64,000 bases of DNA, from contig NZ_DS264345.1 of assembly GCF_000153925.1 (NCBI RefSeq), forward strand, positions 434,001 to 498,000, given 5' to 3'. Source of the DNA: [Ruminococcus] torques ATCC 27756 (GTDB lineage Bacteria > Bacillota > Clostridia > Lachnospirales > Lachnospiraceae). Of the stretch, positions 1-64,000 are shown one piece after another; position 1 is the first letter of the stretch, and each line of letters begins with the position of its first letter. The translations under genes and the position numbers were made by a program. The notes beneath the pieces were generated by a model. That model saw nothing but the letters and a program-made list of their open reading frames with translations, was not told the DNA's origin and made no database searches.

Positions 1-42
1 CTTCAGGTAAAAAACGGCATCATAGTCGGATACTGGAATTAA
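1..42 (+). CDS. C-terminal end of an upstream phage late protein (partial)
   Basis: An open frame enters from the left edge and ends with TAA at 40-42; the last residues read LQVKNGIIVGYWN. It lies 11 bases before a well-placed GTG start of the next late gene, so it is probably the end of a tail or baseplate protein in the same operon. Too little is present to name a family. Confidence 0.5.
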   Translation, partial: LQVKNGIIVGYWN

Positions 43-53
43 GGAGGTATAAA

Positions 54-272
54 GTGGAAAAAGAAATCGAACTGGAACTTCCCCGTGGGGAAAAGCCAAA
101 GGAAGGAAAAACAGAAATGGCAGAAAAAACAGTGGAACTGATGTCTGGCTCACCGCTTGAAATGAAGCTGGAAGAAGTTTTAGGTAAGGTTACTGCTATG
201 GAATCAGCTATGACAAAAATGACAGCATTGTTTGAGGGAGGTGCATTTAGTGGAAAAGCAGGAAAAGAATAA
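54..272 (+). CDS. Small phage late-operon protein, unknown function
   Basis: This 72-residue protein starts at GTG 54, placed by the strong AAGGAGG at 41-47; no ATG in this frame has a comparable site. It is Glu/Lys-rich at the N-terminus, and the central and C-terminal part (about residues 35-60) looks like a short amphipathic helix or coiled coil, then a Gly-rich tail. There is no signal peptide or membrane segment. It overlaps the next gene by 23 bases and precedes the tail-fibre, holin and endolysin genes, so it is read as a small tail or chaperone-like late protein. I do not recognise the family. Confidence 0.6.
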   Translation: MEKEIELELPRGEKPKEGKTEMAEKTVELMSGSPLEMKLEEVLGKVTAMESAMTKMTALFEGGAFSGKAGKE

Positions 273-495
273 AACAGAACAGAATCCCATGCCTCTTGGC
301 ATGATTCTGGATCATGCAAGGGAGGACATGACAAAATCAGTGGTTGCACTGCAGCAGAAATACGGGCTTCCGGCAAGTCTTCTTGATGTGATCCTGACAG
401 GCGTGCTGTCAGAAGTACGGGAAATGAAGTGTATGGAGTACAGGCAGCTGAAGGAGGGAGAAAAAGATGGCAAATGTCACAACGTATCTGAATAA
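250..495 (+). CDS. Small phage late-operon protein, unknown function
   Basis: This is an 81-residue protein. The frame is open from TTG 232, but GGGAGG at 236-241 sits about 8 bases before GTG 250, so 250 is the likelier start. It is charged at both ends, with a central helical stretch containing DHAREDMTKSV and PASLLDVILTGVLSEV. It has no membrane segment. It overlaps both its neighbours (54-272 and 467-1252), which is typical of translationally coupled phage late genes. Position suggests a small tail-associated protein; no family is recognised. Confidence 0.6.
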   Translation: MEKQEKNKTEQNPMPLGMILDHAREDMTKSVVALQQKYGLPASLLDVILTGVLSEVREMKCMEYRQLKEGEKDGKCHNVSE

Positions 496-1252
496 GATCC
501 TGTCTGCGGTATATGGAAAAGATGTCAGGCAGAGTATTTATGATTCCATCAATGCAATCAATACACAGGTGGAAGGGTATGTATCTGCTGAGAAAAGCCG
601 TGTGACAGCGGAAGCTAATAGAAATAGTGCTGAAAAAATCAGGGTATCAAACGAGAACGATAGGGAAGCCGCTGAAGAGGAACGTTTAACAAATGAAGCA
701 GAAAGGCTGGAGATATATGATGATCTGTGCTCTCAGGTAGCTGATATGCTGGATGAATTGAAGAATGTGGCAGAGGGGAAAATTACATTTTCTGCGATTT
801 ATCCTGTGGGTAGCATTTATATGTCCGTGAATAATACCAGTCCGGCATCCTTGTTTGGCGGCACATGGCAGTCATGGGGAAGCGGACGTGTTCCGATTGG
901 CGTAAACACATCGGATTCAGAATTCTCTACAGTGGAAAAAACAGGTGGAAGTAAGTATCTGCAGAGTCATACCCATACTTTTACCGGAACAGCGGTCACG
1001 GTGACAGGTGGGTCACATTCCCATACGCTTCCATATCCTGTTCCTTCAGAACCGGGTTATGATTACGAAGGAGAATCTTATAATGCTCCTTTTGGTACTT
1101 ATAGTCCGCAGAGTGAACTGATAGAGGAGACAGATTCAGAAACCCACAGCCATACTTTTACGGCAAAAGGTACACTTAGTTCAACCGGAACAGGAAACGG
1201 TCAGAACCTCCCGCCTTATATCACCTGCTATATGTGGAAGCGTATTGCATAA
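467..1252 (+). CDS. Phage tail-fibre / baseplate receptor-binding protein
   Basis: This 261-residue protein starts at ATG 467 after GAAGGAGGG. The N-terminus (about 1-35) has the ILxAVYGxDVRQSIYDSI pattern often seen at the start of Firmicutes phage baseplate upper and fibre proteins. Residues about 38-95 form a charged coiled coil. From about residue 110 the YPVGSIYMSV...LFGGTW motif marks the T4 gp10/tail-collar-like C-terminal domain. It carries three His-x-His clusters (SHTHTFTG, GSHSHT, THSHTFTA), a feature linked to metal binding in related phage fibres. The gene lies immediately upstream of the lysis cassette. The probable role is host receptor binding at the virion tip; the receptor cannot be inferred. 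Confidence 0.8.
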   Translation: MANVTTYLNKILSAVYGKDVRQSIYDSINAINTQVEGYVSAEKSRVTAEANRNSAEKIRVSNENDREAAEEERLTNEAERLEIYDDLCSQVADMLDELKNVAEGKITFSAIYPVGSIYMSVNNTSPASLFGGTWQSWGSGRVPIGVNTSDSEFSTVEKTGGSKYLQSHTHTFTGTAVTVTGGSHSHTLPYPVPSEPGYDYEGESYNAPFGTYSPQSELIEETDSETHSHTFTAKGTLSSTGTGNGQNLPPYITCYMWKRIA

Positions 1253-1261
1253 TTTTAGTAA

Positions 1262-1289
1262 CTGGTATCTCTTAGGAGGTGCTTTTTTT
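1262..1289 (+). terminator. Possible intrinsic terminator or attenuator before the holin gene
   Basis: GGTATCTC (1264-1271) can pair with GAGGTGCT (1276-1283) across a 4-base loop, using three G-U pairs, and runs into seven Ts. Because the holin and endolysin follow with their own ribosome-binding sites, it may attenuate rather than end late transcription. Confidence 0.35.
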
Positions 1290-1318
1290 ATACCCAAAAA
1301 TCAAAGGAGGAACTCATT

Positions 1319-1729
1319 ATGAAGGAATTTTGGAACACGGTACAGTTTGTTTTTACAGCAGTAGGAGGATGGCTTGGATATTTCCTTGGCGGATGCGATG
1401 GTCTGATCTATGCACTGCTTGCATTCGTTGTGATCGATTATCTCACGGGAGTGATGTGTGCGGTCAGCGATAGGAAGTTATCCAGTGCAGTAGGCTTCCG
1501 TGGAATCTGCAGAAAGGTCCTGATCTTTCTGCTTGTCGGAATTGCAAACATCCTGGATGTGCAGGTGATCGGTACGGGCAGTGTGTTACGGACAGCGGTG
1601 GTCTTCTTCTATCTTTCCAATGAAGGCGTGAGCCTGTTGGAAAATGCATCGCATCTGGGACTTCCTGTGCCGGAAAAAATCAAGGAGGTTTTGGAGCAGC
1701 TCCATGACCGTTCAGAGAAAGGAGAATAA
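1319..1729 (+). CDS. Phage holin (holin_4/TcdE-like family)
   Basis: This 136-residue membrane protein has a strong AAAGGAGG site before ATG 1319. Hydrophobic segments lie at about residues 12-30, 33-50, 65-85 and 88-103, with the motif DYLTGVMCAVSDRKLSS in the first loop and a charged cytoplasmic tail. These are features of the toxin-secretion/phage-lysis holin family. The role is to permeabilise the membrane at a set time so that the endolysin reaches the peptidoglycan. It is only 5 bases upstream of the endolysin gene, forming a standard holin-endolysin pair. Confidence 0.85.
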   Translation: MKEFWNTVQFVFTAVGGWLGYFLGGCDGLIYALLAFVVIDYLTGVMCAVSDRKLSSAVGFRGICRKVLIFLLVGIANILDVQVIGTGSVLRTAVVFFYLSNEGVSLLENASHLGLPVPEKIKEVLEQLHDRSEKGE

Positions 1730-1734
1730 CCGCT

Positions 1735-2988
1735 ATGAACAAGAAAGAATTTATCACAGCGGTTGCAGGATATGTGGACAAGTATGCTTCAGCGTATGGC
1801 ATTCTTGTCCATTCTTCTGTTATTGCACAGGCAATTTTGGAATCCGGCTGGGGGAAAAGCACCCTGGCTGCGAAATATCATAACTATTTTGGATTGAAAT
1901 GCGGAACAAAGTGGAATGGTGGTTTAGTCAATCTTTCAACTAAAGAAGAATACACACCCGGAACACTGACGTCAATCCGTGACAACTTCCGTACCTATTC
2001 TTCGATGGAAGAAGGAGTAAAGGGATATTTCGAATTTATCCAGCTTTCCAGATATCAGAACCTGAAAGGCATTACGGATCCAAGGAAGTACCTGGAAACT
2101 ATCAGGGAAGACGGTTTTGCGACCAGTTCTGATTATGTGAAGAACTGTATGGCTCTGGTAGAGCAGTATGAGCTGAGAAAATATGACAATGCAAAGGAGC
2201 GAGAGACTATGGCAAAAACAGCAGCAACATTGATTGCACAGGCAAAGGCATGGGTCGGATGCCGTGAGGCAGACGGATCCCATAAAAAGATCATTGATAC
2301 TTATAATGTACACAGACCATTGGCAAGAAATTATTCGGTAAAATATACCGATGCGTGGTGTGCCACGTTTGTATCAGCATGTGCCATTAAGACAGGTATG
2401 ACGGATATTATCCCGACAGAGTGCGGATGCGGTCAGATGATCGCCCTGTTCCAGAAGCTGGGGGAATGGGACGAAAATGATGCAAGAGTTCCAAGACCGG
2501 GGGATATTGTTTTTTATGACTGGGATGATTCCGGTAAAGGTGATAACACCGGATGGCCGGATCATGTCGGAATTGTAGAAAAGGTATCCGGAAGTACGAT
2601 TACGGTAATCGAAGGAAATAAAGGAAATGCAGTAGGGCGGAGAACCCTGCAGGTAAATGGAAAATATATCCGTGGATATGGAGTACCGAAATACAACAGT
2701 GGATCTTCACAGAATACTTCTTCTGGGAATGCCAGCGGGAGCAGCAGTTCTGGCGGTATCAATAAAACACCGAAATGGGTAGGGAAGGTTACGGCTTCAT
2801 CCTTAAATGTCCGCAAATGGGCAGGAAAGGAATATGGCCGGATCAAATCTTATCCATATCTGTACAGAGGGAATCTGGTAGATGTCTGTGATACCGTAAA
2901 GGCGTCAGACGGAAAAGCGTGGTATTATATCCGCATTGCAGGAAAATACTATGGATTTGTTTCTTCAGATTATATCGTGAAGGCATAG
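1735..2988 (+). CDS. Modular endolysin: glucosaminidase + CHAP + SH3-like domains
   Basis: This 417-residue lysin has no signal peptide, so release depends on the holin just upstream. Residues about 1-145 form a FlgJ/LytG-type endo-beta-N-acetylglucosaminidase domain (SVIAQAILESGWGKS, the catalytic Glu region, then YHNYFGLKCG). Residues about 155-320 form a CHAP cysteine peptidase/amidase domain with the Cys in DAWCATFVSA and the His in WPDHVGIVEKV. A Ser/Gly/Asn-rich linker (about 322-345) leads to a C-terminal SH3-like wall-binding domain with SSLNVRKWAG. The lysin therefore cuts both glycan and peptide bonds. A terminator follows directly. Confidence 0.88.
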   Translation: MNKKEFITAVAGYVDKYASAYGILVHSSVIAQAILESGWGKSTLAAKYHNYFGLKCGTKWNGGLVNLSTKEEYTPGTLTSIRDNFRTYSSMEEGVKGYFEFIQLSRYQNLKGITDPRKYLETIREDGFATSSDYVKNCMALVEQYELRKYDNAKERETMAKTAATLIAQAKAWVGCREADGSHKKIIDTYNVHRPLARNYSVKYTDAWCATFVSACAIKTGMTDIIPTECGCGQMIALFQKLGEWDENDARVPRPGDIVFYDWDDSGKGDNTGWPDHVGIVEKVSGSTITVIEGNKGNAVGRRTLQVNGKYIRGYGVPKYNSGSSQNTSSGNASGSSSSGGINKTPKWVGKVTASSLNVRKWAGKEYGRIKSYPYLYRGNLVDVCDTVKASDGKAWYYIRIAGKYYGFVSSDYIVKA

Positions 2989-2992
2989 GAAT

Positions 2993-3032
2993 ATGGCTGA
3001 TGGTCAGTAATGGCTGTCAGCCGTATTTTTTT
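2993..3032 (+). terminator. Intrinsic terminator of the phage late operon
   Basis: ATGGCTGA (2993-3000) pairs with TCAGCCGT (3017-3024), and an inner CAG/CTG pair extends the hairpin. A T-run follows at 3026-3032. This ends the lysis cassette before the recombinase genes. Confidence 0.65.
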
Positions 3033-3139
3033 CAGTTTATGCCAAGGAAAGAAAGGTGAAAGGGTATCCAAGAAAACACTTGCTATTATTGGCTTTCAGA
3101 GTGATATATAGACTACCAAAACGGAAGGAGGTATGGCTT

Positions 3140-4645
3140 GTGGAAATTCAGATCAGGGAAGGCAGCAGGGAGCAGAAAAGAAAATTAAAAGTCTGTGCAT
3201 ACTGTCGTGTATCGACAGATGCGGATGAACAGGAAAATTCGCTGGAAAATCAGGTCAGGCATTATGAGACGGTCATAAAAGCCAATCCAGATTATGAATA
3301 TGCCGGAGTTTACAGTGATTTTGCCATATCGGGATTTAAAGAAAAGAGACCCGGTCTGCAGAAAATGCTTGCCGATGCAGAAAAAGGTAAGATAGACCTT
3401 ATATTAACAAAATCAGTATCACGTTTTGCAAGAAACACCTCAATCGTTCTGGAAGCTACACGAAAGCTGAAAGAACTGAATGTAGGTGTTTTTTTTGAAC
3501 TTCAGAATATCAATACGCTGTCAGGGGAAGGGGAGCTGATGCTTACGATCCTTGCAGCATTCGCACAGGCAGAAAGTGAAAGCGGAAGTGCTGGTGCAAA
3601 GATGGTTTACCAGCGAAAGTACGAGGCAGGAATTCCCGTACAGTACCTTGAGCGGTCTTTCGGTTATACAAAAGACGAGAGAGGAGTATTTGTTGCTGAC
3701 GAAGCTGAAGCTGTATGGGTAAGAAAAATCTATAAGATGGCAGCAGAGGGATATACTCCTGCATCGATCAAACGATACCTGAATGAAAATGGGATAAAGA
3801 CGGTAGGCGGTGTGCAGTGGGTAGACAGTACCGTGTTCCGTCTTCTTGAAAACGAGATTTACAAAGGCGATTACATCATGCACAAGCATTTCGTGAATGA
3901 AGAGAGAAAACTGGTCAGGAACAGGGGAGAAGTGGATGCATGGTACATCGAAGATGACCATGAAGCTATTGTTTCCCCGGAACTCTGGCAGAAAGCACAG
4001 GATGCATTGGCTGCAAAGAGGGATTATCTTGCGGAAGGCTCGGTGATAGAGGAGTTCACAGAAGAAAATTATCCTTATATGAACAAAATCTACTGTGCGA
4101 AATGCGGGTATCCCCTTTATAAACGCATTTACAGTAAGGGTAACAGGCTTAATTGGGGATGCAGCGGGACGAAGCGGTATGGAAAGAGCTTCTGTGATGG
4201 CATCAATATCCCGGATGGTGTGCTTCGGAGTGCATGGCATTTTGAAGAAAATACTTATATCGATGAGAAAGCATCAGATAAGGGCGTGAAGGAATTTACT
4301 TATTTAAAAGAGCACTCATGGAAGAGACGGCATAAGAAGAAACAGCCGTCAGCAATTCCTGAAAATACGGAAACAGAGTATCCATACAGAGAGAAGATCT
4401 TCTGTGCGTTATGCGGAAGCAGACTTGTAAGGTATGTGAATCCCCAGAACCATAAAGTCACCTGGGTATGTAACCGAAGAAAACGGAAGGGAAAAGAAGC
4501 CTGTGATGGGACAAGGGTTCCTGACACCGTCATAAAGGGATGGGGAGAAATCAAGAATGATATTTATATTCAGAGAAAGGACAATAAGAATGGCAAGAAG
4601 CGTTACAGTTATACCAGCAAGAAACCGTCAGGTATCAGGGTATAG
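3140..4645 (+). CDS. Large serine recombinase A (two zinc ribbons)
   Basis: This 501-residue site-specific recombinase is read from GTG 3140. AAGGAGG at 3125-3131 sits 8 bases upstream, while the longer frame from 3056 lacks such a site. The N-terminal resolvase fold has the catalytic Ser25 in YCRVSTD and the conserved SVSRFARN motif. The recombinase domain follows (about 165-280). The C-terminal half carries two Cys4 zinc ribbons in tandem (YCAKCG...GCSG...FCDG and FCALCG...VCNR...ACDG), where most family members have one. It overlaps recombinase B by 56 bases, suggesting coupled expression and a possible joint role in integration or excision of this prophage. Confidence 0.88.
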   Translation: MEIQIREGSREQKRKLKVCAYCRVSTDADEQENSLENQVRHYETVIKANPDYEYAGVYSDFAISGFKEKRPGLQKMLADAEKGKIDLILTKSVSRFARNTSIVLEATRKLKELNVGVFFELQNINTLSGEGELMLTILAAFAQAESESGSAGAKMVYQRKYEAGIPVQYLERSFGYTKDERGVFVADEAEAVWVRKIYKMAAEGYTPASIKRYLNENGIKTVGGVQWVDSTVFRLLENEIYKGDYIMHKHFVNEERKLVRNRGEVDAWYIEDDHEAIVSPELWQKAQDALAAKRDYLAEGSVIEEFTEENYPYMNKIYCAKCGYPLYKRIYSKGNRLNWGCSGTKRYGKSFCDGINIPDGVLRSAWHFEENTYIDEKASDKGVKEFTYLKEHSWKRRHKKKQPSAIPENTETEYPYREKIFCALCGSRLVRYVNPQNHKVTWVCNRRKRKGKEACDGTRVPDTVIKGWGEIKNDIYIQRKDNKNGKKRYSYTSKKPSGIRV

Positions 4646-5981
4646 GGCGGCACCGCAGAAGAAGATACGGGTTGCAGCCTACTGCCGTGTATCAACGGAT
4701 CAGGAAGACCAGCTTCACAGTTTTGAAGCCCAGGTCGATTATTATACGAAGTACATCAATGACCATGAAAATTATGAAATGGCCGGCATCTATGCGGATG
4801 AGGGTATTTCGGGAACCAATACGAAGAAGAGGGAGCAGTTCAAACGTATGATTGCGGATTGTGGGAAGGGAAAGATCGATCTTGTCATAACAAAATCCAT
4901 CAGCCGTTTTGCCAGAAATACGCAGGACTGTCTGATGTATTCCAGAAAGCTGAAGAACCTCGGAATCGGCATTATTTTCGAGAAGGAAAATATCAATACA
5001 CTGGATTCTACGGGTGAGCTTTTATTTACGATCTTAAGCTCCCTTGCACAGGATGAATCGAGAAACATTTCAGAGAACTGCAAATGGGGAATCCGGACAA
5101 AGTTCAAGAACGGTGAGATGCATCTCAATACATTCAAATTCTTGGGATATGATAAGGATGAGAATGGAAAGCTCATCATCAACAGAGAACAGGCAAAGAC
5201 GGTAAGACGCATTTACAGGGATTTCCTCTGGGGGCTGAATCCTGCACAGATTGCAAAAGAGTTGGAAGATGAGCAGGTGCCGGGATGCCTTGGACAGACT
5301 AAGTGGTATGCAAGCACGGTGATCGGAATCCTGAAACAAGAAAAGCACATGGGTGATGCGTTACTGCAGAAAACTTATACGGCTGATTTCCTTACCAAGC
5401 GTCAGGTAAAGAATAACGGGGAAGTCGCACAGGTCTATGTAAAGGACAGCCATAAGGGAATCATTGATAAGGAAACATGGAATGCGGTTCAGGAAGAATT
5501 TGAACGCAGGGAGAAATTCATGCAGAAGCATGGGACAGACCGCTACAGTTACGGTTCAGAATGTTATCCCTTCTGCGAAAAGATCTTCTGTGGGGAATGT
5601 GGAAGCCTTTTTACAAGACATTCCTGGAAATCAAGGGGGATCATACAATGGCAGTGCAAGAATCACCGTAAGGATGGAAAGGTTGCATGCACCAATGCTT
5701 ATGTAGATAATGCGGATTTGGAAAAGGGATTTGTAAAGGCATTCAACCGATTGGTCGGTGAACGGGAAAAGCATATAGAAAGATGGAATTCCATGAAATT
5801 AGATGGGACTCCGCTTGAGAAGATAAGGGCGGGGCAGATGATGGAAGCAACCGAAAGCGGACAGCTTCAGCAGTATGTTCCTGAAGCCGCACAGCTTGTT
5901 TTGGAAGAAATAACAATATTCGGTGCAAAGAAATATGAGTTTGCATTCTTGGAAGGCAGCAGGGTAAAGGTTTCCGTATGA
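4590..5981 (+). CDS. Large serine recombinase B
   Basis: This 463-residue recombinase is read from ATG 4590, with a weak AAAGG site 9 bases upstream; the frame also opens at 4557. Catalytic Ser35 lies in YCRVSTDQED, SISRFARN follows, and AQDESRNISEN leads into the recombinase domain. A single Cys4 zinc ribbon (FCGECG...QCKNH...CTNA) lies at about residues 330-380, followed by a short helical tail rather than a long coiled coil. It overlaps the end of recombinase A and ends head-to-head with the minus-strand ParB operon, the two stop codons being directly adjacent. It is the more typical of the pair and could be the integrase acting at comEC, but that is not proved here. Confidence 0.88.
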   Translation: MARSVTVIPARNRQVSGYRAAPQKKIRVAAYCRVSTDQEDQLHSFEAQVDYYTKYINDHENYEMAGIYADEGISGTNTKKREQFKRMIADCGKGKIDLVITKSISRFARNTQDCLMYSRKLKNLGIGIIFEKENINTLDSTGELLFTILSSLAQDESRNISENCKWGIRTKFKNGEMHLNTFKFLGYDKDENGKLIINREQAKTVRRIYRDFLWGLNPAQIAKELEDEQVPGCLGQTKWYASTVIGILKQEKHMGDALLQKTYTADFLTKRQVKNNGEVAQVYVKDSHKGIIDKETWNAVQEEFERREKFMQKHGTDRYSYGSECYPFCEKIFCGECGSLFTRHSWKSRGIIQWQCKNHRKDGKVACTNAYVDNADLEKGFVKAFNRLVGEREKHIERWNSMKLDGTPLEKIRAGQMMEATESGQLQQYVPEAAQLVLEEITIFGAKKYEFAFLEGSRVKVSV

Positions 5982-5994
5982 TCATTCGGAAACC
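5969..5994. terminator. Palindrome spanning both convergent stop codons
   Basis: GGTTTCCG (5969-5976) and CGGAAACC (5987-5994) form a perfect 8-bp inverted repeat. Its 10-base centre holds the TGA of recombinase B (5979-5981) and the TGA of the opposing gene (5982-5984). It may act as a compact bidirectional transcript end, although no T-run follows on either strand. Confidence 0.4.
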
Positions 5995-6905
5995 TCCTCC
6001 TCATCATCCAAGCCAAATAAGTCAAGCTGCCCGTTCTGCGGCATATCATCAGTTTCTTCTTCCTGTTCTGTTTCATCAGCTTTCTTCTGTGGGAGTTTAT
6101 GCGTGTAGAGCTTATCCCACGGAAGCGGATTCCTGCATTTTTTGTTATATCCGATAAGGATTGCTTCTGCAAATCCAAGAGAGCCGGAACGCCTGTCCTT
6201 TGCAGTACGAGCCAGTTCCTTAATGGATATTCTTCCCAGTTTTTCTTTAAAAATATCATCTTTGATCGCATCGCCATAGGCATTCAGAAAACGTGCCAGC
6301 CCATTCATCATGTTTGCACTGAAGGACTGGGCAGCACCTTCCCATGTTGCGACAATCAGGCGGATCACATGATCGAGCATGTGATAGCCGTATTTGTCGT
6401 GGATGGTCTCAAGGGTAGCAACGGCACAGATACCGCCAGGAACAGAAGAAGAGGTGATGGAAAGGTCATAAGATTCTACTAGATCACGGATGATAAGCTG
6501 TTTATCATTCCCAGCCTCAATGTTTGCCATGAATATTTCATAGGGAAGCAGGGGCTTTACATACTTCATCTGATTAGCAAAAATATCGGCTTCGTGTTCG
6601 TAAACGAGGTCATCATAGACCATGCACCATACAGGAGTCTCTCTTGAACCGGAGACGAGTGCCACGATTTCAATGGTGTGCTGCCCGTTAAAGACATAGT
6701 TGATGCCGTTACGGCGGCTGACTTTTACGGGATTTATCTGGTACAGATCGAAGTTCGCAGCGGCACGCTGGACATGATTCTGTGAAAGATTTCTCTGATA
6801 TTCCTGGTTGGATACAAGATTCCTGATGGGAATCTGCTCAAAGTGTACTTTTGGAACATACTGCATGAGATCAGTTTGTTCCGATATTGCTTGGTCATCT
6901 GTCAT
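5982..6905 (-). CDS. DUF6551-like ParB/Srx-fold protein with C-terminal clamp-binding-type motif
   Basis: This 307-residue protein is the last gene of the five-gene minus-strand operon, one base after the preceding stop. The N-terminal third resembles a ParB/Srx fold: IPIRNLVSNQEYQRNLS, then VFNGQHTIEIVAL in the place of the usual DGHxR box. The core (about 80-260) is helical and resembles DUF6551 proteins found in Clostridia mobile elements (recalled family resemblance, not searched). The tail is acidic and disordered and ends NGQLDLFGLDDEEE; QLDLF at residues 293-297 matches the canonical sliding-clamp (DnaN) binding pentapeptide. A role in partition, replication coupling or recombination control is inferred from context. 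Confidence 0.7.
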   Translation of the reverse strand: MTDDQAISEQTDLMQYVPKVHFEQIPIRNLVSNQEYQRNLSQNHVQRAAANFDLYQINPVKVSRRNGINYVFNGQHTIEIVALVSGSRETPVWCMVYDDLVYEHEADIFANQMKYVKPLLPYEIFMANIEAGNDKQLIIRDLVESYDLSITSSSVPGGICAVATLETIHDKYGYHMLDHVIRLIVATWEGAAQSFSANMMNGLARFLNAYGDAIKDDIFKEKLGRISIKELARTAKDRRSGSLGFAEAILIGYNKKCRNPLPWDKLYTHKLPQKKADETEQEEETDDMPQNGQLDLFGLDDEEEVSE

Positions 6906-6906
6906 T

Positions 6907-7875
6907 TTAATCCTCCTCCAACTGCGTCAGCAGTCTGTTTATTTTTCGTGTAAGGTTTATGATCTGTGTCCTGACTTCTTGCCGGGCAGAAGCGGATGTG
7001 GAAGGAAAATCCGTAAGTTCCATTGTCCTTGATATGGTTTTGGACCATGAAGGAATGGTAAATTTAAGGCTTGCCAGTTCTGCATCTGGGTCAATGACGG
7101 GCATCTGTTTGATGCCAGCCTCGGCACTTTCCCTTTCACGTCTGCGCCTTCGGGAATCCGGTTTTCCTGTAGGAAGCCGCTGCCATCGCAGTTCATGCCG
7201 TAACTGCGAGTAGCCGATGCGGTCGATCGAACCGCTGTTGAGCAGTCTTTTAAGTCCATTGATATCTTCGATGGGAAGTCTTGACAGTTCTATGACATTT
7301 TCATGGGATACACGGAGACTGCCGTTTAATATTCTGGATGTTATTTCCGGTTCTTTTATGCGGAGTTCATCGAGTGCTCTTGCGTACACATCGTATTTTG
7401 TAACAGTGGAAAAGCTGAAGTTATATTCTTTTCCGATAATGGCTGCAATCTCCGTTTTCTGTACATACTTCTGGGATATCTGTCCGTCTGCGTTGAGCTG
7501 TTTCTCAGGATGATTTTTCAGAAAATCAGCACTGGCAATATTCATGTCTGCCCGGAAGCGCCTGCCAATAAGATATTTTTTGTATTCACTTGTGAGGTCC
7601 TTCCGTTTAAGCTGCTCTGTACATATGTAGGCTTCCGCTTCGTCACGGCTCTGGAAGAAGAGTCTGCGTATATTGAAGTGGATATCCCACTTCCGGCAGA
7701 TGGAATAACGGAGATGTCCATCGATGAGGATATTTCCCCAGACACATATAGCTTCATCACAGCCATGATCGAAGATATCTTCTTCGAGATCTTCTATATA
7801 TTTTTCTACTCTTGGCTGGATGAGCTGCAGAAATTCAGCATCGGTTTCAAAATCTGGAATCTGATGATTACTCAT
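6907..7875 (-). CDS. ParB-like partition/nuclease-fold protein
   Basis: This 322-residue protein starts at ATG 7875, overlapping the previous stop by 4 bases. The N-terminal domain shows the ParB/Srx signature: VWGNILIDGHLRYSICRKW at about residues 46-64, with DGHxR being the nucleotide-binding box. A helical middle region follows, with a possible helix-turn-helix (KTEIAAIIGKEYNFSFSTVTKY). A basic RRRRRER stretch at about 247 and a C-terminal coiled coil (NLTRKINRLLTQLEED) could serve DNA contact and dimerisation. No ParA ATPase is encoded nearby, so classic plasmid partition is unlikely; regulation or assembly on recombination sites is an alternative. Confidence 0.75.
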   Translation of the reverse strand: MSNHQIPDFETDAEFLQLIQPRVEKYIEDLEEDIFDHGCDEAICVWGNILIDGHLRYSICRKWDIHFNIRRLFFQSRDEAEAYICTEQLKRKDLTSEYKKYLIGRRFRADMNIASADFLKNHPEKQLNADGQISQKYVQKTEIAAIIGKEYNFSFSTVTKYDVYARALDELRIKEPEITSRILNGSLRVSHENVIELSRLPIEDINGLKRLLNSGSIDRIGYSQLRHELRWQRLPTGKPDSRRRRRERESAEAGIKQMPVIDPDAELASLKFTIPSWSKTISRTMELTDFPSTSASARQEVRTQIINLTRKINRLLTQLEED

Positions 7876-8264
7876 ACGATTTCACCTATTCTGACAGATT
7901 CATCCACGAGGATACATTCCTGCATGGAAAAGCTTGCCAGTCCTTCTTTTTTATTTATTGCACCATAGATGCGGTAGGATCTGTTATTGGAAAGTTCCGC
8001 ATTGGTCTGTTTTAAAGTCTGGAGCAGTTCACGGCTGTATAATTCGTAACTGTTTCGAATGTCGGAATAGCATGCCCTGACATGGTGGGCAAGGTAATCC
8101 TGACGGACGCTTTTCCTGACGGCAATCATATGGGTGTCGGGATTTACCAGAAGCTGGATATATTCTGGATCACCGAGCATATGAAGAGTATGTTTGTGTA
8201 TTCGGATGCGGTTTTTCTTTAAGTCAATGCATAGGATTGGCTGTGAAGAGGGATGATTGTTCAT
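7872..8264 (-). CDS. Stand-alone recombinase-tail-like protein (short paralogue)
   Basis: This 130-residue protein starts at ATG 8264, fixed by AGGAGG 8 bases upstream; the frame itself is open further 5' but without a site. It overlaps the preceding gene by 41 bases and the next by 4. The N-terminal half matches a segment shared with the tail of recombinase C and with the 8224-8940 product: a beta-rich stretch (ILCIDLKKNRIRI), a helix, then IQLLVNPDTHMIAVR. Near the end SYRIYG matches the YRITG/YKLLG motif of its relatives. It has no catalytic motif. It may be an accessory subunit of the recombinase, or arise from duplication and decay. Confidence 0.65.
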   Translation of the reverse strand: MNNHPSSQPILCIDLKKNRIRIHKHTLHMLGDPEYIQLLVNPDTHMIAVRKSVRQDYLAHHVRACYSDIRNSYELYSRELLQTLKQTNAELSNNRSYRIYGAINKKEGLASFSMQECILVDESVRIGEIV

Positions 8265-8940
8265 AGTGTGTTTCCTCCTTTTGTGGTTCGGCTGGATTTT
8301 TGGGTTCTTCTGGCGGTGTGTTCTCTGAAATTCCAAAGACAGCATAGCCGTCAAACATATTGATCTGTAAGTTGCTCTGGTGTTCCTCAACCGGCACACC
8401 GAATTGGTTCTGCCATTCCGCTGGATATGTAGGTGTCCGGGATGTCTTTATCTTTCCATCGTCTTTTGCTGTACGCACATATATTTCGGGCGTGGTAAGG
8501 TCAAAGACGAATAAGAGTTCATTATCAGACCGTATCAGTTTGCCGAGCAGTTTATAACGGTAACTGGAATTCCATCCCATCAAGGTTATTACCTTGGCAA
8601 AAAAGATCCGGCATGTGATCTGCCTTGGGGAACGCTTCTTTGTAGCAGAGCACCATCGGAAGGAGTCTTTTTCATCTTCCTGGCATGGGCGGACGGCAAG
8701 TTTCTTTTCATCCGGGTTCACAAGGATCTGTACAAAATCTGTCTTAGGCAGCTTTTTGATGCATGCAGTATTTACGGATACTTTGTTGGCATTAAATGTA
8801 AAGGATGGTTCATAGGTGTGGGCGAAGAATTCTCCACGCACTACCTGATAACCCTCATAGCTGAAGGCATCGTCCTCGATGATCTGTAAGTCCCTTGAAG
8901 AGGACTGGATTAAGGTTTCATTGTTTGGCTGTTCATTCAT
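8224..8940 (-). CDS. Stand-alone recombinase-tail-like protein (long paralogue)
   Basis: This 238-residue protein starts at ATG 8940, overlapping the end of recombinase C by 8 bases. It aligns by eye along most of its length with residues about 390-565 of that recombinase: GYQVVRGEFF with GYEIARSQFF, VQILVNPDEKKLAVR with VELLIHPNKHLFAVR, LMGWNSSYRYKLLG with LLGWNADCRYRITG, and TYPAEWQNQFG with AYPPDWADTFG. It lacks the resolvase domain. The C-terminus ends YEQSSLFTANPMH, where QSSLF (residues 228-232) resembles a sliding-clamp motif. It is likely a DNA-binding partner or directionality-type factor for recombinase C, by inference only. Confidence 0.7.
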   Translation of the reverse strand: MNEQPNNETLIQSSSRDLQIIEDDAFSYEGYQVVRGEFFAHTYEPSFTFNANKVSVNTACIKKLPKTDFVQILVNPDEKKLAVRPCQEDEKDSFRWCSATKKRSPRQITCRIFFAKVITLMGWNSSYRYKLLGKLIRSDNELLFVFDLTTPEIYVRTAKDDGKIKTSRTPTYPAEWQNQFGVPVEEHQSNLQINMFDGYAVFGISENTPPEEPKNPAEPQKEETHYEQSSLFTANPMH

Positions 8941-10798
8941 TACGGTTCTCCTTCATGTCAGACATGAGTTGTTCTATGCTTTTTTCTACTTCATCAGGAC
9001 TGGTCACCTGTATGTCTGAATCTTTGTATGCAACTGCTTCGTTGGAAAGGGTGTTCTGGTCATTGAATCTGGCAAATTCCTGTGCCTGTGCATGGCAGTA
9101 GTAGTTGCTGCCGAAAGTGTCAGCCCAGTCAGGCGGATAGGCACGGACATTTTTTTTGAGATTGTCAGTAAATGGTTTTACGTCCGTTGGTGCATCTGGT
9201 AGCTGCTGTTCATCGATCACATCATTTGGAATAAAAATTTCAGTTTCTTCCAGATTGAAGATAAGGACAGCATCCGATCCGTTTCCACGCTTGATTCCTG
9301 TTATGCGGTATCTGCAGTCTGCGTTCCAACCGAGAAGTGCATAGATGGTAGGCATAAAAGCTGTACCGCTGATTGCCCTTGGGGTAGAAATATTCCCTCG
9401 CTTTTTTGCCCACTGCATGGCGTTTCGATGCGTTTGTGGGACGATCCTTACGGCAAAGAGATGTTTGTTCGGATGGATCAGAAGTTCTACCAGTGTGCTG
9501 TTCAGTTTTCTAACGGCAGTGGTTGAAAATTTAATATCATTAAGACTGAATGTCACGATAATGCGATCAGTGCTGTCAAAAAACTGTGAGCGTGCAATTT
9601 CATAACCACGCAGGTCAAAGTCCCCAGACTGCACTTTCACGGGTGACGAGGGTGGGAGAAACTGTTCTGTACCGCCATATACACTTAGGGAAGCATTGAT
9701 ATAATCATCCTCTTTAAAGCCGGCCCATCGTGGATTAATGGATACAAAGCCTTTCAATACTCCATCTGGCAGGACCTTTAACTCCGGCAGTATTCCCTTA
9801 TTTCCATACTTGGCATTGCTGATGAGCCGTTGTACGGCAATGAAATCGTCACGGGACACAATTGCTTCATGGTGATTACGTTTCCTGTATTGCGGGCGGT
9901 TCTGCATGTTCTTTTTTGATTTGTGATTCAGGTAATTTGGAGTATAAGTCTTTCGGGCAAGAACATCACCGCAGTGTCGTTCATTCTGCAATATCTGAAG
10001 GATTGAGCCGGGAGACCATACGGTATTCCCTTTTTTAGTTTCACACTCCAGTTCCGTCAGGGTATCAGCGATTTCCTGACAGGTGCAGCCGTTTAAGTAC
10101 ATCATAAATATGAGACGTACAATCTTTGCTTCCGCTTCATTGATTACAAGGTTTCCATCTTCATCATGGTCATAGCCGAGAAGCGTGGGAGTGAGGAATA
10201 TCCCCCTTCGAAACCGCATCTCAATGGAAGCATTCATAATCTCACTCTTGGTATGGCTTTCTTCCTGTGCGAGGGTAGCCATGAAGGAAAGTACCATTTC
10301 GCTTTTCGGATCAAAGGTATTCAATCGCTCTGTCTCGAAAAAGACACCGACCGGATGCGGGAGAGCCAGCAGTTCACGGACATATCCGATGCAGTCTACA
10401 ACATTCCTGGCGAAACGGGACACGCTCTTTGTAACGATAAGATCGATTTCTCCTTTTTTACAGTCTTCAATCATCTGTTTGAACTGATCACGATGCTGCA
10501 GAGAAGTGCCGGATATGCCTTCATCCGCATAGATCTGTACAAGTTTCCAATTCGGACTTTTGCTGATGACATCGTGGTAGTGGTTTTTCTGTAACTCATA
10601 AGAAGATGTCTGTCTTGGATCGTCTGTGGATACTCTTGCGTAGACGGCTACCCGCTGTTCATTTTCAACAGCGAATATATCTTCCTGTGGAAGTGCCGGA
10701 ATTACATCAAGTTCATCAATGCTGACTCCTTTATATCGTTCCCTGATTTTGTTTTTCTGATCCGCAATGGAGCCGGATTTCTGTTCGTTTTCTCTCAT
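8933..10798 (-). CDS. Large serine recombinase C with atypical C-terminal tail
   Basis: This 621-residue recombinase is the first gene of the minus-strand operon. ATG 10798 follows AAGGTGG. The catalytic Ser57 lies in YARVSTDDPRQ, followed by SVSRFARN and AQEESHTKSEI; the recombinase domain extends to about residue 340. There is no Cys4 zinc ribbon. Instead a 230-residue tail (about 389-621) carries the HPNKHLFAVR and GWNADCRYRITG motifs shared with the next two proteins. The opposite orientation and separate operator-like promoter suggest a role distinct from recombinases A and B, for instance regulated excision or mobility of the module itself. Confidence 0.85.
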   Translation of the reverse strand: MRENEQKSGSIADQKNKIRERYKGVSIDELDVIPALPQEDIFAVENEQRVAVYARVSTDDPRQTSSYELQKNHYHDVISKSPNWKLVQIYADEGISGTSLQHRDQFKQMIEDCKKGEIDLIVTKSVSRFARNVVDCIGYVRELLALPHPVGVFFETERLNTFDPKSEMVLSFMATLAQEESHTKSEIMNASIEMRFRRGIFLTPTLLGYDHDEDGNLVINEAEAKIVRLIFMMYLNGCTCQEIADTLTELECETKKGNTVWSPGSILQILQNERHCGDVLARKTYTPNYLNHKSKKNMQNRPQYRKRNHHEAIVSRDDFIAVQRLISNAKYGNKGILPELKVLPDGVLKGFVSINPRWAGFKEDDYINASLSVYGGTEQFLPPSSPVKVQSGDFDLRGYEIARSQFFDSTDRIIVTFSLNDIKFSTTAVRKLNSTLVELLIHPNKHLFAVRIVPQTHRNAMQWAKKRGNISTPRAISGTAFMPTIYALLGWNADCRYRITGIKRGNGSDAVLIFNLEETEIFIPNDVIDEQQLPDAPTDVKPFTDNLKKNVRAYPPDWADTFGSNYYCHAQAQEFARFNDQNTLSNEAVAYKDSDIQVTSPDEVEKSIEQLMSDMKENRNE

Positions 10799-10810
10799 GT
10801 CTTACCACCT

Positions 10811-10852
10811 TTTTCTTATGATGTGGTTTATTATAAAATTTTCATAAGAAAA
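10811..10852 (-). promoter_or_regulatory. Promoter and operator-like inverted repeat of the recombinase C-ParB operon
   Basis: TTTTCTTATGA (10811-10821) and TCATAAGAAAA (10842-10852) form a perfect 11-bp inverted repeat. Between the arms, on the minus strand, lies TATAAT (10830-10835), about 32 bases upstream of ATG 10798. A protein bound to both arms would cover the -10 box, so this is a good candidate operator for one of the XRE regulators or for autoregulation. Confidence 0.5.
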
Positions 10853-10855
10853 TAA

Positions 10856-10893
10856 AATAGACCATACGGACAGGCATATCCGCATAGTCTATT
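10856..10893 (-). terminator. Terminator of the minus-strand XRE gene
   Basis: Read on the minus strand, a 15-bp stem (two G-U pairs, 8-base loop) is followed by a T-rich stretch. It ends the 10936-11313 transcript before the recombinase promoter. Confidence 0.6.
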
Positions 10894-10935
10894 CCAAAGC
10901 AATTTTTTATGTGTGAAAATAGTGTGCCGCAGCAT

Positions 10936-11313
10936 CTATGCTTCGTCAGCCGAAATATGCCATCCGTTTTTATGCATGCTATCAATGCTTGCTTTTACCA
11001 TTTCATAAATGAAGCGTTTCTCATTTTCTGTGCATTCAGCCATCAGCAGATCTAGGTCAGTTTGGTAAGCGGTAGGGTTGTGGAGCTGTACTCCAGCGAG
11101 CAGCTCATCGACCGTTATTCCCAGGGCATTTACAATCCGGATAATGGACTCAAGACTGGCCTTACGTTTGGCATTTTCAATATGGCTTATGTAGGAGATG
11201 GAGAGTTCCGTTTCCTCTGCAAGCTGTGCCTGTGAAAAATTGTTCTGTTCCCTGACTTCCTTAATGCGGTATCCTATCTGTTTATGATTTACAGATGCAA
11301 GTGATTCATTCAT
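10936..11313 (-). CDS. XRE-family helix-turn-helix regulator
   Basis: This 125-residue protein starts at ATG 11313 after AGGAGG. Residues about 12-70 form a classic XRE/Cro-CI domain: IGYRIKEVREQNNFSQAQLA, SISYISHIENAKRKASLESI and the closing VNALGITVDELL. The C-terminal 50 residues are helical with no peptidase motif, so it is not a LexA-like, self-cleaving repressor. It has its own terminator and points away from the second XRE gene across a 388-base control region. It is probably the lysogeny or element-maintenance regulator. Confidence 0.82.
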   Translation of the reverse strand: MNESLASVNHKQIGYRIKEVREQNNFSQAQLAEETELSISYISHIENAKRKASLESIIRIVNALGITVDELLAGVQLHNPTAYQTDLDLLMAECTENEKRFIYEMVKASIDSMHKNGWHISADEA

Positions 11314-11701
11314 AATGTTACCTCCTGTTTCTTTTTCTTACGCAAATAGATTATCCGTCAGCGAGTGGTAAAAGGTTATGTAATTTAATAAAGTAGAGTG
11401 GAGTATTGCCGGATAACAAGGTGTCAATATATGTAGACATTTGTCGAACGATTTTGATTGATGGGCAGTATAAAAGATGCTATGCTGATGATGGAACTGA
11501 TAATATGGAAGTGAAAGAAACAAGGAAAAACAAGGAATTATAAGAAATACATATTGAACTGCGGTGTGCTGCTGTTCATATTTTTTTACCCTTATAGTAA
11601 AGTGTAATGGAGTAAATTACTAAAGAAATATGGTTCTAATATTTATTCTGGTTTGCGGTTAAAATAAATGTATCGCAGAGCAGAAGAGAGGTGTAATTTA
11701 C
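11314..11701. promoter_or_regulatory. 388-base divergent control region between two XRE genes
   Basis: No gene is supported here. The stretch is AT-rich. It holds an AGTAA-A-TTACT palindrome (11611-11621) beside a second AGTAAA copy 14 bases upstream (11597-11602), which are candidate operator half-sites. On the minus strand TTGACA (revcomp at about 11433-11438) could be a -35 box for the leftward gene, but its -10 is poor. Confidence 0.4.
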
Positions 11702-12022
11702 TTGCGTACAGAGGACTATATCCCGAAAAGGGTAAAAGAATTATGCAGCAAGCATAAGGTTTCCAAGTACCGACTCGCACAGCTCACTGATATGTCACAG
11801 ACCGCTTTAGGGAATATAATCAAGAAAGAGAGCATTCCAACGATACCGACTTTGGAAAGAATCTGTGATGCATTCGGAATTTCACTAGCACAGTTTTTTG
11901 CCGGGGACGGCATGAGACCAGATCTGACAGATGAGCAGGAAGAGATATTGGAAACATGGGATAACCTAAATGCTGATGAGCGGAGAATTTTAATGAACTT
12001 CGTGAGATCTTTGAAGAAATAG
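11702..12022 (+). CDS. XRE-family helix-turn-helix regulator
   Basis: This 106-residue protein starts at TTG 11702, placed by AGAGGTG about 8 bases upstream. The HTH spans residues about 8-65: VKELCSKHKVSKYRLAQLT, MSQTALGNIIKKESIPT and ICDAFGISLAQFF. The C-terminal helices end LNADERRILMNFVRSL, a common tail in Lachnospiraceae XRE proteins. It is divergent from the other XRE gene, resembling a CI/Cro pair. A hairpin terminator begins at its stop codon. Confidence 0.82.
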   Translation: MRTEDYIPKRVKELCSKHKVSKYRLAQLTDMSQTALGNIIKKESIPTIPTLERICDAFGISLAQFFAGDGMRPDLTDEQEEILETWDNLNADERRILMNFVRSLKK

Positions 12023-12065
12023 GGGAAGCAGTTCAATTGTATCTGATTGATTGTTTCCCCTTTTT
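12021..12065 (+). terminator. Intrinsic terminator after the XRE gene
   Basis: AGGGGAA (12021-12027) pairs with TTCCCCT (12055-12061), followed by TTTTT. The first arm begins within the stop codon. Confidence 0.65.
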
Positions 12066-12107
12066 CTATGCGCTTTCCACGGCAGAAGAAAGCAGTGAGG
12101 ATACAGA

Positions 12108-12419
12108 ATGAGTGTAAAAGATGAGGAGTTCAAAACAAAAATCTACGATCTGATGAATGGAAGCTACAATCTTGAGGAATATCCGGTTGCAGAAAGTAGC
12201 CTGGTAAAAGACGAATTTGCAGAAGGGGAATACTGTGAAAAATTATATTCGCAGATGCTGGAAGCCTATGAGAGGGTATGCAGAAGACTTGGAAAGCTAG
12301 GCACAGAAGATGAAGATGTGGAGATTATCATATCGAACCTCATGAGCATAGGCAGACATCAAAGTATGAAGATGTTTGACTATGGGGTGCTTTTTACAGA
12401 AAGAGAAAATAAACAGTAA
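12108..12419 (+). CDS. Small acidic protein of unknown function
   Basis: This 103-residue protein starts at ATG 12108 with a weak upstream site (GTGAGG). It is predicted all-helical and acidic, with EGEYCEKLYSQMLEAYERVCRRLG and a second helix around EDVEIIISNLMSIGRHQSMKMFDYG. It has no membrane segment or known catalytic motif. Small helical proteins of this layout are common beside XRE regulators in Clostridia prophages and integrative elements. I cannot assign a family with confidence. Confidence 0.6.
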   Translation: MSVKDEEFKTKIYDLMNGSYNLEEYPVAESSLVKDEFAEGEYCEKLYSQMLEAYERVCRRLGKLGTEDEDVEIIISNLMSIGRHQSMKMFDYGVLFTERENKQ

Positions 12420-12428
12420 TGTAACTGT

Positions 12429-12469
12429 AAAATGGTGTGGCTGTGATTGGATGGCTGCACCATTTTTTG
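12429..12469 (+). terminator. Intrinsic terminator
   Basis: AAAATGGTG (12429-12437) pairs exactly with CACCATTTT (12458-12466) and runs into further Ts. It separates the small acidic gene from the Schlafen-like gene. Confidence 0.65.
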
Positions 12470-12516
12470 ATATAATCGAATGTAATCAAATGTTGACGAA
12501 GGGAGATAAAAAGTAG

Positions 12517-13647
12517 ATGAACGGAATGAATGATTTGCCACTGGATAGAATAGTTGAGATTTTGGCTGTTAAAGGGCGTGAAGGCGAATATTGGGACTAT
12601 AAGCAGGAGTGGCATGAGAATATGGCAGATTTGTTAAAAGATATTATTTGTTTTGCCAATACTCCACATGATGCAAACTGTTATCTTCTCTTTGGGATTG
12701 ATGATGACGGACATATTGTTGGAATGAAAAAGAATAGACGTAAACAGGCAGATATTTTAGAAGCAATGGATAATCTTTGGTTTATCGGGGACGTTAGACC
12801 TGAAATTTCTGTGGAAACTGTTGTGGTAAATGAAATAGAGGTGGATGTTCTTACTGTATATGATACGCAGAAGACACCTATATATTTAAAAAGAAACTAT
12901 GGAGAAATGCTTGCCGGATGCATTTATATGAGAAATGGGGATAAAAACACTCCGAATAGAGGAATGGCAAGTATTGATGATGTAGAAAAACTCTGGAAAA
13001 AACGGTTTGGTTTATTGCAGACACCATTGGAGTATATTATCGGAAGACTGCAGTACCAGACAGAGTGGAAGCAGCAGGATCATATTTATTACAATATGTA
13101 TAGACCTGAATATCAGTTGAAAATACTAAAGGGTGACGAAGACTATTTAATTCCGGAATTTTATGCTTATACGATGTCAAATAAAAGTACATCGTATGAA
13201 ATGCTTCAGATTATTGCTGGAGACACGATATTAGAAGAATATCAAATTGTAGTATTGGACAGTGGAAGATATAAAACTCCAGTACCAGAATGGGGATTTG
13301 CAGGATACGACAGGTATAGAATTGATCATAAATTCACATATAAGTATTTTGTAAAAGGAAGTACGGAATATAGATTGCAACAGTTCTTTTTGGACGGTGA
13401 AAATGAAGAAGCAATATATGCTAATCGTAGACTGATGGAAGTGGTTTTACTTTATGAAACCGAAGATGAAAAGTCTGCGTTTGAAGCATATATTGAGGAT
13501 AACCAAGAAGAAATAATGGAAAGAATTAGTAAAAAGGATAGGTATTCATATATTCAAGCTACAAATGAACTGGATACTAAAGAATGCATAAAAAGGCTTA
13601 ATACAGGATTAGTTTTAAATGAAATGCTGCGTGAGTGGCGGAAATAG
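12517..13647 (+). CDS. Schlafen/AlbA_2-domain protein (accessory, possible defence gene)
   Basis: This 376-residue protein starts at ATG 12517 after GAAGGGAG. Residues about 10-160 match the Schlafen AlbA_2 (AAA_4) domain: GREGEYWDYKQEW, IICFANTPHDANCYLLFGIDDDG, and IYMRNGDKNTPNRGMASIDDVEKLW. Residues 160-376 form an unrecognised second domain rich in aromatic and acidic residues. It is the outermost gene of the element, next to the predicted right attachment junction, where accessory cargo often sits. Schlafen-type proteins include regulators and anti-phage effectors; which applies here is unknown. Confidence 0.72.
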   Translation: MNGMNDLPLDRIVEILAVKGREGEYWDYKQEWHENMADLLKDIICFANTPHDANCYLLFGIDDDGHIVGMKKNRRKQADILEAMDNLWFIGDVRPEISVETVVVNEIEVDVLTVYDTQKTPIYLKRNYGEMLAGCIYMRNGDKNTPNRGMASIDDVEKLWKKRFGLLQTPLEYIIGRLQYQTEWKQQDHIYYNMYRPEYQLKILKGDEDYLIPEFYAYTMSNKSTSYEMLQIIAGDTILEEYQIVVLDSGRYKTPVPEWGFAGYDRYRIDHKFTYKYFVKGSTEYRLQQFFLDGENEEAIYANRRLMEVVLLYETEDEKSAFEAYIEDNQEEIMERISKKDRYSYIQATNELDTKECIKRLNTGLVLNEMLREWRK

Positions 13648-13717
13648 AGAATATCCCAGGGGAGCATATCCCACAAGGGGTTATCCCCCAAAAGGGTGTG
13701 GGTGAATATCTCTTTTT
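13646..13717 (+). terminator. Structured terminator at the element's right end
   Basis: AGAGAATAT (13646-13654) pairs with ATATCTCT (13706-13713) with one bulge, followed by TTTTT. Inside are CCCACA/TGTGGG and AGGGG/CCCC pairings and repeated ATCCC words, giving a compact branched structure. Confidence 0.5.
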
Positions 13718-13770
13718 AATAAGAAGTTATGCCATCTATAAATGACAGGGGAAAACCCTAGACGGGGCTT
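13718..13770. other. Predicted right attachment junction (attR) of the prophage in comEC
   Basis: The comEC frame is open only from 13762; the codon before it is TAG (13759-13761). It then reads T-G-L-H-M-S-F-I-G, matching the conserved SGLH-start of the ComEC competence domain, except that the first Ser codon is replaced. The strand exchange therefore falls at or just before about 13762-13767. The matching attL and comEC 5' part must lie left of the window, so the core cannot be defined exactly. Confidence 0.6.
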
Positions 13771-13773
13771 CAT

Positions 13774-15417
13774 ATGTCCTTTATCGGAAGCGGTCTTTAT
13801 GGATTTCTGAGAAAAAGAGGAGTGGGATTTCCGGTGTCAGGAGCTGTCGGAACGATTGTTTTGCTTTTTTATACAGTAATGACCGGAGCGAGTATTTCAG
13901 CTTTAAGAGCGCTTATTATGTTTTCCGTTCGGATGGGCGCTGAAGTGACAGGAAGAGATTATGACCTTCCCACAAGTCTTGCTGTGGCAGCGGCGCTGCT
14001 TAGTGCAAAAGATCCTCTCTGTCTGTCAGATGCAGGATTTTTGTTTTCTTTTGGATCACTTTGCGGAATTTGTATGCTGACGCCTTTGTTTGAATGTTTG
14101 TTCGGGTGTGGTACGGAGAAAAAGAATATATGGACGCATATGGGGAAAGCGGTGAGCGCAAGTTTGGCAGTGAATCTGTTTTTGCTTGGTCCTATGCTGT
14201 ACTTTTATTTTGAAATCCCGCCGTACTCGGTTTTTTTAAATTTGTTTGTGATCCCGGCTCTCCCGGTTATTATGGGAACGGGGCTGTCGGGTTCTGTGAT
14301 GATCCTGCTTGTAAAACCGATCGGTATTATTTTGCTGAAAAGTTCCGGCGTGATACTTTGGGCGTATGATCGATTGTGCTCTGCGGCAGTTATGCTTCCG
14401 TTCGGGCGGATAACGGCAGGAAAACCGAGCGTACAATTACTTGTCGCTTATTATGTGATATTGTTCGCGTTATATGGAATGTATCGGCGTTTTCCAAAGA
14501 AAATATGGGGGTATATGCTTTTTGTTTCGGCGGCGTTTTTGATTGTTTTATGCGGAGCAAAAACCCGGGATATTGAAGGAATAAAAATAACAGTGCTGGA
14601 TGTGGGGCAAGGTGATGGCATTGTTCTTTCGGGAAAAGGGAAAAACTATTTGATAGACGGGGGCAGCAGTGATGTAAAACAGGCAGGCGCTCAACGGATC
14701 GAACCGTATTTGTTGTCGGAGGGCATCGGATGCCTTGATTATGTATTTGTGACTCACGGAGATGAGGATCATATCAGTGGAATAAGAGAACTTCTGGAAG
14801 GGCAGAAGCTGGGAGTTCGTATTGACACGCTTGTGCTTCCTCCCGAAGAATATCATGATGAAAAGTTGGCAGATCTGGCGCGCATAGCGGTAGAAAACGG
14901 AACGCGTGTCGTTTCTGTGAAAACAGGAGCAAATATATATGGAAGAGGAGAAAGGCAGACAGAAAAAAACGATTCAAAAGAAGTGATGCGGTTGAGATGT
15001 ATCGGCCCGCTTACGGACATACCGCAGGGGCTGACAAAACCAAAGGCGGGAAATGAGGCGTCTCTTGTGCTTGAGTTTTCTTATGGGAATTTCGATATGC
15101 TTTTTACCGGGGATGTGGAAGGTGCGGGAGAGGAACTTCTTGTTAAAAGCGATGTTTTGAGAAAATATGAAATTTTAAAATGTGCCCATCATGGATCGAA
15201 AAACTCGGGTACAGCTGCATTTCTTGAGAAGACAGATCCAAGAGCGGCTATCATCTCGGCAGGAATTGATAATCGGTACGGACATCCGCATGAAGAGACG
15301 TTAAATAGGTTGAAAAAGAGAAAAGTGAAAACATATAATACTCAGACAGACGGGGCTGTCACAATAAAGTCTGACGGAATACAGATTAGTATTGAGAGTT
15401 TTCTCTTGTCAAAATGA
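13774..15417 (+). CDS. comEC: ComEC competence channel, C-terminal part (gene split by prophage)
   Basis: This 547-residue remainder of the DNA-uptake channel includes several transmembrane helices of the competence domain (about 1-260) and a metallo-beta-lactamase-like nuclease domain (about 265-545). The latter has LDVGQGDGIVLSG, DYVFVTHGDEDHISG (HxxxDH metal site) and AHHGSKNSG. ATG 13774 has no ribosome-binding site; the true frame continues to 13762 and is cut by the element. Intact ComEC is about 750 residues, so the OB-fold and first membrane helices are missing. This fragment should be inactive unless the element excises. holA follows with its own promoter. Confidence 0.85.
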   Translation: MSFIGSGLYGFLRKRGVGFPVSGAVGTIVLLFYTVMTGASISALRALIMFSVRMGAEVTGRDYDLPTSLAVAAALLSAKDPLCLSDAGFLFSFGSLCGICMLTPLFECLFGCGTEKKNIWTHMGKAVSASLAVNLFLLGPMLYFYFEIPPYSVFLNLFVIPALPVIMGTGLSGSVMILLVKPIGIILLKSSGVILWAYDRLCSAAVMLPFGRITAGKPSVQLLVAYYVILFALYGMYRRFPKKIWGYMLFVSAAFLIVLCGAKTRDIEGIKITVLDVGQGDGIVLSGKGKNYLIDGGSSDVKQAGAQRIEPYLLSEGIGCLDYVFVTHGDEDHISGIRELLEGQKLGVRIDTLVLPPEEYHDEKLADLARIAVENGTRVVSVKTGANIYGRGERQTEKNDSKEVMRLRCIGPLTDIPQGLTKPKAGNEASLVLEFSYGNFDMLFTGDVEGAGEELLVKSDVLRKYEILKCAHHGSKNSGTAAFLEKTDPRAAIISAGIDNRYGHPHEETLNRLKKRKVKTYNTQTDGAVTIKSDGIQISIESFLLSK

Positions 15418-15435
15418 TTGTTTTTCCTTTATAAT
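15406..15435 (+). promoter_or_regulatory. Promoter of holA
   Basis: TTGTCA (15406-15411), an 18-base spacer and TATAAT (15430-15435) overlap the comEC stop codon. The expected start of transcription is about 15442, only about 3 bases before the holA ATG. Confidence 0.6.
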
Positions 15436-15444
15436 ACAAGAGTT

Positions 15445-16428
15445 ATGAAAAGCTTAAATGAAGATTTGAAAACGGGACAATTTAAACAGATTTATCTTCT
15501 GTACGGAGAAGAGTCATATTTGAAGCGACAGTATAGGGAACGGCTTGTCAGAGCGATGATTCCGGAAGGCGATACGATGAATTATGCCGTCTATGAAGGA
15601 AAGAACATAGATATAAAAGAGGTAATCGATCTGGCGGAGACATTGCCGTTTTTTGCATCGCGCCGTCTTATTGTGTTTGAAGATACAGGCTTTTTTAAAA
15701 ATGCAGGAACAGATCTGGCAGATTATATTACGGACATCCCGCCTACTACTTATTTTTTATTTATAGAAAAAGAGGTAGATAAGCGAAACAGGCTGTATAA
15801 AGCGGTAAAGGCAAAAGGTCATATTGTCGAGTTGACGGTTCAGGATGAAAATACGCTGCGGCGCTGGGTGCTTGGTCTTGTAAAGAAAGAAAAAAAGCAG
15901 ATGGAAGGCGCAGATGCGGCATATTTTCTGAATAAGGTCGGCACGGATATGGAGAATATCACACAAGAACTGGAAAAACTGTTTTGTTATACGATCGGAA
16001 AAGATCGGATTACAAGAGACGATATTGATCAGATCTGTGTCACTCAGATTACGAACCATATATTTGAGATGGTCAATGCGGTTGCAGGAAAAGACCAGAA
16101 GAGGGCGTTGGATCTTTATTATGAGCTACTTGCCCTGAAAGAACCGCCGATGCGTATTCTGTTTTTGATGACGAGAGAATACCGCCTTTTATTTCATGTC
16201 AAAGGTCTGATGGCGAATGGATACGGGAAGAAGGAAATCGCTTCAAAGGCAGGGATCCATCCGTTTGCTGCGGGAAGGTATATGGATGCGGCGAAACGAT
16301 ATGAACTCGGAGAGCTGAGAACTGTTATGGAAGAAGGGGCGCAGTTAGAGCAAAATGTTAAGACCGGACTTATGACAGATACTTTGGCTGTGGAACTTTT
16401 TATTGTGAAGAATTCGGGAAAGCAGTGA
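15445..16428 (+). CDS. holA: DNA polymerase III delta subunit
   Basis: This 327-residue clamp-loader delta subunit begins at ATG 15445 ([23 protein letters not shown], the usual family start); the frame also opens at 15418 inside the promoter. The N-terminal AAA+-like domain has no intact Walker A, as expected for delta. The C-terminal helical domain ([20 protein letters not shown]) binds the loader collar. It opens the DnaN clamp ring during loading. The gene has no clear Shine-Dalgarno and lies 10 bases downstream of a TATAAT box, pointing to a near-leaderless mRNA. This would keep an essential gene on while comEC is interrupted. Confidence 0.88.
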
Positions 16429-16489
16429 AGTTTATCACAAAATCAAATACAGAAATCATATAAAATATGCAAATAATGGAGGAATGAAA

Positions 16490-18304
16490 TTGTCAGTTAT
16501 AGATCAGAGTAAAATAAGAAATTTTTGTATTATCGCGCATATCGATCACGGAAAATCTACGTTAGCAGACAGGATTATTGAACAGACAGGCCTCTTGACG
16601 AGCAGAGAGATGCAGTCTCAGGTGCTTGACAACATGGAGCTTGAAAGAGAACGCGGAATTACGATTAAAGCACAGACGGTTCGTACCGTATATAAGGCAG
16701 ACGACGGGGAGGAATATATGTTTAACCTGATCGATACGCCGGGACATGTAGACTTTAATTACGAAGTTTCAAGAAGTCTGGCTGCGTGTGACGGAGCGAT
16801 TTTAGTAGTTGACGCAGCTCAGGGAGTAGAAGCACAGACATTGGCGAATGTATATCTTGCGTTGGATCATGACCTTGATGTGATCCCGGTGATCAATAAG
16901 ATCGATCTTCCGAGTGCAGATCCGGAGAGGGTGAAAGAAGAAATTGAGGATGTGATCGGTATTGAAGCGGAAGATGCCCCGCTTATTTCAGCTAAGACAG
17001 GACAAAATATCCATGACGTATTGGAGCAGATCGTGAAAAAAGTTCCTGCGCCTCAGGGAGATCCAAAGGCTCCGTTAAAAGCGCTGATCTTTGACTCCGT
17101 CTATGATTCTTACAAAGGGGTCATTGTATTTTGCAGGATAAAGGAAGGAACGGTGAAGAAAGGAACTCCGATGCTTATGATGGCGACAGGCGCTCAGGCA
17201 GATGTTGTGGAAGTCGGAACTTTCGGAGCGGGAAGATTTATACCATGTGAAGAGTTGAGCGCCGGAATGGTCGGATATATTACTGCCAGCCTGAAGAATG
17301 TAAAAGAGACGCGGGTGGGCGATACAGTGACTGATGCGTCAAGACCGTGTGACTCGCCTTTGCCGGGATATAAAAAAGTAAATCCGATGGTATACTGCGG
17401 ACTTTATCCGGCAGACGGAGCAAAGTATCCGGATCTTCGAGACGCTCTTGAAAAATTACAGCTCAACGATGCGGCGCTGCAATTTGAAGCGGAAACATCG
17501 GTCGCTCTTGGGTTTGGATTCCGCTGCGGATTTCTCGGACTTCTTCACCTTGAGATTATCCAGGAACGTTTGGAGAGGGAATATAATTTGGATCTCGTAA
17601 CAACGGCGCCGAGTGTAATTTACAAAATCCATAAAACAAACGGAGAAGTGATCGATCTGACAAATCCGACGAATATGCCGGATCCGGCGGAGATTGATTA
17701 TATGGAAGAACCTATGGTAAAAGCGGAGATCATGGTTACATCGGAATATATCGGTGCGATCATGGATCTTTGTCAGGAACGCAGAGGCATTTATCAGGGA
17801 ATGGAATATATCGAGGAAAAACGTGCCGTATTGAATTATCATCTTCCGCTGAATGAAATCATCTATGACTTTTTCGATGCATTGAAGTCAAGATCAAGAG
17901 GATATGCGTCATTTGATTATGAGATGATGGGATATCAGAAATCTGAACTTGTGAAGCTTGATATTCTTATTAATAAAGAAGAAGTGGATGCATTGTCGTT
18001 TATTGTATTTGCAGGAAGCGCTTATGACCGCGGAAGAAAAATGTGCGCGAAATTAAAAGAAGAAATTCCGAGACAGCTTTTTGAGATTCCGATACAGGCG
18101 GCAGTCGGAAGTAAGATCATCGCTCGTGAAACAGTAAAGGCAATGAGAAAAGATGTGTTGGCAAAATGTTATGGCGGTGATATTTCACGTAAGAGAAAAC
18201 TGCTTGAAAAGCAGAAAGAGGGAAAGAAAAGAATGCGTCAGGTCGGCAGCGTAGAGATACCGCAGAAAGCATTTATGAGCGTACTGAAGTTGGATGACGA
18301 GTGA
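16490..18304 (+). CDS. lepA: Elongation factor 4 (LepA GTPase)
   Basis: This 604-residue ribosome-bound GTPase (LepA/EF4) promotes back-translocation and initiation fidelity. G motifs are AHIDHGKST (P-loop), DTPGHVDF (G3) and NKIDL (G4). They are followed by domain II, the EF-G-like domains and the LepA-specific C-terminal domain ending [18 protein letters not shown] 16490 is preferred: GGAGG at 16478-16482 leaves 7 bases to it, but only 1 to ATG 16484. It sits between holA and hemW; rpsT, gpr and spoIIP, often found here in Clostridia, are absent. Confidence 0.95.
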
Positions 18305-18369
18305 TTTTTGTTGTCGATGTATAAGTGAAAAAGTGATGTTTAAAACATCTTAAAGAGGTAAAGGAAAAT

Positions 18370-19641
18370 ATGAAAAAAGAACTGGAACTGTATGTGCATA
18401 TTCCTTTTTGCGTAAAGAAATGTGCGTATTGTGATTTCCTTTCGTTTTCTGCAAAGCAAGAGGAGGTTTCTGCTTATGTGGAAGCTCTTGCGGAGGAGAT
18501 AAAAGGAAAAAAAGAACAGTTTTCGGATTATTGCGTGACAACGATTTTTTTAGGCGGTGGAACTCCTTCTATATTAGAGGGAGTATACACTGCCTCTATT
18601 TTTCGTGCTTTGCGGGAAAGTTTCGATATTGCGGAGAATGCGGAAATAACGATGGAAGTAAATCCCGGAACTGTGTCGGAAGAAAAGATAAACATGTGGA
18701 AAACATGCGGAGTGAACCGGTTAAGTATCGGTCTTCAATCGGTCGATGACGGAGAACTGAAAATGCTTGGACGTATCCATACATATGATGAATTTCTCAC
18801 TACATGGAAGATGGTAAGAAAAGCAGGATTTCATAACGTTAATATCGATTTGATCTCGGCGATTCCCGGGCAGACAAAAAAGAGCTGGGAAACAACGCTT
18901 CGCACAGTTGCGCAGTTACAGCCGGAACATATTTCCGCATATAGTTTAATTATAGAAGAAGGAACTGTTTTCGGTACGATTTACGGGGAGGATGGGGAGC
19001 GGATATGCCAAAAAGAACTGTTGTCCCGCGAGAGTAGTATGCCGGAAGTATCAGATAAAGACGGTAATATAAGAAAAGACAGACAGATACTTCCGCTTCC
19101 CGATGAAGATACAGAACGGGCGATTTATGAAATAACAGAGAAGATCCTTCGGGAATACGGGTATGAGAGATATGAGATTTCAAATTATGCAAAACCGGGA
19201 TATGAGTGCAGGCATAATTTAGGGTATTGGGAGCGAAGAGAATATCTCGGACTGGGACTGGGGGCGTCCTCTCTGATTGCCGAACACCGATTCTGCAATA
19301 CAGATAAAATGGATGTTTATATAAGACTGAATAAGACTGTAGATCCGGACGGCAAAAAAGAAGAGAGTAAAAAAGCGGTATGGGAAAAAGCAGAAGAAGT
19401 AAGTGTACTGTCAGTGCAAGAGCAAATGGAAGAATTCATGTTTCTCGGACTGCGGAAAACAGATGGAGTGTCGGAAAAAAGTTTTTTTGAAACATTCGGG
19501 GTGCAAATAGATACGGTTTACGGAGAAACGATCGGAAAACTTGAAAAAGAACGTCTTTTGATAAAAGAAAAAGGGCAGATCCGCCTGACAGAGCGGGGAG
19601 TTGATATAAGCAACTATGTAATGAGTGAGTTTTTGTTTTGA
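18370..19641 (+). CDS. hemW: Radical SAM heme chaperone HemW
   Basis: This 423-residue protein of the oxygen-independent coproporphyrinogen oxidase-like family has CVKKCAYCDF (CxxxCxxC radical-SAM cluster), GGGTPS, and the HemW-type LSIGLQSVDDGELKMLGRIH motif. The extra fourth-Cys pattern CxxxCxxCxC of true HemN is not present, which supports HemW. Residues about 200-240 hold a poorly conserved insertion. The C-terminal HemN_C domain includes EEFMFLGLRKTDGVS. It is 65 bases after lepA, and the lepA-hemW-hrcA order is conserved in Firmicutes. The function is heme insertion or trafficking. Confidence 0.92.
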   Translation: MKKELELYVHIPFCVKKCAYCDFLSFSAKQEEVSAYVEALAEEIKGKKEQFSDYCVTTIFLGGGTPSILEGVYTASIFRALRESFDIAENAEITMEVNPGTVSEEKINMWKTCGVNRLSIGLQSVDDGELKMLGRIHTYDEFLTTWKMVRKAGFHNVNIDLISAIPGQTKKSWETTLRTVAQLQPEHISAYSLIIEEGTVFGTIYGEDGERICQKELLSRESSMPEVSDKDGNIRKDRQILPLPDEDTERAIYEITEKILREYGYERYEISNYAKPGYECRHNLGYWERREYLGLGLGASSLIAEHRFCNTDKMDVYIRLNKTVDPDGKKEESKKAVWEKAEEVSVLSVQEQMEEFMFLGLRKTDGVSEKSFFETFGVQIDTVYGETIGKLEKERLLIKEKGQIRLTERGVDISNYVMSEFLF

Positions 19642-19743
19642 AAAAGCGGATGCTGTGATTCTGCCTCTTTCGGATAATAGGAAATTCAGATAGAAGACAT
19701 CGTTTCGGATGTACAGAAATAAATAAAAAAATAATAAACACTG

Positions 19744-19772
19744 TTGACAAAAGGAAAATGCAGTGCTATCTT
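19744..19772 (+). promoter_or_regulatory. Promoter of the hrcA-grpE-dnaK-dnaJ operon
   Basis: TTGACA (19744-19749), 17-base spacer and TATCTT (19767-19772), directly upstream of the CIRCE operator. Confidence 0.75.
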
Positions 19773-19787
19773 AATATACGAAAGGTG

Positions 19788-19814
19788 TTAGCACTCGAAA
19801 GAAAAGAGTGCTAA
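19788..19814 (+). promoter_or_regulatory. CIRCE heat-shock operator
   Basis: Perfect TTAGCACTC-N9-GAGTGCTAA inverted repeat, the binding site for HrcA. It lies just downstream of the predicted transcription start and 22 bases before hrcA, giving autoregulated heat-shock control. Confidence 0.97.
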
Positions 19815-19836
19815 TAGCGAGAGAGGAGGAAAAGCT

Positions 19837-20886
19837 GTGGCGGTCGATACGTCGTTAAGTGAAAGAAAACTTACTATATTAAAAGCGATCATACAGAATT
19901 ACCTTGAGACCGGAGAACCGGTTGGCTCGCGGACACTTTCTAAATATACAGATCTGAATTTAAGTTCCGCGACGATCAGGAACGAGATGGCAGATCTTGA
20001 AGATCTCGGTTATATTTTTCAGCCGCATACGTCGGCGGGAAGGATTCCTTCGGATAAAGGATATCGGCTTTATGTTGATATGCTGATGGAAGAAAAAGAA
20101 CAAGAGATTGCAAAAAGAGAAAGCGCGATGTTGGAGAAAACCGATAAGGTTGAGAAAGTATTACAGCAGGCAGCAAGAGTTTTGGCGACGAATACGAATT
20201 ATGCGACGATGGTATCGTCTCCGATTAACAATCGGAATACGCTGAAATTTATTCAGCTTTCTCAAGTTGATGCAGAACAGATCGTAGCGGTTATCGTACT
20301 TGGCGGTAATGTAATCAAGAATAAGATCATCGAAGTAGGGGAAATGTTAAGTAATGAGAATCTTCTGAAGTTAAATATGCTTCTTAATACTACATTGAAC
20401 GGACTTCCGATCGATCAGATCACACTTGGATTGATCGCAAGGCTGAAAGAGCAGGCAGGCATTCACAGTGAGGTTGTCGCTCATGTACTGGATGCGGTGG
20501 CAGAGACGATCCATGTAGAAGAAGATATGAAGATTTATACAAGCGGAGCTACGAACATCTTTAAGTATCCGGAGTTGAGCGATAAGCAAAGCGCACAGGA
20601 GATCATCAGTGCATTTGAAGAGAAGCAGCAGCTCGCCGATCTTGTGACAGAGACACTGGCAAGTGAGGATAGTCACGGAATACAGGTTTATATCGGAGAT
20701 GAGACTCCGGTTAAAACAATGAAGGACTGCAGTGTCGTGACAGCGACGTATGAACTTGGCGAAGGCATGAAAGGAACGATCGGCATTATCGGACCGAAAC
20801 GGATGGATTATGAACATGTCATGAAGACGCTGAAAATTCTGCAGGGAGAGTTGGATGCGATTTATAATAAAGATCCAAAAGGATAG
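19837..20886 (+). CDS. hrcA: Heat-inducible transcription repressor HrcA
   Basis: This 349-residue repressor starts at GTG 19837 after GAGGAGG. The N-terminal winged helix includes LTILKAIIQNYLETGEPVGSRTLSKY and SSATIRNEMADLEDLGYI. The GAF-like effector and dimer domain follows. HrcA binds the CIRCE site upstream and is kept active by GroEL, so misfolded protein stress releases the operon. It is the first gene of hrcA-grpE-dnaK-dnaJ, 15 bases before grpE. Confidence 0.96.
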   Translation: MAVDTSLSERKLTILKAIIQNYLETGEPVGSRTLSKYTDLNLSSATIRNEMADLEDLGYIFQPHTSAGRIPSDKGYRLYVDMLMEEKEQEIAKRESAMLEKTDKVEKVLQQAARVLATNTNYATMVSSPINNRNTLKFIQLSQVDAEQIVAVIVLGGNVIKNKIIEVGEMLSNENLLKLNMLLNTTLNGLPIDQITLGLIARLKEQAGIHSEVVAHVLDAVAETIHVEEDMKIYTSGATNIFKYPELSDKQSAQEIISAFEEKQQLADLVTETLASEDSHGIQVYIGDETPVKTMKDCSVVTATYELGEGMKGTIGIIGPKRMDYEHVMKTLKILQGELDAIYNKDPKG

Positions 20887-20901
20887 AAAGGTGGAAAGCC
20901 G

Positions 20902-23501
<2,600 letters not shown>

Positions 23502-23554
23502 GATATCAGAGGAAACGAGATAAAAGCTTGAAATATCAGGCAAAATGTAAAATA

Positions 23555-23597
23555 AAAATTCTACGGGATCGTGTAAAAAGCGGTTTCGTAGAATTTT
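23555..23597 (+). terminator. Hairpin between dnaK and dnaJ (attenuator)
   Basis: AAAATTCTACG (about 23555-23565) pairs with CGTAGAATTTT (about 23587-23597), with Ts at the end. As dnaJ continues downstream, this is likely a partial terminator or mRNA-processing structure. Confidence 0.5.
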
Positions 23598-23624
23598 CTT
23601 GAGGAAAGGTAGAGTATTCGTATT

Positions 23625-24818
23625 ATGGCAGAGTCAAAGAGAGATTATTACGAGGTGCTCGGCATCGGGAAAGATGCTGATGAGGCGGCGATCAAAAAAG
23701 CATACCGTGTACTGGCAAAGAAGTACCATCCCGATATGAACCCGGGGGATGCCGAGGCGGAAAAGAAATTTAAAGAGGCATCAGAAGCATATGCTGTTTT
23801 AAGCGATCCTGAAAAACGACAGAAATATGATCAGTTTGGTCACGCGGCATTCGATGGCGGCGCGGGCGGCGCAGGCGGTTTCGGAGGCTTTGACTTTAGC
23901 GGTGCGGATTTCAGTGATATTTTCGGCGATATTTTCGGCGACCTGTTCGGCGGCGGAAGACGAGGCGGAAGAAGTAACGGACCGATGCGAGGCGCAAATG
24001 TCAGAAAAAGTATAAGAATCACATTTGAGGAAGCGGTTTTCGGATGTGAAAAAGAATTAGATCTTATTTTGAAAGATCCATGTGAAACATGTAATGGAAC
24101 AGGGGCAAAACCCGGAACATCTCCCGAAACATGCCCGAAATGCGGGGGCCGGGGGCAGGTTGTCTATACATCCCAGTCTTTTTTCGGAACAGTTCAAAAT
24201 GTGCAGACATGTCCTAACTGCGGAGGCTCCGGTAAAGTGATTAAGGAAAAATGTTCAAAATGCGCAGGAAGCGGATACATTGCAAACCGAAAGAAGATCA
24301 AAGTGTCTATCCCGGCAGGAATTGATAACGGCCAGAGCGTTCGTATCAGAGACAAGGGAGAACCGGGAGTAAACGGCGGACCACGGGGAGATCTTCTTGT
24401 AGAAGTGAATGTTTCGGCGCATCCGTCGTTAAAACGACAAGATATTCATATTTTCTCTACGCATCCGATTTCATTTGCGGTAGCGGCGCTCGGAGGAGAT
24501 ATTCGTATTCCTACGGTAGACGGAGATGTGATTTATAATGTAAAACCGGGAACGAAAACAGATACAAAAGTGCGCCTTAAAGGAAAAGGAGTTCCGTCTC
24601 TTCGTAATCCACAGGCAAGAGGAGATCATTATGTGACGCTTGAGATCCAGACTCCGGAAAGATTAAGTTCGGAGGCGAAAGAAGCGCTGCGAAGATTTGA
24701 TGAATTGACGGGAAATACACTTCATGAACATGATGAGACAACAGGGAAAGTCGAGAAGAAGAAAAAGAAAGGCTTCATGGAAAAAATGAAAGAGATGAAA
24801 GAAGCCTTGGAAGACTAA
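23625..24818 (+). CDS. dnaJ: Chaperone DnaJ (Hsp40)
   Basis: This 397-residue type I Hsp40 has a J domain (residues 5-72) with the HPD motif in [11 protein letters not shown], a Gly/Phe-rich linker (about 78-115) and four CxxCxGxG zinc repeats ([32 protein letters not shown]). C-terminal substrate domains and a Lys-rich, Met-rich end ([18 protein letters not shown]) follow. It stimulates DnaK ATPase and delivers clients. It is the last gene of the heat-shock operon and is followed by a strong terminator. Confidence 0.97.
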
Positions 24819-24822
24819 CAGG

Positions 24823-24856
24823 TAAGAGGATGTCAAAATAAGGCATCCTCTTATTG
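24823..24856 (+). terminator. Terminator of the heat-shock operon
   Basis: TAAGAGGATG (24823-24832) pairs perfectly with CATCCTCTTA (24844-24853), then TTGT. It closes the hrcA-dnaJ operon. Confidence 0.75.
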
Positions 24857-24988
24857 TATAGACGGAGAAAATGGGAATCGTTTGCAGGGAGAATGATTTT
24901 GATGCCAAAGCGGCAAAAATAAAGGAATAGAACTTCTGCTTATATATATCTATAATAAACGATAATAGCAGGCATATGAAAGAAAGTA

Positions 24989-25017
24989 TTGACTTATCGC
25001 CGGGAACTCCTTATCCT
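24989..25017 (+). promoter_or_regulatory. Promoter of the PurF-like gene
   Basis: TTGACT (24989-24994), 17-base spacer, TATCCT (25012-25017). Confidence 0.55.
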
Positions 25018-25078
25018 TTATAAGGTGAAAGATAAATAGCAGAATGAATTTGATAAATTTACAGGAGGCACATAGAAA

Positions 25079-26491
25079 ATGGGTGGATTTTTCGGAGTTG
25101 CATCAAAAAAAGACTGTGTATTGGAGTTATTTTACGGCGTGGACTATCATTCTCACCTCGGAACGAGAAGAGGCGGAATGGCTGCGTATGGAAACGGAGA
25201 GTTCTGCCGTGCGATCCATAATATAGAAAATGCTCCTTTTCGTACAAAATTTGACAGGGATGTAGATGAGATGAAAGGCAATCTTGGAATCGGATGTATT
25301 TCTGATTACGAGCCGCAGCCGCTTCTTATACAGTCGCATCACGGAAGTTTTGCGATCGTTACGGTTGGAAAGATCAATAATGAAGAAGAACTTTTAGAAA
25401 AAGTGTTTGAAGAAGGGCATTCCCATTTTCAGGAGATGAGCGGAGGTAAGATCAATGCGACAGAGCTTGTGGCATCTTTGATCTGTAAGAAAGAAACGCT
25501 TGTGGAAGGAATCCGTTATGCGCAGGAAACTGTAAACGGCTCTCTTACGCTGCTTCTTATGACGAAAGACGGAATTTATGCGGCGCGTGACAGATATGGA
25601 AGAACTCCGGTTGTTGTCGGTAAGAAAGAAGAGGCGTACTGTGTTTCTTTTGAAAATTCAGCGTATATTAATCTCGGTTATGAAGCGTACAAAGAATTAG
25701 GGCCGGGAGAGATCGATCTGATTACTCCGGAAAGCGTGGAACAGTTGGTAGCTCCGGGAAAAGAGATGAAGATTTGTTCTTTTTTATGGGTTTATTATGG
25801 TTATCCGACTTCCTCTTACGAAGGCGTCAATGTAGAAGAAATGCGTTATAAATGTGGAAGTATGCTTGCAAAGCGCGATGGAGATTCTGTGCATCCTGAT
25901 ATTGTAGCCGGAGTTCCTGATTCTGGGATCGCACATGCGATCGGATATTCTAATGAATCGGGAATACCGTATGCGAGACCGTTTATTAAATATACGCCGA
26001 CGTGGCCGAGGTCATTTATGCCTACAAGCCAGAGTCAGAGAAATCTGATCGCAAAGATGAAGCTGATTCCGGTGCAGTCTCTGATCGAAGATAAGAAACT
26101 GCTTTTGATCGACGATTCTATCGTGCGCGGAACGCAGCTTCGGGAGACGACGGAATTTCTCTATAAGAGCGGAGCGAAAGAAGTGCACGTACGTCCGGCG
26201 TGTCCGCCGCTTGTGTACGGTTGTAAGTTTTTGAATTTTTCAAGATCCAAATCAGATCTTGATCTGATCACACGCAGGATCATTCAAGAGGCAGAAGGAG
26301 AAAACTGTCCGGCAGAAGTGCTTGCGGAATATGCCGATCCGGACAGCTGCCGTTATGCGAAGATGGTAGAAGAGATTCGGAAGATCCAGAATTTTACGAC
26401 TCTTCGTTTCCACCGTCTGGATGATCTGATTGCATCGATCGGAATCGATCCGTGTAAAGTGTGTACGTATTGCTTTAACGGAAAAGAATGA
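25079..26491 (+). CDS. Amidophosphoribosyltransferase-like protein lacking the glutaminase Cys
   Basis: This 470-residue PurF homologue starts at ATG 25079 after AGGAGG. It has an N-terminal Ntn-hydrolase fold (about 1-230; GVDYHSHLGTRRGGMAAYG) and a C-terminal phosphoribosyltransferase domain with the PRPP loop KLLLIDDSIVRGTQLRE. The end, DPCKVCTYCFNGKE, keeps Cys residues typical of the family. However, the mature N-terminus is Gly (MGGFFGVA) where active PurF has the Cys2 nucleophile (MCGIxG). Glutamine hydrolysis should therefore be impossible; ammonia use or another role is likely. It is monocistronic and not beside pur genes, so true purF is probably elsewhere. Confidence 0.8.
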   Translation: MGGFFGVASKKDCVLELFYGVDYHSHLGTRRGGMAAYGNGEFCRAIHNIENAPFRTKFDRDVDEMKGNLGIGCISDYEPQPLLIQSHHGSFAIVTVGKINNEEELLEKVFEEGHSHFQEMSGGKINATELVASLICKKETLVEGIRYAQETVNGSLTLLLMTKDGIYAARDRYGRTPVVVGKKEEAYCVSFENSAYINLGYEAYKELGPGEIDLITPESVEQLVAPGKEMKICSFLWVYYGYPTSSYEGVNVEEMRYKCGSMLAKRDGDSVHPDIVAGVPDSGIAHAIGYSNESGIPYARPFIKYTPTWPRSFMPTSQSQRNLIAKMKLIPVQSLIEDKKLLLIDDSIVRGTQLRETTEFLYKSGAKEVHVRPACPPLVYGCKFLNFSRSKSDLDLITRRIIQEAEGENCPAEVLAEYADPDSCRYAKMVEEIRKIQNFTTLRFHRLDDLIASIGIDPCKVCTYCFNGKE

Positions 26492-26561
26492 TCGAAAAAC
26501 AGCTGCAGAATCATTACAGGGCAGCAAAAGAATAAGTAAAAGGTAGTTTACGGAAAATATC

Positions 26562-27856
26562 ATGCTAAAGAGAGAAAATCATATAGAAATTGACCGGAGA
26601 AAGTTTTACAAAACGGTGCTGGCGCTGTTGGAGAAAAAGCTTTATCCGGCGCATCTTTGGCAGGACAGATTCAGTATATTATGACATTGTTCCTGTTCGG
26701 TCTGACCTCCGGAGCGACGGTGCTCACGGCTCAGTATTGGGGAAAAGGCGACCGGGATGCGATTGAAAAGATATTAGGAATGGCAGTAAAAGCAGCGGTC
26801 TGTGTGACGGCGCTTTTTACTGTGTCGGCTCTTGCGGTACCGGAACTGTTAATGCAGGTATTTACAAACGATCCGGTTGTTGTTTCGGAAGGAGTTAAAT
26901 ACCTGAGAATTGTGGCGTTTACCTATATAATGATGGGAGTTACGCAGGCATATTTGTATATTATGCGGAGTGTGGAACGGGTTGTTGTGGCAACAGTTGT
27001 CTATCTTCTGTCTCTTATATGCAATATCATAATGAATGCGATTTTCATTTTTGGTCTGCTCGGACTTCCGAAGATGGGTGTGGCAGGAGCGGCGCTTGGA
27101 ACTCTTTGCGCCCGTATTCTGGAAGTTGTGCTTGTTGCGATATATGCCCGTTTATTTAACAGGGAGATCAGGCTGAGGTTCAAATATGTGCTTCATACGG
27201 ATAAAATTCTATTTTCTGATTTTATGCGTTATGCCCTTCCGGTTGTAGTCAATGAAGTTTTATGGGGACTTGGAACGGCGGCGAACACAGCGATACTCGG
27301 TCATATGGGAAGCGCGGCTGTGGCGGCAAATTCAGTGGCGCAGGTGGCAAGACAGCTTGCGACAGTTGTATCGTTTGGGTTGTCCAGCGCGGCGGCGATC
27401 TATCTTGGAAAGACGATCGGAGAGAAAAAGACAGAGTATGCGAAAGCATATGCAAAACGGTTTCTTATATTGAGCATTATCATGGGAATATTGGGAGGAA
27501 CTGTGATTCTTGCGGTTTCGCCTTTGGCATCGGCGGCACTGACTTTGAGCGGTACGGCAAAAGAATATTTGAGGATCATGTTTTTTGTTATGTCTTATTT
27601 TGTTGTCGGCCAGGCGATTAATACAACGCTTGTCGTGGGGGTGTTCCGTTCGGGCGGCGATACGAGATTCGGATTGATTCTCGATATGACGACGATGTGG
27701 TGCTGCTCGATATTGTTCGGTTTTCTTGCGGCATTTGTATTTAAGCTAAGTGTGCCGGTTGTTTATGTGATACTTATGAGTCATGAGATTATTAAAATAC
27801 CGATCACATATAAACGGTATCGAAGTTATAAATGGCTCAACGATGTGACAAGATAA
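26562..27856 (+). pseudogene. MATE-family efflux transporter with 5' internal deletion and frameshift
   Basis: A normal MATE start is present at ATG 26562 (MLKRENHIEIDRRKFYKTVLAL). At about 26625-26631 the frame jumps to GEKALSGASLAGQIQYIM, which continues to 27856. Family members carry about 25 more residues between these parts, forming the first transmembrane helix and the start of the ADxxMLG motif. Their loss, plus a frame change, shows a deletion. Reading from the original ATG ends after 40 codons. The rest (about 400 residues, 11 helices) is intact, and an internal TTG at 26657 has no ribosome-binding site. It is probably non-functional. Confidence 0.8.
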
Positions 27857-27921
27857 CAGTGGAACGGTTGTAAACAGACGTTAAATGAATATGAATAAAT
27901 GATTAATAAATGAGAAATGAT

Positions 27922-27956
27922 ATTCGGGCAAAATCAGTACAAGATTTTGCCCGAAT
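27922..27956. terminator. Strong 14-bp perfect hairpin
   Basis: ATTCGGGCAAAATC (27922-27935) and GATTTTGCCCGAAT (27943-27956) flank a 7-base loop. It is a likely terminator between the MATE remnant and mrp, although the following T content is modest. Confidence 0.6.
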
Positions 27957-28002
27957 GTGTTATACTTAGAAAAGAGTAAATTATAGAAAGAGGTAGCAGA
28001 TC

Positions 28003-28833
28003 ATGCCAGAACAGCAAAATACAAACGGATGTACAGAAGAATCTTGCGCAGGATGCGCACATGCAGATTCATGCAGCAGCAAAAAAGAGGATTTCCGTGA
28101 ACCGGAAAACAAATATTCATCTATTAAAAAAGTAATCGGTGTAGTCAGCGGAAAGGGCGGTGTCGGTAAATCGCTTGTGACGGCGTCGCTCGCAAGAATG
28201 ATGAGAGAAAAAGGATATACAGTCGGAATTTTAGATGCGGATATTACAGGTCCGTCTATTCCGAAAATGTACGGAATACATGAGAAAGCAAGAGGAACGG
28301 AAGAAGGGATTCTTCCATGTATTGCAAAAGATGAGACAAGAATTATGTCGGTCAATCTTCTCCTGGAAGACGAATCCGCGCCCGTTATTTGGAGAGGTCC
28401 GATTATTGCGGGAGTTGTGAAGCAGTTTTGGACAGATGTTATGTGGGGCGATATTGATTATCTGTTTGTAGATATGCCGCCGGGAACAGGAGACGTTCCT
28501 TTGACAGTATTTCAGTCGCTTCCGGTAGACGGTGTGGTGATCGTGACATCTCCACAGGATCTTGTACAGATGATCGTGAAAAAAGCGGCGAATATGGCGG
28601 AACAGATGAATATTCCGGTACTTGGGATCATAGAAAACTACAGTTATGTAAAATGCCCTGACTGTGGAAAAGAGATTAAAGTGTTCGGAGAAAGTCATGT
28701 AGAGGAAGCAGCTCGGGAGATGAACGTTCCGGTGCTTGGCCGTATGCCGATTGATATGAAGCTGGCAGAGGCAGTTGAAAATGAGAAGTTTTACGAAGCG
28801 GAGAATCCGTATTTGGCAGATGTCAAGTTATAA
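28003..28833 (+). CDS. Mrp/ApbC-Nbp35-type Fe-S carrier P-loop ATPase
   Basis: This 276-residue protein starts at ATG 28003 after AAAGAGGT. The deviant Walker A GVVSGKGGVGKS (about 47-58) and LDADITGPSIP place it in the Mrp/Nbp35 group of SIMIBI ATPases, which bind and transfer [4Fe-4S] clusters. Residues 10-24 carry C-x4-C-x2-C-x5-C; the CX2CX5C part matches the N-terminal ferredoxin-like motif of Nbp35, which most bacterial Mrp lack. The C-terminal CPDC (about 219-222) is the bridging cluster site. It is probably involved in Fe-S maturation in the cytosol of this anaerobe. Confidence 0.88.
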   Translation: MPEQQNTNGCTEESCAGCAHADSCSSKKEDFREPENKYSSIKKVIGVVSGKGGVGKSLVTASLARMMREKGYTVGILDADITGPSIPKMYGIHEKARGTEEGILPCIAKDETRIMSVNLLLEDESAPVIWRGPIIAGVVKQFWTDVMWGDIDYLFVDMPPGTGDVPLTVFQSLPVDGVVIVTSPQDLVQMIVKKAANMAEQMNIPVLGIIENYSYVKCPDCGKEIKVFGESHVEEAAREMNVPVLGRMPIDMKLAEAVENEKFYEAENPYLADVKL

Positions 28834-28904
28834 GAATCATCCTTGCGCCGGCAAGGTATATTGTTGAAAATGTTTTTGCCGATCGGTATAAAAGAGGTGG
28901 AAAA

Positions 28905-29855
28905 ATGATAGGTAAGAGAACGGCAATTTGGAAAAGAGAGGAATATTCGTATGAAAGTGAAGAAAGAGATATTCCTTATGTGATAAGTTATATGCATGAA
29001 GACGGGCAGATCCGTCCGGCAATGATCGTTGTGCCGGGCGGAGCCTATCGTCAGGTGTCATCATCGGAAGGCGATATCGTCGCACGAACATTTTATAGGG
29101 CCGGATACAATGCGCTTGTACTTACATACAGTGTGAATCCGACATCGGAAGGCAAGCCTTTGCACCTTCAGCCGCTTAGAGATCTGGCCAGAACGGTGCG
29201 GCTCGTACGTTATTATGCGAAACAGTGCCGGATCGATCCGGAGAAAGTGGCTGTATGCGGATTTTCGGCAGGCGGGCACTTATGCGGAAGTCTCGGAGTT
29301 CATTTTCAGGATATAAAAGAAGAAAATTCTCTTCTTAAAGAAGTTTCATGCAGACCGGATGCGATGATACTCGGTTATCCGGTAATCACTTCGGGAAAGT
29401 ATAGAAACGAAGATTCGTTTTTAGCTTTGCTCGGAGAAGATTCTGATGAAGAAGAGCGGGAATATCTGTCGGTCGAAAAACATGTGACAGAAGAGATGCC
29501 GCCGTGTTTTTTGTGGCATACTCTTGAAGATAAGACCGTTTCGGCGGAAAACGGGTATTTGTTTGCCGAAGCATGCAGGAAGGCGGGCGTACCTTATGCG
29601 CATCATGTATTTACGGAAGGGGTACATGGGATGTCTGTCGCCACAGAAGAATGGTTTGAACAAAAACTAAAAGAACGTCCTGATAAATGGACAGAGGAAG
29701 AGCAGGCGCATATATATGGCGCATTAGACGAAGTGGGGATGTGGACCGGACTTGCAAAACGATGGTTAAAACGGACGCTTTGCATAAAAGAAAGGCAGGA
29801 GATAGACAGTGAGGATTTTATTTATCAGACATGGAGATCCGGATTACATAAATGA
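28905..29855 (+). CDS. Alpha/beta hydrolase (esterase/acetylesterase type)
   Basis: This 316-residue protein starts at ATG 28905 after AGAGGTGG. The fold is marked by VVPGGAYRQVSSSEG (oxyanion region), the nucleophile elbow GFSAGG (Ser at about residue 124), the acid in HTLEDKTV and the His in EGVHGMS. This arrangement is typical of Aes/xylan-acetylesterase-like enzymes (the peptidase S9/BD-FAE group). It has no signal peptide, so it is cytoplasmic. It overlaps the following histidine phosphatase gene by 47 bases, indicating translational coupling. The substrate is unknown; small acyl esters of sugars are plausible. Confidence 0.82.
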   Translation: MIGKRTAIWKREEYSYESEERDIPYVISYMHEDGQIRPAMIVVPGGAYRQVSSSEGDIVARTFYRAGYNALVLTYSVNPTSEGKPLHLQPLRDLARTVRLVRYYAKQCRIDPEKVAVCGFSAGGHLCGSLGVHFQDIKEENSLLKEVSCRPDAMILGYPVITSGKYRNEDSFLALLGEDSDEEEREYLSVEKHVTEEMPPCFLWHTLEDKTVSAENGYLFAEACRKAGVPYAHHVFTEGVHGMSVATEEWFEQKLKERPDKWTEEEQAHIYGALDEVGMWTGLAKRWLKRTLCIKERQEIDSEDFIYQTWRSGLHK

Positions 29856-30582
29856 TACGCTGACGAAAAAAGGACATCGTGAGGCAAAACTGCTTGCCGA
29901 ACGGGCGGCTGACTTGAATCTCGGAAGCTGTTATGTTTCTCCCCTTGGAAGAGCGAAAGACACGGCGCAGTACTGTCTGGATAAAGTGGGAAAGACCGCA
30001 CAGACTGTAGAATGGCTGAGAGAATTTCCGGCAAGGATCGATCTGAATCAGGCGGTACATCTTCAAAAGGCTTATCCTACCGCGGAGAAAGAAAATGGTC
30101 GGTATGTGCCGAGAATCGTGTGGGATATCGTTCCGTCGTATTGGATGGAACATGGAGAATGTATGGACAGGGATGCGTGGAGAAAATCCGATCTATGCCA
30201 AAATTCAGATGCGGTGGAAGTATATGACAGGGTAACTCTTGAGTTTGACAGATTTCTTGCAGAGCATGGATATGTTCGTGAAGGCAGCAGTTATAGAGTG
30301 GAGAGAGAATGCACGGAGACCGTGACGTTTTTTTGCCATTTTGGGATTACGTGCGCGTTGTTGTCGCATCTGTGGAATATGTCGCCTTTTTCGGCATGGC
30401 AGTATTTTGCGTTTGCTCCGACGTCGGTGACGGAAATAGTGACAGAAGAACGAGAGAAGGGAATCGCTTGTTTTCGGGGGTTGAAGCTGGGAGATGCTTC
30501 TCATCTTTATGCGGGAAACGAACCGGTTTCCGTTGCCGCCAGGTTTTGTGAAGTATACAGCGATATGAACAGCAGGCATTGA
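29809..30582 (+). CDS. Histidine phosphatase family protein
   Basis: This 257-residue protein starts at GTG 29809, set by AGGAG 7 bases upstream; the start lies inside the end of the hydrolase gene. RILFIRHGDPDY carries the catalytic RHG motif, SPLGRAKDTA the second Arg, and FFCHFGITCAL the C-terminal His region. The family covers phosphoglycerate mutase-like small-molecule phosphatases. With the co-translated esterase it may act on phosphorylated, acylated sugars (inference). A terminator follows. Confidence 0.85.
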   Translation: MRILFIRHGDPDYINDTLTKKGHREAKLLAERAADLNLGSCYVSPLGRAKDTAQYCLDKVGKTAQTVEWLREFPARIDLNQAVHLQKAYPTAEKENGRYVPRIVWDIVPSYWMEHGECMDRDAWRKSDLCQNSDAVEVYDRVTLEFDRFLAEHGYVREGSSYRVERECTETVTFFCHFGITCALLSHLWNMSPFSAWQYFAFAPTSVTEIVTEEREKGIACFRGLKLGDASHLYAGNEPVSVAARFCEVYSDMNSRH

Positions 30583-30621
30583 GAGAACAGCTTAAAATTA
30601 TAGGAGCTTTCGGAAACAGAA

Positions 30622-30670
30622 GGCAGGGATTGGGGAAACGTACATGTTTCCTATAAGTCCTTGCCTTTTT
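30622..30670 (+). terminator. Intrinsic terminator
   Basis: GGCAGGGA pairs with TCCTTGCC (one non-Watson-Crick position), with an inner GGAAAC/GTTTCC stem, followed by TTTTT. Confidence 0.7.
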
Positions 30671-30756
30671 CATGGATTATATGTTAATATAGGCGTTGGT
30701 GCGTATTAAGCATCACATATCCCGTAAAACGAAGTTTCAAAAAAGGAGATATTGTA

Positions 30757-32391
30757 ATGATCAGTGCAAATAATGTAACTCTGCGCGTGGGAAAAAAAGC
30801 GCTTTTTGAAGAAGTAAATATCAAGTTCACAGAGGGAAACTGTTATGGTCTGATCGGCGCTAACGGAGCCGGAAAATCTACGTTTTTGAAGATTTTATCA
30901 GGTCAGCTTGAGCCGACGAACGGTGAAGTGGCGATCACTCCGGGAGAGCGTCTTTCTTTCTTACAGCAGGATCATTTTAAATATGATGAATATCCGGTTC
31001 TTGATACGGTGATCATGGGGAATGCCCGACTGTATGAGATTATGAAAGAAAAAGAAGCGATTTATGCAAAAGAAGATTTCACGGATGAAGACGGAATAAA
31101 GGCAAGTGAACTTGAAGGTGAATTTGCTACGATGAACGGATGGGAAGCTGAATCAGACGCGGCGTCTCTTTTGAATGGTCTTGGAATCGAGACAGATCTT
31201 CATTATAAAATGATGAAAGATATGACAGGTCCGCAGAAGGTGAAAGTGCTTCTCGCACAGGCGCTGTTCGGTAATCCGGATATTTTGCTTCTTGACGAGC
31301 CGACAAACCACCTTGATCTGGATGCGATTGCGTGGCTTGAGGAGTTTTTGATTAATTTTGAAAATACGGTGATCGTTGTGTCTCATGACCGTTATTTCTT
31401 AAATAAAGTATGTACGCAGATCGCAGATATTGATTATGGAAAAATACAGCTTTATGCGGGAAATTATGATTTCTGGTATGAATCAAGTCAGCTTCTTATC
31501 CGTCAGATGAAAGAAGCAAATAAGAAAAAAGAAGAGAAGATCAAAGAACTTCAGGACTTTATTTCCCGATTCAGCGCAAATGCTTCAAAATCAAAGCAGG
31601 CGACATCGAGAAAGCGCGCCCTTGAGAAAATCCAGCTTGACGAGATCAAACCGTCCAGCAGAAAATACCCGTATATTGATTTTCGTCCGAATCGTGAGAT
31701 CGGAAACGAAGTGCTTACGGTAGAAGGTCTTTCTAAAACGATCGACGGCGTGAAAGTGCTTGACAATATCAGCTTTACTCTCGGTCACGATGATAAAGTC
31801 GCTTTTGTCGGAAGTAATGAAGTCGCAAAGACAGTTCTTTTTAAGATCCTGATCGGAGAGATGGAACCGGACGAAGGAACTTATAAATGGGGAGTGACAA
31901 CTTCTCAGGCATATTTCCCGAAAGATTTCGGCGGAGAATTTGACAGTGATTATAATATCACAGAATGGCTGACACAGTATTCCGAAGAAAAGGATGTCAC
32001 ATATGTTCGCGGATTCCTCGGAAGAATGCTCTTCTCAGGCGAGGACGGTGTGAAGAAGCTGAAAGTTCTTTCAGGAGGAGAAAAAGTACGCTGCCTTCTT
32101 TCTAAGATGATGATTTCAGGAGCAAACGTTCTTCTTCTTGATGAGCCGACAAACCATCTTGACATGGAATCGATCACAGCTCTTAATAATGGACTGATCA
32201 AATTCCCGGGAGTTTTACTTTTTACGTCTCGGGATCATCAGATCGTACAGACGACTGCAAACCGTATTATGGAAATCGTTCCGGGTGGGCAACTGATCGA
32301 CAAGATTACGACATATGACGAGTATCTTGAAAGTGACGAGATGGCAAGAAAGAGACAGACATATACTGTTTCGACTGAGGAAGATGATTAA
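30757..32391 (+). CDS. ABC-F family ATPase (YbiT/YkpA type)
   Basis: This 544-residue soluble protein has two ABC domains and no membrane helices; it starts at ATG 30757 after AAGGAG. The linker FISRFSANASKSKQATSRKRA is diagnostic for the YbiT/YkpA branch of ABC-F translation factors. Domain 1 has a normal Walker A (GANGAGKST) but a degenerate signature (MTGPQKVK). Domain 2 has a deviant Walker A (GSNEVAKTV), a good signature (LSGGEK) and SRDH in place of SHDR. Thus each composite ATP site is asymmetric. The role is probably ribosome-linked, not drug export. Confidence 0.88.
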   Translation: MISANNVTLRVGKKALFEEVNIKFTEGNCYGLIGANGAGKSTFLKILSGQLEPTNGEVAITPGERLSFLQQDHFKYDEYPVLDTVIMGNARLYEIMKEKEAIYAKEDFTDEDGIKASELEGEFATMNGWEAESDAASLLNGLGIETDLHYKMMKDMTGPQKVKVLLAQALFGNPDILLLDEPTNHLDLDAIAWLEEFLINFENTVIVVSHDRYFLNKVCTQIADIDYGKIQLYAGNYDFWYESSQLLIRQMKEANKKKEEKIKELQDFISRFSANASKSKQATSRKRALEKIQLDEIKPSSRKYPYIDFRPNREIGNEVLTVEGLSKTIDGVKVLDNISFTLGHDDKVAFVGSNEVAKTVLFKILIGEMEPDEGTYKWGVTTSQAYFPKDFGGEFDSDYNITEWLTQYSEEKDVTYVRGFLGRMLFSGEDGVKKLKVLSGGEKVRCLLSKMMISGANVLLLDEPTNHLDMESITALNNGLIKFPGVLLFTSRDHQIVQTTANRIMEIVPGGQLIDKITTYDEYLESDEMARKRQTYTVSTEEDD

Positions 32392-32440
32392 AGGTTGATT
32401 AAATTTGAAATATCCTCTTTCTTTTTGGAAATAATTCTGT

Positions 32441-32478
32441 TATAATGTAAAAGCTGTGTATGGAAATCATGCACAGCT
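32441..32478 (+). promoter_or_regulatory. tRNA-Ser promoter -10 box and 5' leader hairpin
   Basis: TATAAT lies at 32441-32446. An 11-bp stem (32452-32462 with 32468-32478, one G-U pair, GAAAT loop) would start at about the first transcribed base and end 6 bases before the tRNA. Confidence 0.5.
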
Positions 32479-32484
32479 CTTCAT

Positions 32485-32570
32485 GGAGACGTATCGAAGT
32501 GGTCATAACGGGGCGCACTCGAAATGCGTTTGCCCTCCGGGGCACGAGGGTTCGAATCCCTCCGTCTCCG
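32485..32570 (+). tRNA. tRNA-Ser (anticodon CGA)
   Basis: The acceptor stem GGAGACG (32485-32491) pairs with CGTCTCC (32563-32569), with discriminator G at 32570. The anticodon arm GCGCA-CTCGAAA-TGCGT gives anticodon CGA. A long variable arm (about 32530-32547) and the GGTTCGAATCC T-arm fit a class II serine tRNA decoding UCG. CCA is not encoded. A mobile-looking ArsR cassette follows. Confidence 0.93.
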
Positions 32571-32584
32571 TTTGAAAAATGAAG

Positions 32585-32620
32585 CCGAGAGTCAGAATGC
32601 AGTTGACTCTCGGTTTATTT
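32585..32620 (+). terminator. Terminator after tRNA-Ser
   Basis: CCGAGAGTCA (32585-32594) pairs perfectly with TGACTCTCGG (32604-32613), followed by TTTATTTT. Confidence 0.8.
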
Positions 32621-32665
32621 TATCTTTTTCTTTTTTTGTCTTTGGCAGACAAGAGGAAGAAAAAA

Positions 32666-32743
32666 CACATCAAAATATTTTGATGTGACATGTTGACAAA
32701 CCACTTTACAAGACTTATGATGTATATATCAAAAATAATTGAT
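32666..32743 (+). promoter_or_regulatory. Promoter and two ArsR-type operators upstream of the arsR-like gene
   Basis: TTGACA (32693-32698), a 17-base spacer and TATGAT (32716-32721) form a strong promoter. A perfect 22-base palindrome with core ATCAAAATATTTTGAT lies just upstream (32666-32687), and a second copy, ATCAAAAATAATTGAT (32728-32743), lies just downstream. This flanking layout suits autorepression by the ArsR protein, released by a metal or metalloid. Confidence 0.72.
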
Positions 32744-32759
32744 GTGAGGAATGACGGCG

Positions 32760-33065
32760 ATGACTGATTTTTCAAAAGACGCAAAAATCTTTAAGGCTCT
32801 TTGTGATACAAAAAGGCTTACTATTTTAGATTACTTGAAGAGTGGCGAAAAATGTGCGTGTGTTCTGATTGAAAACATGAACATCGGACAGTCAGCTTTA
32901 TCTTATCACATGAAAATACTTTGCGATTCCGGCATTGTTCATGCAAGACAAGAGGGAAAATGGACACATTACAGCCTAAGTAAAAGCGGAAGTGAATACG
33001 CGTCAAAACGATTGCTAGAATTAACAACGCCAAATACTGAAAATCAATCAAATTGCTGCAAATAA
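32760..33065 (+). CDS. ArsR-family metalloregulatory repressor
   Basis: This 101-residue winged-helix protein is read from ATG 32760, which has a better spacing to GTGAGG than ATG 32751. The HTH spans KIFKALCDTKRLTILDYLKSGEKCACVL and GQSALSYHMKILCDSGIV. The CAC pair at the start of the recognition region is in the place of the ArsR ELCVCDL metal site, and a Cys-Cys pair ends the protein. It should repress the cassette through the three ATCAA...TTGAT sites. The gene is AT-richer than its neighbours, suggesting transfer behind tRNA-Ser. Confidence 0.85.
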   Translation: MTDFSKDAKIFKALCDTKRLTILDYLKSGEKCACVLIENMNIGQSALSYHMKILCDSGIVHARQEGKWTHYSLSKSGSEYASKRLLELTTPNTENQSNCCK

Positions 33066-33087
33066 AAGTCATCGAAAGGTGGCTTTT
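33064..33087 (+). terminator. Hairpin after the arsR-like gene
   Basis: AAAAGTCA (33064-33071) pairs with TGGCTTTT (33080-33087), with one G-U pair. It is likely a partial terminator within the cassette. Confidence 0.5.
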
Positions 33088-33102
33088 ATAAAACTTTATC
33101 AC

Positions 33103-33118
33103 ATCAAAAATATTTGAT
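33103..33118 (+). promoter_or_regulatory. Third ArsR-type operator, upstream of the permease
   Basis: ATCAAAAATATTTGAT matches the two operators at 32666-32743. It lies 25 bases before the permease start, so the repressor probably controls the permease directly as well. Confidence 0.65.
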
Positions 33119-33142
33119 ATGTTGTATGAAGGAGGGACTTTT

Positions 33143-34156
33143 TTGGAAGTAGTCAATTCAATATGGTCGTTTTTCCAAGACCAAATATTAGGTATGAAGT
33201 GGTTAAATGGTTTAATCGGTAAGGGTCTATCACAACTAGGGCTAGACATTGACAGTCGATTAGGCGGAAGTATTCAATTCTTTTTGTATGACGTAATTAA
33301 AATCACAATTTTGTTATGTTTACTGATTTTCTTTATTTCGTATATTCAAAGTTACTTTCCGCCAGAACGAAGTAAGAAAATTTTGGGGCGCTTTCATGGC
33401 ATAGGAGCAAATATTATATCCGCATTGTTAGGAACAGTTACACCATTTTGTTCCTGTTCGTCTATTCCGCTATTTATAGGTTTTACAAGTGCGGGATTGC
33501 CACTGGGCGTAACATTTTCCTTTTTGATTTCTTCCCCTATGGTTGATTTGGGAAGTCTTGTATTGTTAATGAGTATTTTCGGTGCTAAAGTTGCCTTTGC
33601 TTATGTGATTGTAGGTTTGATCATTGCTGTCATCGGCGGCACCTTCATTGAAAACTTACATATGGAAAAATATGTAGAAGATTTCGTCAAAAATGCAAGT
33701 AGGGTTGATATTAGTTCCCCTGCCTTAACCAAAAAGGACAGAGTTCAATATGCGAAAGAACAAGTGATGGGAACATTCAAAAAAGTATTTCCATACATTT
33801 TGATCGGTGTGGGGATTGGAGCAATTATTCATAATTGGATACCTGAAACATGGATTGAAAGTATTTTAGGAAGTAATAACCCGTTCGGTGTTGTTTTAGC
33901 TACGCTTGTCGGTATCCCTATGTACGCTGATATTTTCGGAACAATTCCGGTTGCAGAGGCATTACTTGCAAAGGGAGCACAATTAGGTACGATCTTATCA
34001 TTTATGATGGCAGTAACGACATTAAGCCTGCCGTCTTTAATCATGTTGAAAAAGGCAGTAAAGCCTAAATTATTGACTTTATTTATTGCCATTTGTACGT
34101 CGGGTATTATCATTGTAGGTTATCTCTTTAATATTTTTAGTGCGATATTTATTTAA
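33143..34156 (+). CDS. Permease of the ArsP/YraQ family (SCSS motif)
   Basis: This 337-residue membrane protein is read from TTG 33143, placed by GGAGGG 6 bases upstream; the frame also opens at 33119 without a site. About eight to nine transmembrane helices are visible in two blocks. PFCSCSSIPLFIGFTSAGLP is the hallmark Cys-containing motif of PF03773-type permeases, which include the organoarsenical exporter ArsP. The second half repeats a similar PxYADIFGTIPVAEAL element. Linked to an ArsR regulator and a CxxC thioredoxin-like protein, it probably exports a thiol-reactive metalloid or metal. Confidence 0.85.
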   Translation: MEVVNSIWSFFQDQILGMKWLNGLIGKGLSQLGLDIDSRLGGSIQFFLYDVIKITILLCLLIFFISYIQSYFPPERSKKILGRFHGIGANIISALLGTVTPFCSCSSIPLFIGFTSAGLPLGVTFSFLISSPMVDLGSLVLLMSIFGAKVAFAYVIVGLIIAVIGGTFIENLHMEKYVEDFVKNASRVDISSPALTKKDRVQYAKEQVMGTFKKVFPYILIGVGIGAIIHNWIPETWIESILGSNNPFGVVLATLVGIPMYADIFGTIPVAEALLAKGAQLGTILSFMMAVTTLSLPSLIMLKKAVKPKLLTLFIAICTSGIIIVGYLFNIFSAIFI

Positions 34157-34172
34157 AAGGAGCGAATAAGAA

Positions 34173-34508
34173 ATGAAATTATTTGGAAAGAAAAAAGAAA
34201 CAAAATCATGCTGTTGTGGTGAAAATTGCACGTCAGAAACAATGCAAAATACAGAAAATAAGAAACAAGAGCAAGGGATCAAAATATTGGGTTCGGGCTG
34301 CGTAAAATGTATGGAATTAGAAAAAGCAACCAGAGCGGCAGTATCTGAACTTCGATTAGATTATGAGATTGAACATGTTACAGATTTTGCGGAAATCGCC
34401 GGTTACGGAGTAATGACGACACCTGCATTAGTGTTTAACGGCGAAGTTATATCCTATGGGAAAGTATTGACTGTAGAGGAAGTGAAAGCGCTGTTGAGTA
34501 AAAAATAA
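34173..34508 (+). CDS. Small thioredoxin-like protein with Cys-rich N-terminus
   Basis: This 111-residue protein starts at ATG 34173 after AAAGGAGC, 16 bases behind the permease. Residues about 36-110 form a thioredoxin_3 domain with active site GSGCVKCMELEKA and the cis-Pro in TTPALVFNGE. The extra N-terminal tail carries CCCGENC, a likely metal or metalloid ligand cluster. It probably reduces or hands over the substrate of the permease. Together with ArsR and the permease it makes a compact resistance cassette. Confidence 0.85.
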   Translation: MKLFGKKKETKSCCCGENCTSETMQNTENKKQEQGIKILGSGCVKCMELEKATRAAVSELRLDYEIEHVTDFAEIAGYGVMTTPALVFNGEVISYGKVLTVEEVKALLSKK

Positions 34509-34534
34509 AGCAAAGGAAGGCCGGTAATTTATTT

Positions 34535-34624
34535 ATGAAAAAACCTGAATTATTGTCGGATAAGGCAGGAGAAGCTTCTGGATATGACCTACAACAAAAA
34601 GTAAAGATTTTGAAAAGAATTTGA
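34535..34624 (+). CDS. Possible 29-residue peptide or gene remnant at the cassette end
   Basis: ATG 34535 opens a 29-codon frame (start MKKPELLSDKAGEASGYD). AAGGAAGG lies about 18 bases upstream, too far for a good start. It may be the stub of a fourth cassette gene lost by deletion. No family is recognised. Confidence 0.25.
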   Translation: MKKPELLSDKAGEASGYDLQQKVKILKRI

Positions 34625-34731
34625 AAAGATTTGTTTAAAAATCAACTTCTGGTTTCACAATAAGGAAAAAAGTTATATAATGTAGAAGTTAAAAGAGGGA
34701 AGTAGATTGTAGCAGAAAAGAGGTTATCCAT

Positions 34732-35595
34732 ATGACAATAAAGAAGGCAACACTTGTTCTTGAAGGCGGAGCGACAAGAGGAATATTTACTTCGGGAGCG
34801 CTTGATTATCTGATGGAGAGAGATCTGTATTTTTCGGATGTGATCGGCGTTTCGGCGGGCTCGTGCAATGCGGTGGACTATGTTTCGCGGCAGCCGGGAA
34901 GAACGAGAGACTGTATGATACCGACTGACAAAGAAGGAAAATATTACTATGGGATCAGAGACTTCGTCAAAGAGAAAAGTCTGATGAATATGGATCTGAT
35001 CTTTGATAAATATCCGAAAGAACTGCTTCCGTTTGATTTCGAGACATATTTTAACTCGGAGATCAACTGTCAGATTGTTACGACAAACTGTCTGACGGGA
35101 AAAGCGGAGTATATGACAGAGGATAGTGATAACGACCGTCTGATGAAACTTTGCAGAGCGTCGTCAAGTATGCCTTTGCTTACTCCGATCGTTAATATCG
35201 ACAATGTTCCGTACCTTGACGGAGGACTGGCGGACTCTGTTCCGATCAGACGGGCACAGCAGATGGAAAATGAAAAGATCGTCGTGATTCTTACGAAAAA
35301 TCAAGGTTACAGGAAGTCGGTTCTTTCTCCGACGATGCAGAGAGTATATAAAAGAGCGTATAAATCATATCCGAATTTGATCAGGACGATCTTCAGAAGA
35401 AGTTTTGAGTATAATAAAACGATGAATTATTTAGATCAGCTTGAAAAACGAGGTGAGATATTTATTCTCAGACCGCAGGTAAAGCCTGTTTCAAGACTTG
35501 AGAGAAATAAAGAAACGCTGCATGCATTTTATGAACACGGATATAAGTACACAGAACGAAAGTTTGATGATCTTATGGAATATTTGGAAAAATAA
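34732..35595 (+). CDS. Patatin-like phospholipase family protein
   Basis: This 287-residue protein starts at ATG 34732 with a weak AGAGG site. The motifs are LVLEGGATRGIFTSGALD (oxyanion loop), GVSAGSCNA (GxSxG nucleophile, Ser at about residue 42) and YLDGGLADSVP (the DGG catalytic Asp at about residue 163). This is the bacterial RssA/YjjU-like lipid acyl hydrolase family. It has no signal peptide. The C-terminal 100 residues are basic and helical (RVYKRAYKSYPNLIR), possibly for membrane association. It stands alone between the ArsR cassette and ppk. Confidence 0.88.
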   Translation: MTIKKATLVLEGGATRGIFTSGALDYLMERDLYFSDVIGVSAGSCNAVDYVSRQPGRTRDCMIPTDKEGKYYYGIRDFVKEKSLMNMDLIFDKYPKELLPFDFETYFNSEINCQIVTTNCLTGKAEYMTEDSDNDRLMKLCRASSSMPLLTPIVNIDNVPYLDGGLADSVPIRRAQQMENEKIVVILTKNQGYRKSVLSPTMQRVYKRAYKSYPNLIRTIFRRSFEYNKTMNYLDQLEKRGEIFILRPQVKPVSRLERNKETLHAFYEHGYKYTERKFDDLMEYLEK

Positions 35596-35676
35596 AAGCA
35601 GAAATCTTTTTCACGATAAATGAAACGATAGTTTACAAGATGAGAAATGTCGGAAAATCAAAAAGGAGAGGGTATG

Positions 35677-37815
35677 ATGGGAAAAACAGAGACTTTAGAG
35701 TATACGCAAAATCGAGAATTATCATGGCTTCGTTTTAATCAGCGTGTGTTGGAAGAGGCGCAGGACGAAAGTGTTCCTCTTATGGAGAGGATGAAGTTTG
35801 TCGCAATTTTTACAAGTAATCTTGATGAATTCTTTATGATTCGTGTCGGCAGCCTTTACGATATGGCAGTAGCTGACAGTAAAAAACAGGATATCCGTTC
35901 GGGAATGACTCCGAAGCAGCAGTTGGAGGAGATTTATAAAGCGGTAGCTCCTCTTTATAAGGAGAGAGATAAGACATATGCGGAAATAAAAAAGCAGCTT
36001 CAGCCGTATGGCGTATGTGGGTTAGATTTTAAAGAATTGGAGCAGCAGGAAAAGAAGTATGTGAAAAAATATTTCAAAGAACAGGTGCTTCCGGTTTTAT
36101 CGCCTCAGATCGTAGATGCGAACCATCCGTTCCCTCATCTGCTTAATAAAGATATTTACGTCGTGGCGACGCTGAAAATGGAAAATAATGTCATGCTCGG
36201 CATTGTGCCTGTGCCACAGTACATTTCGGACGTTCTCTATCTTCCGGGGCATGATGTGCGCTACATCCGAATGGAAAAAGTGATCATGGAATATCTGGAA
36301 CTTGTTTTTGAACAGTATCAGGTATCTGACAAAAACTATATTTGCGTAACGCGGAATGCGGATATCGCACCGGATGATGAAGCGTTGGCAGATAATGAAG
36401 ATTTCCGTTATATTATGAAAGAAACACTTCATAAAAGACGTAAAATGGCAGTTGTAAGACTTGAGACAGCCGCTCCGCTCGGAAAAGAGATGGAAAAATA
36501 TTTCTGCGACCGGTTTAAGATTACGCCGGAATGTATTTTCAGGACGAAAATGCCGATGAAGCTTGGGTTTATTTTCGCAATCGCAGATAAGATTCCCGAA
36601 TCTATGAGAAAAGCGCTGATCGACGAGCCGTTTACACCTCAGCCTGCCGCTGCGCTTGCCGAAGGGATCAGCGTGATGGAGCAGGTGAAACGCAAAGATG
36701 TTTTGTTGTCTTATCCATATGAGAGTATGGATCCGTTTTTGCAGCTTATTAAAGAAGCTGCGTTTCATCCCGATGTTATGACGATCAAGATCACGATCTA
36801 CCGTCTGGCGAAAAAGGCCCGCCTTGTAGAATACCTTTGTGCGGCAGCCGAGAACGGAAAAGAAGTAACTGTATTGATCGAACTTAGGGCGCGTTTTGAC
36901 GAGCAGAACAATATTGACTGGTCAGAGCGTCTGGAGGAAGCGGGATGTCGTGTGCTGTATGGATTCGACGGTTACAAGGTTCATTCAAAACTGTGTCTTA
37001 TCACATACAGGAATCGAAATGAGATCCGTTATATTACCCAGGTAGGAACGGGAAACTATAATGAAAAGACGGCAAAAATGTATACAGATTATTCGCTTAT
37101 GACATCACATCAGGGAATCGGCGAGGATGCGGCCGTATTCTTTAAAAATATGTCAATCGGCAATCTGGACGGAGAGTATCATCATCTGATCGTTTCACCG
37201 TTTAGTCTGAAACGGAAAGTTTTAAGACATATGGATGAGGAAATTCAAAAAGGCGCGGATGGACGTATTATTATGAAAATGAATTCTGTAACGGATATGG
37301 ATTTTATCCGAAAAGTACAGGAAGCGTCTGCAGCAGGGGTAAAAGTGGATCTGATCGTACGCGGAATCTGCTGTATATTGCCGGGAGTGAAAGAAAATAC
37401 GGAAAATCTGCGGGTTACGAGCATTGTAGGAAGGTATCTGGAACATCCGAGAGTGTTTGTGTTCGGAACAGGAGAAACGGCGAAAGTTTATATCGGATCG
37501 GCAGATATGATGACGAGAAATACAGAGAAACGTGTGGAGGTTGCATGTCCGATTTATGACGATGCAATTAAGAGACGCCTGATCCATGATCTGAAAGTGA
37601 TGCTTGCAGACAATGTAAAAGCGCGTATTATGACAAGTGACGGTACATATAAGAAAAAAGAAAGAAAAGGAGAAGCGGTCAACGCGCAGGCTGCATTTAT
37701 GAAGGCTGCGTTGAATGCACGCCCTCCGAAGACGCTTCCGAAAGCAAAAAAGGAAAAAAAATCAATCTTTCAGAAAGTATTCAGCGCATTTGGAAAAAGG
37801 AATAGATCGTGTTGA
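35677..37815 (+). CDS. ppk1: Polyphosphate kinase 1
   Basis: This 712-residue enzyme is read from ATG 35677, as AGGAG at 35664-35668 leaves 8 bases; ATG 35674 and a longer frame from 35647 are alternatives. The N domain starts NRELSWLRFNQRVLEEA, then IFTSNLDEFFMIRVGSL. Catalytic histidine motifs are in YKVHSKLCLI (autophosphorylated His) and HPRVFVFG. The phospholipase D-like C-terminal domains are complete. It makes long-chain polyphosphate from ATP at the membrane or cytosol. A basic tail ends the protein. Confidence 0.94.
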   Translation: MGKTETLEYTQNRELSWLRFNQRVLEEAQDESVPLMERMKFVAIFTSNLDEFFMIRVGSLYDMAVADSKKQDIRSGMTPKQQLEEIYKAVAPLYKERDKTYAEIKKQLQPYGVCGLDFKELEQQEKKYVKKYFKEQVLPVLSPQIVDANHPFPHLLNKDIYVVATLKMENNVMLGIVPVPQYISDVLYLPGHDVRYIRMEKVIMEYLELVFEQYQVSDKNYICVTRNADIAPDDEALADNEDFRYIMKETLHKRRKMAVVRLETAAPLGKEMEKYFCDRFKITPECIFRTKMPMKLGFIFAIADKIPESMRKALIDEPFTPQPAAALAEGISVMEQVKRKDVLLSYPYESMDPFLQLIKEAAFHPDVMTIKITIYRLAKKARLVEYLCAAAENGKEVTVLIELRARFDEQNNIDWSERLEEAGCRVLYGFDGYKVHSKLCLITYRNRNEIRYITQVGTGNYNEKTAKMYTDYSLMTSHQGIGEDAAVFFKNMSIGNLDGEYHHLIVSPFSLKRKVLRHMDEEIQKGADGRIIMKMNSVTDMDFIRKVQEASAAGVKVDLIVRGICCILPGVKENTENLRVTSIVGRYLEHPRVFVFGTGETAKVYIGSADMMTRNTEKRVEVACPIYDDAIKRRLIHDLKVMLADNVKARIMTSDGTYKKKERKGEAVNAQAAFMKAALNARPPKTLPKAKKEKKSIFQKVFSAFGKRNRSC

Positions 37816-37865
37816 AAAAAGGTGAGAAATACTTTCGGAGCAGGAAAGGAAACTAAATACATTAT

Positions 37866-39908
37866 ATGAAAAAACAACTCTATATCGCCGAGAAACCCAG
37901 CGTAGCGCAGGAGTTCGCAAAGGCATTAAAATTAAAGACAAGAAGAGCGGACGGATATTTAGAATCCGACGAAGCAGTGATCACATGGTGCGTCGGACAT
38001 CTGGTTACGATGAGCTATCCGGAAGAGTATGACCCGGCATTGAAAAAATGGAGTCTTCAGACACTTCCGTTTATTCCTTCGGAGTTTAAATATGAAGTGA
38101 TCCCGTCAGTGGCGAAGCAGTTTCAGATTGTCAGTTCTCTTTTAAACAGAGAAGACGTTGACACAATTTATGTGTGCACCGACTCCGGACGGGAGGGAGA
38201 GTACATTTACCGGCTTGTAGAACAAAAGGCGCAGGTGTCGGGGAAAAAAAGACTTCGCGTGTGGATCGACTCACAGACAGAAGAGGAAATCTTAAGAGGC
38301 ATACGGGAAGCAAAAGATCTGTCAGAGTATGACAATCTAAGCGCTTCCGCCTATCTTCGCGCGAAAGAAGACTATCTGATGGGAATCAACTTTTCACGTT
38401 TGCTTACGCTGAAATACGGAAACAGTATTTCTAATTATCTGAATACGAAATACTCGGTGATTTCGGTAGGACGTGTAATGACATGCGTTCTCGGAATGGT
38501 TGTCAGGCGTGAAAGGGAGATACGGGAGTTTGTAAAAACTCCTTTTTACCGTGTGATCAGCACGATCGATGCGTCAGGTCACAGTTTTGAAGGAGAATGG
38601 CGGGCAGTGAAAGGCTCGCGGTATTTTGAATCGTTTGATCTGTATAAAGAAAATGGATTTAAGACAGAAGAAAAAGCAAAAGAGCTGATCGCCTATTTGT
38701 CGGAAGAAAAGCCGATACAGTGTATCGTTGAGTCTGTGGAGAAGAAAAAGGAGAAGAAAAATCCTCCCCTTCTTTATAATCTGGCCGAACTTCAAAACGA
38801 CTGTTCGAAGCGGTTTAAGATCAGTCCGGATGAAGCGCTTCGGGTCGTGCAGGAATTATATGAAAAAAAACTTGTTACATACCCGAGGACAGACGCCAGG
38901 GTTTTGTCGACGGCAGTTGCAAAAGAGATCAGCAGAAACTTGAACGGGCTGTCAAAATATCCTCCGGCACAGCCGTATTTGCAGGATATCCTTTCTTTTG
39001 GAAGTCATAAAAATCTGGCGAAGACAAGATATGTAAACGATAAGCAGATTACAGATCATTACGCTATCATTCCGACAGGACAAGGTTTAGGAGCGCTGAA
39101 TTCGCTTTCGGCAACGTCTCATAAAGTATATGATCTGATTGTGAGAAGGTTTTTAAGTATTTTTTATCCGCCGGCAGTGTATCAAAAAGTGGCGATCATA
39201 TCGAAGATAAAGGAAGAGAGTTTCTTTTCCAATTTTAAAGTGCTAGCTGAGGAAGGATATTTGAAAGTGGCAGGCGTTCCGCAGGGAAAACGAAGTGTAA
39301 ACAAAGGCAAAAGCAGAACCGATGCAAATGAAAAAGAGGAAGATGCAGAACAGACGGCAGATCAGGACCTTGATACGGCGCTGTTTGAAGTGATTAAAAC
39401 GCTGAAAAAAGGAAGCGTTCTTCCGGTTGGAGCATTAGATATAAAAGAAGGGGAGACGTCGCCTCCGAAACGGTATAATTCAGGATCGATCATCCTTGCT
39501 ATGGAAAATGCGGGGCAGTTGATCGAGGATGAAGATCTTCGCGCTCAGATAAAAGGAAGCGGTATCGGAACGAGCGCGACCAGGGCGGAAATATTAAAGA
39601 AACTGATTCATATTAAATACCTTGCCCTGAATAAAAAAACACAGATCATAACACCGACTTTGCAAGGAGAGATGGTATTTGACGTAGTGGATCATTCGAT
39701 CAAATCACTTTTAAATCCGGAACTTACGGCAAGCTGGGAAAAAGGTCTTACGTATGTGGCGGAGGGAAGCATTACTCCCGATGAATATATGATGAAGCTG
39801 GATCGTTTTATAACGAACAGGACGGTGGGAGTAAAAGGACTCAATAATCAGTATCAGTTAAGAGCCTGTTATGATAAAGCGGCAGGTTATTATAAAAAGA
39901 GCCGGTAA
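37866..39908 (+). CDS. topB: DNA topoisomerase III
   Basis: This 680-residue type IA topoisomerase has a Toprim domain (LYIAEKPSVAQEFAKAL, and the acidic triad region CTDSGREGEYIYR) and the catalytic Tyr in LVTYPRTDARVL. GIGTSATRAEIL marks the type III branch. There is no C-terminal zinc finger. The length matches chromosomal TopB rather than the longer plasmid/ICE forms. It decatenates replication intermediates. It is about 50 bases after ppk1 and 23 before the beta-helix gene; these may be co-transcribed. Confidence 0.93.
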   Translation: MKKQLYIAEKPSVAQEFAKALKLKTRRADGYLESDEAVITWCVGHLVTMSYPEEYDPALKKWSLQTLPFIPSEFKYEVIPSVAKQFQIVSSLLNREDVDTIYVCTDSGREGEYIYRLVEQKAQVSGKKRLRVWIDSQTEEEILRGIREAKDLSEYDNLSASAYLRAKEDYLMGINFSRLLTLKYGNSISNYLNTKYSVISVGRVMTCVLGMVVRREREIREFVKTPFYRVISTIDASGHSFEGEWRAVKGSRYFESFDLYKENGFKTEEKAKELIAYLSEEKPIQCIVESVEKKKEKKNPPLLYNLAELQNDCSKRFKISPDEALRVVQELYEKKLVTYPRTDARVLSTAVAKEISRNLNGLSKYPPAQPYLQDILSFGSHKNLAKTRYVNDKQITDHYAIIPTGQGLGALNSLSATSHKVYDLIVRRFLSIFYPPAVYQKVAIISKIKEESFFSNFKVLAEEGYLKVAGVPQGKRSVNKGKSRTDANEKEEDAEQTADQDLDTALFEVIKTLKKGSVLPVGALDIKEGETSPPKRYNSGSIILAMENAGQLIEDEDLRAQIKGSGIGTSATRAEILKKLIHIKYLALNKKTQIITPTLQGEMVFDVVDHSIKSLLNPELTASWEKGLTYVAEGSITPDEYMMKLDRFITNRTVGVKGLNNQYQLRACYDKAAGYYKKSR

Positions 39909-39931
39909 ACGGCGGAAAAGGAGATAAATAT

Positions 39932-40597
39932 ATGAATGCATTGACAGTAAAGGAACTTTATACATTAGAGGAGACAATCGCAAAAGATCTTTTTGACAAA
40001 GTGACATATCCGTGGGAAGTCCTTCCGAATATCGGTTCATTTATCAAAGAACTCGGGAATACGTTAAGCAGTGATGAATATGAAAAAAGAGGAGAAGATG
40101 TCTGGATCGCAAAGTCAGCTAAAGTTGCGCCTACCGCATGTATTAATGGTCCGGCGATCATCGGGAAAGAAGCGGAAGTGCGTCATTGTGCGTTTATAAG
40201 AGGAAACGCGATCGTGGGAGAAGGAGCAGTCGTAGGAAATTCGACAGAGCTTAAAAATGTCGTGCTTTTCAATAAAGTACAGGTACCGCATTATAATTAT
40301 GTCGGCGATTCTGTTCTCGGATATAAATCTCATATGGGAGCAGGTTCTATCACATCGAATGTGAAGTCGGATAAAAAGCTTGTTGTTGTAAAAACATCGG
40401 AAGGAAATATAGAAACCGGCATGAAGAAGTTCGGAGCAATGCTCGGAGATGAAGTAGAAGTAGGATGCGGAAGCGTCCTGAACCCCGGAACGGTTGTAGG
40501 AAGTCACAGCAATATTTACCCACTGTCTTCTGTAAGAGGATTTGTTCCGGCAAACAGTATTTATAAAAACAAAAGCGAAGTCGTAGAAAAATATTAA
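39932..40597 (+). CDS. Left-handed beta-helix (hexapeptide-repeat) transferase-like protein
   Basis: This 221-residue protein starts at ATG 39932 after AAAGGAG. An N-terminal helix (about 1-50) precedes a hexapeptide-repeat beta-helix (about 55-205; for example AKVAPTACINGPAIIG, AIVGEGAVVGNSTELKNVVLF, HMGAGSITSNVKSD). The pattern and the GMKKFGAMLGDEVEVGCGSVLNPGTVVG segment resemble the acetyltransferase half of GlmU, but the uridylyltransferase half is absent. It is probably an acyl or nucleotidyl-sugar-related transferase; the substrate is unknown. Confidence 0.82.
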   Translation: MNALTVKELYTLEETIAKDLFDKVTYPWEVLPNIGSFIKELGNTLSSDEYEKRGEDVWIAKSAKVAPTACINGPAIIGKEAEVRHCAFIRGNAIVGEGAVVGNSTELKNVVLFNKVQVPHYNYVGDSVLGYKSHMGAGSITSNVKSDKKLVVVKTSEGNIETGMKKFGAMLGDEVEVGCGSVLNPGTVVGSHSNIYPLSSVRGFVPANSIYKNKSEVVEKY

Positions 40598-40681
40598 TAC
40601 AGGCAAGACAGACAAACCGATGTGGATAAAAACAGAAGTGTCGTAAAAATAGCGGCATATAAGGGGGAAAGGAAAAAAGAG

Positions 40682-41542
40682 ATGAAGAAGATCGGATTTA
40701 TCGGTGTGGGGATCATGGGAAAATCCATGGTGCGTAATCTTATGAAAGCAGGGTATGAACTTCATATTTATGCCCGGACAAAAGCAAAAGTCGAGGACGT
40801 GATCGGGGAAGGAGCGATCTTTCATGAAACGATTTCCGAGTGCGTAAAAGACTGCGAGGCAGTGATTACGATCGTAGGATTTCCGCAGGATGTAGAAGAA
40901 GTATATTTCGACAGCGGAAATATTTTGGACAGTGCGAAAAAAGGTGCATATTTGATCGATATGACGACCACGAGTCCGCAGATTGCCGAAAAGCTGTATG
41001 AAGAAGGAACAAAACGGGGATTTCATGTGCTTGATGCGCCGGTCACAGGCGGAGATACGGGGGCAAGAGAAGGAACTCTTTCTATTCTTGTCGGAGGCGA
41101 TAAGAGCGATTATACGAACTGTCATGAACTGTTTGAAGCAATGGGAACGAATATTAATTACGAAGGTTCGGCAGGATGCGGACAGCATTGCAAACTTGCA
41201 AACCAGATCATGATCGCGGGAGCTCTTTCCGGTGTATGCGAAGCGCTGACATATGCAAAAGAAAAGGGACTTGACCTGAATGTGTTCTCGAAATCCGTAG
41301 CGACAGGGGCAGCCGGAAGCAGACAGTTTGATCTGTTCGGACCAAAGATCATAGAAAAAGATTATGCGCCGGGATTTTTTATGAAGCATTTTATTAAAGA
41401 TATGAAGCTGGCGCTCATCGAAGCAAACAGAAGCGGTTTAAATCTCGAAGTTTTAAGCCAGGTTCTTGCCATTTATGAAGAGCTTGAAGCAGACGGCAAC
41501 GGAGATCTCGGAACACAGGCACTTATCAAGTATTACGAGTAA
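40682..41542 (+). CDS. 3-hydroxyisobutyrate dehydrogenase-family NAD(P)-binding oxidoreductase
   Basis: This 286-residue beta-hydroxyacid dehydrogenase is read from ATG 40682 (KKIGFIGVGIMGKSMVRNL); the longer frame from 40622 adds an unlikely N-terminus. The Rossmann GxGxxG, the DAPVTGGDTGAREGTLSILVGG substrate loop and the catalytic Lys in GCGQHCKLANQIM are all present. Relatives reduce tartronate semialdehyde, succinic semialdehyde or 3-hydroxyisobutyrate; the exact substrate is unresolved. It lies between the beta-helix gene and an ABC exporter, with short gaps. Confidence 0.88.
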   Translation: MKKIGFIGVGIMGKSMVRNLMKAGYELHIYARTKAKVEDVIGEGAIFHETISECVKDCEAVITIVGFPQDVEEVYFDSGNILDSAKKGAYLIDMTTTSPQIAEKLYEEGTKRGFHVLDAPVTGGDTGAREGTLSILVGGDKSDYTNCHELFEAMGTNINYEGSAGCGQHCKLANQIMIAGALSGVCEALTYAKEKGLDLNVFSKSVATGAAGSRQFDLFGPKIIEKDYAPGFFMKHFIKDMKLALIEANRSGLNLEVLSQVLAIYEELEADGNGDLGTQALIKYYE

Positions 41543-41585
41543 AAGCAAACTATACAGGACGCGGACAGAAAGGGTAGAGAGGACT

Positions 41586-42284
41586 ATGCTGGAGATCAAA
41601 GAATTGACAAAATATTATGGAAAGAATCTGGCGGTAGATCAAGTGACGTTTACCGTCCCTAACGGTCAGGTAGGGGTTCTTTTAGGGCCGAACGGATCGG
41701 GAAAATCAACGATCATCAAAAGCATTGCCGGTTTATTGCGGTATCAGGGTGAAATTCGTATTAAAGGGATTCCTGCCCGGCAGATTCCTGCGAAAAGGAA
41801 GTTTGCTTATGTTCCGGAGATTCCGAATATGTTCGATGCGCTGACGGTAAGGGAGCATATCGAATATGTGAGAATGGCATATGACAGTGAAATTACAGAC
41901 GAGGAGATCGAAAAGATACTTAAAGCGTTTGAGATGGATGACAAGCAGGATAAGCTTGGCAATGAATTATCAAAAGGAATGATGCAGAAAGTGAGCATAT
42001 GCTGTGCCCTTGCGGTAAAGCCGGAAGTCATCCTTCTTGACGAACCGATGGTCGGACTTGATCCGGCGGCGATCAAGATGCTGAAAGATGTCGTGTTAAA
42101 ACTGCGTGATAACGGAGCGACAGTTCTTATCAGTACGCATATGCTTGAGATGGTAGAGAACTTGTGGGATGTGATGATCGTCATGGAACAAGGGCATATT
42201 GCCGGTTCTTACACAAAAGCAGACGCGCAGGGAAAAGAGCTGGATGAACTGTTCTTTGAGATGACAGGCGGTGAGAAAGCATGA
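41586..42284 (+). CDS. ABC transporter ATP-binding protein
   Basis: This 232-residue ATPase is read from ATG 41586 (MLEIKELTKYYG) after AGAGAGG; the upstream frame overlaps the previous gene and is rejected. Walker A is GPNGSGKST, the Q-loop region VPEIPNMFDALTVREH, the signature LSKGMMQKVS, Walker B VILLDEPMVGLD and the H-loop STHMLEM. It overlaps the next gene by 4 bases (ATGA), forming an exporter pair with that membrane protein. The substrate is unknown. Confidence 0.92.
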   Translation: MLEIKELTKYYGKNLAVDQVTFTVPNGQVGVLLGPNGSGKSTIIKSIAGLLRYQGEIRIKGIPARQIPAKRKFAYVPEIPNMFDALTVREHIEYVRMAYDSEITDEEIEKILKAFEMDDKQDKLGNELSKGMMQKVSICCALAVKPEVILLDEPMVGLDPAAIKMLKDVVLKLRDNGATVLISTHMLEMVENLWDVMIVMEQGHIAGSYTKADAQGKELDELFFEMTGGEKA

Positions 42285-43858
42285 AAGCGTTAATATATTT
42301 GATAAAGAGAACAGCGGCAAATAACCTGAAAAAGGCAGTCAGAAAACCGACGACGCTTCTTGCGTTGATCTTTGGGGCCGCCTATGGAATCTTTCTTATC
42401 GTGATGCTTGGAACACTTGCGGTTACAGTTCGGATCGATTCTGTTCAAGGACTTGTCATTCTTGTGACGGTGTGGACGATCTACATTACAGTAGGAAACT
42501 TTATGTCCTATGCTTCTCGAAAAGGAATCTTGTTTCGGCCGGCTCATTCTCAGTTCGTATTTCCCGCTCCGATCAGCCCCAAACTTGTTTTGATACAGGG
42601 AGCGTGGATGAATTATCTGATGTCATTTTTCATATGGATCGTGTTGGCGATCGGAGGCTTGACGGTTTTTCATGTGGAATGGTGGAAGATGCTTTTCTTC
42701 TTTCTGATAGGATGCGGCGTAGAGTGTGCGGTAGAACAATCTGTTATGATCATTTTATATACGAATGATAAGCTTCCGCAAAAATTGATAAAAGGGATCT
42801 GCTTCGGAATGAAAGTGTTTTTGATTGCATTTACGTTGATGATCGTACTTTATTTTAAAGAAAAAGGTCTGTCAGTAGAAAGCGCTCTTTCGTTTATCAA
42901 CTGGCCGGTCCTTCAGATGATTCCGGTAGTCGGATGGCAGATTGCGGTATACAGGTTGGTTTTACTCGGTCCGACAACTCTGAATGTAATTTGTACTGTG
43001 ATCTATTCGGTGTTTACGGTGTTCATTGTTGCGGCGGCGTTCAGAATGAAATGTGACGGCGGATATTATGAAGAGGCGGCGAAATTCGCAGACGATTATG
43101 CAGAACTGAAAAAGAGGCAGAAAAGCGGAGAATTTGTGACAAATACCGGGACGAAAAAGCGAAGGTTTCGCCGTGTAGAGAGTAAGATTACAGCAAAAGG
43201 AGCAAGAGCGATTTTTTACAGGCAATTTCTGGAATATAAGAAAGAAAAATATTTTATTTTCACGAAAATGACAGTTCTTTCGGCAGTCGTTGCGTTTATT
43301 TTCGCGTATTCTCTCCAAAAATCGGTGTCAGACAGCAGTATGGCGGGCTTTATTTTGTTGGGAGTTGTCGCGTATGTGGCGCTTATTATGAGCGGTTACA
43401 CAGGAAAATGGGAAAGCGAGTTGAAAAATCCGTATATTTTTCTTATTCCTGACAGTCCGCTGAAAAAAATGTGGTATGCGACTCTTATGGAACATGTAAA
43501 GGCATTTGCGGACGGATGTATCATCTGCATTCCTATTGGGATTTTTTGGCATGTTCCGGTAATAGAGATCATTTACTGTATTTTGATCTACACCGTTTTG
43601 CAGGCAGACCGCCTGTATACAATGGTGATCGTTCAGAGCCTTCTCGGGGAAGTATTCGGAAAAACAGGGCAAAGTCTGCTTAGAATGTTTATCCAGATGG
43701 CGCTTTTAGGAGTCGGAGCCGGTGTCGGAGTGTTGGCGGCAGTGTTGATCAGTCAAACGTTGATCTTTCCGATCGTATTGATCTATGGATTGATGATCAC
43801 GGTTGCGATGGGCGCGATCGCATTACTTAGATTTGATACGATGGAACAGTTTGTATAA
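42281..43858 (+). CDS. Putative ABC exporter membrane subunit
   Basis: This 525-residue membrane protein is translationally coupled to the ATPase. It has about ten to twelve predicted transmembrane helices. A central cytoplasmic loop (about 255-310) contains KKRRFRRVESKITAKGARAIFYRQFLEYKK, a motif typical of the putative ABC_export family in Firmicutes. The N-terminus is amphipathic. No substrate-binding protein is nearby, in keeping with export. The exported compound cannot be deduced. Confidence 0.82.
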   Translation: MKALIYLIKRTAANNLKKAVRKPTTLLALIFGAAYGIFLIVMLGTLAVTVRIDSVQGLVILVTVWTIYITVGNFMSYASRKGILFRPAHSQFVFPAPISPKLVLIQGAWMNYLMSFFIWIVLAIGGLTVFHVEWWKMLFFFLIGCGVECAVEQSVMIILYTNDKLPQKLIKGICFGMKVFLIAFTLMIVLYFKEKGLSVESALSFINWPVLQMIPVVGWQIAVYRLVLLGPTTLNVICTVIYSVFTVFIVAAAFRMKCDGGYYEEAAKFADDYAELKKRQKSGEFVTNTGTKKRRFRRVESKITAKGARAIFYRQFLEYKKEKYFIFTKMTVLSAVVAFIFAYSLQKSVSDSSMAGFILLGVVAYVALIMSGYTGKWESELKNPYIFLIPDSPLKKMWYATLMEHVKAFADGCIICIPIGIFWHVPVIEIIYCILIYTVLQADRLYTMVIVQSLLGEVFGKTGQSLLRMFIQMALLGVGAGVGVLAAVLISQTLIFPIVLIYGLMITVAMGAIALLRFDTMEQFV

Positions 43859-43918
43859 AAACAGACGGTAAGAAAAATTTTATGAAAAACTATTTTTAAG
43901 ATAAAAGGAGGAGATCGG

Positions 43919-44395
43919 ATGTTAGATGATAAATATGTAACGATGGAAATTGAAAAAGTAAAACATATCGCCCTTGTGGCGCATGACGGTAAGAAAAGAG
44001 AACTTGTAGACTGGTGTGAAAAAAACAAAGAGATACTGAAAGGGCATTTTTTATGCGGAACAGGAACAACGGCGCGTCTTATCGCTGAGCGAACAGGGCT
44101 TCCGGTAAAAGGATACTGTAGCGGTCCGCTTGGCGGAGATCAGCAGATTGGAGCGAAGATCGTAGAAGGGCAGATTGATTTTATGATCTTTTTGTGGGAT
44201 CCATTGGAAGCACAACCCCACGATCCGGATGTAAAAGCGCTGCTGCGTATTGCTGTCGTATACGATATTCCGATTGCAAATAATCTTGCGACTGCGGACT
44301 TTATGCTTCATTCAAAATATATGAACGAGTCATACAGCAGACAAATAGAAAACTTTGATAAGAAGGTGCAAAACCGGGTCGAGGAGATGAAGTGA
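43919..44395 (+). CDS. mgsA: Methylglyoxal synthase
   Basis: This 158-residue enzyme starts at ATG 43919 after GGAGGAG. HIALVAHDGKKRELVDW, CGTGTTARLI (phosphate loop), SGPLGGDQQIGAKI (catalytic Asp) and FLWDPLEAQPHDPDVKALLRI are diagnostic. It converts dihydroxyacetone phosphate to methylglyoxal, a bypass of lower glycolysis under phosphate stress. It has a short N-terminal extension of about 14 residues compared with E. coli MgsA. It is followed by the regulated symporter promoter. Confidence 0.95.
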   Translation: MLDDKYVTMEIEKVKHIALVAHDGKKRELVDWCEKNKEILKGHFLCGTGTTARLIAERTGLPVKGYCSGPLGGDQQIGAKIVEGQIDFMIFLWDPLEAQPHDPDVKALLRIAVVYDIPIANNLATADFMLHSKYMNESYSRQIENFDKKVQNRVEEMK

Positions 44396-44457
44396 CAGGA
44401 GATGTACTGACAAGATAAAACGGGAAGATAAACGGGCATAATAGAAAAAAGTAACAG

Positions 44458-44534
44458 TTGACACGGGTCTTAGACCCGTGTTATTCTATAAAAAGATACT
44501 TTAATGCTTTAAAGTGTTACGCTTTAAAGTGGTC
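44458..44534 (+). promoter_or_regulatory. Symporter promoter with spacer palindrome and tandem CTTTAAAG repeats
   Basis: TTGACA (44458-44463) and TATTCT (44482-44487) are 18 bases apart. The spacer is almost filled by ACACGGGTC-TTA-GACCCGTGT (44461-44481), a likely repressor or activator site. Downstream, GCTTTAAAGTG occurs twice with a 15-base period (44506-44516 and 44521-44531). The palindromic CTTTAAAG units could be operators or form a leader hairpin. The palindrome may instead serve as the mgsA terminator. Confidence 0.55.
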
Positions 44535-44567
44535 TAAAGGATAAAACGGCAGAGAGAGGGAAAAAAG

Positions 44568-46097
44568 ATGGGAATTAAAATTATACTGCTTATTATTTTT
44601 TTCGCAGTGATGGCGGCAGTGGGAATTTATTCGAGAAGACATGTTACAAGTGTAGACGGTTTTGTTCTGGGAGGAAGATCGGTAGGACCGTGGCTGACGG
44701 CATTTGCATATGGAACATCGTATTTTTCGGCAGTTGTATTTGTCGGATATGCCGGACAGTTTGGATGGAAATACGGAATTGCCAGTACATGGATCGGCAT
44801 CGGAAATGCATTAATCGGAAGCCTTCTGGCATGGGTAGTTCTCGGAAGGCGTACAAAAGTGATGACACAGCATCTTGGATCAAGGACGATGCCGGATTTT
44901 TTCGGAGAACGGTACAAGAGCAAATCACTTAAGATTACGGCATCTGTGATCGTGTTCGTTTTTCTGATCCCGTACACGGCTTCGGTGTATAACGGTTTGT
45001 CACGTTTGTTTGCGATGGCTTTTAATATTCCGTATACGTGGTGTGTCGTGACAATGGCAGCGTTTACGGCGCTCTATGTTATCCTGGGCGGATATATGGC
45101 TACGGCAATCAATGATTTCATACAAGGAATCATTATGCTGATCGGAATTGTGGCTGTGATCGCGGCGGTTCTGAATGGACAGGGCGGATTCATGAATGCA
45201 ATAGCAGAAATGGCGAAGATACCAAGTGATGTTCCCCTGACACAAGGACAGCCGGGAGCGTTTACATCTTTTTTTGGTCCGGATCCTGTCAATCTTCTGG
45301 GCGTTGTTCTTCTTACTTCGCTTGGAACATGGGGACTTCCGCAGATGATCGGGAAATTTTATGCGATCAAAGATGAAAAATCGATCAGTACGGGAACTAT
45401 TATTTCAACTATATTTGCAATTATTATCTCAGGTGGATGTTATTTTCTCGGAGGATTCGGAAGACTGTTCGACAGTCCCGAGATTTACGATAAAGCGGGC
45501 GGAGCGGTCGTTTATGACAGTATTATACCGCATATGCTTTCCATGCTTCCGGATCTGCTTATAGGGGTTGTTGTTGTGCTTGTGCTTTCTGCGTCAATGT
45601 CAACTCTTTCCTCCCTTGTGCTGACATCCAGTTCTACACTGACGCTCGATCTTTTGAAAGATAATATTATGAAAAAAATGAGCGAGAAAAAGCAGATTGT
45701 GACAATGCAGGTTTTAATCGTGTTTTTTATTGTTGTCTCAGTTGTGATCGCGCTTGATCCGCCGACCTTTATCGCACAGCTTATGGGCATTTCATGGGGC
45801 GCGTTAGCCGGGGCGTTTTTAGCTCCGTTTTTGTATGGTTTGTATTGGAAAGGCGTTACCCGTGCGGGTGTATGGGCAGGGTTTATAACAGGAGTCGGAC
45901 TGACTGTTGCGAATATGTTTTTTGGATTTATAAAATCTCCGATCAATGCAGGCGCAATGGCAATGATCGCAGGACTTTTGATTGTGCCTTTTATCAGTTT
46001 GATCACACCGAAGCTGAAAAAAAGCGAGATAGAAGACGTTTTTATCTGTTATGATGAAAAAGTAACGATTACAAAAAAGCATTCTTTAGAAGACTGA
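44568..46097 (+). CDS. Sodium:solute symporter (SSS family)
   Basis: This 509-residue transporter with about 13 transmembrane helices starts at ATG 44568 after AGAGAGGG. GGRSVGPWLTAFAYGTSYFSAVVFVGYAG (helix 1-2 region), WKYGIASTWIGIGNALIG and SASMSTLSSLVLTSSSTLTLDL (sodium site) place it in the SSS family, near PutP and pantothenate permeases. The solute could be an amino acid or carboxylate. The gene is monocistronic with an elaborate promoter, suggesting substrate-dependent control. Confidence 0.9.
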   Translation: MGIKIILLIIFFAVMAAVGIYSRRHVTSVDGFVLGGRSVGPWLTAFAYGTSYFSAVVFVGYAGQFGWKYGIASTWIGIGNALIGSLLAWVVLGRRTKVMTQHLGSRTMPDFFGERYKSKSLKITASVIVFVFLIPYTASVYNGLSRLFAMAFNIPYTWCVVTMAAFTALYVILGGYMATAINDFIQGIIMLIGIVAVIAAVLNGQGGFMNAIAEMAKIPSDVPLTQGQPGAFTSFFGPDPVNLLGVVLLTSLGTWGLPQMIGKFYAIKDEKSISTGTIISTIFAIIISGGCYFLGGFGRLFDSPEIYDKAGGAVVYDSIIPHMLSMLPDLLIGVVVVLVLSASMSTLSSLVLTSSSTLTLDLLKDNIMKKMSEKKQIVTMQVLIVFFIVVSVVIALDPPTFIAQLMGISWGALAGAFLAPFLYGLYWKGVTRAGVWAGFITGVGLTVANMFFGFIKSPINAGAMAMIAGLLIVPFISLITPKLKKSEIEDVFICYDEKVTITKKHSLED

Positions 46098-46154
46098 TAA
46101 AAAAGAATTACTGAAAAATATTTGATTGTATGGAAAAAAATACCTGATAAGGGA

Positions 46155-46182
46155 TTGATTTTTCAGGGAACTACTATATAAT
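46155..46182 (+). promoter_or_regulatory. Promoter of ldh with about 150-base leader
   Basis: TTGATT (46155-46160), 16-base spacer, TATAAT (46177-46182). The leader to 46335 is AT-rich; I see no riboswitch or strong hairpin in it. Confidence 0.55.
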
Positions 46183-46335
46183 GAAGATAAAGTTAAACCC
46201 CACTAAAATACTAGGAATTAAAAAAGGATGAAATATGATCAAGTAATATTAGAAAAAACGCTTATTATGAGATCCTGAATATAAAGTGGCGGTATGAGTT
46301 CATTAAAGTTCATGGAAAACAGGAGGTATTGAGAT

Positions 46336-47286
46336 ATGGTAAATATACAAAAAGCAGCAGTAATCGGATGTGGGTTTGTCGGCTCTACGATTGCCTATAC
46401 ATTGATGCAGAAAGGATTATTTTCGGAAATGGTACTCCTTGATGCAAACAAGGCGAAGGCAGAAGGAGAGGCGATGGATATCAGCCACGGACTGCCGTTT
46501 ACACATGCAATGGATATTTATGCGGGTGAATATGAGGATATTGCAGATGCGTCGGTCGTTATTATTACGGCAGGGGCAAACCAGAAACCGGGAGAGACGA
46601 GACTGGATCTTGTGCAGAAAAATGCAGCAATTATGCGGTCAATCATAAAAGAGATCAAACGCGTAAACTGTGAAGGAATTTTGCTCATCGTGTCGAATCC
46701 GGTAGATATCTTAACGGAAGTAGCGCTTAGAGAATCCGGTTTTCCAAAGGAAAGAGTGATCGGTTCCGGTACAGTGCTTGATACGGCAAGATTGAAATAT
46801 ATAATCAGTGAAAAGTTGGATGTAGATAGCAGAAATGTACATGCGTTTATCGTAGGTGAACACGGTGACAGCGAACTGGCAGCATGGAGCTGTGCAAATA
46901 TTTACGGAATTAAATTACAGGATTTTGCAAAGATGCGGGGATATGAACACTTCGCACAGGATATGGAAGAGGTTTACAAAGGAGTCCGTGACAGCGCCTA
47001 TGAGATTATCGAGCGAAAGGGAGCGACTTATTACGGAATCGGAATGGCAGCGGAAAAAATCGTAGAAGCAATCGTAAGAAACAGTCATACGGTCGCTCCG
47101 ATTTCGGTATCGCTTGATGGAAAATACGGATTAGAAGGACTGTGCTTAAGCATTCCGACGATTGTCGGAAGAGGCGGGGCGGAACAGGTGCTGGAGATTG
47201 ATTTCAGCGAGGAAGAAATGAAAAAACTGCGTAAATCCGCAGAGGAATTAGGCGCAGTTCTTGATCAGGTCAATATTGAGAAATAA
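46336..47286 (+). CDS. ldh: L-lactate dehydrogenase
   Basis: This 316-residue enzyme starts at ATG 46336 after AGGAGGT. It has the NAD-binding GCGFVGSTIAYTL, the loop GANQKPGETRLDL with catalytic Arg, SNPVDILTEVAL, and the catalytic His in FIVGEHGDSELAAWS. The loop residue Gln in ANQKPGETR marks lactate rather than malate dehydrogenase. It reduces pyruvate to L-lactate to regenerate NAD+ in fermentation. It converges on the DtxR-type regulator with a 29-base gap. Confidence 0.95.
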   Translation: MVNIQKAAVIGCGFVGSTIAYTLMQKGLFSEMVLLDANKAKAEGEAMDISHGLPFTHAMDIYAGEYEDIADASVVIITAGANQKPGETRLDLVQKNAAIMRSIIKEIKRVNCEGILLIVSNPVDILTEVALRESGFPKERVIGSGTVLDTARLKYIISEKLDVDSRNVHAFIVGEHGDSELAAWSCANIYGIKLQDFAKMRGYEHFAQDMEEVYKGVRDSAYEIIERKGATYYGIGMAAEKIVEAIVRNSHTVAPISVSLDGKYGLEGLCLSIPTIVGRGGAEQVLEIDFSEEEMKKLRKSAEELGAVLDQVNIEK

Positions 47287-47315
47287 AAGTATATTACCGA
47301 AATTAAAAATAAAAG

Positions 47316-47678
47316 CTATCGCTTAATATGTTTTTTTATTGCGTCAAAGCTTTCCGCGCTGATGACATGTTCAATACGGCAGGCGTCATCAGCGGCGGTT
47401 TTTGAATCGACGCCGAGATATTCCAGCCAGGAAGTAAGGAGGGTATGTCGTTCGTATATACGCTCCGCTATTTCTTTTCCCGAGGGGGTGAGTGTAATAT
47501 AGCCTTCCGGTGAAACTGTAATATGTCCGCTTTCACGCAGCTTCTTCATTGCGACGCTGACACTTGGCTTTTTAAAGTCAAGTTCTGCGGCAATGTCTAC
47601 AGAACGGACAACAGGAAGTTGTCCGCTTAATACAAGAATTGTTTCTAAATAGTTCTCAGCAGATTCATTTATAATCAT
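47316..47678 (-). CDS. DtxR/MntR-family metal-dependent regulator
   Basis: This 120-residue protein has the winged helix (ESAENYLETILVLS, VRSVDIAAELDFKKPSVSVAMKKLRESGHI) and the dimerisation/metal domain (ERHTLLTSWLEYLGV, DACRIEHVISAESFDAIKKH). The metal-binding Glu/His residues are present, and the SH3 domain of larger DtxR proteins is absent, as in MntR. It is divergent from feoA across a promoter carrying GTTAG-N6-CTAAC. It most likely senses Fe(II) and represses the feo operon. Confidence 0.88.
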   Translation of the reverse strand: MIINESAENYLETILVLSGQLPVVRSVDIAAELDFKKPSVSVAMKKLRESGHITVSPEGYITLTPSGKEIAERIYERHTLLTSWLEYLGVDSKTAADDACRIEHVISAESFDAIKKHIKR

Positions 47679-47786
47679 AATGTTACCTCAAATAAATTTT
47701 ATTTATGAATGAAAGATCAATATTCATTAAAATTAAGTATAACATATGTGTGCGAAAGCTCGCAAGAGAAAGAATATCCGCTATAG

Positions 47787-47830
47787 AAAAGGCACAGAGC
47801 GTCACTGTAGAAAAAACGCTTTGTGCTTTA
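47787..47830. terminator. Hairpin between the regulator and feo promoters
   Basis: A 14-bp stem with two G-U pairs (47789-47802 with 47816-47829) and a T-rich flank. It lies in a divergent spacer and may insulate the feo promoter from opposing transcription. Confidence 0.45.
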
Positions 47831-47844
47831 TTTTGTGAAAATAC

Positions 47845-47876
47845 TTGACAATTTACAAAGGTTAGGTTAAACTAAC
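47845..47876 (+). promoter_or_regulatory. feo promoter with DtxR-type iron box
   Basis: TTGACA (47845-47850), 17-base spacer and TAAACT (47868-47873). The inverted repeat GTTAG-GTTAAA-CTAAC (47861-47876) covers the -10 box, as expected for a metal-dependent repressor. The same GTTAG-N6-CTAAC occurs before the DUF2325 gene at 58453. Confidence 0.75.
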
Positions 47877-47939
47877 TAAAGATAAATGAAAAAGATTATC
47901 AATTTCAAAAAAGTTTTAAAATAGAAGGAAGGTGTTTTT

Positions 47940-48149
47940 ATGCCGCTTACGATGGCTGAAATAGGCAAGGTAAGTGTGATAAACCGCGTAAATGGAAACG
48001 AGGAGACAAGGCGTTTTCTCGGAAATCTTGGTTTTGTGGCAGGAACGGAAGTTACTGTATTATCCGAGATGGGCGGAAACGTGATCGTGAGTATTAAAAA
48101 TTCCAGGATCGCGGTAAATGCCGAAATGGCGAGGCATATTATGATCTAG
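47940..48149 (+). CDS. feoA: FeoA-type ferrous iron transport protein (first copy)
   Basis: This 69-residue SH3-like protein starts at ATG 47940 after GGAAGG. MPLTMAEIGKVSVINRVNG, RRFLGNLGFVAGTEVTVLSE and IVSIKNSRIAVNAEMARHIMI match FeoA. It is thought to interact with FeoB and modulate transport. A second, diverged FeoA follows in the same operon, an arrangement frequent in Lachnospiraceae. Confidence 0.9.
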   Translation: MPLTMAEIGKVSVINRVNGNEETRRFLGNLGFVAGTEVTVLSEMGGNVIVSIKNSRIAVNAEMARHIMI

Positions 48150-48202
48150 AGCTGAAAAGGCTATAAAAATTTTGAGTGAAATAGGAAGCGGAGGAGAATG
48201 GC

Positions 48203-48433
48203 ATGGAGAGGACATTAGGCAGCGCAAAAGTGGGAAGTACAGTAACTGTGATTAAAATTGAAGGGGACGGGGCTTATAAGCGTCGGATCATGGACATGGG
48301 AATCACGAAGGGAAGCAGGATTTATATAAGGAAGGTTGCGCCGCTTGGCGATCCTGTAGAAGTTACGGTTCGAGGATATGAGTTGTCAGTAAGAAAAGAG
48401 GATGCAAAATGTGTCCTTGTAGAAACTGTATAG
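48203..48433 (+). CDS. feoA: FeoA-type ferrous iron transport protein (second copy)
   Basis: This 76-residue protein starts at ATG 48203 after GGAGGAG. VGSTVTVIKIEGDGAYKRRIMDMGITKGSRIYIRKVAPLGDPVEVTVRGYELSVRK is the standard FeoA pattern, closer to the archetype than the first copy. It lies 16 bases before feoB. Two different FeoA subunits may act together on the one FeoB. Confidence 0.93.
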   Translation: MERTLGSAKVGSTVTVIKIEGDGAYKRRIMDMGITKGSRIYIRKVAPLGDPVEVTVRGYELSVRKEDAKCVLVETV

Positions 48434-48449
48434 TAGGAGGTAGAACAAA

Positions 48450-50633
48450 ATGGAGATCAGGGCTGCACTTGCCGGAAATCCGAACTGTGGAAAGACGACA
48501 ATGTTTAATGCGCTTACGGGAGCAAATCAATATGTCGGAAACTGGCCGGGAGTTACGGTAGAGAAAAAAGAAGGGAAAGTAAGAACAAAAGAATCAAAAG
48601 AGGAGAAGATCAAAGTGACGGATCTTCCGGGAGTCTATTCTCTTTCCCCGTATACGCTTGAAGAAGTTGTGAGCAGGGATTATATTTTGAACGAGGATCC
48701 GGACGTGATCATCAATCTTGTAGACGCGACCAATATTGAGCGAAATCTGTATTTGACGACCCAGTTGACCGAGACGGGAGTTCCGGTTGTGATTGCGCTA
48801 AATATGGCTGATTTGATCCGGAAGCGAGGAATGAAAATCGACAAGAAGCGATTGTCTGAACTTCTCAACTGTCCGGTGATCGAAACGTCGGCTTTGAAAA
48901 AGACAGGACTAAAAGAATTGATCGAAGAAACGGTCTGCACTGTCAAAAGCGGAGAAAAAAGCATACCGAAAGCGATATTCTCAAAAGAGTTAGAAGCGGC
49001 GATACGAGCGGTAGAAGAGCTGCTTCCAACATGGATTGACGAGCGTAAGAAGCGTTGGTATGCAGTAAAACTTCTTGAAAATGACAGGAAAGTATTAGAA
49101 AATTTAAAAATGTCAGGCGAGTCTTTGAAAGCGATCAAGAAGATGCGTAAAGCGATGGAAGAAAAGCATGATGACGATATGGAAAGTATTGTTACAGACG
49201 AGAGGTATCAGTACATACAAAAAGTTGTTTCCGATACCGTTCAAAAAGGGAGAGAAAAACTGACTGTCTCAGATAAGATAGACCGTATCGTAACAAATCG
49301 TTTTTTAGGCCTTCCGATTTTTGTTTTCGTTATGTGGGTTGTGTATTATGTGTCCGTCACAACGGTCGGAACAGGGATGACAGACTGGACAAACGATGTG
49401 TTTGTAGTCAGTATACAGGATGCAGTCAGCGGTTTCTTGGGAAATATAGGGGCAGGCAGTCTTATCACAGGGCTTGTAGTTGACGGAATCATAGGCGGAT
49501 TGGGAGCTGTGCTTGGCTTTGTTCCACAGATGGCGGTATTGTTTCTCCTTTTATCATTCCTTGAAGACTGCGGATATATGGTTCGCATCGCCTTTGTAAT
49601 GGACCGCGTGTTCCGACATTTCGGATTGTCGGGGAAAAGCTTCATCCCTCTTCTTATTTCCTCAGGGTGTGGAATTCCGGGGATTATGGCTTCAAGGACG
49701 ATCGAGCAGGATAATGACAGAAGGCTTACGATCATGACAGCTACGTTTATTCCATGTGGGGCAAAGCTTCCGGTTATCGCGCTTATGGGCGGAGTGATCG
49801 CAGGAGAGGCGGCAGGATATGCAGAAAGTTCCTTCATCGCACCGCTTATGTATTTTATAGGGATTGCGGCAGTGCTTATTTCTGCTATAATATTGAAAAA
49901 GACGAAGATGTTTTCAGGAAAACCGGCTCCGTTTGTAATGGAACTTCCGCAGTATCATATGCCGCAGGCAAAGACAGTTCTTCTTCATGTATGGGAGAGA
50001 CTGAAAGGATTCATGATCAAGGCGGGAACGATTTTGTTCCTTGCATGTATTGTTATGTGGTTCCTTGGAGGATTTGGATTTTCAGACGGAAAATTCGGGA
50101 TTGTTCAAGACAGTGCCAATAGTTTGTTGGCGATGATCGGCGGAGCGCTTGCAGTGCTGTTTAAACCGCTCGGTTTCGGAGAATGGCAGCCTGTTGCGGC
50201 AGCGCTTTCGGGATTTACGGCAAAAGAAGCCATTGTAACTACAATGGGAGTTCTTGCAAATGTGTCGGGAGATGTAGAAGATACCGTAAATGTAGCGGGC
50301 AAAGTAGCAGCGTGGTTTCCGTCGGCTATGGCAGCATTTTCGTTTTTGCTGTTTAATCTTTTGGACTCCCCGTGTCTGGCGGCAATCGCAACAATGGCGC
50401 AGCAGATGCAGTCCAGAAAGTGGTTTTGGTTTGCGGTTGTGTTCCAGAATGTATTTGCGTATGTCGTATCTTTGAGCGTATATCAGATCGGTACGTTTGT
50501 GCTTGGAGGAGCGTTCACCGTAGGAACGGCTGTAGGTATAGCGATTGCGGTGATCCTGTTGATCTTACTGTTTAGGCCGGATCCGTATAAAAATAAAAAA
50601 ATATATTCCAAACGGTCGGTACAGGCGGCGTAG
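48450..50633 (+). CDS. feoB: Ferrous iron transport protein FeoB
   Basis: This 727-residue inner-membrane Fe(II) transporter starts at ATG 48450 after GGAGG. The N-terminal G domain has GNPNCGKTT, DLPGVYSL and NMADL motifs (about 1-165), followed by the helical GDI-like domain (about 170-275). The membrane part has two Gate repeats (CGIPGIMASRTIEQ; TAKEAIVTTMGVL). It is the third gene of the feo operon, controlled by the upstream iron box. A Cys-rich membrane peptide follows. Confidence 0.97.
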   Translation: MEIRAALAGNPNCGKTTMFNALTGANQYVGNWPGVTVEKKEGKVRTKESKEEKIKVTDLPGVYSLSPYTLEEVVSRDYILNEDPDVIINLVDATNIERNLYLTTQLTETGVPVVIALNMADLIRKRGMKIDKKRLSELLNCPVIETSALKKTGLKELIEETVCTVKSGEKSIPKAIFSKELEAAIRAVEELLPTWIDERKKRWYAVKLLENDRKVLENLKMSGESLKAIKKMRKAMEEKHDDDMESIVTDERYQYIQKVVSDTVQKGREKLTVSDKIDRIVTNRFLGLPIFVFVMWVVYYVSVTTVGTGMTDWTNDVFVVSIQDAVSGFLGNIGAGSLITGLVVDGIIGGLGAVLGFVPQMAVLFLLLSFLEDCGYMVRIAFVMDRVFRHFGLSGKSFIPLLISSGCGIPGIMASRTIEQDNDRRLTIMTATFIPCGAKLPVIALMGGVIAGEAAGYAESSFIAPLMYFIGIAAVLISAIILKKTKMFSGKPAPFVMELPQYHMPQAKTVLLHVWERLKGFMIKAGTILFLACIVMWFLGGFGFSDGKFGIVQDSANSLLAMIGGALAVLFKPLGFGEWQPVAAALSGFTAKEAIVTTMGVLANVSGDVEDTVNVAGKVAAWFPSAMAAFSFLLFNLLDSPCLAAIATMAQQMQSRKWFWFAVVFQNVFAYVVSLSVYQIGTFVLGGAFTVGTAVGIAIAVILLILLFRPDPYKNKKIYSKRSVQAA

Positions 50634-50662
50634 AGAAAATTAGTTTAGAAAGAAGGCGTGTT

Positions 50663-50842
50663 ATGGCAGCAGATATTTTGATCATATCATTGATCGCGAG
50701 TTATTGTATTTTTCTTATTTATAAAGCAAGAAAAAACGCAAAAGAGGGAAAAGCGCCCGGGTGTGCCGGATGCGGCGGAAACTGTGGTTCGTGTTCAGGC
50801 TGCGCGACGAGTGCGGGAAAGACAGAAAATAAAAAGATGTAG
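50663..50842 (+). CDS. FeoB-associated Cys-rich membrane protein
   Basis: This 59-residue protein starts at ATG 50663 after AGAAGG. An N-terminal transmembrane helix (ADILIISLIASYCIFLIY) is followed by a basic stretch. The Cys-rich tail PGCAGCGGNCGSCSGCATS has five Cys in CxxC-like spacing. This is the standard small partner encoded after feoB in many anaerobes, possibly handling Fe(II) at the membrane face. It is the last gene of the feo operon. Confidence 0.88.
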   Translation: MAADILIISLIASYCIFLIYKARKNAKEGKAPGCAGCGGNCGSCSGCATSAGKTENKKM

Positions 50843-50894
50843 GACGGAATAAACGGTGTACATCCGTGCCGGAAAGACACGTAAAAGAAAGAGA

Positions 50895-51018
50895 TTGATA
50901 TAAAAACCTCCTGATAGTATAATCGATAAAGATGGTGTAAAGCTGTAAAGAAAGCGGCAGGATCAGACAGACTGCTGTTATAAGATACATCAGAAAATCG
51001 AGAAATCAGGAGGTTTTT
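50895..51018 (+). promoter_or_regulatory. cyuA promoter and leader with a 14-bp inverted repeat to the ribosome-binding site
   Basis: TTGATA (50895-50900), a 17-base spacer and TATAAT (50918-50923) form the promoter. The spacer word AAAAACCTCCTGAT (50902-50915) is the exact reverse complement of ATCAGGAGGTTTTT (51005-51018), which holds the cyuA Shine-Dalgarno. Transcripts that start here lack the left arm. Read-through from the feo operon would carry it and could mask the ribosome-binding site. Confidence 0.55.
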
Positions 51019-51022
51019 TGCA

Positions 51023-52333
51023 ATGAACCGTAAAATATATAATGAATATGTAACAATTTTGGAAAGCGAACTTGTTCCGGCGCTTGGATGCACAGAACCG
51101 ATCGCGCTTGCTTATGCTGCGGCAAAAGCAAAAGAAGTATTAGGAAAGATGCCGGATCATATTACGATGCGGTGCAGCGGTAATATTATCAAAAATGTAA
51201 AAGGAGTAAAAGTACCGAATTCCGGAGGAATGAAAGGCGTAGAAGCAGCGGCGGTACTCGGAATTACAGGCGGAGATCCTTCACAGGCGCTTGAAGTGCT
51301 GGAGCATGTTACAGATCGGGAAATCGACGAGGCGGAGAAACTTTTAAAGGCAGGATTTTGTGATTGTGTTTTAAAAGACGATGTAGCTAATTTATATATT
51401 GAAGCATATGCAGTATGCAAAAAGACAGAGAAGAGTGAAGCTCTTGTTGTGATAGAAGACGAGCATACGAATATCACCCATATTGAAAAAGACGGACAGG
51501 TGCTTTTTCACAAAGAGAAAAAAGAATATTGTCAGGAGAGAGAAAAAACACCGGATAAGAGTCTTTTGAATTTGGAAGATATTATTACATTTGCAAATGA
51601 GGTACAGATTACTGATGTGGAAAAAGTTCTTGGACGTCAGATAAAATACAATACGAGAATCGCAGAAGAAGGTTTGAGAAATCCTTGGGGAGCACAGGTC
51701 GGACGAGTTGTGCTAGAAGAGTTCGGAGAAGATGTAAAGTGGCGCGCTGTGGCGAAAGCATCTGCCGGTTCGGATGCAAGAATGAGCGGCTGTGCCCTTC
51801 CGGTGATCATTAATTCCGGTTCGGGGAATCAGGGTATGACTTGTTCTCTTCCTGTGATCGAGTTCGGAAAAGAACTAAAGAAAAGCAAAGAAGAGATTTA
51901 CAGGGCGTTATGCGTATCTAACCTTGTGGCTCTGAATCAGAAAAAATATATCGGTTCTCTCTCAGCGTACTGCGGAGCAGTATGTGCTGCGGCAGGAGCA
52001 GGGGCAGGGATTACATATTTATGCGGCGGAACATTGGAACAGATTGAAAACACAGTTGTCAATACGATAGCGGATGCGGGAGGTATTGTCTGTGATGGTG
52101 CAAAACCAAGCTGTGCGGCAAAAATATCCACGGCGCTTCAGGCCGCGATACTAAGTCATAAGATGGCGATGCGGGGACTTACGTTTGCAAGAGGAGAAGG
52201 TCTTGTAATGGACTGCCCTGAAGATACAATCAAGGCAGTCGGATATGTAGGCCGCGCAGGTATGAAACAGACCGATGTGGAGATTTTAAATCTCATGATC
52301 GGAAAGACAAAACTGGAAGATATTGACAAGTGA
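51023..52333 (+). CDS. cyuA: L-cysteine desulfidase family protein (CyuA/YhaM, UPF0597)
   Basis: This 436-residue protein starts at ATG 51023 after AGGAGG. LVPALGCTEPIALAYAAAKA, NVKGVKVPNSGGMKGVEAAA, ASAGSDARMSGCALPVIINSGSGNQGM and DGAKPSCAAKIS mark the serine-dehydratase-alpha-like UPF0597 family. Conserved Cys residues bind a [4Fe-4S] cluster. The enzyme breaks cysteine into pyruvate, ammonia and sulfide. It follows the feo operon and may help to supply sulfide for Fe-S clusters or detoxify cysteine (inference). Confidence 0.9.
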   Translation: MNRKIYNEYVTILESELVPALGCTEPIALAYAAAKAKEVLGKMPDHITMRCSGNIIKNVKGVKVPNSGGMKGVEAAAVLGITGGDPSQALEVLEHVTDREIDEAEKLLKAGFCDCVLKDDVANLYIEAYAVCKKTEKSEALVVIEDEHTNITHIEKDGQVLFHKEKKEYCQEREKTPDKSLLNLEDIITFANEVQITDVEKVLGRQIKYNTRIAEEGLRNPWGAQVGRVVLEEFGEDVKWRAVAKASAGSDARMSGCALPVIINSGSGNQGMTCSLPVIEFGKELKKSKEEIYRALCVSNLVALNQKKYIGSLSAYCGAVCAAAGAGAGITYLCGGTLEQIENTVVNTIADAGGIVCDGAKPSCAAKISTALQAAILSHKMAMRGLTFARGEGLVMDCPEDTIKAVGYVGRAGMKQTDVEILNLMIGKTKLEDIDK

Positions 52334-52357
52334 CGTATGCCGGGAAAGAAGCCTCCT

Positions 52358-53023
52358 TTATGAATAACGTTTTTTATAACATGCAAGCGACAGGAAGAAG
52401 CTGATTACAACGAATAAAATCCCAATCGGAATACCGATTATAAAGATCATCGTTTTGTCACCTGCCATAAGAAATTCCATTCCCTTTAAAGAGGAAACGG
52501 CTCCGTATATTCCTCCGAAAAGCATGGCGATAAAGATATAAACGATAAGACCAAGTTTCCTTCCGAGCAGAAAGAATGCAAAATTAACGACTGCAAAAAA
52601 GACAAGGGAGAAAAGAACTCCGAACCCCCATGCAGACAGCCCTTCCTGCAAAGTGATTTTGTTGTGGCTGCTGGTGAACGAGAAAACAAAAATCAGGGAG
52701 AATACGTTGCATATTGTAAGAAAGCAGATTCCAAGTATATATTTTGACAGTACGATCTCCGTTTTTGTAATGGGGAACGTAAGCTGGATTTTGTCAAAAT
52801 TCACTTTTTCATCTTGCTCAAGAGAGGATTCAATAGAGGAGCAGCCTAAAAGCGGAAACACAAAAGCAGTAATCAGCATAAAGAAATATTTTAAGGAAAA
52901 TAAGTCTCCCGTTTGCATAGCCTCGATAAGCAGGAAGAGGAAAAGAACTGCTGCGAGGTAAGAAACCCCGTTTTTAAAAATGCGGAAATTTTCATAAAGA
53001 TCTTTTAATATAATTCCTTTCAT
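52358..53023 (-). CDS. ABC-2 type exporter membrane subunit
   Basis: This 221-residue membrane protein starts at ATG 53023 and overlaps the ATPase end by 4 bases. It has about six transmembrane helices. The cytoplasmic loop after helix 2 (SIESSLEQDEKVNFDKIQLTFPITKTEIVLSKY) is the ABC2_membrane_5/YtrC-like coupling segment seen in GntR-linked exporters. It is the last gene of a gntR-ATPase-permease set. The substrate is unknown; such sets often respond to cell-envelope-active compounds. Confidence 0.85.
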   Translation of the reverse strand: MKGIILKDLYENFRIFKNGVSYLAAVLFLFLLIEAMQTGDLFSLKYFFMLITAFVFPLLGCSSIESSLEQDEKVNFDKIQLTFPITKTEIVLSKYILGICFLTICNVFSLIFVFSFTSSHNKITLQEGLSAWGFGVLFSLVFFAVVNFAFFLLGRKLGLIVYIFIAMLFGGIYGAVSSLKGMEFLMAGDKTMIFIIGIPIGILFVVISFFLSLACYKKRYS

Positions 53024-53883
53024 ATGATTTTTTCTCCTTTGCTGTAAAATAACATCATATCTTCAATGGAAGCATTCTCGATAGAAATGTCGCAGAATGC
53101 TTTTCGCAGCGACTGTCTGTTTTTTATGAATACACAATAACTGTAAGGCTCTTCTCTGTATGCGATAATGTCCTCCGGAGAAAGGGCGTCGAAAAACTCT
53201 CGTCCGCAGCGGATGATTCCACAGTCATTATTCAGTTCGTCAATAGATTTAAGGAAGAGCAGTCTTCCTTCATGTATGTATGCGATATAGTCGGCAATTT
53301 TATCCAGATCGCTTGTGATATGGGAAGAAATAAGGACGGAATGGTCTTCCTGCTCTGTAAATTCTCGTAATATTTCGAGGATTTCCTCCCTGAAAACCGG
53401 ATCGAGTCCGTTTGTAGCTTCATCAAGGATCAAAAGTTTCGGGTTATGGCTCAACGCCGCGGCAAATTCCAGTTTCACTTTCATCCCCGTGGAAAATGTT
53501 TTCAACCGCTTCTTTTCAGGAAGATGAAATTGTTTCAGGTAATCGGTAAATTTTTTCTGATCCCAGTCAGTATAGATGCCGGAAAGCATTTTTCCTATAA
53601 AAAGAGGAGTTAAATTCTCACCGTAATGAGAGTCGTTAAAGATGACGGCAATCTCTTTTTTGATTTCTTTCTCCTGTGATTTTAAATCCTGACCGAGAAT
53701 ATGGACCTCGTCATAGTCAGCTTTTACAATGTTTAGGATAGAATTGATCAAAGTTGATTTCCCGGATCCGTTTTCTCCGATCAATCCGAGTATCATACCG
53801 TAAGGAAGATCAAGAGAAATATGATCTAAAGTGAAATCTTTATATTTTTTTGTGAGATTTTTTATGTGTAATGCCTGTTTCAT
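53020..53883 (-). CDS. ABC transporter ATP-binding protein (YtrB-like)
   Basis: This 287-residue ATPase has Walker A GENGSGKST, signature FSTGMKVKLE, Walker B LLILDEATNGLD and the H-loop SSHITSD. The C-terminal 70 residues form a regulatory extension common in YtrB/BcrA-like ATPases. It lies 5 bases after the gntR gene and overlaps the permease, so it belongs to the same transcript and exporter. Confidence 0.92.
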   Translation of the reverse strand: MKQALHIKNLTKKYKDFTLDHISLDLPYGMILGLIGENGSGKSTLINSILNIVKADYDEVHILGQDLKSQEKEIKKEIAVIFNDSHYGENLTPLFIGKMLSGIYTDWDQKKFTDYLKQFHLPEKKRLKTFSTGMKVKLEFAAALSHNPKLLILDEATNGLDPVFREEILEILREFTEQEDHSVLISSHITSDLDKIADYIAYIHEGRLLFLKSIDELNNDCGIIRCGREFFDALSPEDIIAYREEPYSYCVFIKNRQSLRKAFCDISIENASIEDMMLFYSKGEKII

Positions 53884-53888
53884 GCTTG

Positions 53889-54263
53889 CTATACCTCCGT
53901 ATAAACGATTTCTAAAGTTTGTTTTATTTCGTTTATTGAAAGCCCGTTTTCTTTTGCAAGAAAAGCTGCGTCAGTCAGTAATTGTTCAATACGCCTTAGG
54001 TTTTCCTCTCTGATAAAATCCTGATTCTCAGTTGAAACAAAAGTTCCTTTTGCAGGAACAGTAACGATAAATCCTTCTTTTTGCAGATCGTCATATGCAC
54101 GCTGCGTTGTGATAACGCTGACATGCAGATCTTTTGCAAGTTTCCGCATAGAAGGAAGAGCCTGCCCGGGGGCAAGATCCCCTTTCATGATCATTTCTTT
54201 GATCTGCAGCGTAATCTGCTCGTAGATAGGACGTCCGCTTGTGCTGCTTAAAATAATTTCCAT
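53889..54263 (-). CDS. GntR-family (YtrA-type) transcriptional regulator
   Basis: This 124-residue protein has the GntR winged helix: SGRPIYEQITLQIKEMIMKGDLAPGQALPSMRKLAKDL, SVITTQRAYDDLQKEGFI and VPAKGTFVS. The short helical C-terminus has no ligand domain, which is the YtrA subfamily. It heads the ATPase-permease pair and probably represses it. It may also act at the nearby TATACTGTAC inverted repeat that controls the second exporter. Confidence 0.9.
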   Translation of the reverse strand: MEIILSSTSGRPIYEQITLQIKEMIMKGDLAPGQALPSMRKLAKDLHVSVITTQRAYDDLQKEGFIVTVPAKGTFVSTENQDFIREENLRRIEQLLTDAAFLAKENGLSINEIKQTLEIVYTEV

Positions 54264-54349
54264 ATCTGTTGATCTCCCTGTCGTATTCGGCTTTTTTGCT
54301 GTTTTAATTTTGGTTTTGCACTTGAATTTCTATGCTCTGTATTTTGCAT

Positions 54350-55084
54350 CTACTTTTCAAATCCGTTTTTTCGATATAAGATCAGAAAAAGCGCTGCTGA
54401 CAAAAAGGCTTCGACAGACAGGACGATGATGCCGGACAAATGGATCGGAGCTTTCCCGGCGCTGATTGCAGATATAGCATTAAGGGCAATTCCGGTGAAG
54501 AGAAGATTTGAGATCTTTTCTAAAATGCTGCTGAATCCGGACAACATCGGAACCATCATAAATATAATGAGCGCAGGCGTAGTGATCGTACTTGCGGATA
54601 CTTGGGTTTTGGCATAAATACCGAAGATCATGCCGACGACAGATGCAATGAAAGTGCAGACTGTCGTAATGATAAGATATGCGCCCCATTGGGATCCGGA
54701 AAGTGTAAGCTGTACGATGAAAACACATAAAACATTTACGGCTGTGGATAAAATTATAACCGGTATAATGCTTCCGAGAAAAAATTCAAGTCCGTTTACT
54801 GAAGAAGTCATCAGTGTCCGAAGCGTATTTTTTTCTTTTTCTTCCGCAAGAGCGGCTGCAGTACAGTATACGCTCATGGAAATATTCATCAGAACGCCGA
54901 GCGAAAGCGCGTAGCCGTCCATGTTGATCTTTCCGTCAGCGATGGATCGGTACAGTATTTTCATAAGAAAAGTAAATCCGAGGGAAAAGATCGGCATGAT
55001 GATAAAGTTTTTGCTCATGAGAGTTCTCATTTTCATTTCTGTGACGGCAGATAGTTTTCTGAAATGGATTGCTGTTATTTTCAT
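54350..55084 (-). CDS. ABC-2 type exporter membrane subunit
   Basis: This 244-residue membrane protein starts at ATG 55084, overlapping the preceding ATPase by 4 bases. It has six predicted transmembrane helices, with the ABC-2 motif AAALAEEKEKNTLRTLMTSSVNGLEFFLGS in the first cytoplasmic loop (CPBP/NatB-like). It is paired with the 55081-55932 ATPase, and an 86-base gap separates it from gntR. It probably exports a lipid, peptide or drug. Confidence 0.87.
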   Translation of the reverse strand: MKITAIHFRKLSAVTEMKMRTLMSKNFIIMPIFSLGFTFLMKILYRSIADGKINMDGYALSLGVLMNISMSVYCTAAALAEEKEKNTLRTLMTSSVNGLEFFLGSIIPVIILSTAVNVLCVFIVQLTLSGSQWGAYLIITTVCTFIASVVGMIFGIYAKTQVSASTITTPALIIFMMVPMLSGFSSILEKISNLLFTGIALNAISAISAGKAPIHLSGIIVLSVEAFLSAALFLILYRKNGFEK

Positions 55085-55932
55085 TGAAGATTCCTCCCTG
55101 TTGTGTCTAAAAATACAGTTTCAAGAGTAGGTTCACATGAATGGATCGTTTCAAGCTGTCCGCTGTTCATCCATTGTGCGATTTGCCCGGTTGTTTTCTC
55201 GTTTTGTAAGAGAAGGTGAGTTGTGCCGTCAGTAAGGCGGACGCGGTATTTTTTGATCTGATTATGTTTTAAGCAGATTGCCTGCGGTGAGCCATATTCG
55301 ACAATAACGCCGTCATTTAAAAGAGCAACATTGTCACAAAGTTTCGCCGCTTCTTCCATATTGTGGGTTGTGAGAAAAATAGCCATTCCCTCATTTTTTA
55401 ATTCCATCAGAAGTTTATGTATTTCATTAGAGGCAGATGGATCAAGTCCGTTTGTAGGTTCATCCAGAAAGAGTACTTTCGGACGGTGAAGGATCGCTCT
55501 TGCCAAAATGAGACGCTGTCTTTGTCCTTTGGAAAGTTTTCCCGCCATTTTTTTTCGGTGTTCGTACAATCCGATCCGTTTTAATAAGAGATCGATATTT
55601 TCGGAAGGAACATTTAAAATTCGTGCAAAATATTTTAGATTGTCATAAAGGTTCATTCGCTCGTAAACGCCGCTGGAATCGGTGACAATACCAATCTGCT
55701 CATAAATCCGTTCGTTGATTTTATCGCATTCAATGCCGAGGATCTCTGCGTTTCCGGATGTAGGTTTAAGCTGTCCGGTGAGGATTTTGATCGTTGTTGT
55801 CTTTCCGGCGCCGCTAGGTCCGAGAAAACCGAGGATTTCGTTGCTGTTTAAAACAGCGTTTATGTCTTTTAAGACGAAGTCTTTATTGAATTTTTTTGAA
55901 AGATGTCGGATCGAGATATATTGTTGTTTCAA
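55081..55932 (-). CDS. ABC transporter ATP-binding protein
   Basis: This 283-residue ATPase has Walker A GPSGAGKTT, signature LSKGQRQRL, Walker B VLFLDEPTNGLD and the H-loop TTHNMEEA. The C-terminal part (about 215-283) is a DrrA/NatA-like extension ending near ETVFLDTTGRNLQ. It is the first gene of a two-gene exporter operon read from a promoter with a striking inverted-repeat operator. Confidence 0.93.
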   Translation of the reverse strand: MKQQYISIRHLSKKFNKDFVLKDINAVLNSNEILGFLGPSGAGKTTTIKILTGQLKPTSGNAEILGIECDKINERIYEQIGIVTDSSGVYERMNLYDNLKYFARILNVPSENIDLLLKRIGLYEHRKKMAGKLSKGQRQRLILARAILHRPKVLFLDEPTNGLDPSASNEIHKLLMELKNEGMAIFLTTHNMEEAAKLCDNVALLNDGVIVEYGSPQAICLKHNQIKKYRVRLTDGTTHLLLQNEKTTGQIAQWMNSGQLETIHSCEPTLETVFLDTTGRNLQ

Positions 55933-55950
55933 TTAATTCACTCCTTTGCA

Positions 55951-56004
55951 TATACTGTACTTATCTGACAGGTACAGTATACATATAAATGTGCTTTCTG
56001 TCAA
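55951..56004 (-). promoter_or_regulatory. Exporter promoter with TATACTGTAC-N11-GTACAGTATA operator
   Basis: On the minus strand TTGACA (56004-55999), a 17-base spacer and TATACT (55981-55976) form a consensus promoter. TATACT is also the start of a perfect 10-bp inverted repeat (55951-55960 and 55972-55981) covering the -10 box and the transcription start, so a dimeric repressor would block it. Confidence 0.75.
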
Positions 56005-56082
56005 TATCTGATATATACAGATTTTTAAAATAGCGTTTTAGACAAAAGAATTGTTTTCAGAGCGGAACATGCCGGCACGAAA

Positions 56083-56119
56083 AAAGAACCTTTGAAAAAT
56101 GATGTTTCAAAGGTTCTTT
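56083..56119 (-). terminator. Strong terminator of the lipoprotein gene
   Basis: Perfect 15-bp stem (56083-56097 with 56105-56119), 7-base loop. On the minus strand it is followed by TTTTTT. Confidence 0.85.
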
Positions 56120-56183
56120 ATCAGGCTGTCGTTCTGCAGCTTTTGTATTTAATTAGTATATAATGTTGGTTTTTGGTTAAAGA

Positions 56184-56711
56184 TTAACCGGCAAATTCCT
56201 GAGCTACGATCTCAGCTCCCGTATTGTCAAGGTAACGAACAACAACAACCGGATTTTCTACTTCTACTGCGGCTTTCAGAGAAGAAGCAACTGATTCAAA
56301 TGTAGAAGCCTGAGATTGAAGAGAGGACTCCAAAGTGGACGGATCCGCTGCGAGAGCCGCTGAAAGATCAGCGTCTTCAATCGTGAAGTTGTAGATCAGT
56401 TTGTTATCTTCTGCTGTAAGGTTAAGTGCGATTCCGCTTCCTTCAAGAGATGCAAGCTGTGTTTCGAGCTGCTGCTGCATAATGTCGGAATTTACGAAAT
56501 CTTCCAGTGTTTTAAACTTTCCTGTAACAGCAGCATCGTCATTATCTTCTGCATCGTCTTTTGCGTCGTCTTTTGCATCATCTTTTGCTGTGTCCTCAGT
56601 TTTCGGCTCATTCTTTTTTGAATCATTGTCAGATTTGCCACATGCACTTACTGCAAATGTGAGCATGATCACGCACATAATAAGCGAGATCTTACGGATT
56701 AAATTTTTCAT
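56184..56711 (-). CDS. Surface lipoprotein, DUF4854-like
   Basis: This 175-residue protein starts at ATG 56711 after AGGAGG. A signal peptide (KNLIRKISLIMCVIMLTFA) ends in the lipobox VSAC, with Cys24 as the lipidation site. An acidic, repetitive linker with tandem KDDA units (about 43-60) leads to a folded domain (about 65-175; TLEDFVNSDIMQQQLETQL and VVVVRYLDNTGAEI). The layout matches DUF4854 lipoproteins of Lachnospiraceae. The function is unknown; it is a membrane-anchored surface protein. Confidence 0.85.
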   Translation of the reverse strand: MKNLIRKISLIMCVIMLTFAVSACGKSDNDSKKNEPKTEDTAKDDAKDDAKDDAEDNDDAAVTGKFKTLEDFVNSDIMQQQLETQLASLEGSGIALNLTAEDNKLIYNFTIEDADLSAALAADPSTLESSLQSQASTFESVASSLKAAVEVENPVVVVRYLDNTGAEIVAQEFAG

Positions 56712-56845
56712 AGTTTTTCCCTCCTAAGGTGTATTCGGTAAAATTACCATGAGCGTATTATATCATATGGAGACATAAGAAGATATCCGGCATATGTACC
56801 AATTTTTAAGATGTATTTTGTACATGAATATTATCAAGTTAATGC

Positions 56846-56873
56846 TTTACAATGACAAAATTAAGTGTATAAT
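56846..56873 (+). promoter_or_regulatory. Promoter of the second MATE gene
   Basis: TTTACA (56846-56851), 16-base spacer, TATAAT (56868-56873). It is divergent from the lipoprotein gene. Confidence 0.5.
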
Positions 56874-56987
56874 AAAAGGTCGGATAAATTTTATCGGCAG
56901 AATGAATTAGGGATGCATTTTATGCAATATCAGGCGCGATCGTTTGATAAGTACATGCAAACAGAAGAGAGAAGGGGGAAAAGAAAA

Positions 56988-58360
56988 ATGGTGAAAACAA
57001 AAGATGCAGTCAATGATATGACAGTGGGAACCCCGGCAAAATTGATTATCCAGTTTATGATTCCTGTTTTTCTGGGGAATATATTTCAACAGTTTTACAA
57101 TATTGCAGATTCGATTGTAGCAGGACAATTTATCGGAGTGAAAGCTCTGGCGGCTATCGGAAGTACCGGATCGCTGATGTTTTTTGTGACGGGCTGGCTT
57201 AACGGACTAAGCAGCGGATTTGCAATTCTTGTTTCACAGTGGTTCGGTGCAAAACAATATGATAAAATGCGGCATTACGTGGCGATGTCGGTTTATCTGG
57301 CAGGCGGATGTGCCGTTCTTATGACGGCGGGACTTTTGATCGCGAATGAGCCTATTTTACGGATGATGAATTATTCTGCGGAAATCATGCCTGAAGTAAA
57401 GCAGTATATGGGGATTATTTATGCAGGTTTGATCGTGACTGCCGCATATAATTCACTGGCGGCTTTTTTGCGTGCGATAGGCGATTCAAAATCTCCGCTG
57501 TATTTTCTTATTATATCTGCGGTAATTAATGTAGCTCTTGATGTAGTGTTTATCGTCGTATTCGGAATGGGTGTGGAAGGATGTGCCTATGCGACGGTCA
57601 TTGCACAGGCAATTTCTGCGTTGTTATGTTTTATTTATATTGTGAAAAAGTTTCCTATTTTGCATTTGACAAAATCAGATCGAAAGATTTCTTTTCAAAG
57701 TTTCGGGCGTCTTCTTTCACTTGGCATTCCGATGGGGCTTCAGTTTTCAATTACGGCGATCGGAACGATTATCGTTCAGGGAGCGGTTAATGTATATGGT
57801 GAAACGTACATGGCAGGTTTTTCGGCTGCAGGGAAACTGCAAAATATGATTATGACGGTGTTCGTTGCATTTGGAGCTACAGTCGCTACTTATGTAGGAC
57901 AGAACCGCGGAGCAGGGAGAATGGACCGGGTAAAGTCGGGGGTGAGATGCACACAGGTCATGATATTAGTCTGGAGTGTGATCGCAATGGCAGCCGTTTG
58001 TTTTGGCGGAAAATATATGACATGGCTGTTTATCGATCCGTCTGAGACAGAAGTTGTCAATGTGTCTGTATTATATTTTCGTACGGTGTTTTGGTGTTAT
58101 CCGTTTTTGGGAAGTATTTTTTATACCGGAATACGCTTCAGGGAATGGGATATGGACTTGTTCCCATGCTGGGAGGTGTTTTTGAACTTGCAGCAAGAAG
58201 TGCGATTGTTATGGCGGCTGCCGGAAGGACAACTTTTCAGGGAGTGTGTCTCGCCGATCCGGCGGCATGGATCGCTGCGCTGATTCCACTTGTGCCATAT
58301 TATTTTTATACGATGCGGAAATGGAAGACTACAGAGACAAAAATACAAAAGCAGATATAA
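56988..58360 (+). pseudogene. MATE-family efflux transporter with a frameshift in a T-run
   Basis: ATG 56988, after AAGGGGG, opens a typical MATE protein (VNDMTVGTPAKLIIQFMIP, FQQFYNIADSIVAGQFIG). After VFWCYPFLGSIF, at a run of six Ts (58117-58122), the frame departs into unrelated residues and stops at 58283. The expected end (LYRNTLQGMGYGLVPMLGG...) continues in the +1-shifted frame to 58360. One extra T would restore a protein of about 457 residues. The last two to three helices are lost. It could be a real mutation, slippage or a sequencing error. Confidence 0.8.
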
Positions 58361-58412
58361 AGTAGGATTTTGAAATTGATAAAAGAAAAATGAGAAATAT
58401 TATCAAAAACAC

Positions 58413-58468
58413 TTGAAATACAGAGAAAAATCATGTATGATATATGAAAGTAGTTAGCCGCAACTAAC
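58413..58468 (+). promoter_or_regulatory. Promoter with iron box upstream of the DUF2325 gene
   Basis: TTGAAA (58413-58418), 17-base spacer and TATGAT (58436-58441). GTTAG-CCGCAA-CTAAC (58453-58468) begins a few bases after the expected start, matching the feo promoter box in arms and spacing. Confidence 0.72.
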
Positions 58469-58558
58469 CAAAAAACAGAAGCAATGTTGTGTCATAGTAT
58501 TTTCTGTGAATGGAGATCATACGTGAAGGATTCAGAAAAATATTTCAGGAGGTTGGCG

Positions 58559-58846
58559 ATGAGTGTTGTGATCATAGGCGGACATGACCGAATGGTATGT
58601 CAGTACAAACAGATATGTAAACAGTTTAAGTGTAAGGCGAAAGTGTTTACTCAGATGTCGGCGGCGATGAGTAAGCAGATAGGAAGCCCGGATCTGATCG
58701 TTCTTTTTACGAACACGGTATCACACAAAATGGTACGCTGTGCGGTAGAAGAAGCCGGACGATGCAATGCGGAGGTTGTCAGATGCCATACAAGCAGTAA
58801 AAACGCATTGGAAGAGATACTGGGGAATATATGTGTGCAGGGGTGA
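58559..58846 (+). CDS. DUF2325 domain protein, predicted iron-regulated
   Basis: This 95-residue protein is read from ATG 58559 after AGGAGG; the longer frame from 58484 lacks a site. SVVIIGGHDRMVCQYKQICKQF opens a Rossmann-like half domain. LIVLFTNTVSHKMVRCAVEEAGR and VVRCHTSSKNALEEIL complete the DUF2325 pattern. Several Cys residues could bind metal. DUF2325 proteins often occur with Feo systems. The shared operator supports control by the DtxR-type regulator at 47316-47678. Confidence 0.82.
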   Translation: MSVVIIGGHDRMVCQYKQICKQFKCKAKVFTQMSAAMSKQIGSPDLIVLFTNTVSHKMVRCAVEEAGRCNAEVVRCHTSSKNALEEILGNICVQG

Positions 58847-58917
58847 GCTTTTTAGATGTCCGTGGAGATATTTCAGAAAGAAAGGCGGAAGCTGTAAAGA
58901 AAACAAGGTTATGGCAA

Positions 58918-58978
58918 TACAACGGTACAGGCGGCAAAGAATTTTTCAAACAAATTCTTTGCCGCCTGTACCGTTGTA
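58918..58978. terminator. 27-bp perfect hairpin between convergent genes
   Basis: Arms 58918-58944 and 58952-58978 are exact complements around a 7-base loop (TTCAAAC). The position between converging genes fits a bidirectional terminator, but the stem is unusually long and no T-run follows the arms. Confidence 0.65.
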
Positions 58979-58993
58979 AATAAGAGATATGAT

Positions 58994-59713
58994 TTATAAT
59001 TGAATATTTTTGAAAAGATCACCGAGATTTGTTCCGATATTTTCACTTTTCGGGATAACAACTTTTTCTGTCGGTTCTTCTTTTACTTCTTCAAGCGCTT
59101 TCATACTAAGGCTTATTTTTCCGTCTTTGATTCCGATTACTTTTACAGTGACTTTGTCTCCGGCATTTAAAACATCGGAAGGCAATTTTACACGCTTTTG
59201 TGAAATCTGTGAAACGTGTACAAGACCGGACAGACCGTTGTCAAGTTTGATGAACGCGCCGTAATTTTGTAAAGTCTCGACTGTTCCTTCTAAAACTTCT
59301 CCGATTTTCAGGTTGGCAATCTGATCTTCCCGCGCTTTCTTTTCTTTTTCTTTTAAAAGTTCTCTTGCGGAAAGGACGAGACGGTTATTTGCCTGGTCAG
59401 CGTCAATTACCTGTACTTCTATTTCTTTCAGAAGATAAGTTTCCAGATCTTCGATATAGGAAAGGGAAAGTTTAGAAGCAGGAACAAATCCACGCAGTCC
59501 TTCGATCATCACGATTACTCCGCCATTTACAACGCCTTCTACTTTTACAGGAAGAACTGTTTTTTCTTCCATATATTTTGTGACGAGATTCCACGGATTG
59601 GCATCGTCGAAATGATCTTCGTAGTCAGCCATCGTTTCTGTTGTGGAAGCAGCAGCTTCCTCTGTTTTGCAGTCATTATCTGTCTGCATTGGTTCTTTCA
59701 TTTCTTCGCTCAT
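58994..59713 (-). CDS. S1 RNA-binding domain protein
   Basis: This 239-residue protein is read from ATG 59713 after AGAGGTG; a longer frame from 59758 is less likely. The acidic N-terminus (1-50) precedes two S1/OB domains: VLPVKVEGVVNGGVIVMIEGLRGFVPASKLS (about 57-125) and GEVLEGTVETLQNYGAFIKLDNGLSGLVHVSQIS (about 138-210). It resembles a short ribosomal protein S1-like factor of Clostridia. It probably binds RNA or ribosomes in translation. It has no operon partners. Confidence 0.88.
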   Translation of the reverse strand: MSEEMKEPMQTDNDCKTEEAAASTTETMADYEDHFDDANPWNLVTKYMEEKTVLPVKVEGVVNGGVIVMIEGLRGFVPASKLSLSYIEDLETYLLKEIEVQVIDADQANNRLVLSARELLKEKEKKAREDQIANLKIGEVLEGTVETLQNYGAFIKLDNGLSGLVHVSQISQKRVKLPSDVLNAGDKVTVKVIGIKDGKISLSMKALEEVKEEPTEKVVIPKSENIGTNLGDLFKNIQL

Positions 59714-59847
59714 TGTGCAGCACCTCTGTTTCTTTTTTATATAGAAAGAGTATACCACAGATGGAGGAGAAAAAACAATATTTTGAAAGTAGAGAAGAAT
59801 GGTATTTTTATTCTTAATTTTTCTTGACTATATTGTTTATTGTGCTC

Positions 59848-59877
59848 TTGCAGAAGAATGAGATTTATGTATATAAT
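59848..59877 (+). promoter_or_regulatory. Promoter of the pyrophosphatase gene
   Basis: TTGCAG (59848-59853), 18-base spacer, TATAAT (59872-59877). Confidence 0.45.
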
Positions 59878-59969
59878 AATGCAGTTATGGATGAAAAATG
59901 TTTTTATCGATAAGCATAGAATCTTTTCAGATTATTGATGTTGGATGAAGAAAGCGAGAGTAAAAATAT

Positions 59970-61616
59970 ATGAGTAGACAGAAAGATAAAATATATGTTG
60001 TCGGCCATAAAAATCCGGATACAGATTCCATATGTTCCGCGATTGCATACGCCGCATTAAAAACAAAATTGACAGGTCACGCTTATGAGCCGCGCAGAGC
60101 CGGACAATTAAATGAAGAAACACAGTATGTTCTTGAAAAATTCGCAGTGAAACCTCCGAAGCTTTTGTCTGATTTAAGAGAACAGATCAAAGATGTTGAG
60201 TTGAAAGAAGTAGAAGGATTGACAAGTAACTCTTCAATCCGCACAGCGTGGGAAACGATGCGGGAGCTGAACATTCATACACTTCCGGTTGTAAGAGACG
60301 GCAGTTTGGAAGGGGTTATTACGATCGGTGATATTGCCAAGACATATATGGATGTTTATGATAGTATGATTTTATCAAAGGCAAGGACTCAGTATAGAAA
60401 TATTGCCCGTGCAGTAGATGGGGAAGTGATCACCGGAAATGAGCATAGCTATCTGTTAAACGGAAAAGTAGTGATCGCAGCTTCAAGCAGGATTCTCATG
60501 TCGGATTTTATAAGCAGAGATGACCTTGTGATCATGGGAGACAGAAAGGATGCACAGCAGTGTGCGGTAGATATGGAAGCAAGCTGTATGGTCGTCTGTC
60601 AAAACGCTTCGATTTCAGAAGAGATTATTAAACAGGCGGAAAAAAAGCAGATTGTGATCATAAGGACGCCTCATGATACTTTTACTGCGGCGCAGCATAT
60701 CAATCAGAGCATTCCGGTCAAATATTTTATGACAAAAACGAATCTGGTTACATTCAAAATGAAGGATTATGTTGATGACGTAAAAGAAGTGATGGCGCGA
60801 AAACGGTTCAGAGATTTCCCGATTGTTGACGGAAACGGGAAATTATTAGGACTGATCTCAAGACGACGGTTATTGAACGTAAGAAAAAAACAAGTGATTC
60901 TTGTCGATCATAATGAGAAAAGCCAGGCTGTGGACGGAGTGGAAGAGGCAGAAGTAATGGAGATCATCGATCACCACAGACTGGGCAGTATTCAGACAAT
61001 GGGACCTGTATTTTTCCGTAATCAGCCGGTGGGATGCACTGCGACGATCGTCAGTCAGATGTATGAAGAAAACGGAGTTGAAATAGATCCGACAAACGCC
61101 GCGCTCCTTTGTTCCGCTATTATTTCCGATACGTTGATGTTCCGCTCTCCGACCTGTACGCCTTTGGATGAAAACACAGCGAGGAAACTGGCTCAGACTG
61201 CGGGCGTCGAGATTGAAATTCTGGCGCAGGAAATGTTTCGTGCAGGAAGTAATTTGAAAGGGAAAAGCGCTCAGGATATATGCTTTCTTGATTTTAAAAA
61301 ATTTACGGTCAACGAGACTGTGTTCGGAGTAGGACAGGTGAATTCAATGAGTTCCGACGAACTGGAAGGAATCAAAAAGAAAGTAAAGCCGTATTTGGAG
61401 AAAGCGTGCGCAGACAGCGGGGTAAATATGATCTTTTTTATGTTGACAAATATTTTGACAGAATCATCGGAACTTCTTTGCGGCGGTCCGGAGGCAAAGG
61501 AAAAAATATTAAATGCATATGATTTGCCGGAAGACACGGATACGATCATGCTAAAAGGAGTAGTATCAAGGAAAAAGCAGCTTGTTCCGACGCTTGTCAG
61601 CGTCCTGCAGCAATAA
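59970..61616 (+). CDS. Manganese-dependent inorganic pyrophosphatase with CBS and DRTGG domains
   Basis: This 548-residue family II pyrophosphatase has a DHH domain (VVGHKNPDTDSICSAIAYA) split by a regulatory insert: CBS (about 72-120), DRTGG (about 130-240) and a second CBS (about 250-305). The DHH part resumes with EIIDHHRLGS, and the DHHA2 domain ends the protein (MFRAGSNLKGKS; VVSRKKQLVP). The insert is known in clostridial enzymes to bind adenine nucleotides, including diadenosine polyphosphates, which tune activity. It hydrolyses PPi in the cytosol. The flavin reductase gene follows after 28 bases. Confidence 0.93.
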   Translation: MSRQKDKIYVVGHKNPDTDSICSAIAYAALKTKLTGHAYEPRRAGQLNEETQYVLEKFAVKPPKLLSDLREQIKDVELKEVEGLTSNSSIRTAWETMRELNIHTLPVVRDGSLEGVITIGDIAKTYMDVYDSMILSKARTQYRNIARAVDGEVITGNEHSYLLNGKVVIAASSRILMSDFISRDDLVIMGDRKDAQQCAVDMEASCMVVCQNASISEEIIKQAEKKQIVIIRTPHDTFTAAQHINQSIPVKYFMTKTNLVTFKMKDYVDDVKEVMARKRFRDFPIVDGNGKLLGLISRRRLLNVRKKQVILVDHNEKSQAVDGVEEAEVMEIIDHHRLGSIQTMGPVFFRNQPVGCTATIVSQMYEENGVEIDPTNAALLCSAIISDTLMFRSPTCTPLDENTARKLAQTAGVEIEILAQEMFRAGSNLKGKSAQDICFLDFKKFTVNETVFGVGQVNSMSSDELEGIKKKVKPYLEKACADSGVNMIFFMLTNILTESSELLCGGPEAKEKILNAYDLPEDTDTIMLKGVVSRKKQLVPTLVSVLQQ

Positions 61617-61644
61617 TAAAACGGAAAAAGAGAGGAAGGATAAA

Positions 61645-62244
61645 ATGTCCAGACAAATATGGAAACCGGGAAACATGCTTTATCCGCTTCCGGCGGTGAT
61701 GGTCAGTACCGCAGATAAAGAAGGAAACAGTAACATAATTACGATTGCATGGACGGGAACCGTATGTACGAATCCGGCGATGGTATATATTTCTGTTCGT
61801 CCGGAGCGCTATTCTTATCATATGATAAAAGAAAGCGGGGAGTTTGTGATCAATCTGACGACAGAAAAATTGACAAAAGCGACAGATTACTGTGGAGTTC
61901 GTTCGGGAGAGAATGTAGATAAGTGGAAAGAATGTCGTCTTACGCAAGGAAAAGCATCATCTCTTGAATTTGCTCCTATTATAGAAGAAAGCCCGGTAAA
62001 TATTGAATGTAAAGTAAAAAAAATGGAGGAGCTTGGAAGTCATCATATGTTCCTTGCAGAAGTGACTGCAGTTCAGGTGGATGATTCATATATGGATGAT
62101 AACGGAAAATTTATGCTGAATAATACGGGATTGATTGCCTATTCTCACGGGGAATATTTATCTCTGGGAGAGAAGCTTGGTCAATTCGGATATAGTGTGA
62201 GAAAAAAGAAAAAGCAGACAAAGAAAAAATCCGGAATGAAATAA
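61645..62244 (+). CDS. Flavin reductase family protein (FMN-binding)
   Basis: This 199-residue protein is read from ATG 61645 (MSRQIWKPGNML) after AGAGGAAGG; the longer frame overlaps the pyrophosphatase gene. YPLPAVMVSTADKEGNSNIITIAWTGTVCTNPAMVYISVRPERYS is the FMN-binding split-barrel motif. SGEFVINLTTEKL and MFLAEVTAVQVDDSYMDDNGKF follow. It is probably an NAD(P)H:flavin or flavoredoxin-type reductase. The tail is strongly basic (RKKKKQTKKKS). It is likely co-transcribed with the pyrophosphatase. Confidence 0.88.
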   Translation: MSRQIWKPGNMLYPLPAVMVSTADKEGNSNIITIAWTGTVCTNPAMVYISVRPERYSYHMIKESGEFVINLTTEKLTKATDYCGVRSGENVDKWKECRLTQGKASSLEFAPIIEESPVNIECKVKKMEELGSHHMFLAEVTAVQVDDSYMDDNGKFMLNNTGLIAYSHGEYLSLGEKLGQFGYSVRKKKKQTKKKSGMK

Positions 62245-62335
62245 CGTCAGGTGGACGTTCTTTGATGAATGTGGTATCCTTATTTCAGATGACAGAAAAT
62301 GATAAGATTAAGATTTAAGTATGAGGTGATTTAAG

Positions 62336-63256
62336 ATGAAGAAACCGGTATTGGTGATTATGGCAGCGGGAATGGGAAGCAGATACGGCGGATTGAAACA
62401 GATCGATCCGATCGATAAAGAAGGTCATATTATTATGGATTTTTCTATTTATGATGCAAAGCGCGCCGGATTCGAGAAAGTCGTTTTTATTATTAAAAAG
62501 GAAAACGAGACGGACTTTAAAGAAGCAGTCGGAAAACGGATTGAGAAAGTAATGGATGTAGCTTATGTGTACCAGGAACTGACAAACATTCCGGACGGAT
62601 TTGAGATTCCGAAAGACCGTGTAAAACCGTGGGGAACAGCTCATGCGGTGTTAAGTGCGATCGATGAGATCGACGGACCGTTTGCTGTGATCAATGCAGA
62701 TGATTATTACGGACGGCATGCGTTTCAGACAATTTACGATTATTTGACGACCCATGAAGACGACGACAAGTATCGGTATACGATGGTTGCATACCGTTTG
62801 AAAAATACTGTGACAGATAACGGACATGTGGCAAGAGGTATCTGCGGGTTAAACGCATCGAATGAACTTGTAAGCGTTACGGAAAGAACCCGTATTGAAA
62901 AGAGAAATAACGGCATTGAATATTCGGAAGATGACGGACAGACATGGAACGAAATCGATCCGGATACACTTGTATCAATGAATATGTGGGGATTTACGAG
63001 AAGTATTCTAGAAGAGATCAAAACGGGATTTCCGGCATTTTTAGAGAAAGGATTGAAAGAAAATCCTTTAAAATGTGAATATTTTCTCCCGGCGGTTGTA
63101 AGTGATCTTTTAGCAGAAGACCGCGCTGCAGTGAAAGTACTTGAGTCCGAAGATAAGTGGCACGGAGTTACTTATAAAGAAGATAAGCCGGTCGTCGTAG
63201 AAGCGATACAGTCTCTGAAAGATTCGGGCTTATATCCGCAGCATTTGTGGGATTAG
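62336..63256 (+). CDS. Sugar nucleotidyltransferase family protein
   Basis: This 306-residue protein starts at ATG 62336 after GAGGTG. VLVIMAAGMGSRYGGLKQIDPID is the NTP-transferase signature loop, and VINADDYYGRHAF gives the metal-binding Asp. The protein resembles a group of UTP/GTP-sugar pyrophosphorylase-like enzymes widespread in gut Clostridia. The position 162 bases before galE fits activated hexose metabolism. The exact nucleotide and sugar are not determined. Confidence 0.85.
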   Translation: MKKPVLVIMAAGMGSRYGGLKQIDPIDKEGHIIMDFSIYDAKRAGFEKVVFIIKKENETDFKEAVGKRIEKVMDVAYVYQELTNIPDGFEIPKDRVKPWGTAHAVLSAIDEIDGPFAVINADDYYGRHAFQTIYDYLTTHEDDDKYRYTMVAYRLKNTVTDNGHVARGICGLNASNELVSVTERTRIEKRNNGIEYSEDDGQTWNEIDPDTLVSMNMWGFTRSILEEIKTGFPAFLEKGLKENPLKCEYFLPAVVSDLLAEDRAAVKVLESEDKWHGVTYKEDKPVVVEAIQSLKDSGLYPQHLWD

Positions 63257-63418
63257 TCTTAATGCAACATTTTTACTATAAGATGATATAAAAATATAAA
63301 GCTATTTTGTAGGATGAGTGGTAAGATGTGCATGTAAAATAAAACGGCAGTAAAAAGGAAAACTGCAATAGACAGAACCTTGAACGGTATCTGAAATATT
63401 TACGAGGAGGAAACAGAT

Positions 63419-64000
63419 ATGTCAATCTTAGTAACAGGCGGCGCCGGATTTATCGGCAGCCATACATGTGTGGAATTGTTAAATGCAGGGTATGATGTGG
63501 TCATCGTAGATAATTTATATAACGCATCGGAAAAAGCGGTAGATCGCGTGAAAGAGATCACAGGAAAAGATCTGAAATTTTATCAAGTAGATATCCGCGA
63601 CAGAGAAGGGCTTAATGAAGTGTTCGACAAAGAAGATGTAGAGTCGGTAATTCATTTTGCCGGACTTAAAGCGGTAGGGGAGTCTGTGCAGAAGCCTCTC
63701 GAATATTATGAAAACAATATCGGAGGAACGATCACTCTTTGTGATGTGATGAGAAGTCATGGAGTAAAAAACATTATTTTCAGTTCTTCGGCAACAGTAT
63801 ACGGGGATCCGGCATTTATTCCGATCACGGAAGAGTGTCCAAAGGGTGTGTGTACAAATCCATATGGATGGACAAAATGGATGTTAGAGCAGATTTTGAC
63901 AGATCTTCATACGGCAGATCCGGAGTGGAACGTAGTGCTTCTTCGCTATTTCAATCCGATCGGAGCGCATAAAAGCGGTATGATCGGAGAAGATCCGAAA
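63419..64000 (+). CDS. galE: UDP-glucose 4-epimerase, N-terminal part (runs off the window)
   Basis: ATG 63419 follows GAGGAGG. The 194 codons present cover the NAD-binding GGAGFIGSHTCVELL, VIHFAGLKAVGES, the catalytic FSSSATVYGDP...NPYGWTKWMLEQ (Ser, and YxxxK) and RYFNPIGAHKSG. All match GalE of the extended SDR family, interconverting UDP-glucose and UDP-galactose in the Leloir pathway. The C-terminal third lies beyond the right edge. The upstream nucleotidyltransferase may supply a UDP-sugar. Confidence 0.95.
   Translation, partial: MSILVTGGAGFIGSHTCVELLNAGYDVVIVDNLYNASEKAVDRVKEITGKDLKFYQVDIRDREGLNEVFDKEDVESVIHFAGLKAVGESVQKPLEYYENNIGGTITLCDVMRSHGVKNIIFSSSATVYGDPAFIPITEECPKGVCTNPYGWTKWMLEQILTDLHTADPEWNVVLLRYFNPIGAHKSGMIGEDPK

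Follow-up and report, generated by a model that had tools for sequence, protein, structure and literature searches.

A co-inherited operon of a serine recombinase, tail-domain proteins and ParB-fold proteins in a comEC prophage of [Ruminococcus] torques and in other mobile elements

The window analysed here is a stretch of 64,000 nucleotides from [Ruminococcus] torques ATCC 27756 (contig NZ_DS264345.1, positions 434,001 to 498,000), which contains five consecutive minus-strand genes, C to G (Table 1). Their junctions are tight, with overlaps of 8, 41 and 4 bases followed by a gap of 1 base before G, confirming the operon proposed in a preliminary description of this DNA. The analysis also bore out its account of the products as a serine recombinase without a zinc ribbon, two proteins sharing the tail of that recombinase, a ParB-like protein and a DUF6551 protein. 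As that description had stated, the system has no ParA: none lies next to F in the operon, and no ParA-like family occurs among the clusters of neighbouring genes that recur around it.

Table 1. Features of the window discussed in the text (window positions).
Feature	Position	Strand	Description
RecA	3056..4645	+	large serine recombinase with a zinc ribbon; probably belongs to the prophage integrase and not to the C-G module
RecB	4557..5981	+	large serine recombinase with a zinc ribbon, its gene tail-to-tail with G; probably belongs to the prophage integrase
gene G	5982..6905	-	307 aa, DUF6551 ParB-fold protein
gene F	6907..7875	-	322 aa, ParB-like: N-terminal nucleotide-binding fold and HTH core
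gene E	7872..8264	-	130 aa, short tail-domain protein
gene D	8224..8940	-	238 aa, tail domain as a separate protein; predicted fold weakly resembles MraZ
gene C	8933..10798	-	621 aa serine recombinase: catalytic and recombinase domains, tail domain replacing the zinc ribbon
hairpin, terminator-like	10853..10896	-	20-bp stem and T-tract, between HTH1 and C
HTH1	10936..11313	-	Cro/CI-type regulator, co-inherited with C-G
HTH2	11702..12022	+	second Cro/CI-type regulator, phage block
Schlafen/AlbA_2 gene	12517..13647	+	candidate defence gene PDC-S50; cargo between module and attR
attR core GG of prophage	13765..13766		within comEC
host comEC 3' part	13774..15417	+	5' part approximately 56 kb upstream, same contig

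The product of C matches PF00239 (1.9e-27) and PF07508 (5e-24) in Pfam, and the PDB chain that it matches best (1.5e-36) is that of a putative conjugative transposon recombinase, 3g13. The catalytic motifs YARVS and SRFAR are present in the translation, and the catalytic serine and arginines are kept in all 80 readable C proteins (86 tested, six misread). No zinc ribbon was matched in C by Pfam and none of the 86 C proteins has a Cys4 pattern; the tail is instead homologous to D and E. Immediately upstream of C in six loci (L055, L061, L100, L132, L134 and L138), inspection by eye found a paralogue of its catalytic domain, approximately 200 amino acids long and without the active serine.

D represents a family of 2566 relatives, with no Pfam domain among the 120 listed, and records of the operon span Lachnospirales, Negativicutes and candidate Melainabacteria. 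Its profile has no match among PDB sequences, and the structure model suggests a weak likeness to MraZ. Foldseek, taken alone, put DNA sliding clamps top for D in many rows (E > 0.01, TM approximately 0.1); none was listed by VIA-align, and the sliding-clamp fold was not confirmed. F is predicted to form a complete ParB core, comprising a nucleotide-binding fold and HTH. G matches PF20188 (DUF6551) at 112.1 bits, against a cut-off of 26.8, and the phage records in which G-like proteins of at least 60% identity were seen are limited to 17, all of which have D as well. One study reports that phage DUF6551 fusions bind nucleotides, one of them CTP and one ATP (PMC12704722).

The hairpin between HTH1 and C has a predicted energy of -27.7 kcal/mol (z -6.2) and no Rfam match. 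A strong inverted repeat occupies the same position in 55 of 86 relatives; scores before C average 11.4 in real and 7.1 in shuffled sequences, and at 52 of the 86 loci the repeat outscores all ten of its own shuffles. We rejected it as a DNA crossover site on two grounds: it is present as one copy in its own genome, allowing up to three mismatches, and GU mismatches exceed AC (38 versus 14, kinship among the sequences being uncorrected), a sign of RNA pairing in a terminator-like repeat. It is kept (score of at least 11) in 9 of 21 loci whose nearest HTH gene points away, and hence is not solely the terminator of that gene. Upstream of C, a sigma-70 scan found nothing promoter-like on the minus strand, although a TATAAT-like box recurs ahead of this gene. 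No conserved sequence was seen after G in the loci inspected.

Scanning with the D profile confirmed 97 places in species genomes, of which the best 80 were used, and another 37 places in viral contigs. The locus set comprises 118 loci, including two phage records; 96 are non-redundant, and 70 of these are long enough for a test of gene order. C-D-E-F-G are all present in order on one strand in 67 of the 70, with D as bait. Because D had served as bait for the locus set, F and G were searched separately. F is present in 7 of 195 genomes, six of them with the module, while relatives of G occur in 6 of 246 genomes, with C and D adjacent in all six and F in five. The seventh F genome is the exception (L021:9730-19489), where a distant F and G precede several other large serine recombinases as well as a TnpV-like protein, with no detectable D or E. 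Furthermore, protein distances among HTH1, C, D, E, F and G correlate in all 15 pairs (Mantel r 0.55-0.75; largest r among 200 permutations, 0.21). HTH1 and C-G are one co-inherited, widely conserved unit, and it is in this sense that the 'one machine' of the preliminary description stands. The proposed check of gene order outside prophages was run, and the unit was found in non-prophage elements too; the five genes are not mostly apart in other genomes, which is the condition that the description had named as refuting it.

In the genome of R. torques itself, comEC is split into a 5' part at contig positions 390960-391706 and a 3' part from 447762, by a prophage of 56,094 bp between GG cores at 391671 and 447765; natural competence is therefore probably broken in the lysogen unless the prophage excises. 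comEC is split identically in genomes G018, G056 and G201. The window prophage thus combines a split comEC, a dinucleotide core and large serine recombinases (LSRs) near its end. The same pattern is described for phi1207.3, which inserts in comEC at a GA dinucleotide and has serine recombinases at its end (PMC4260502). Among the 60 listed out of 452 RecB records, 21 belong to PV036-series phages, 15 of them with D and six without. At another locus (L024) the module block is adjoined by the RecB end only and comEC is intact. Because relatives of RecB exist without D, and because L024 combines a RecB remnant with an intact comEC, RecA and RecB are the simplest integrase of the window prophage, with C-G dispensable for it; insertion and removal of the prophage are probably not the work of the module. 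The Schlafen/AlbA_2 gene matches the PADLOC candidate PDC-S50 (2.4e-130).

Elsewhere, the module is found in carriers of several kinds. Kineothrix alysoides has a prophage with a left junction identical to that of the window prophage, with RecA (68%) and RecB (73%) at one end, the module at the opposite end, and R-M genes separating G from the attachment site. The element of Anaerocolumna sp. MB42-C2 uses a second, different comEC codon, near the KVAHHGS motif (L027, G203); G is less than 0.5 kb from its near end and another LSR pair (38% and 47% to RecB) lies at the other. Elements of 19.6-21.8 kb inserted in cpaF carry the module approximately 0.5 kb from their end in Coprococcus comes, Blautia luti and Bilifractor porci, one with MmeI-type R-M; at the far end they have three tyrosine recombinases with DUF6262 and TnpV (Pfam-confirmed in one of the three). 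In three further genomes searched for the cpaF insertion, the two halves were found on separate contigs or the copies were other ones. C was first favoured as the integrase of these elements because G lies so close to the cpaF junction, an idea dropped once the tyrosine-recombinase trio turned up at the other end. In four species (L030, L031, L032 and L035), near-identical elements interrupt cpaF, which encodes the tad pilus ATPase, at a single conserved codon, and their R-M cargo differs in kind. A relaxase gene lies near the module of Mediterraneibacter catenae (L017; the same module as L052), where a search for RecA and RecB gave no match. At L038:7487-12900 the genes around the module look like ordinary chromosomal ones, and no further gene of a mobile element was recognised close to it. 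A scan covering flanks of at most approximately 8 kb found none of the queried integrase or transfer genes at 61 of the 96 non-redundant loci. The module is not bound to a single integrase, target site or element type.

The reading we favour, tentatively and at somewhat less than even confidence, is that HTH1-C-D-E-F-G form a passenger site-specific recombination module, carried by unrelated integrative elements in the accessory zone near their attachment site. We prefer it because the module is tied to no single integrase, site or element type and has no ends of its own; the observations beneath it are the conserved order, the overlaps, co-inheritance, the catalytic residues of C, the domain make-up and carriers with differing integrases. 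C would cut and rejoin DNA at a site that its MraZ-like tail recognises together with free D and E; F and G, loading there as nucleotide-gated ParB-type clamps, would license the reaction or set its orientation, while HTH1 and the terminator hairpin may keep the operon weakly expressed as long as the element is integrated. Such a reaction would most likely occur in cis on carrier DNA, as resolution, inversion or a second step of excision or integration, rather than at the host site where the integrase of the carrier acts. Against this reading, no substrate site for C was found, the repeat before C being single-copy and terminator-like, no inversion or duplicated site was seen, and the MraZ likeness is weak. 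A more specific proposal, which we consider possible but doubtful, is a mobile-element machine of a new kind, in which targeting and synapsis by C are set by its own tail, the free tail copies and the two ParB-type clamps, and which acts on DNA other than the attachment site of its carrier, possibly against competing elements.

The preliminary description suggested that the module perhaps controls excision of the prophage; in the form considered here, D-G would set how C or RecA/RecB assemble, or in which direction they act. It is consistent with this that LSR matches start within 2.6 kb after G, antiparallel to the module, in 17 of the 96 non-redundant loci (some diverged; two further matches are weak and parallel), the LSRs placed tail-to-tail being of the zinc-ribbon kind, and that the module lies within approximately 0.5 kb of an element end in the cpaF elements and one comEC element. 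Such adjacency could mean a functional tie to integration, which would count against the passenger reading. However, RecB relatives occur in phages without D (the six listed PV036-series records, and listed Streptococcus phages at 50-52%), the module also occurs in elements with quite different integrases, including the tyrosine-recombinase trio, and in K. alysoides RecA and RecB are opposite the module, with R-M cargo separating G from the attachment site. Phi1207.3, described as having a comEC dinucleotide site and terminal serine recombinases (PMC4260502), also speaks against such control. We therefore did not retain this claim, and consider excision control unlikely. A role in defence or conflict between elements, with ParB-type clamps marking incoming DNA for C to cut or rearrange, is similarly improbable. 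R-M-type clusters, labelled by eye, flank 14 of 57 loci of at least 14 kb and 17 of 96 overall, the cpaF element has MmeI-type R-M, the PDC-S50 candidate adjoins the window module, and the module is accessory, patchy and common to several carriers; but these R-M counts stand without a control set and the accessory zones of mobile elements bear R-M genes anyway. PADLOC has no match for C, D, E or G and matches F only at E 0.015, and a known anti-phage defence system was rejected.

Less probable again is maintenance of an excised circle, in which C would resolve multimers and F and G, with no ParA, would serve in partition or as clamps. A resolvase with ParB is a known plasmid pairing, and no ParA-like family recurs near the module; against this, the carriers are integrative, D has a single weak match (27% identity) among 72,556 plasmid records, and no second site was seen. 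It is very improbable that HTH1-C-G are a small self-mobile element inserting into other elements, as the preliminary description had partly envisaged. Blocks of approximately 5.4 kb are common to different surroundings at 88-96% identity, and L038 has the module in an ordinary-looking chromosomal setting. However, no common terminal sequence was seen by eye in five pairs of related modules at both ends or in three more at the 3' end, and since the shared blocks have no common ends, self-movement is unsupported and a self-mobile block was rejected. Nor was an empty site found for L038: MerR homologues are present in four of six genomes searched, one of the four being its own and the remaining three not syntenic.

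The usual controls on serine recombinases are small direction factors or accessory sites, while ParB clamps are familiar chiefly from DNA segregation and plasmid gene control. A co-inherited operon of the two would show a new way of gating DNA rearrangement. Our searches of the literature on DUF6551, on ParB with serine recombinases, on these phage records and on the phage order found no account of it, and a term search of the main text of the 2022 family paper on Ca. Heliusvirales found integrase, recombinase and ParB unmentioned (PMC9226167).

Phage records of the Ca. Heliusvirales carry the same block as the window, although 6 of 21 listed PV036-series RecB records are without D. Comparable streptococcal prophages of the Phi1207.3 type resemble the window prophage in that they insert in comEC with a dinucleotide duplication and have serine recombinases at one end (PMC4260502), and in their RecB relatives; they differ in that no Streptococcus phage is among 20 D-bearing phage records. 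C shares its catalytic and recombinase domains with the large serine integrases of phages and conjugative elements, but has a D/E-type domain as tail in place of the zinc ribbon, and its carriers own separate integrases. That D/E domain, compared with MraZ/AbrB-type DNA-binding proteins, has no sequence match in Pfam or PDB and differs in being fused to a recombinase in C. G shares the PF20188 match of DUF6551 ParB-fold proteins, while its close relatives are confined to the D-bearing phage records. Finally, F is predicted to share its nucleotide-binding fold and HTH core with the ParB/KorB/Noc family, from which it differs in having no ParA and in sharing its operon with a recombinase.
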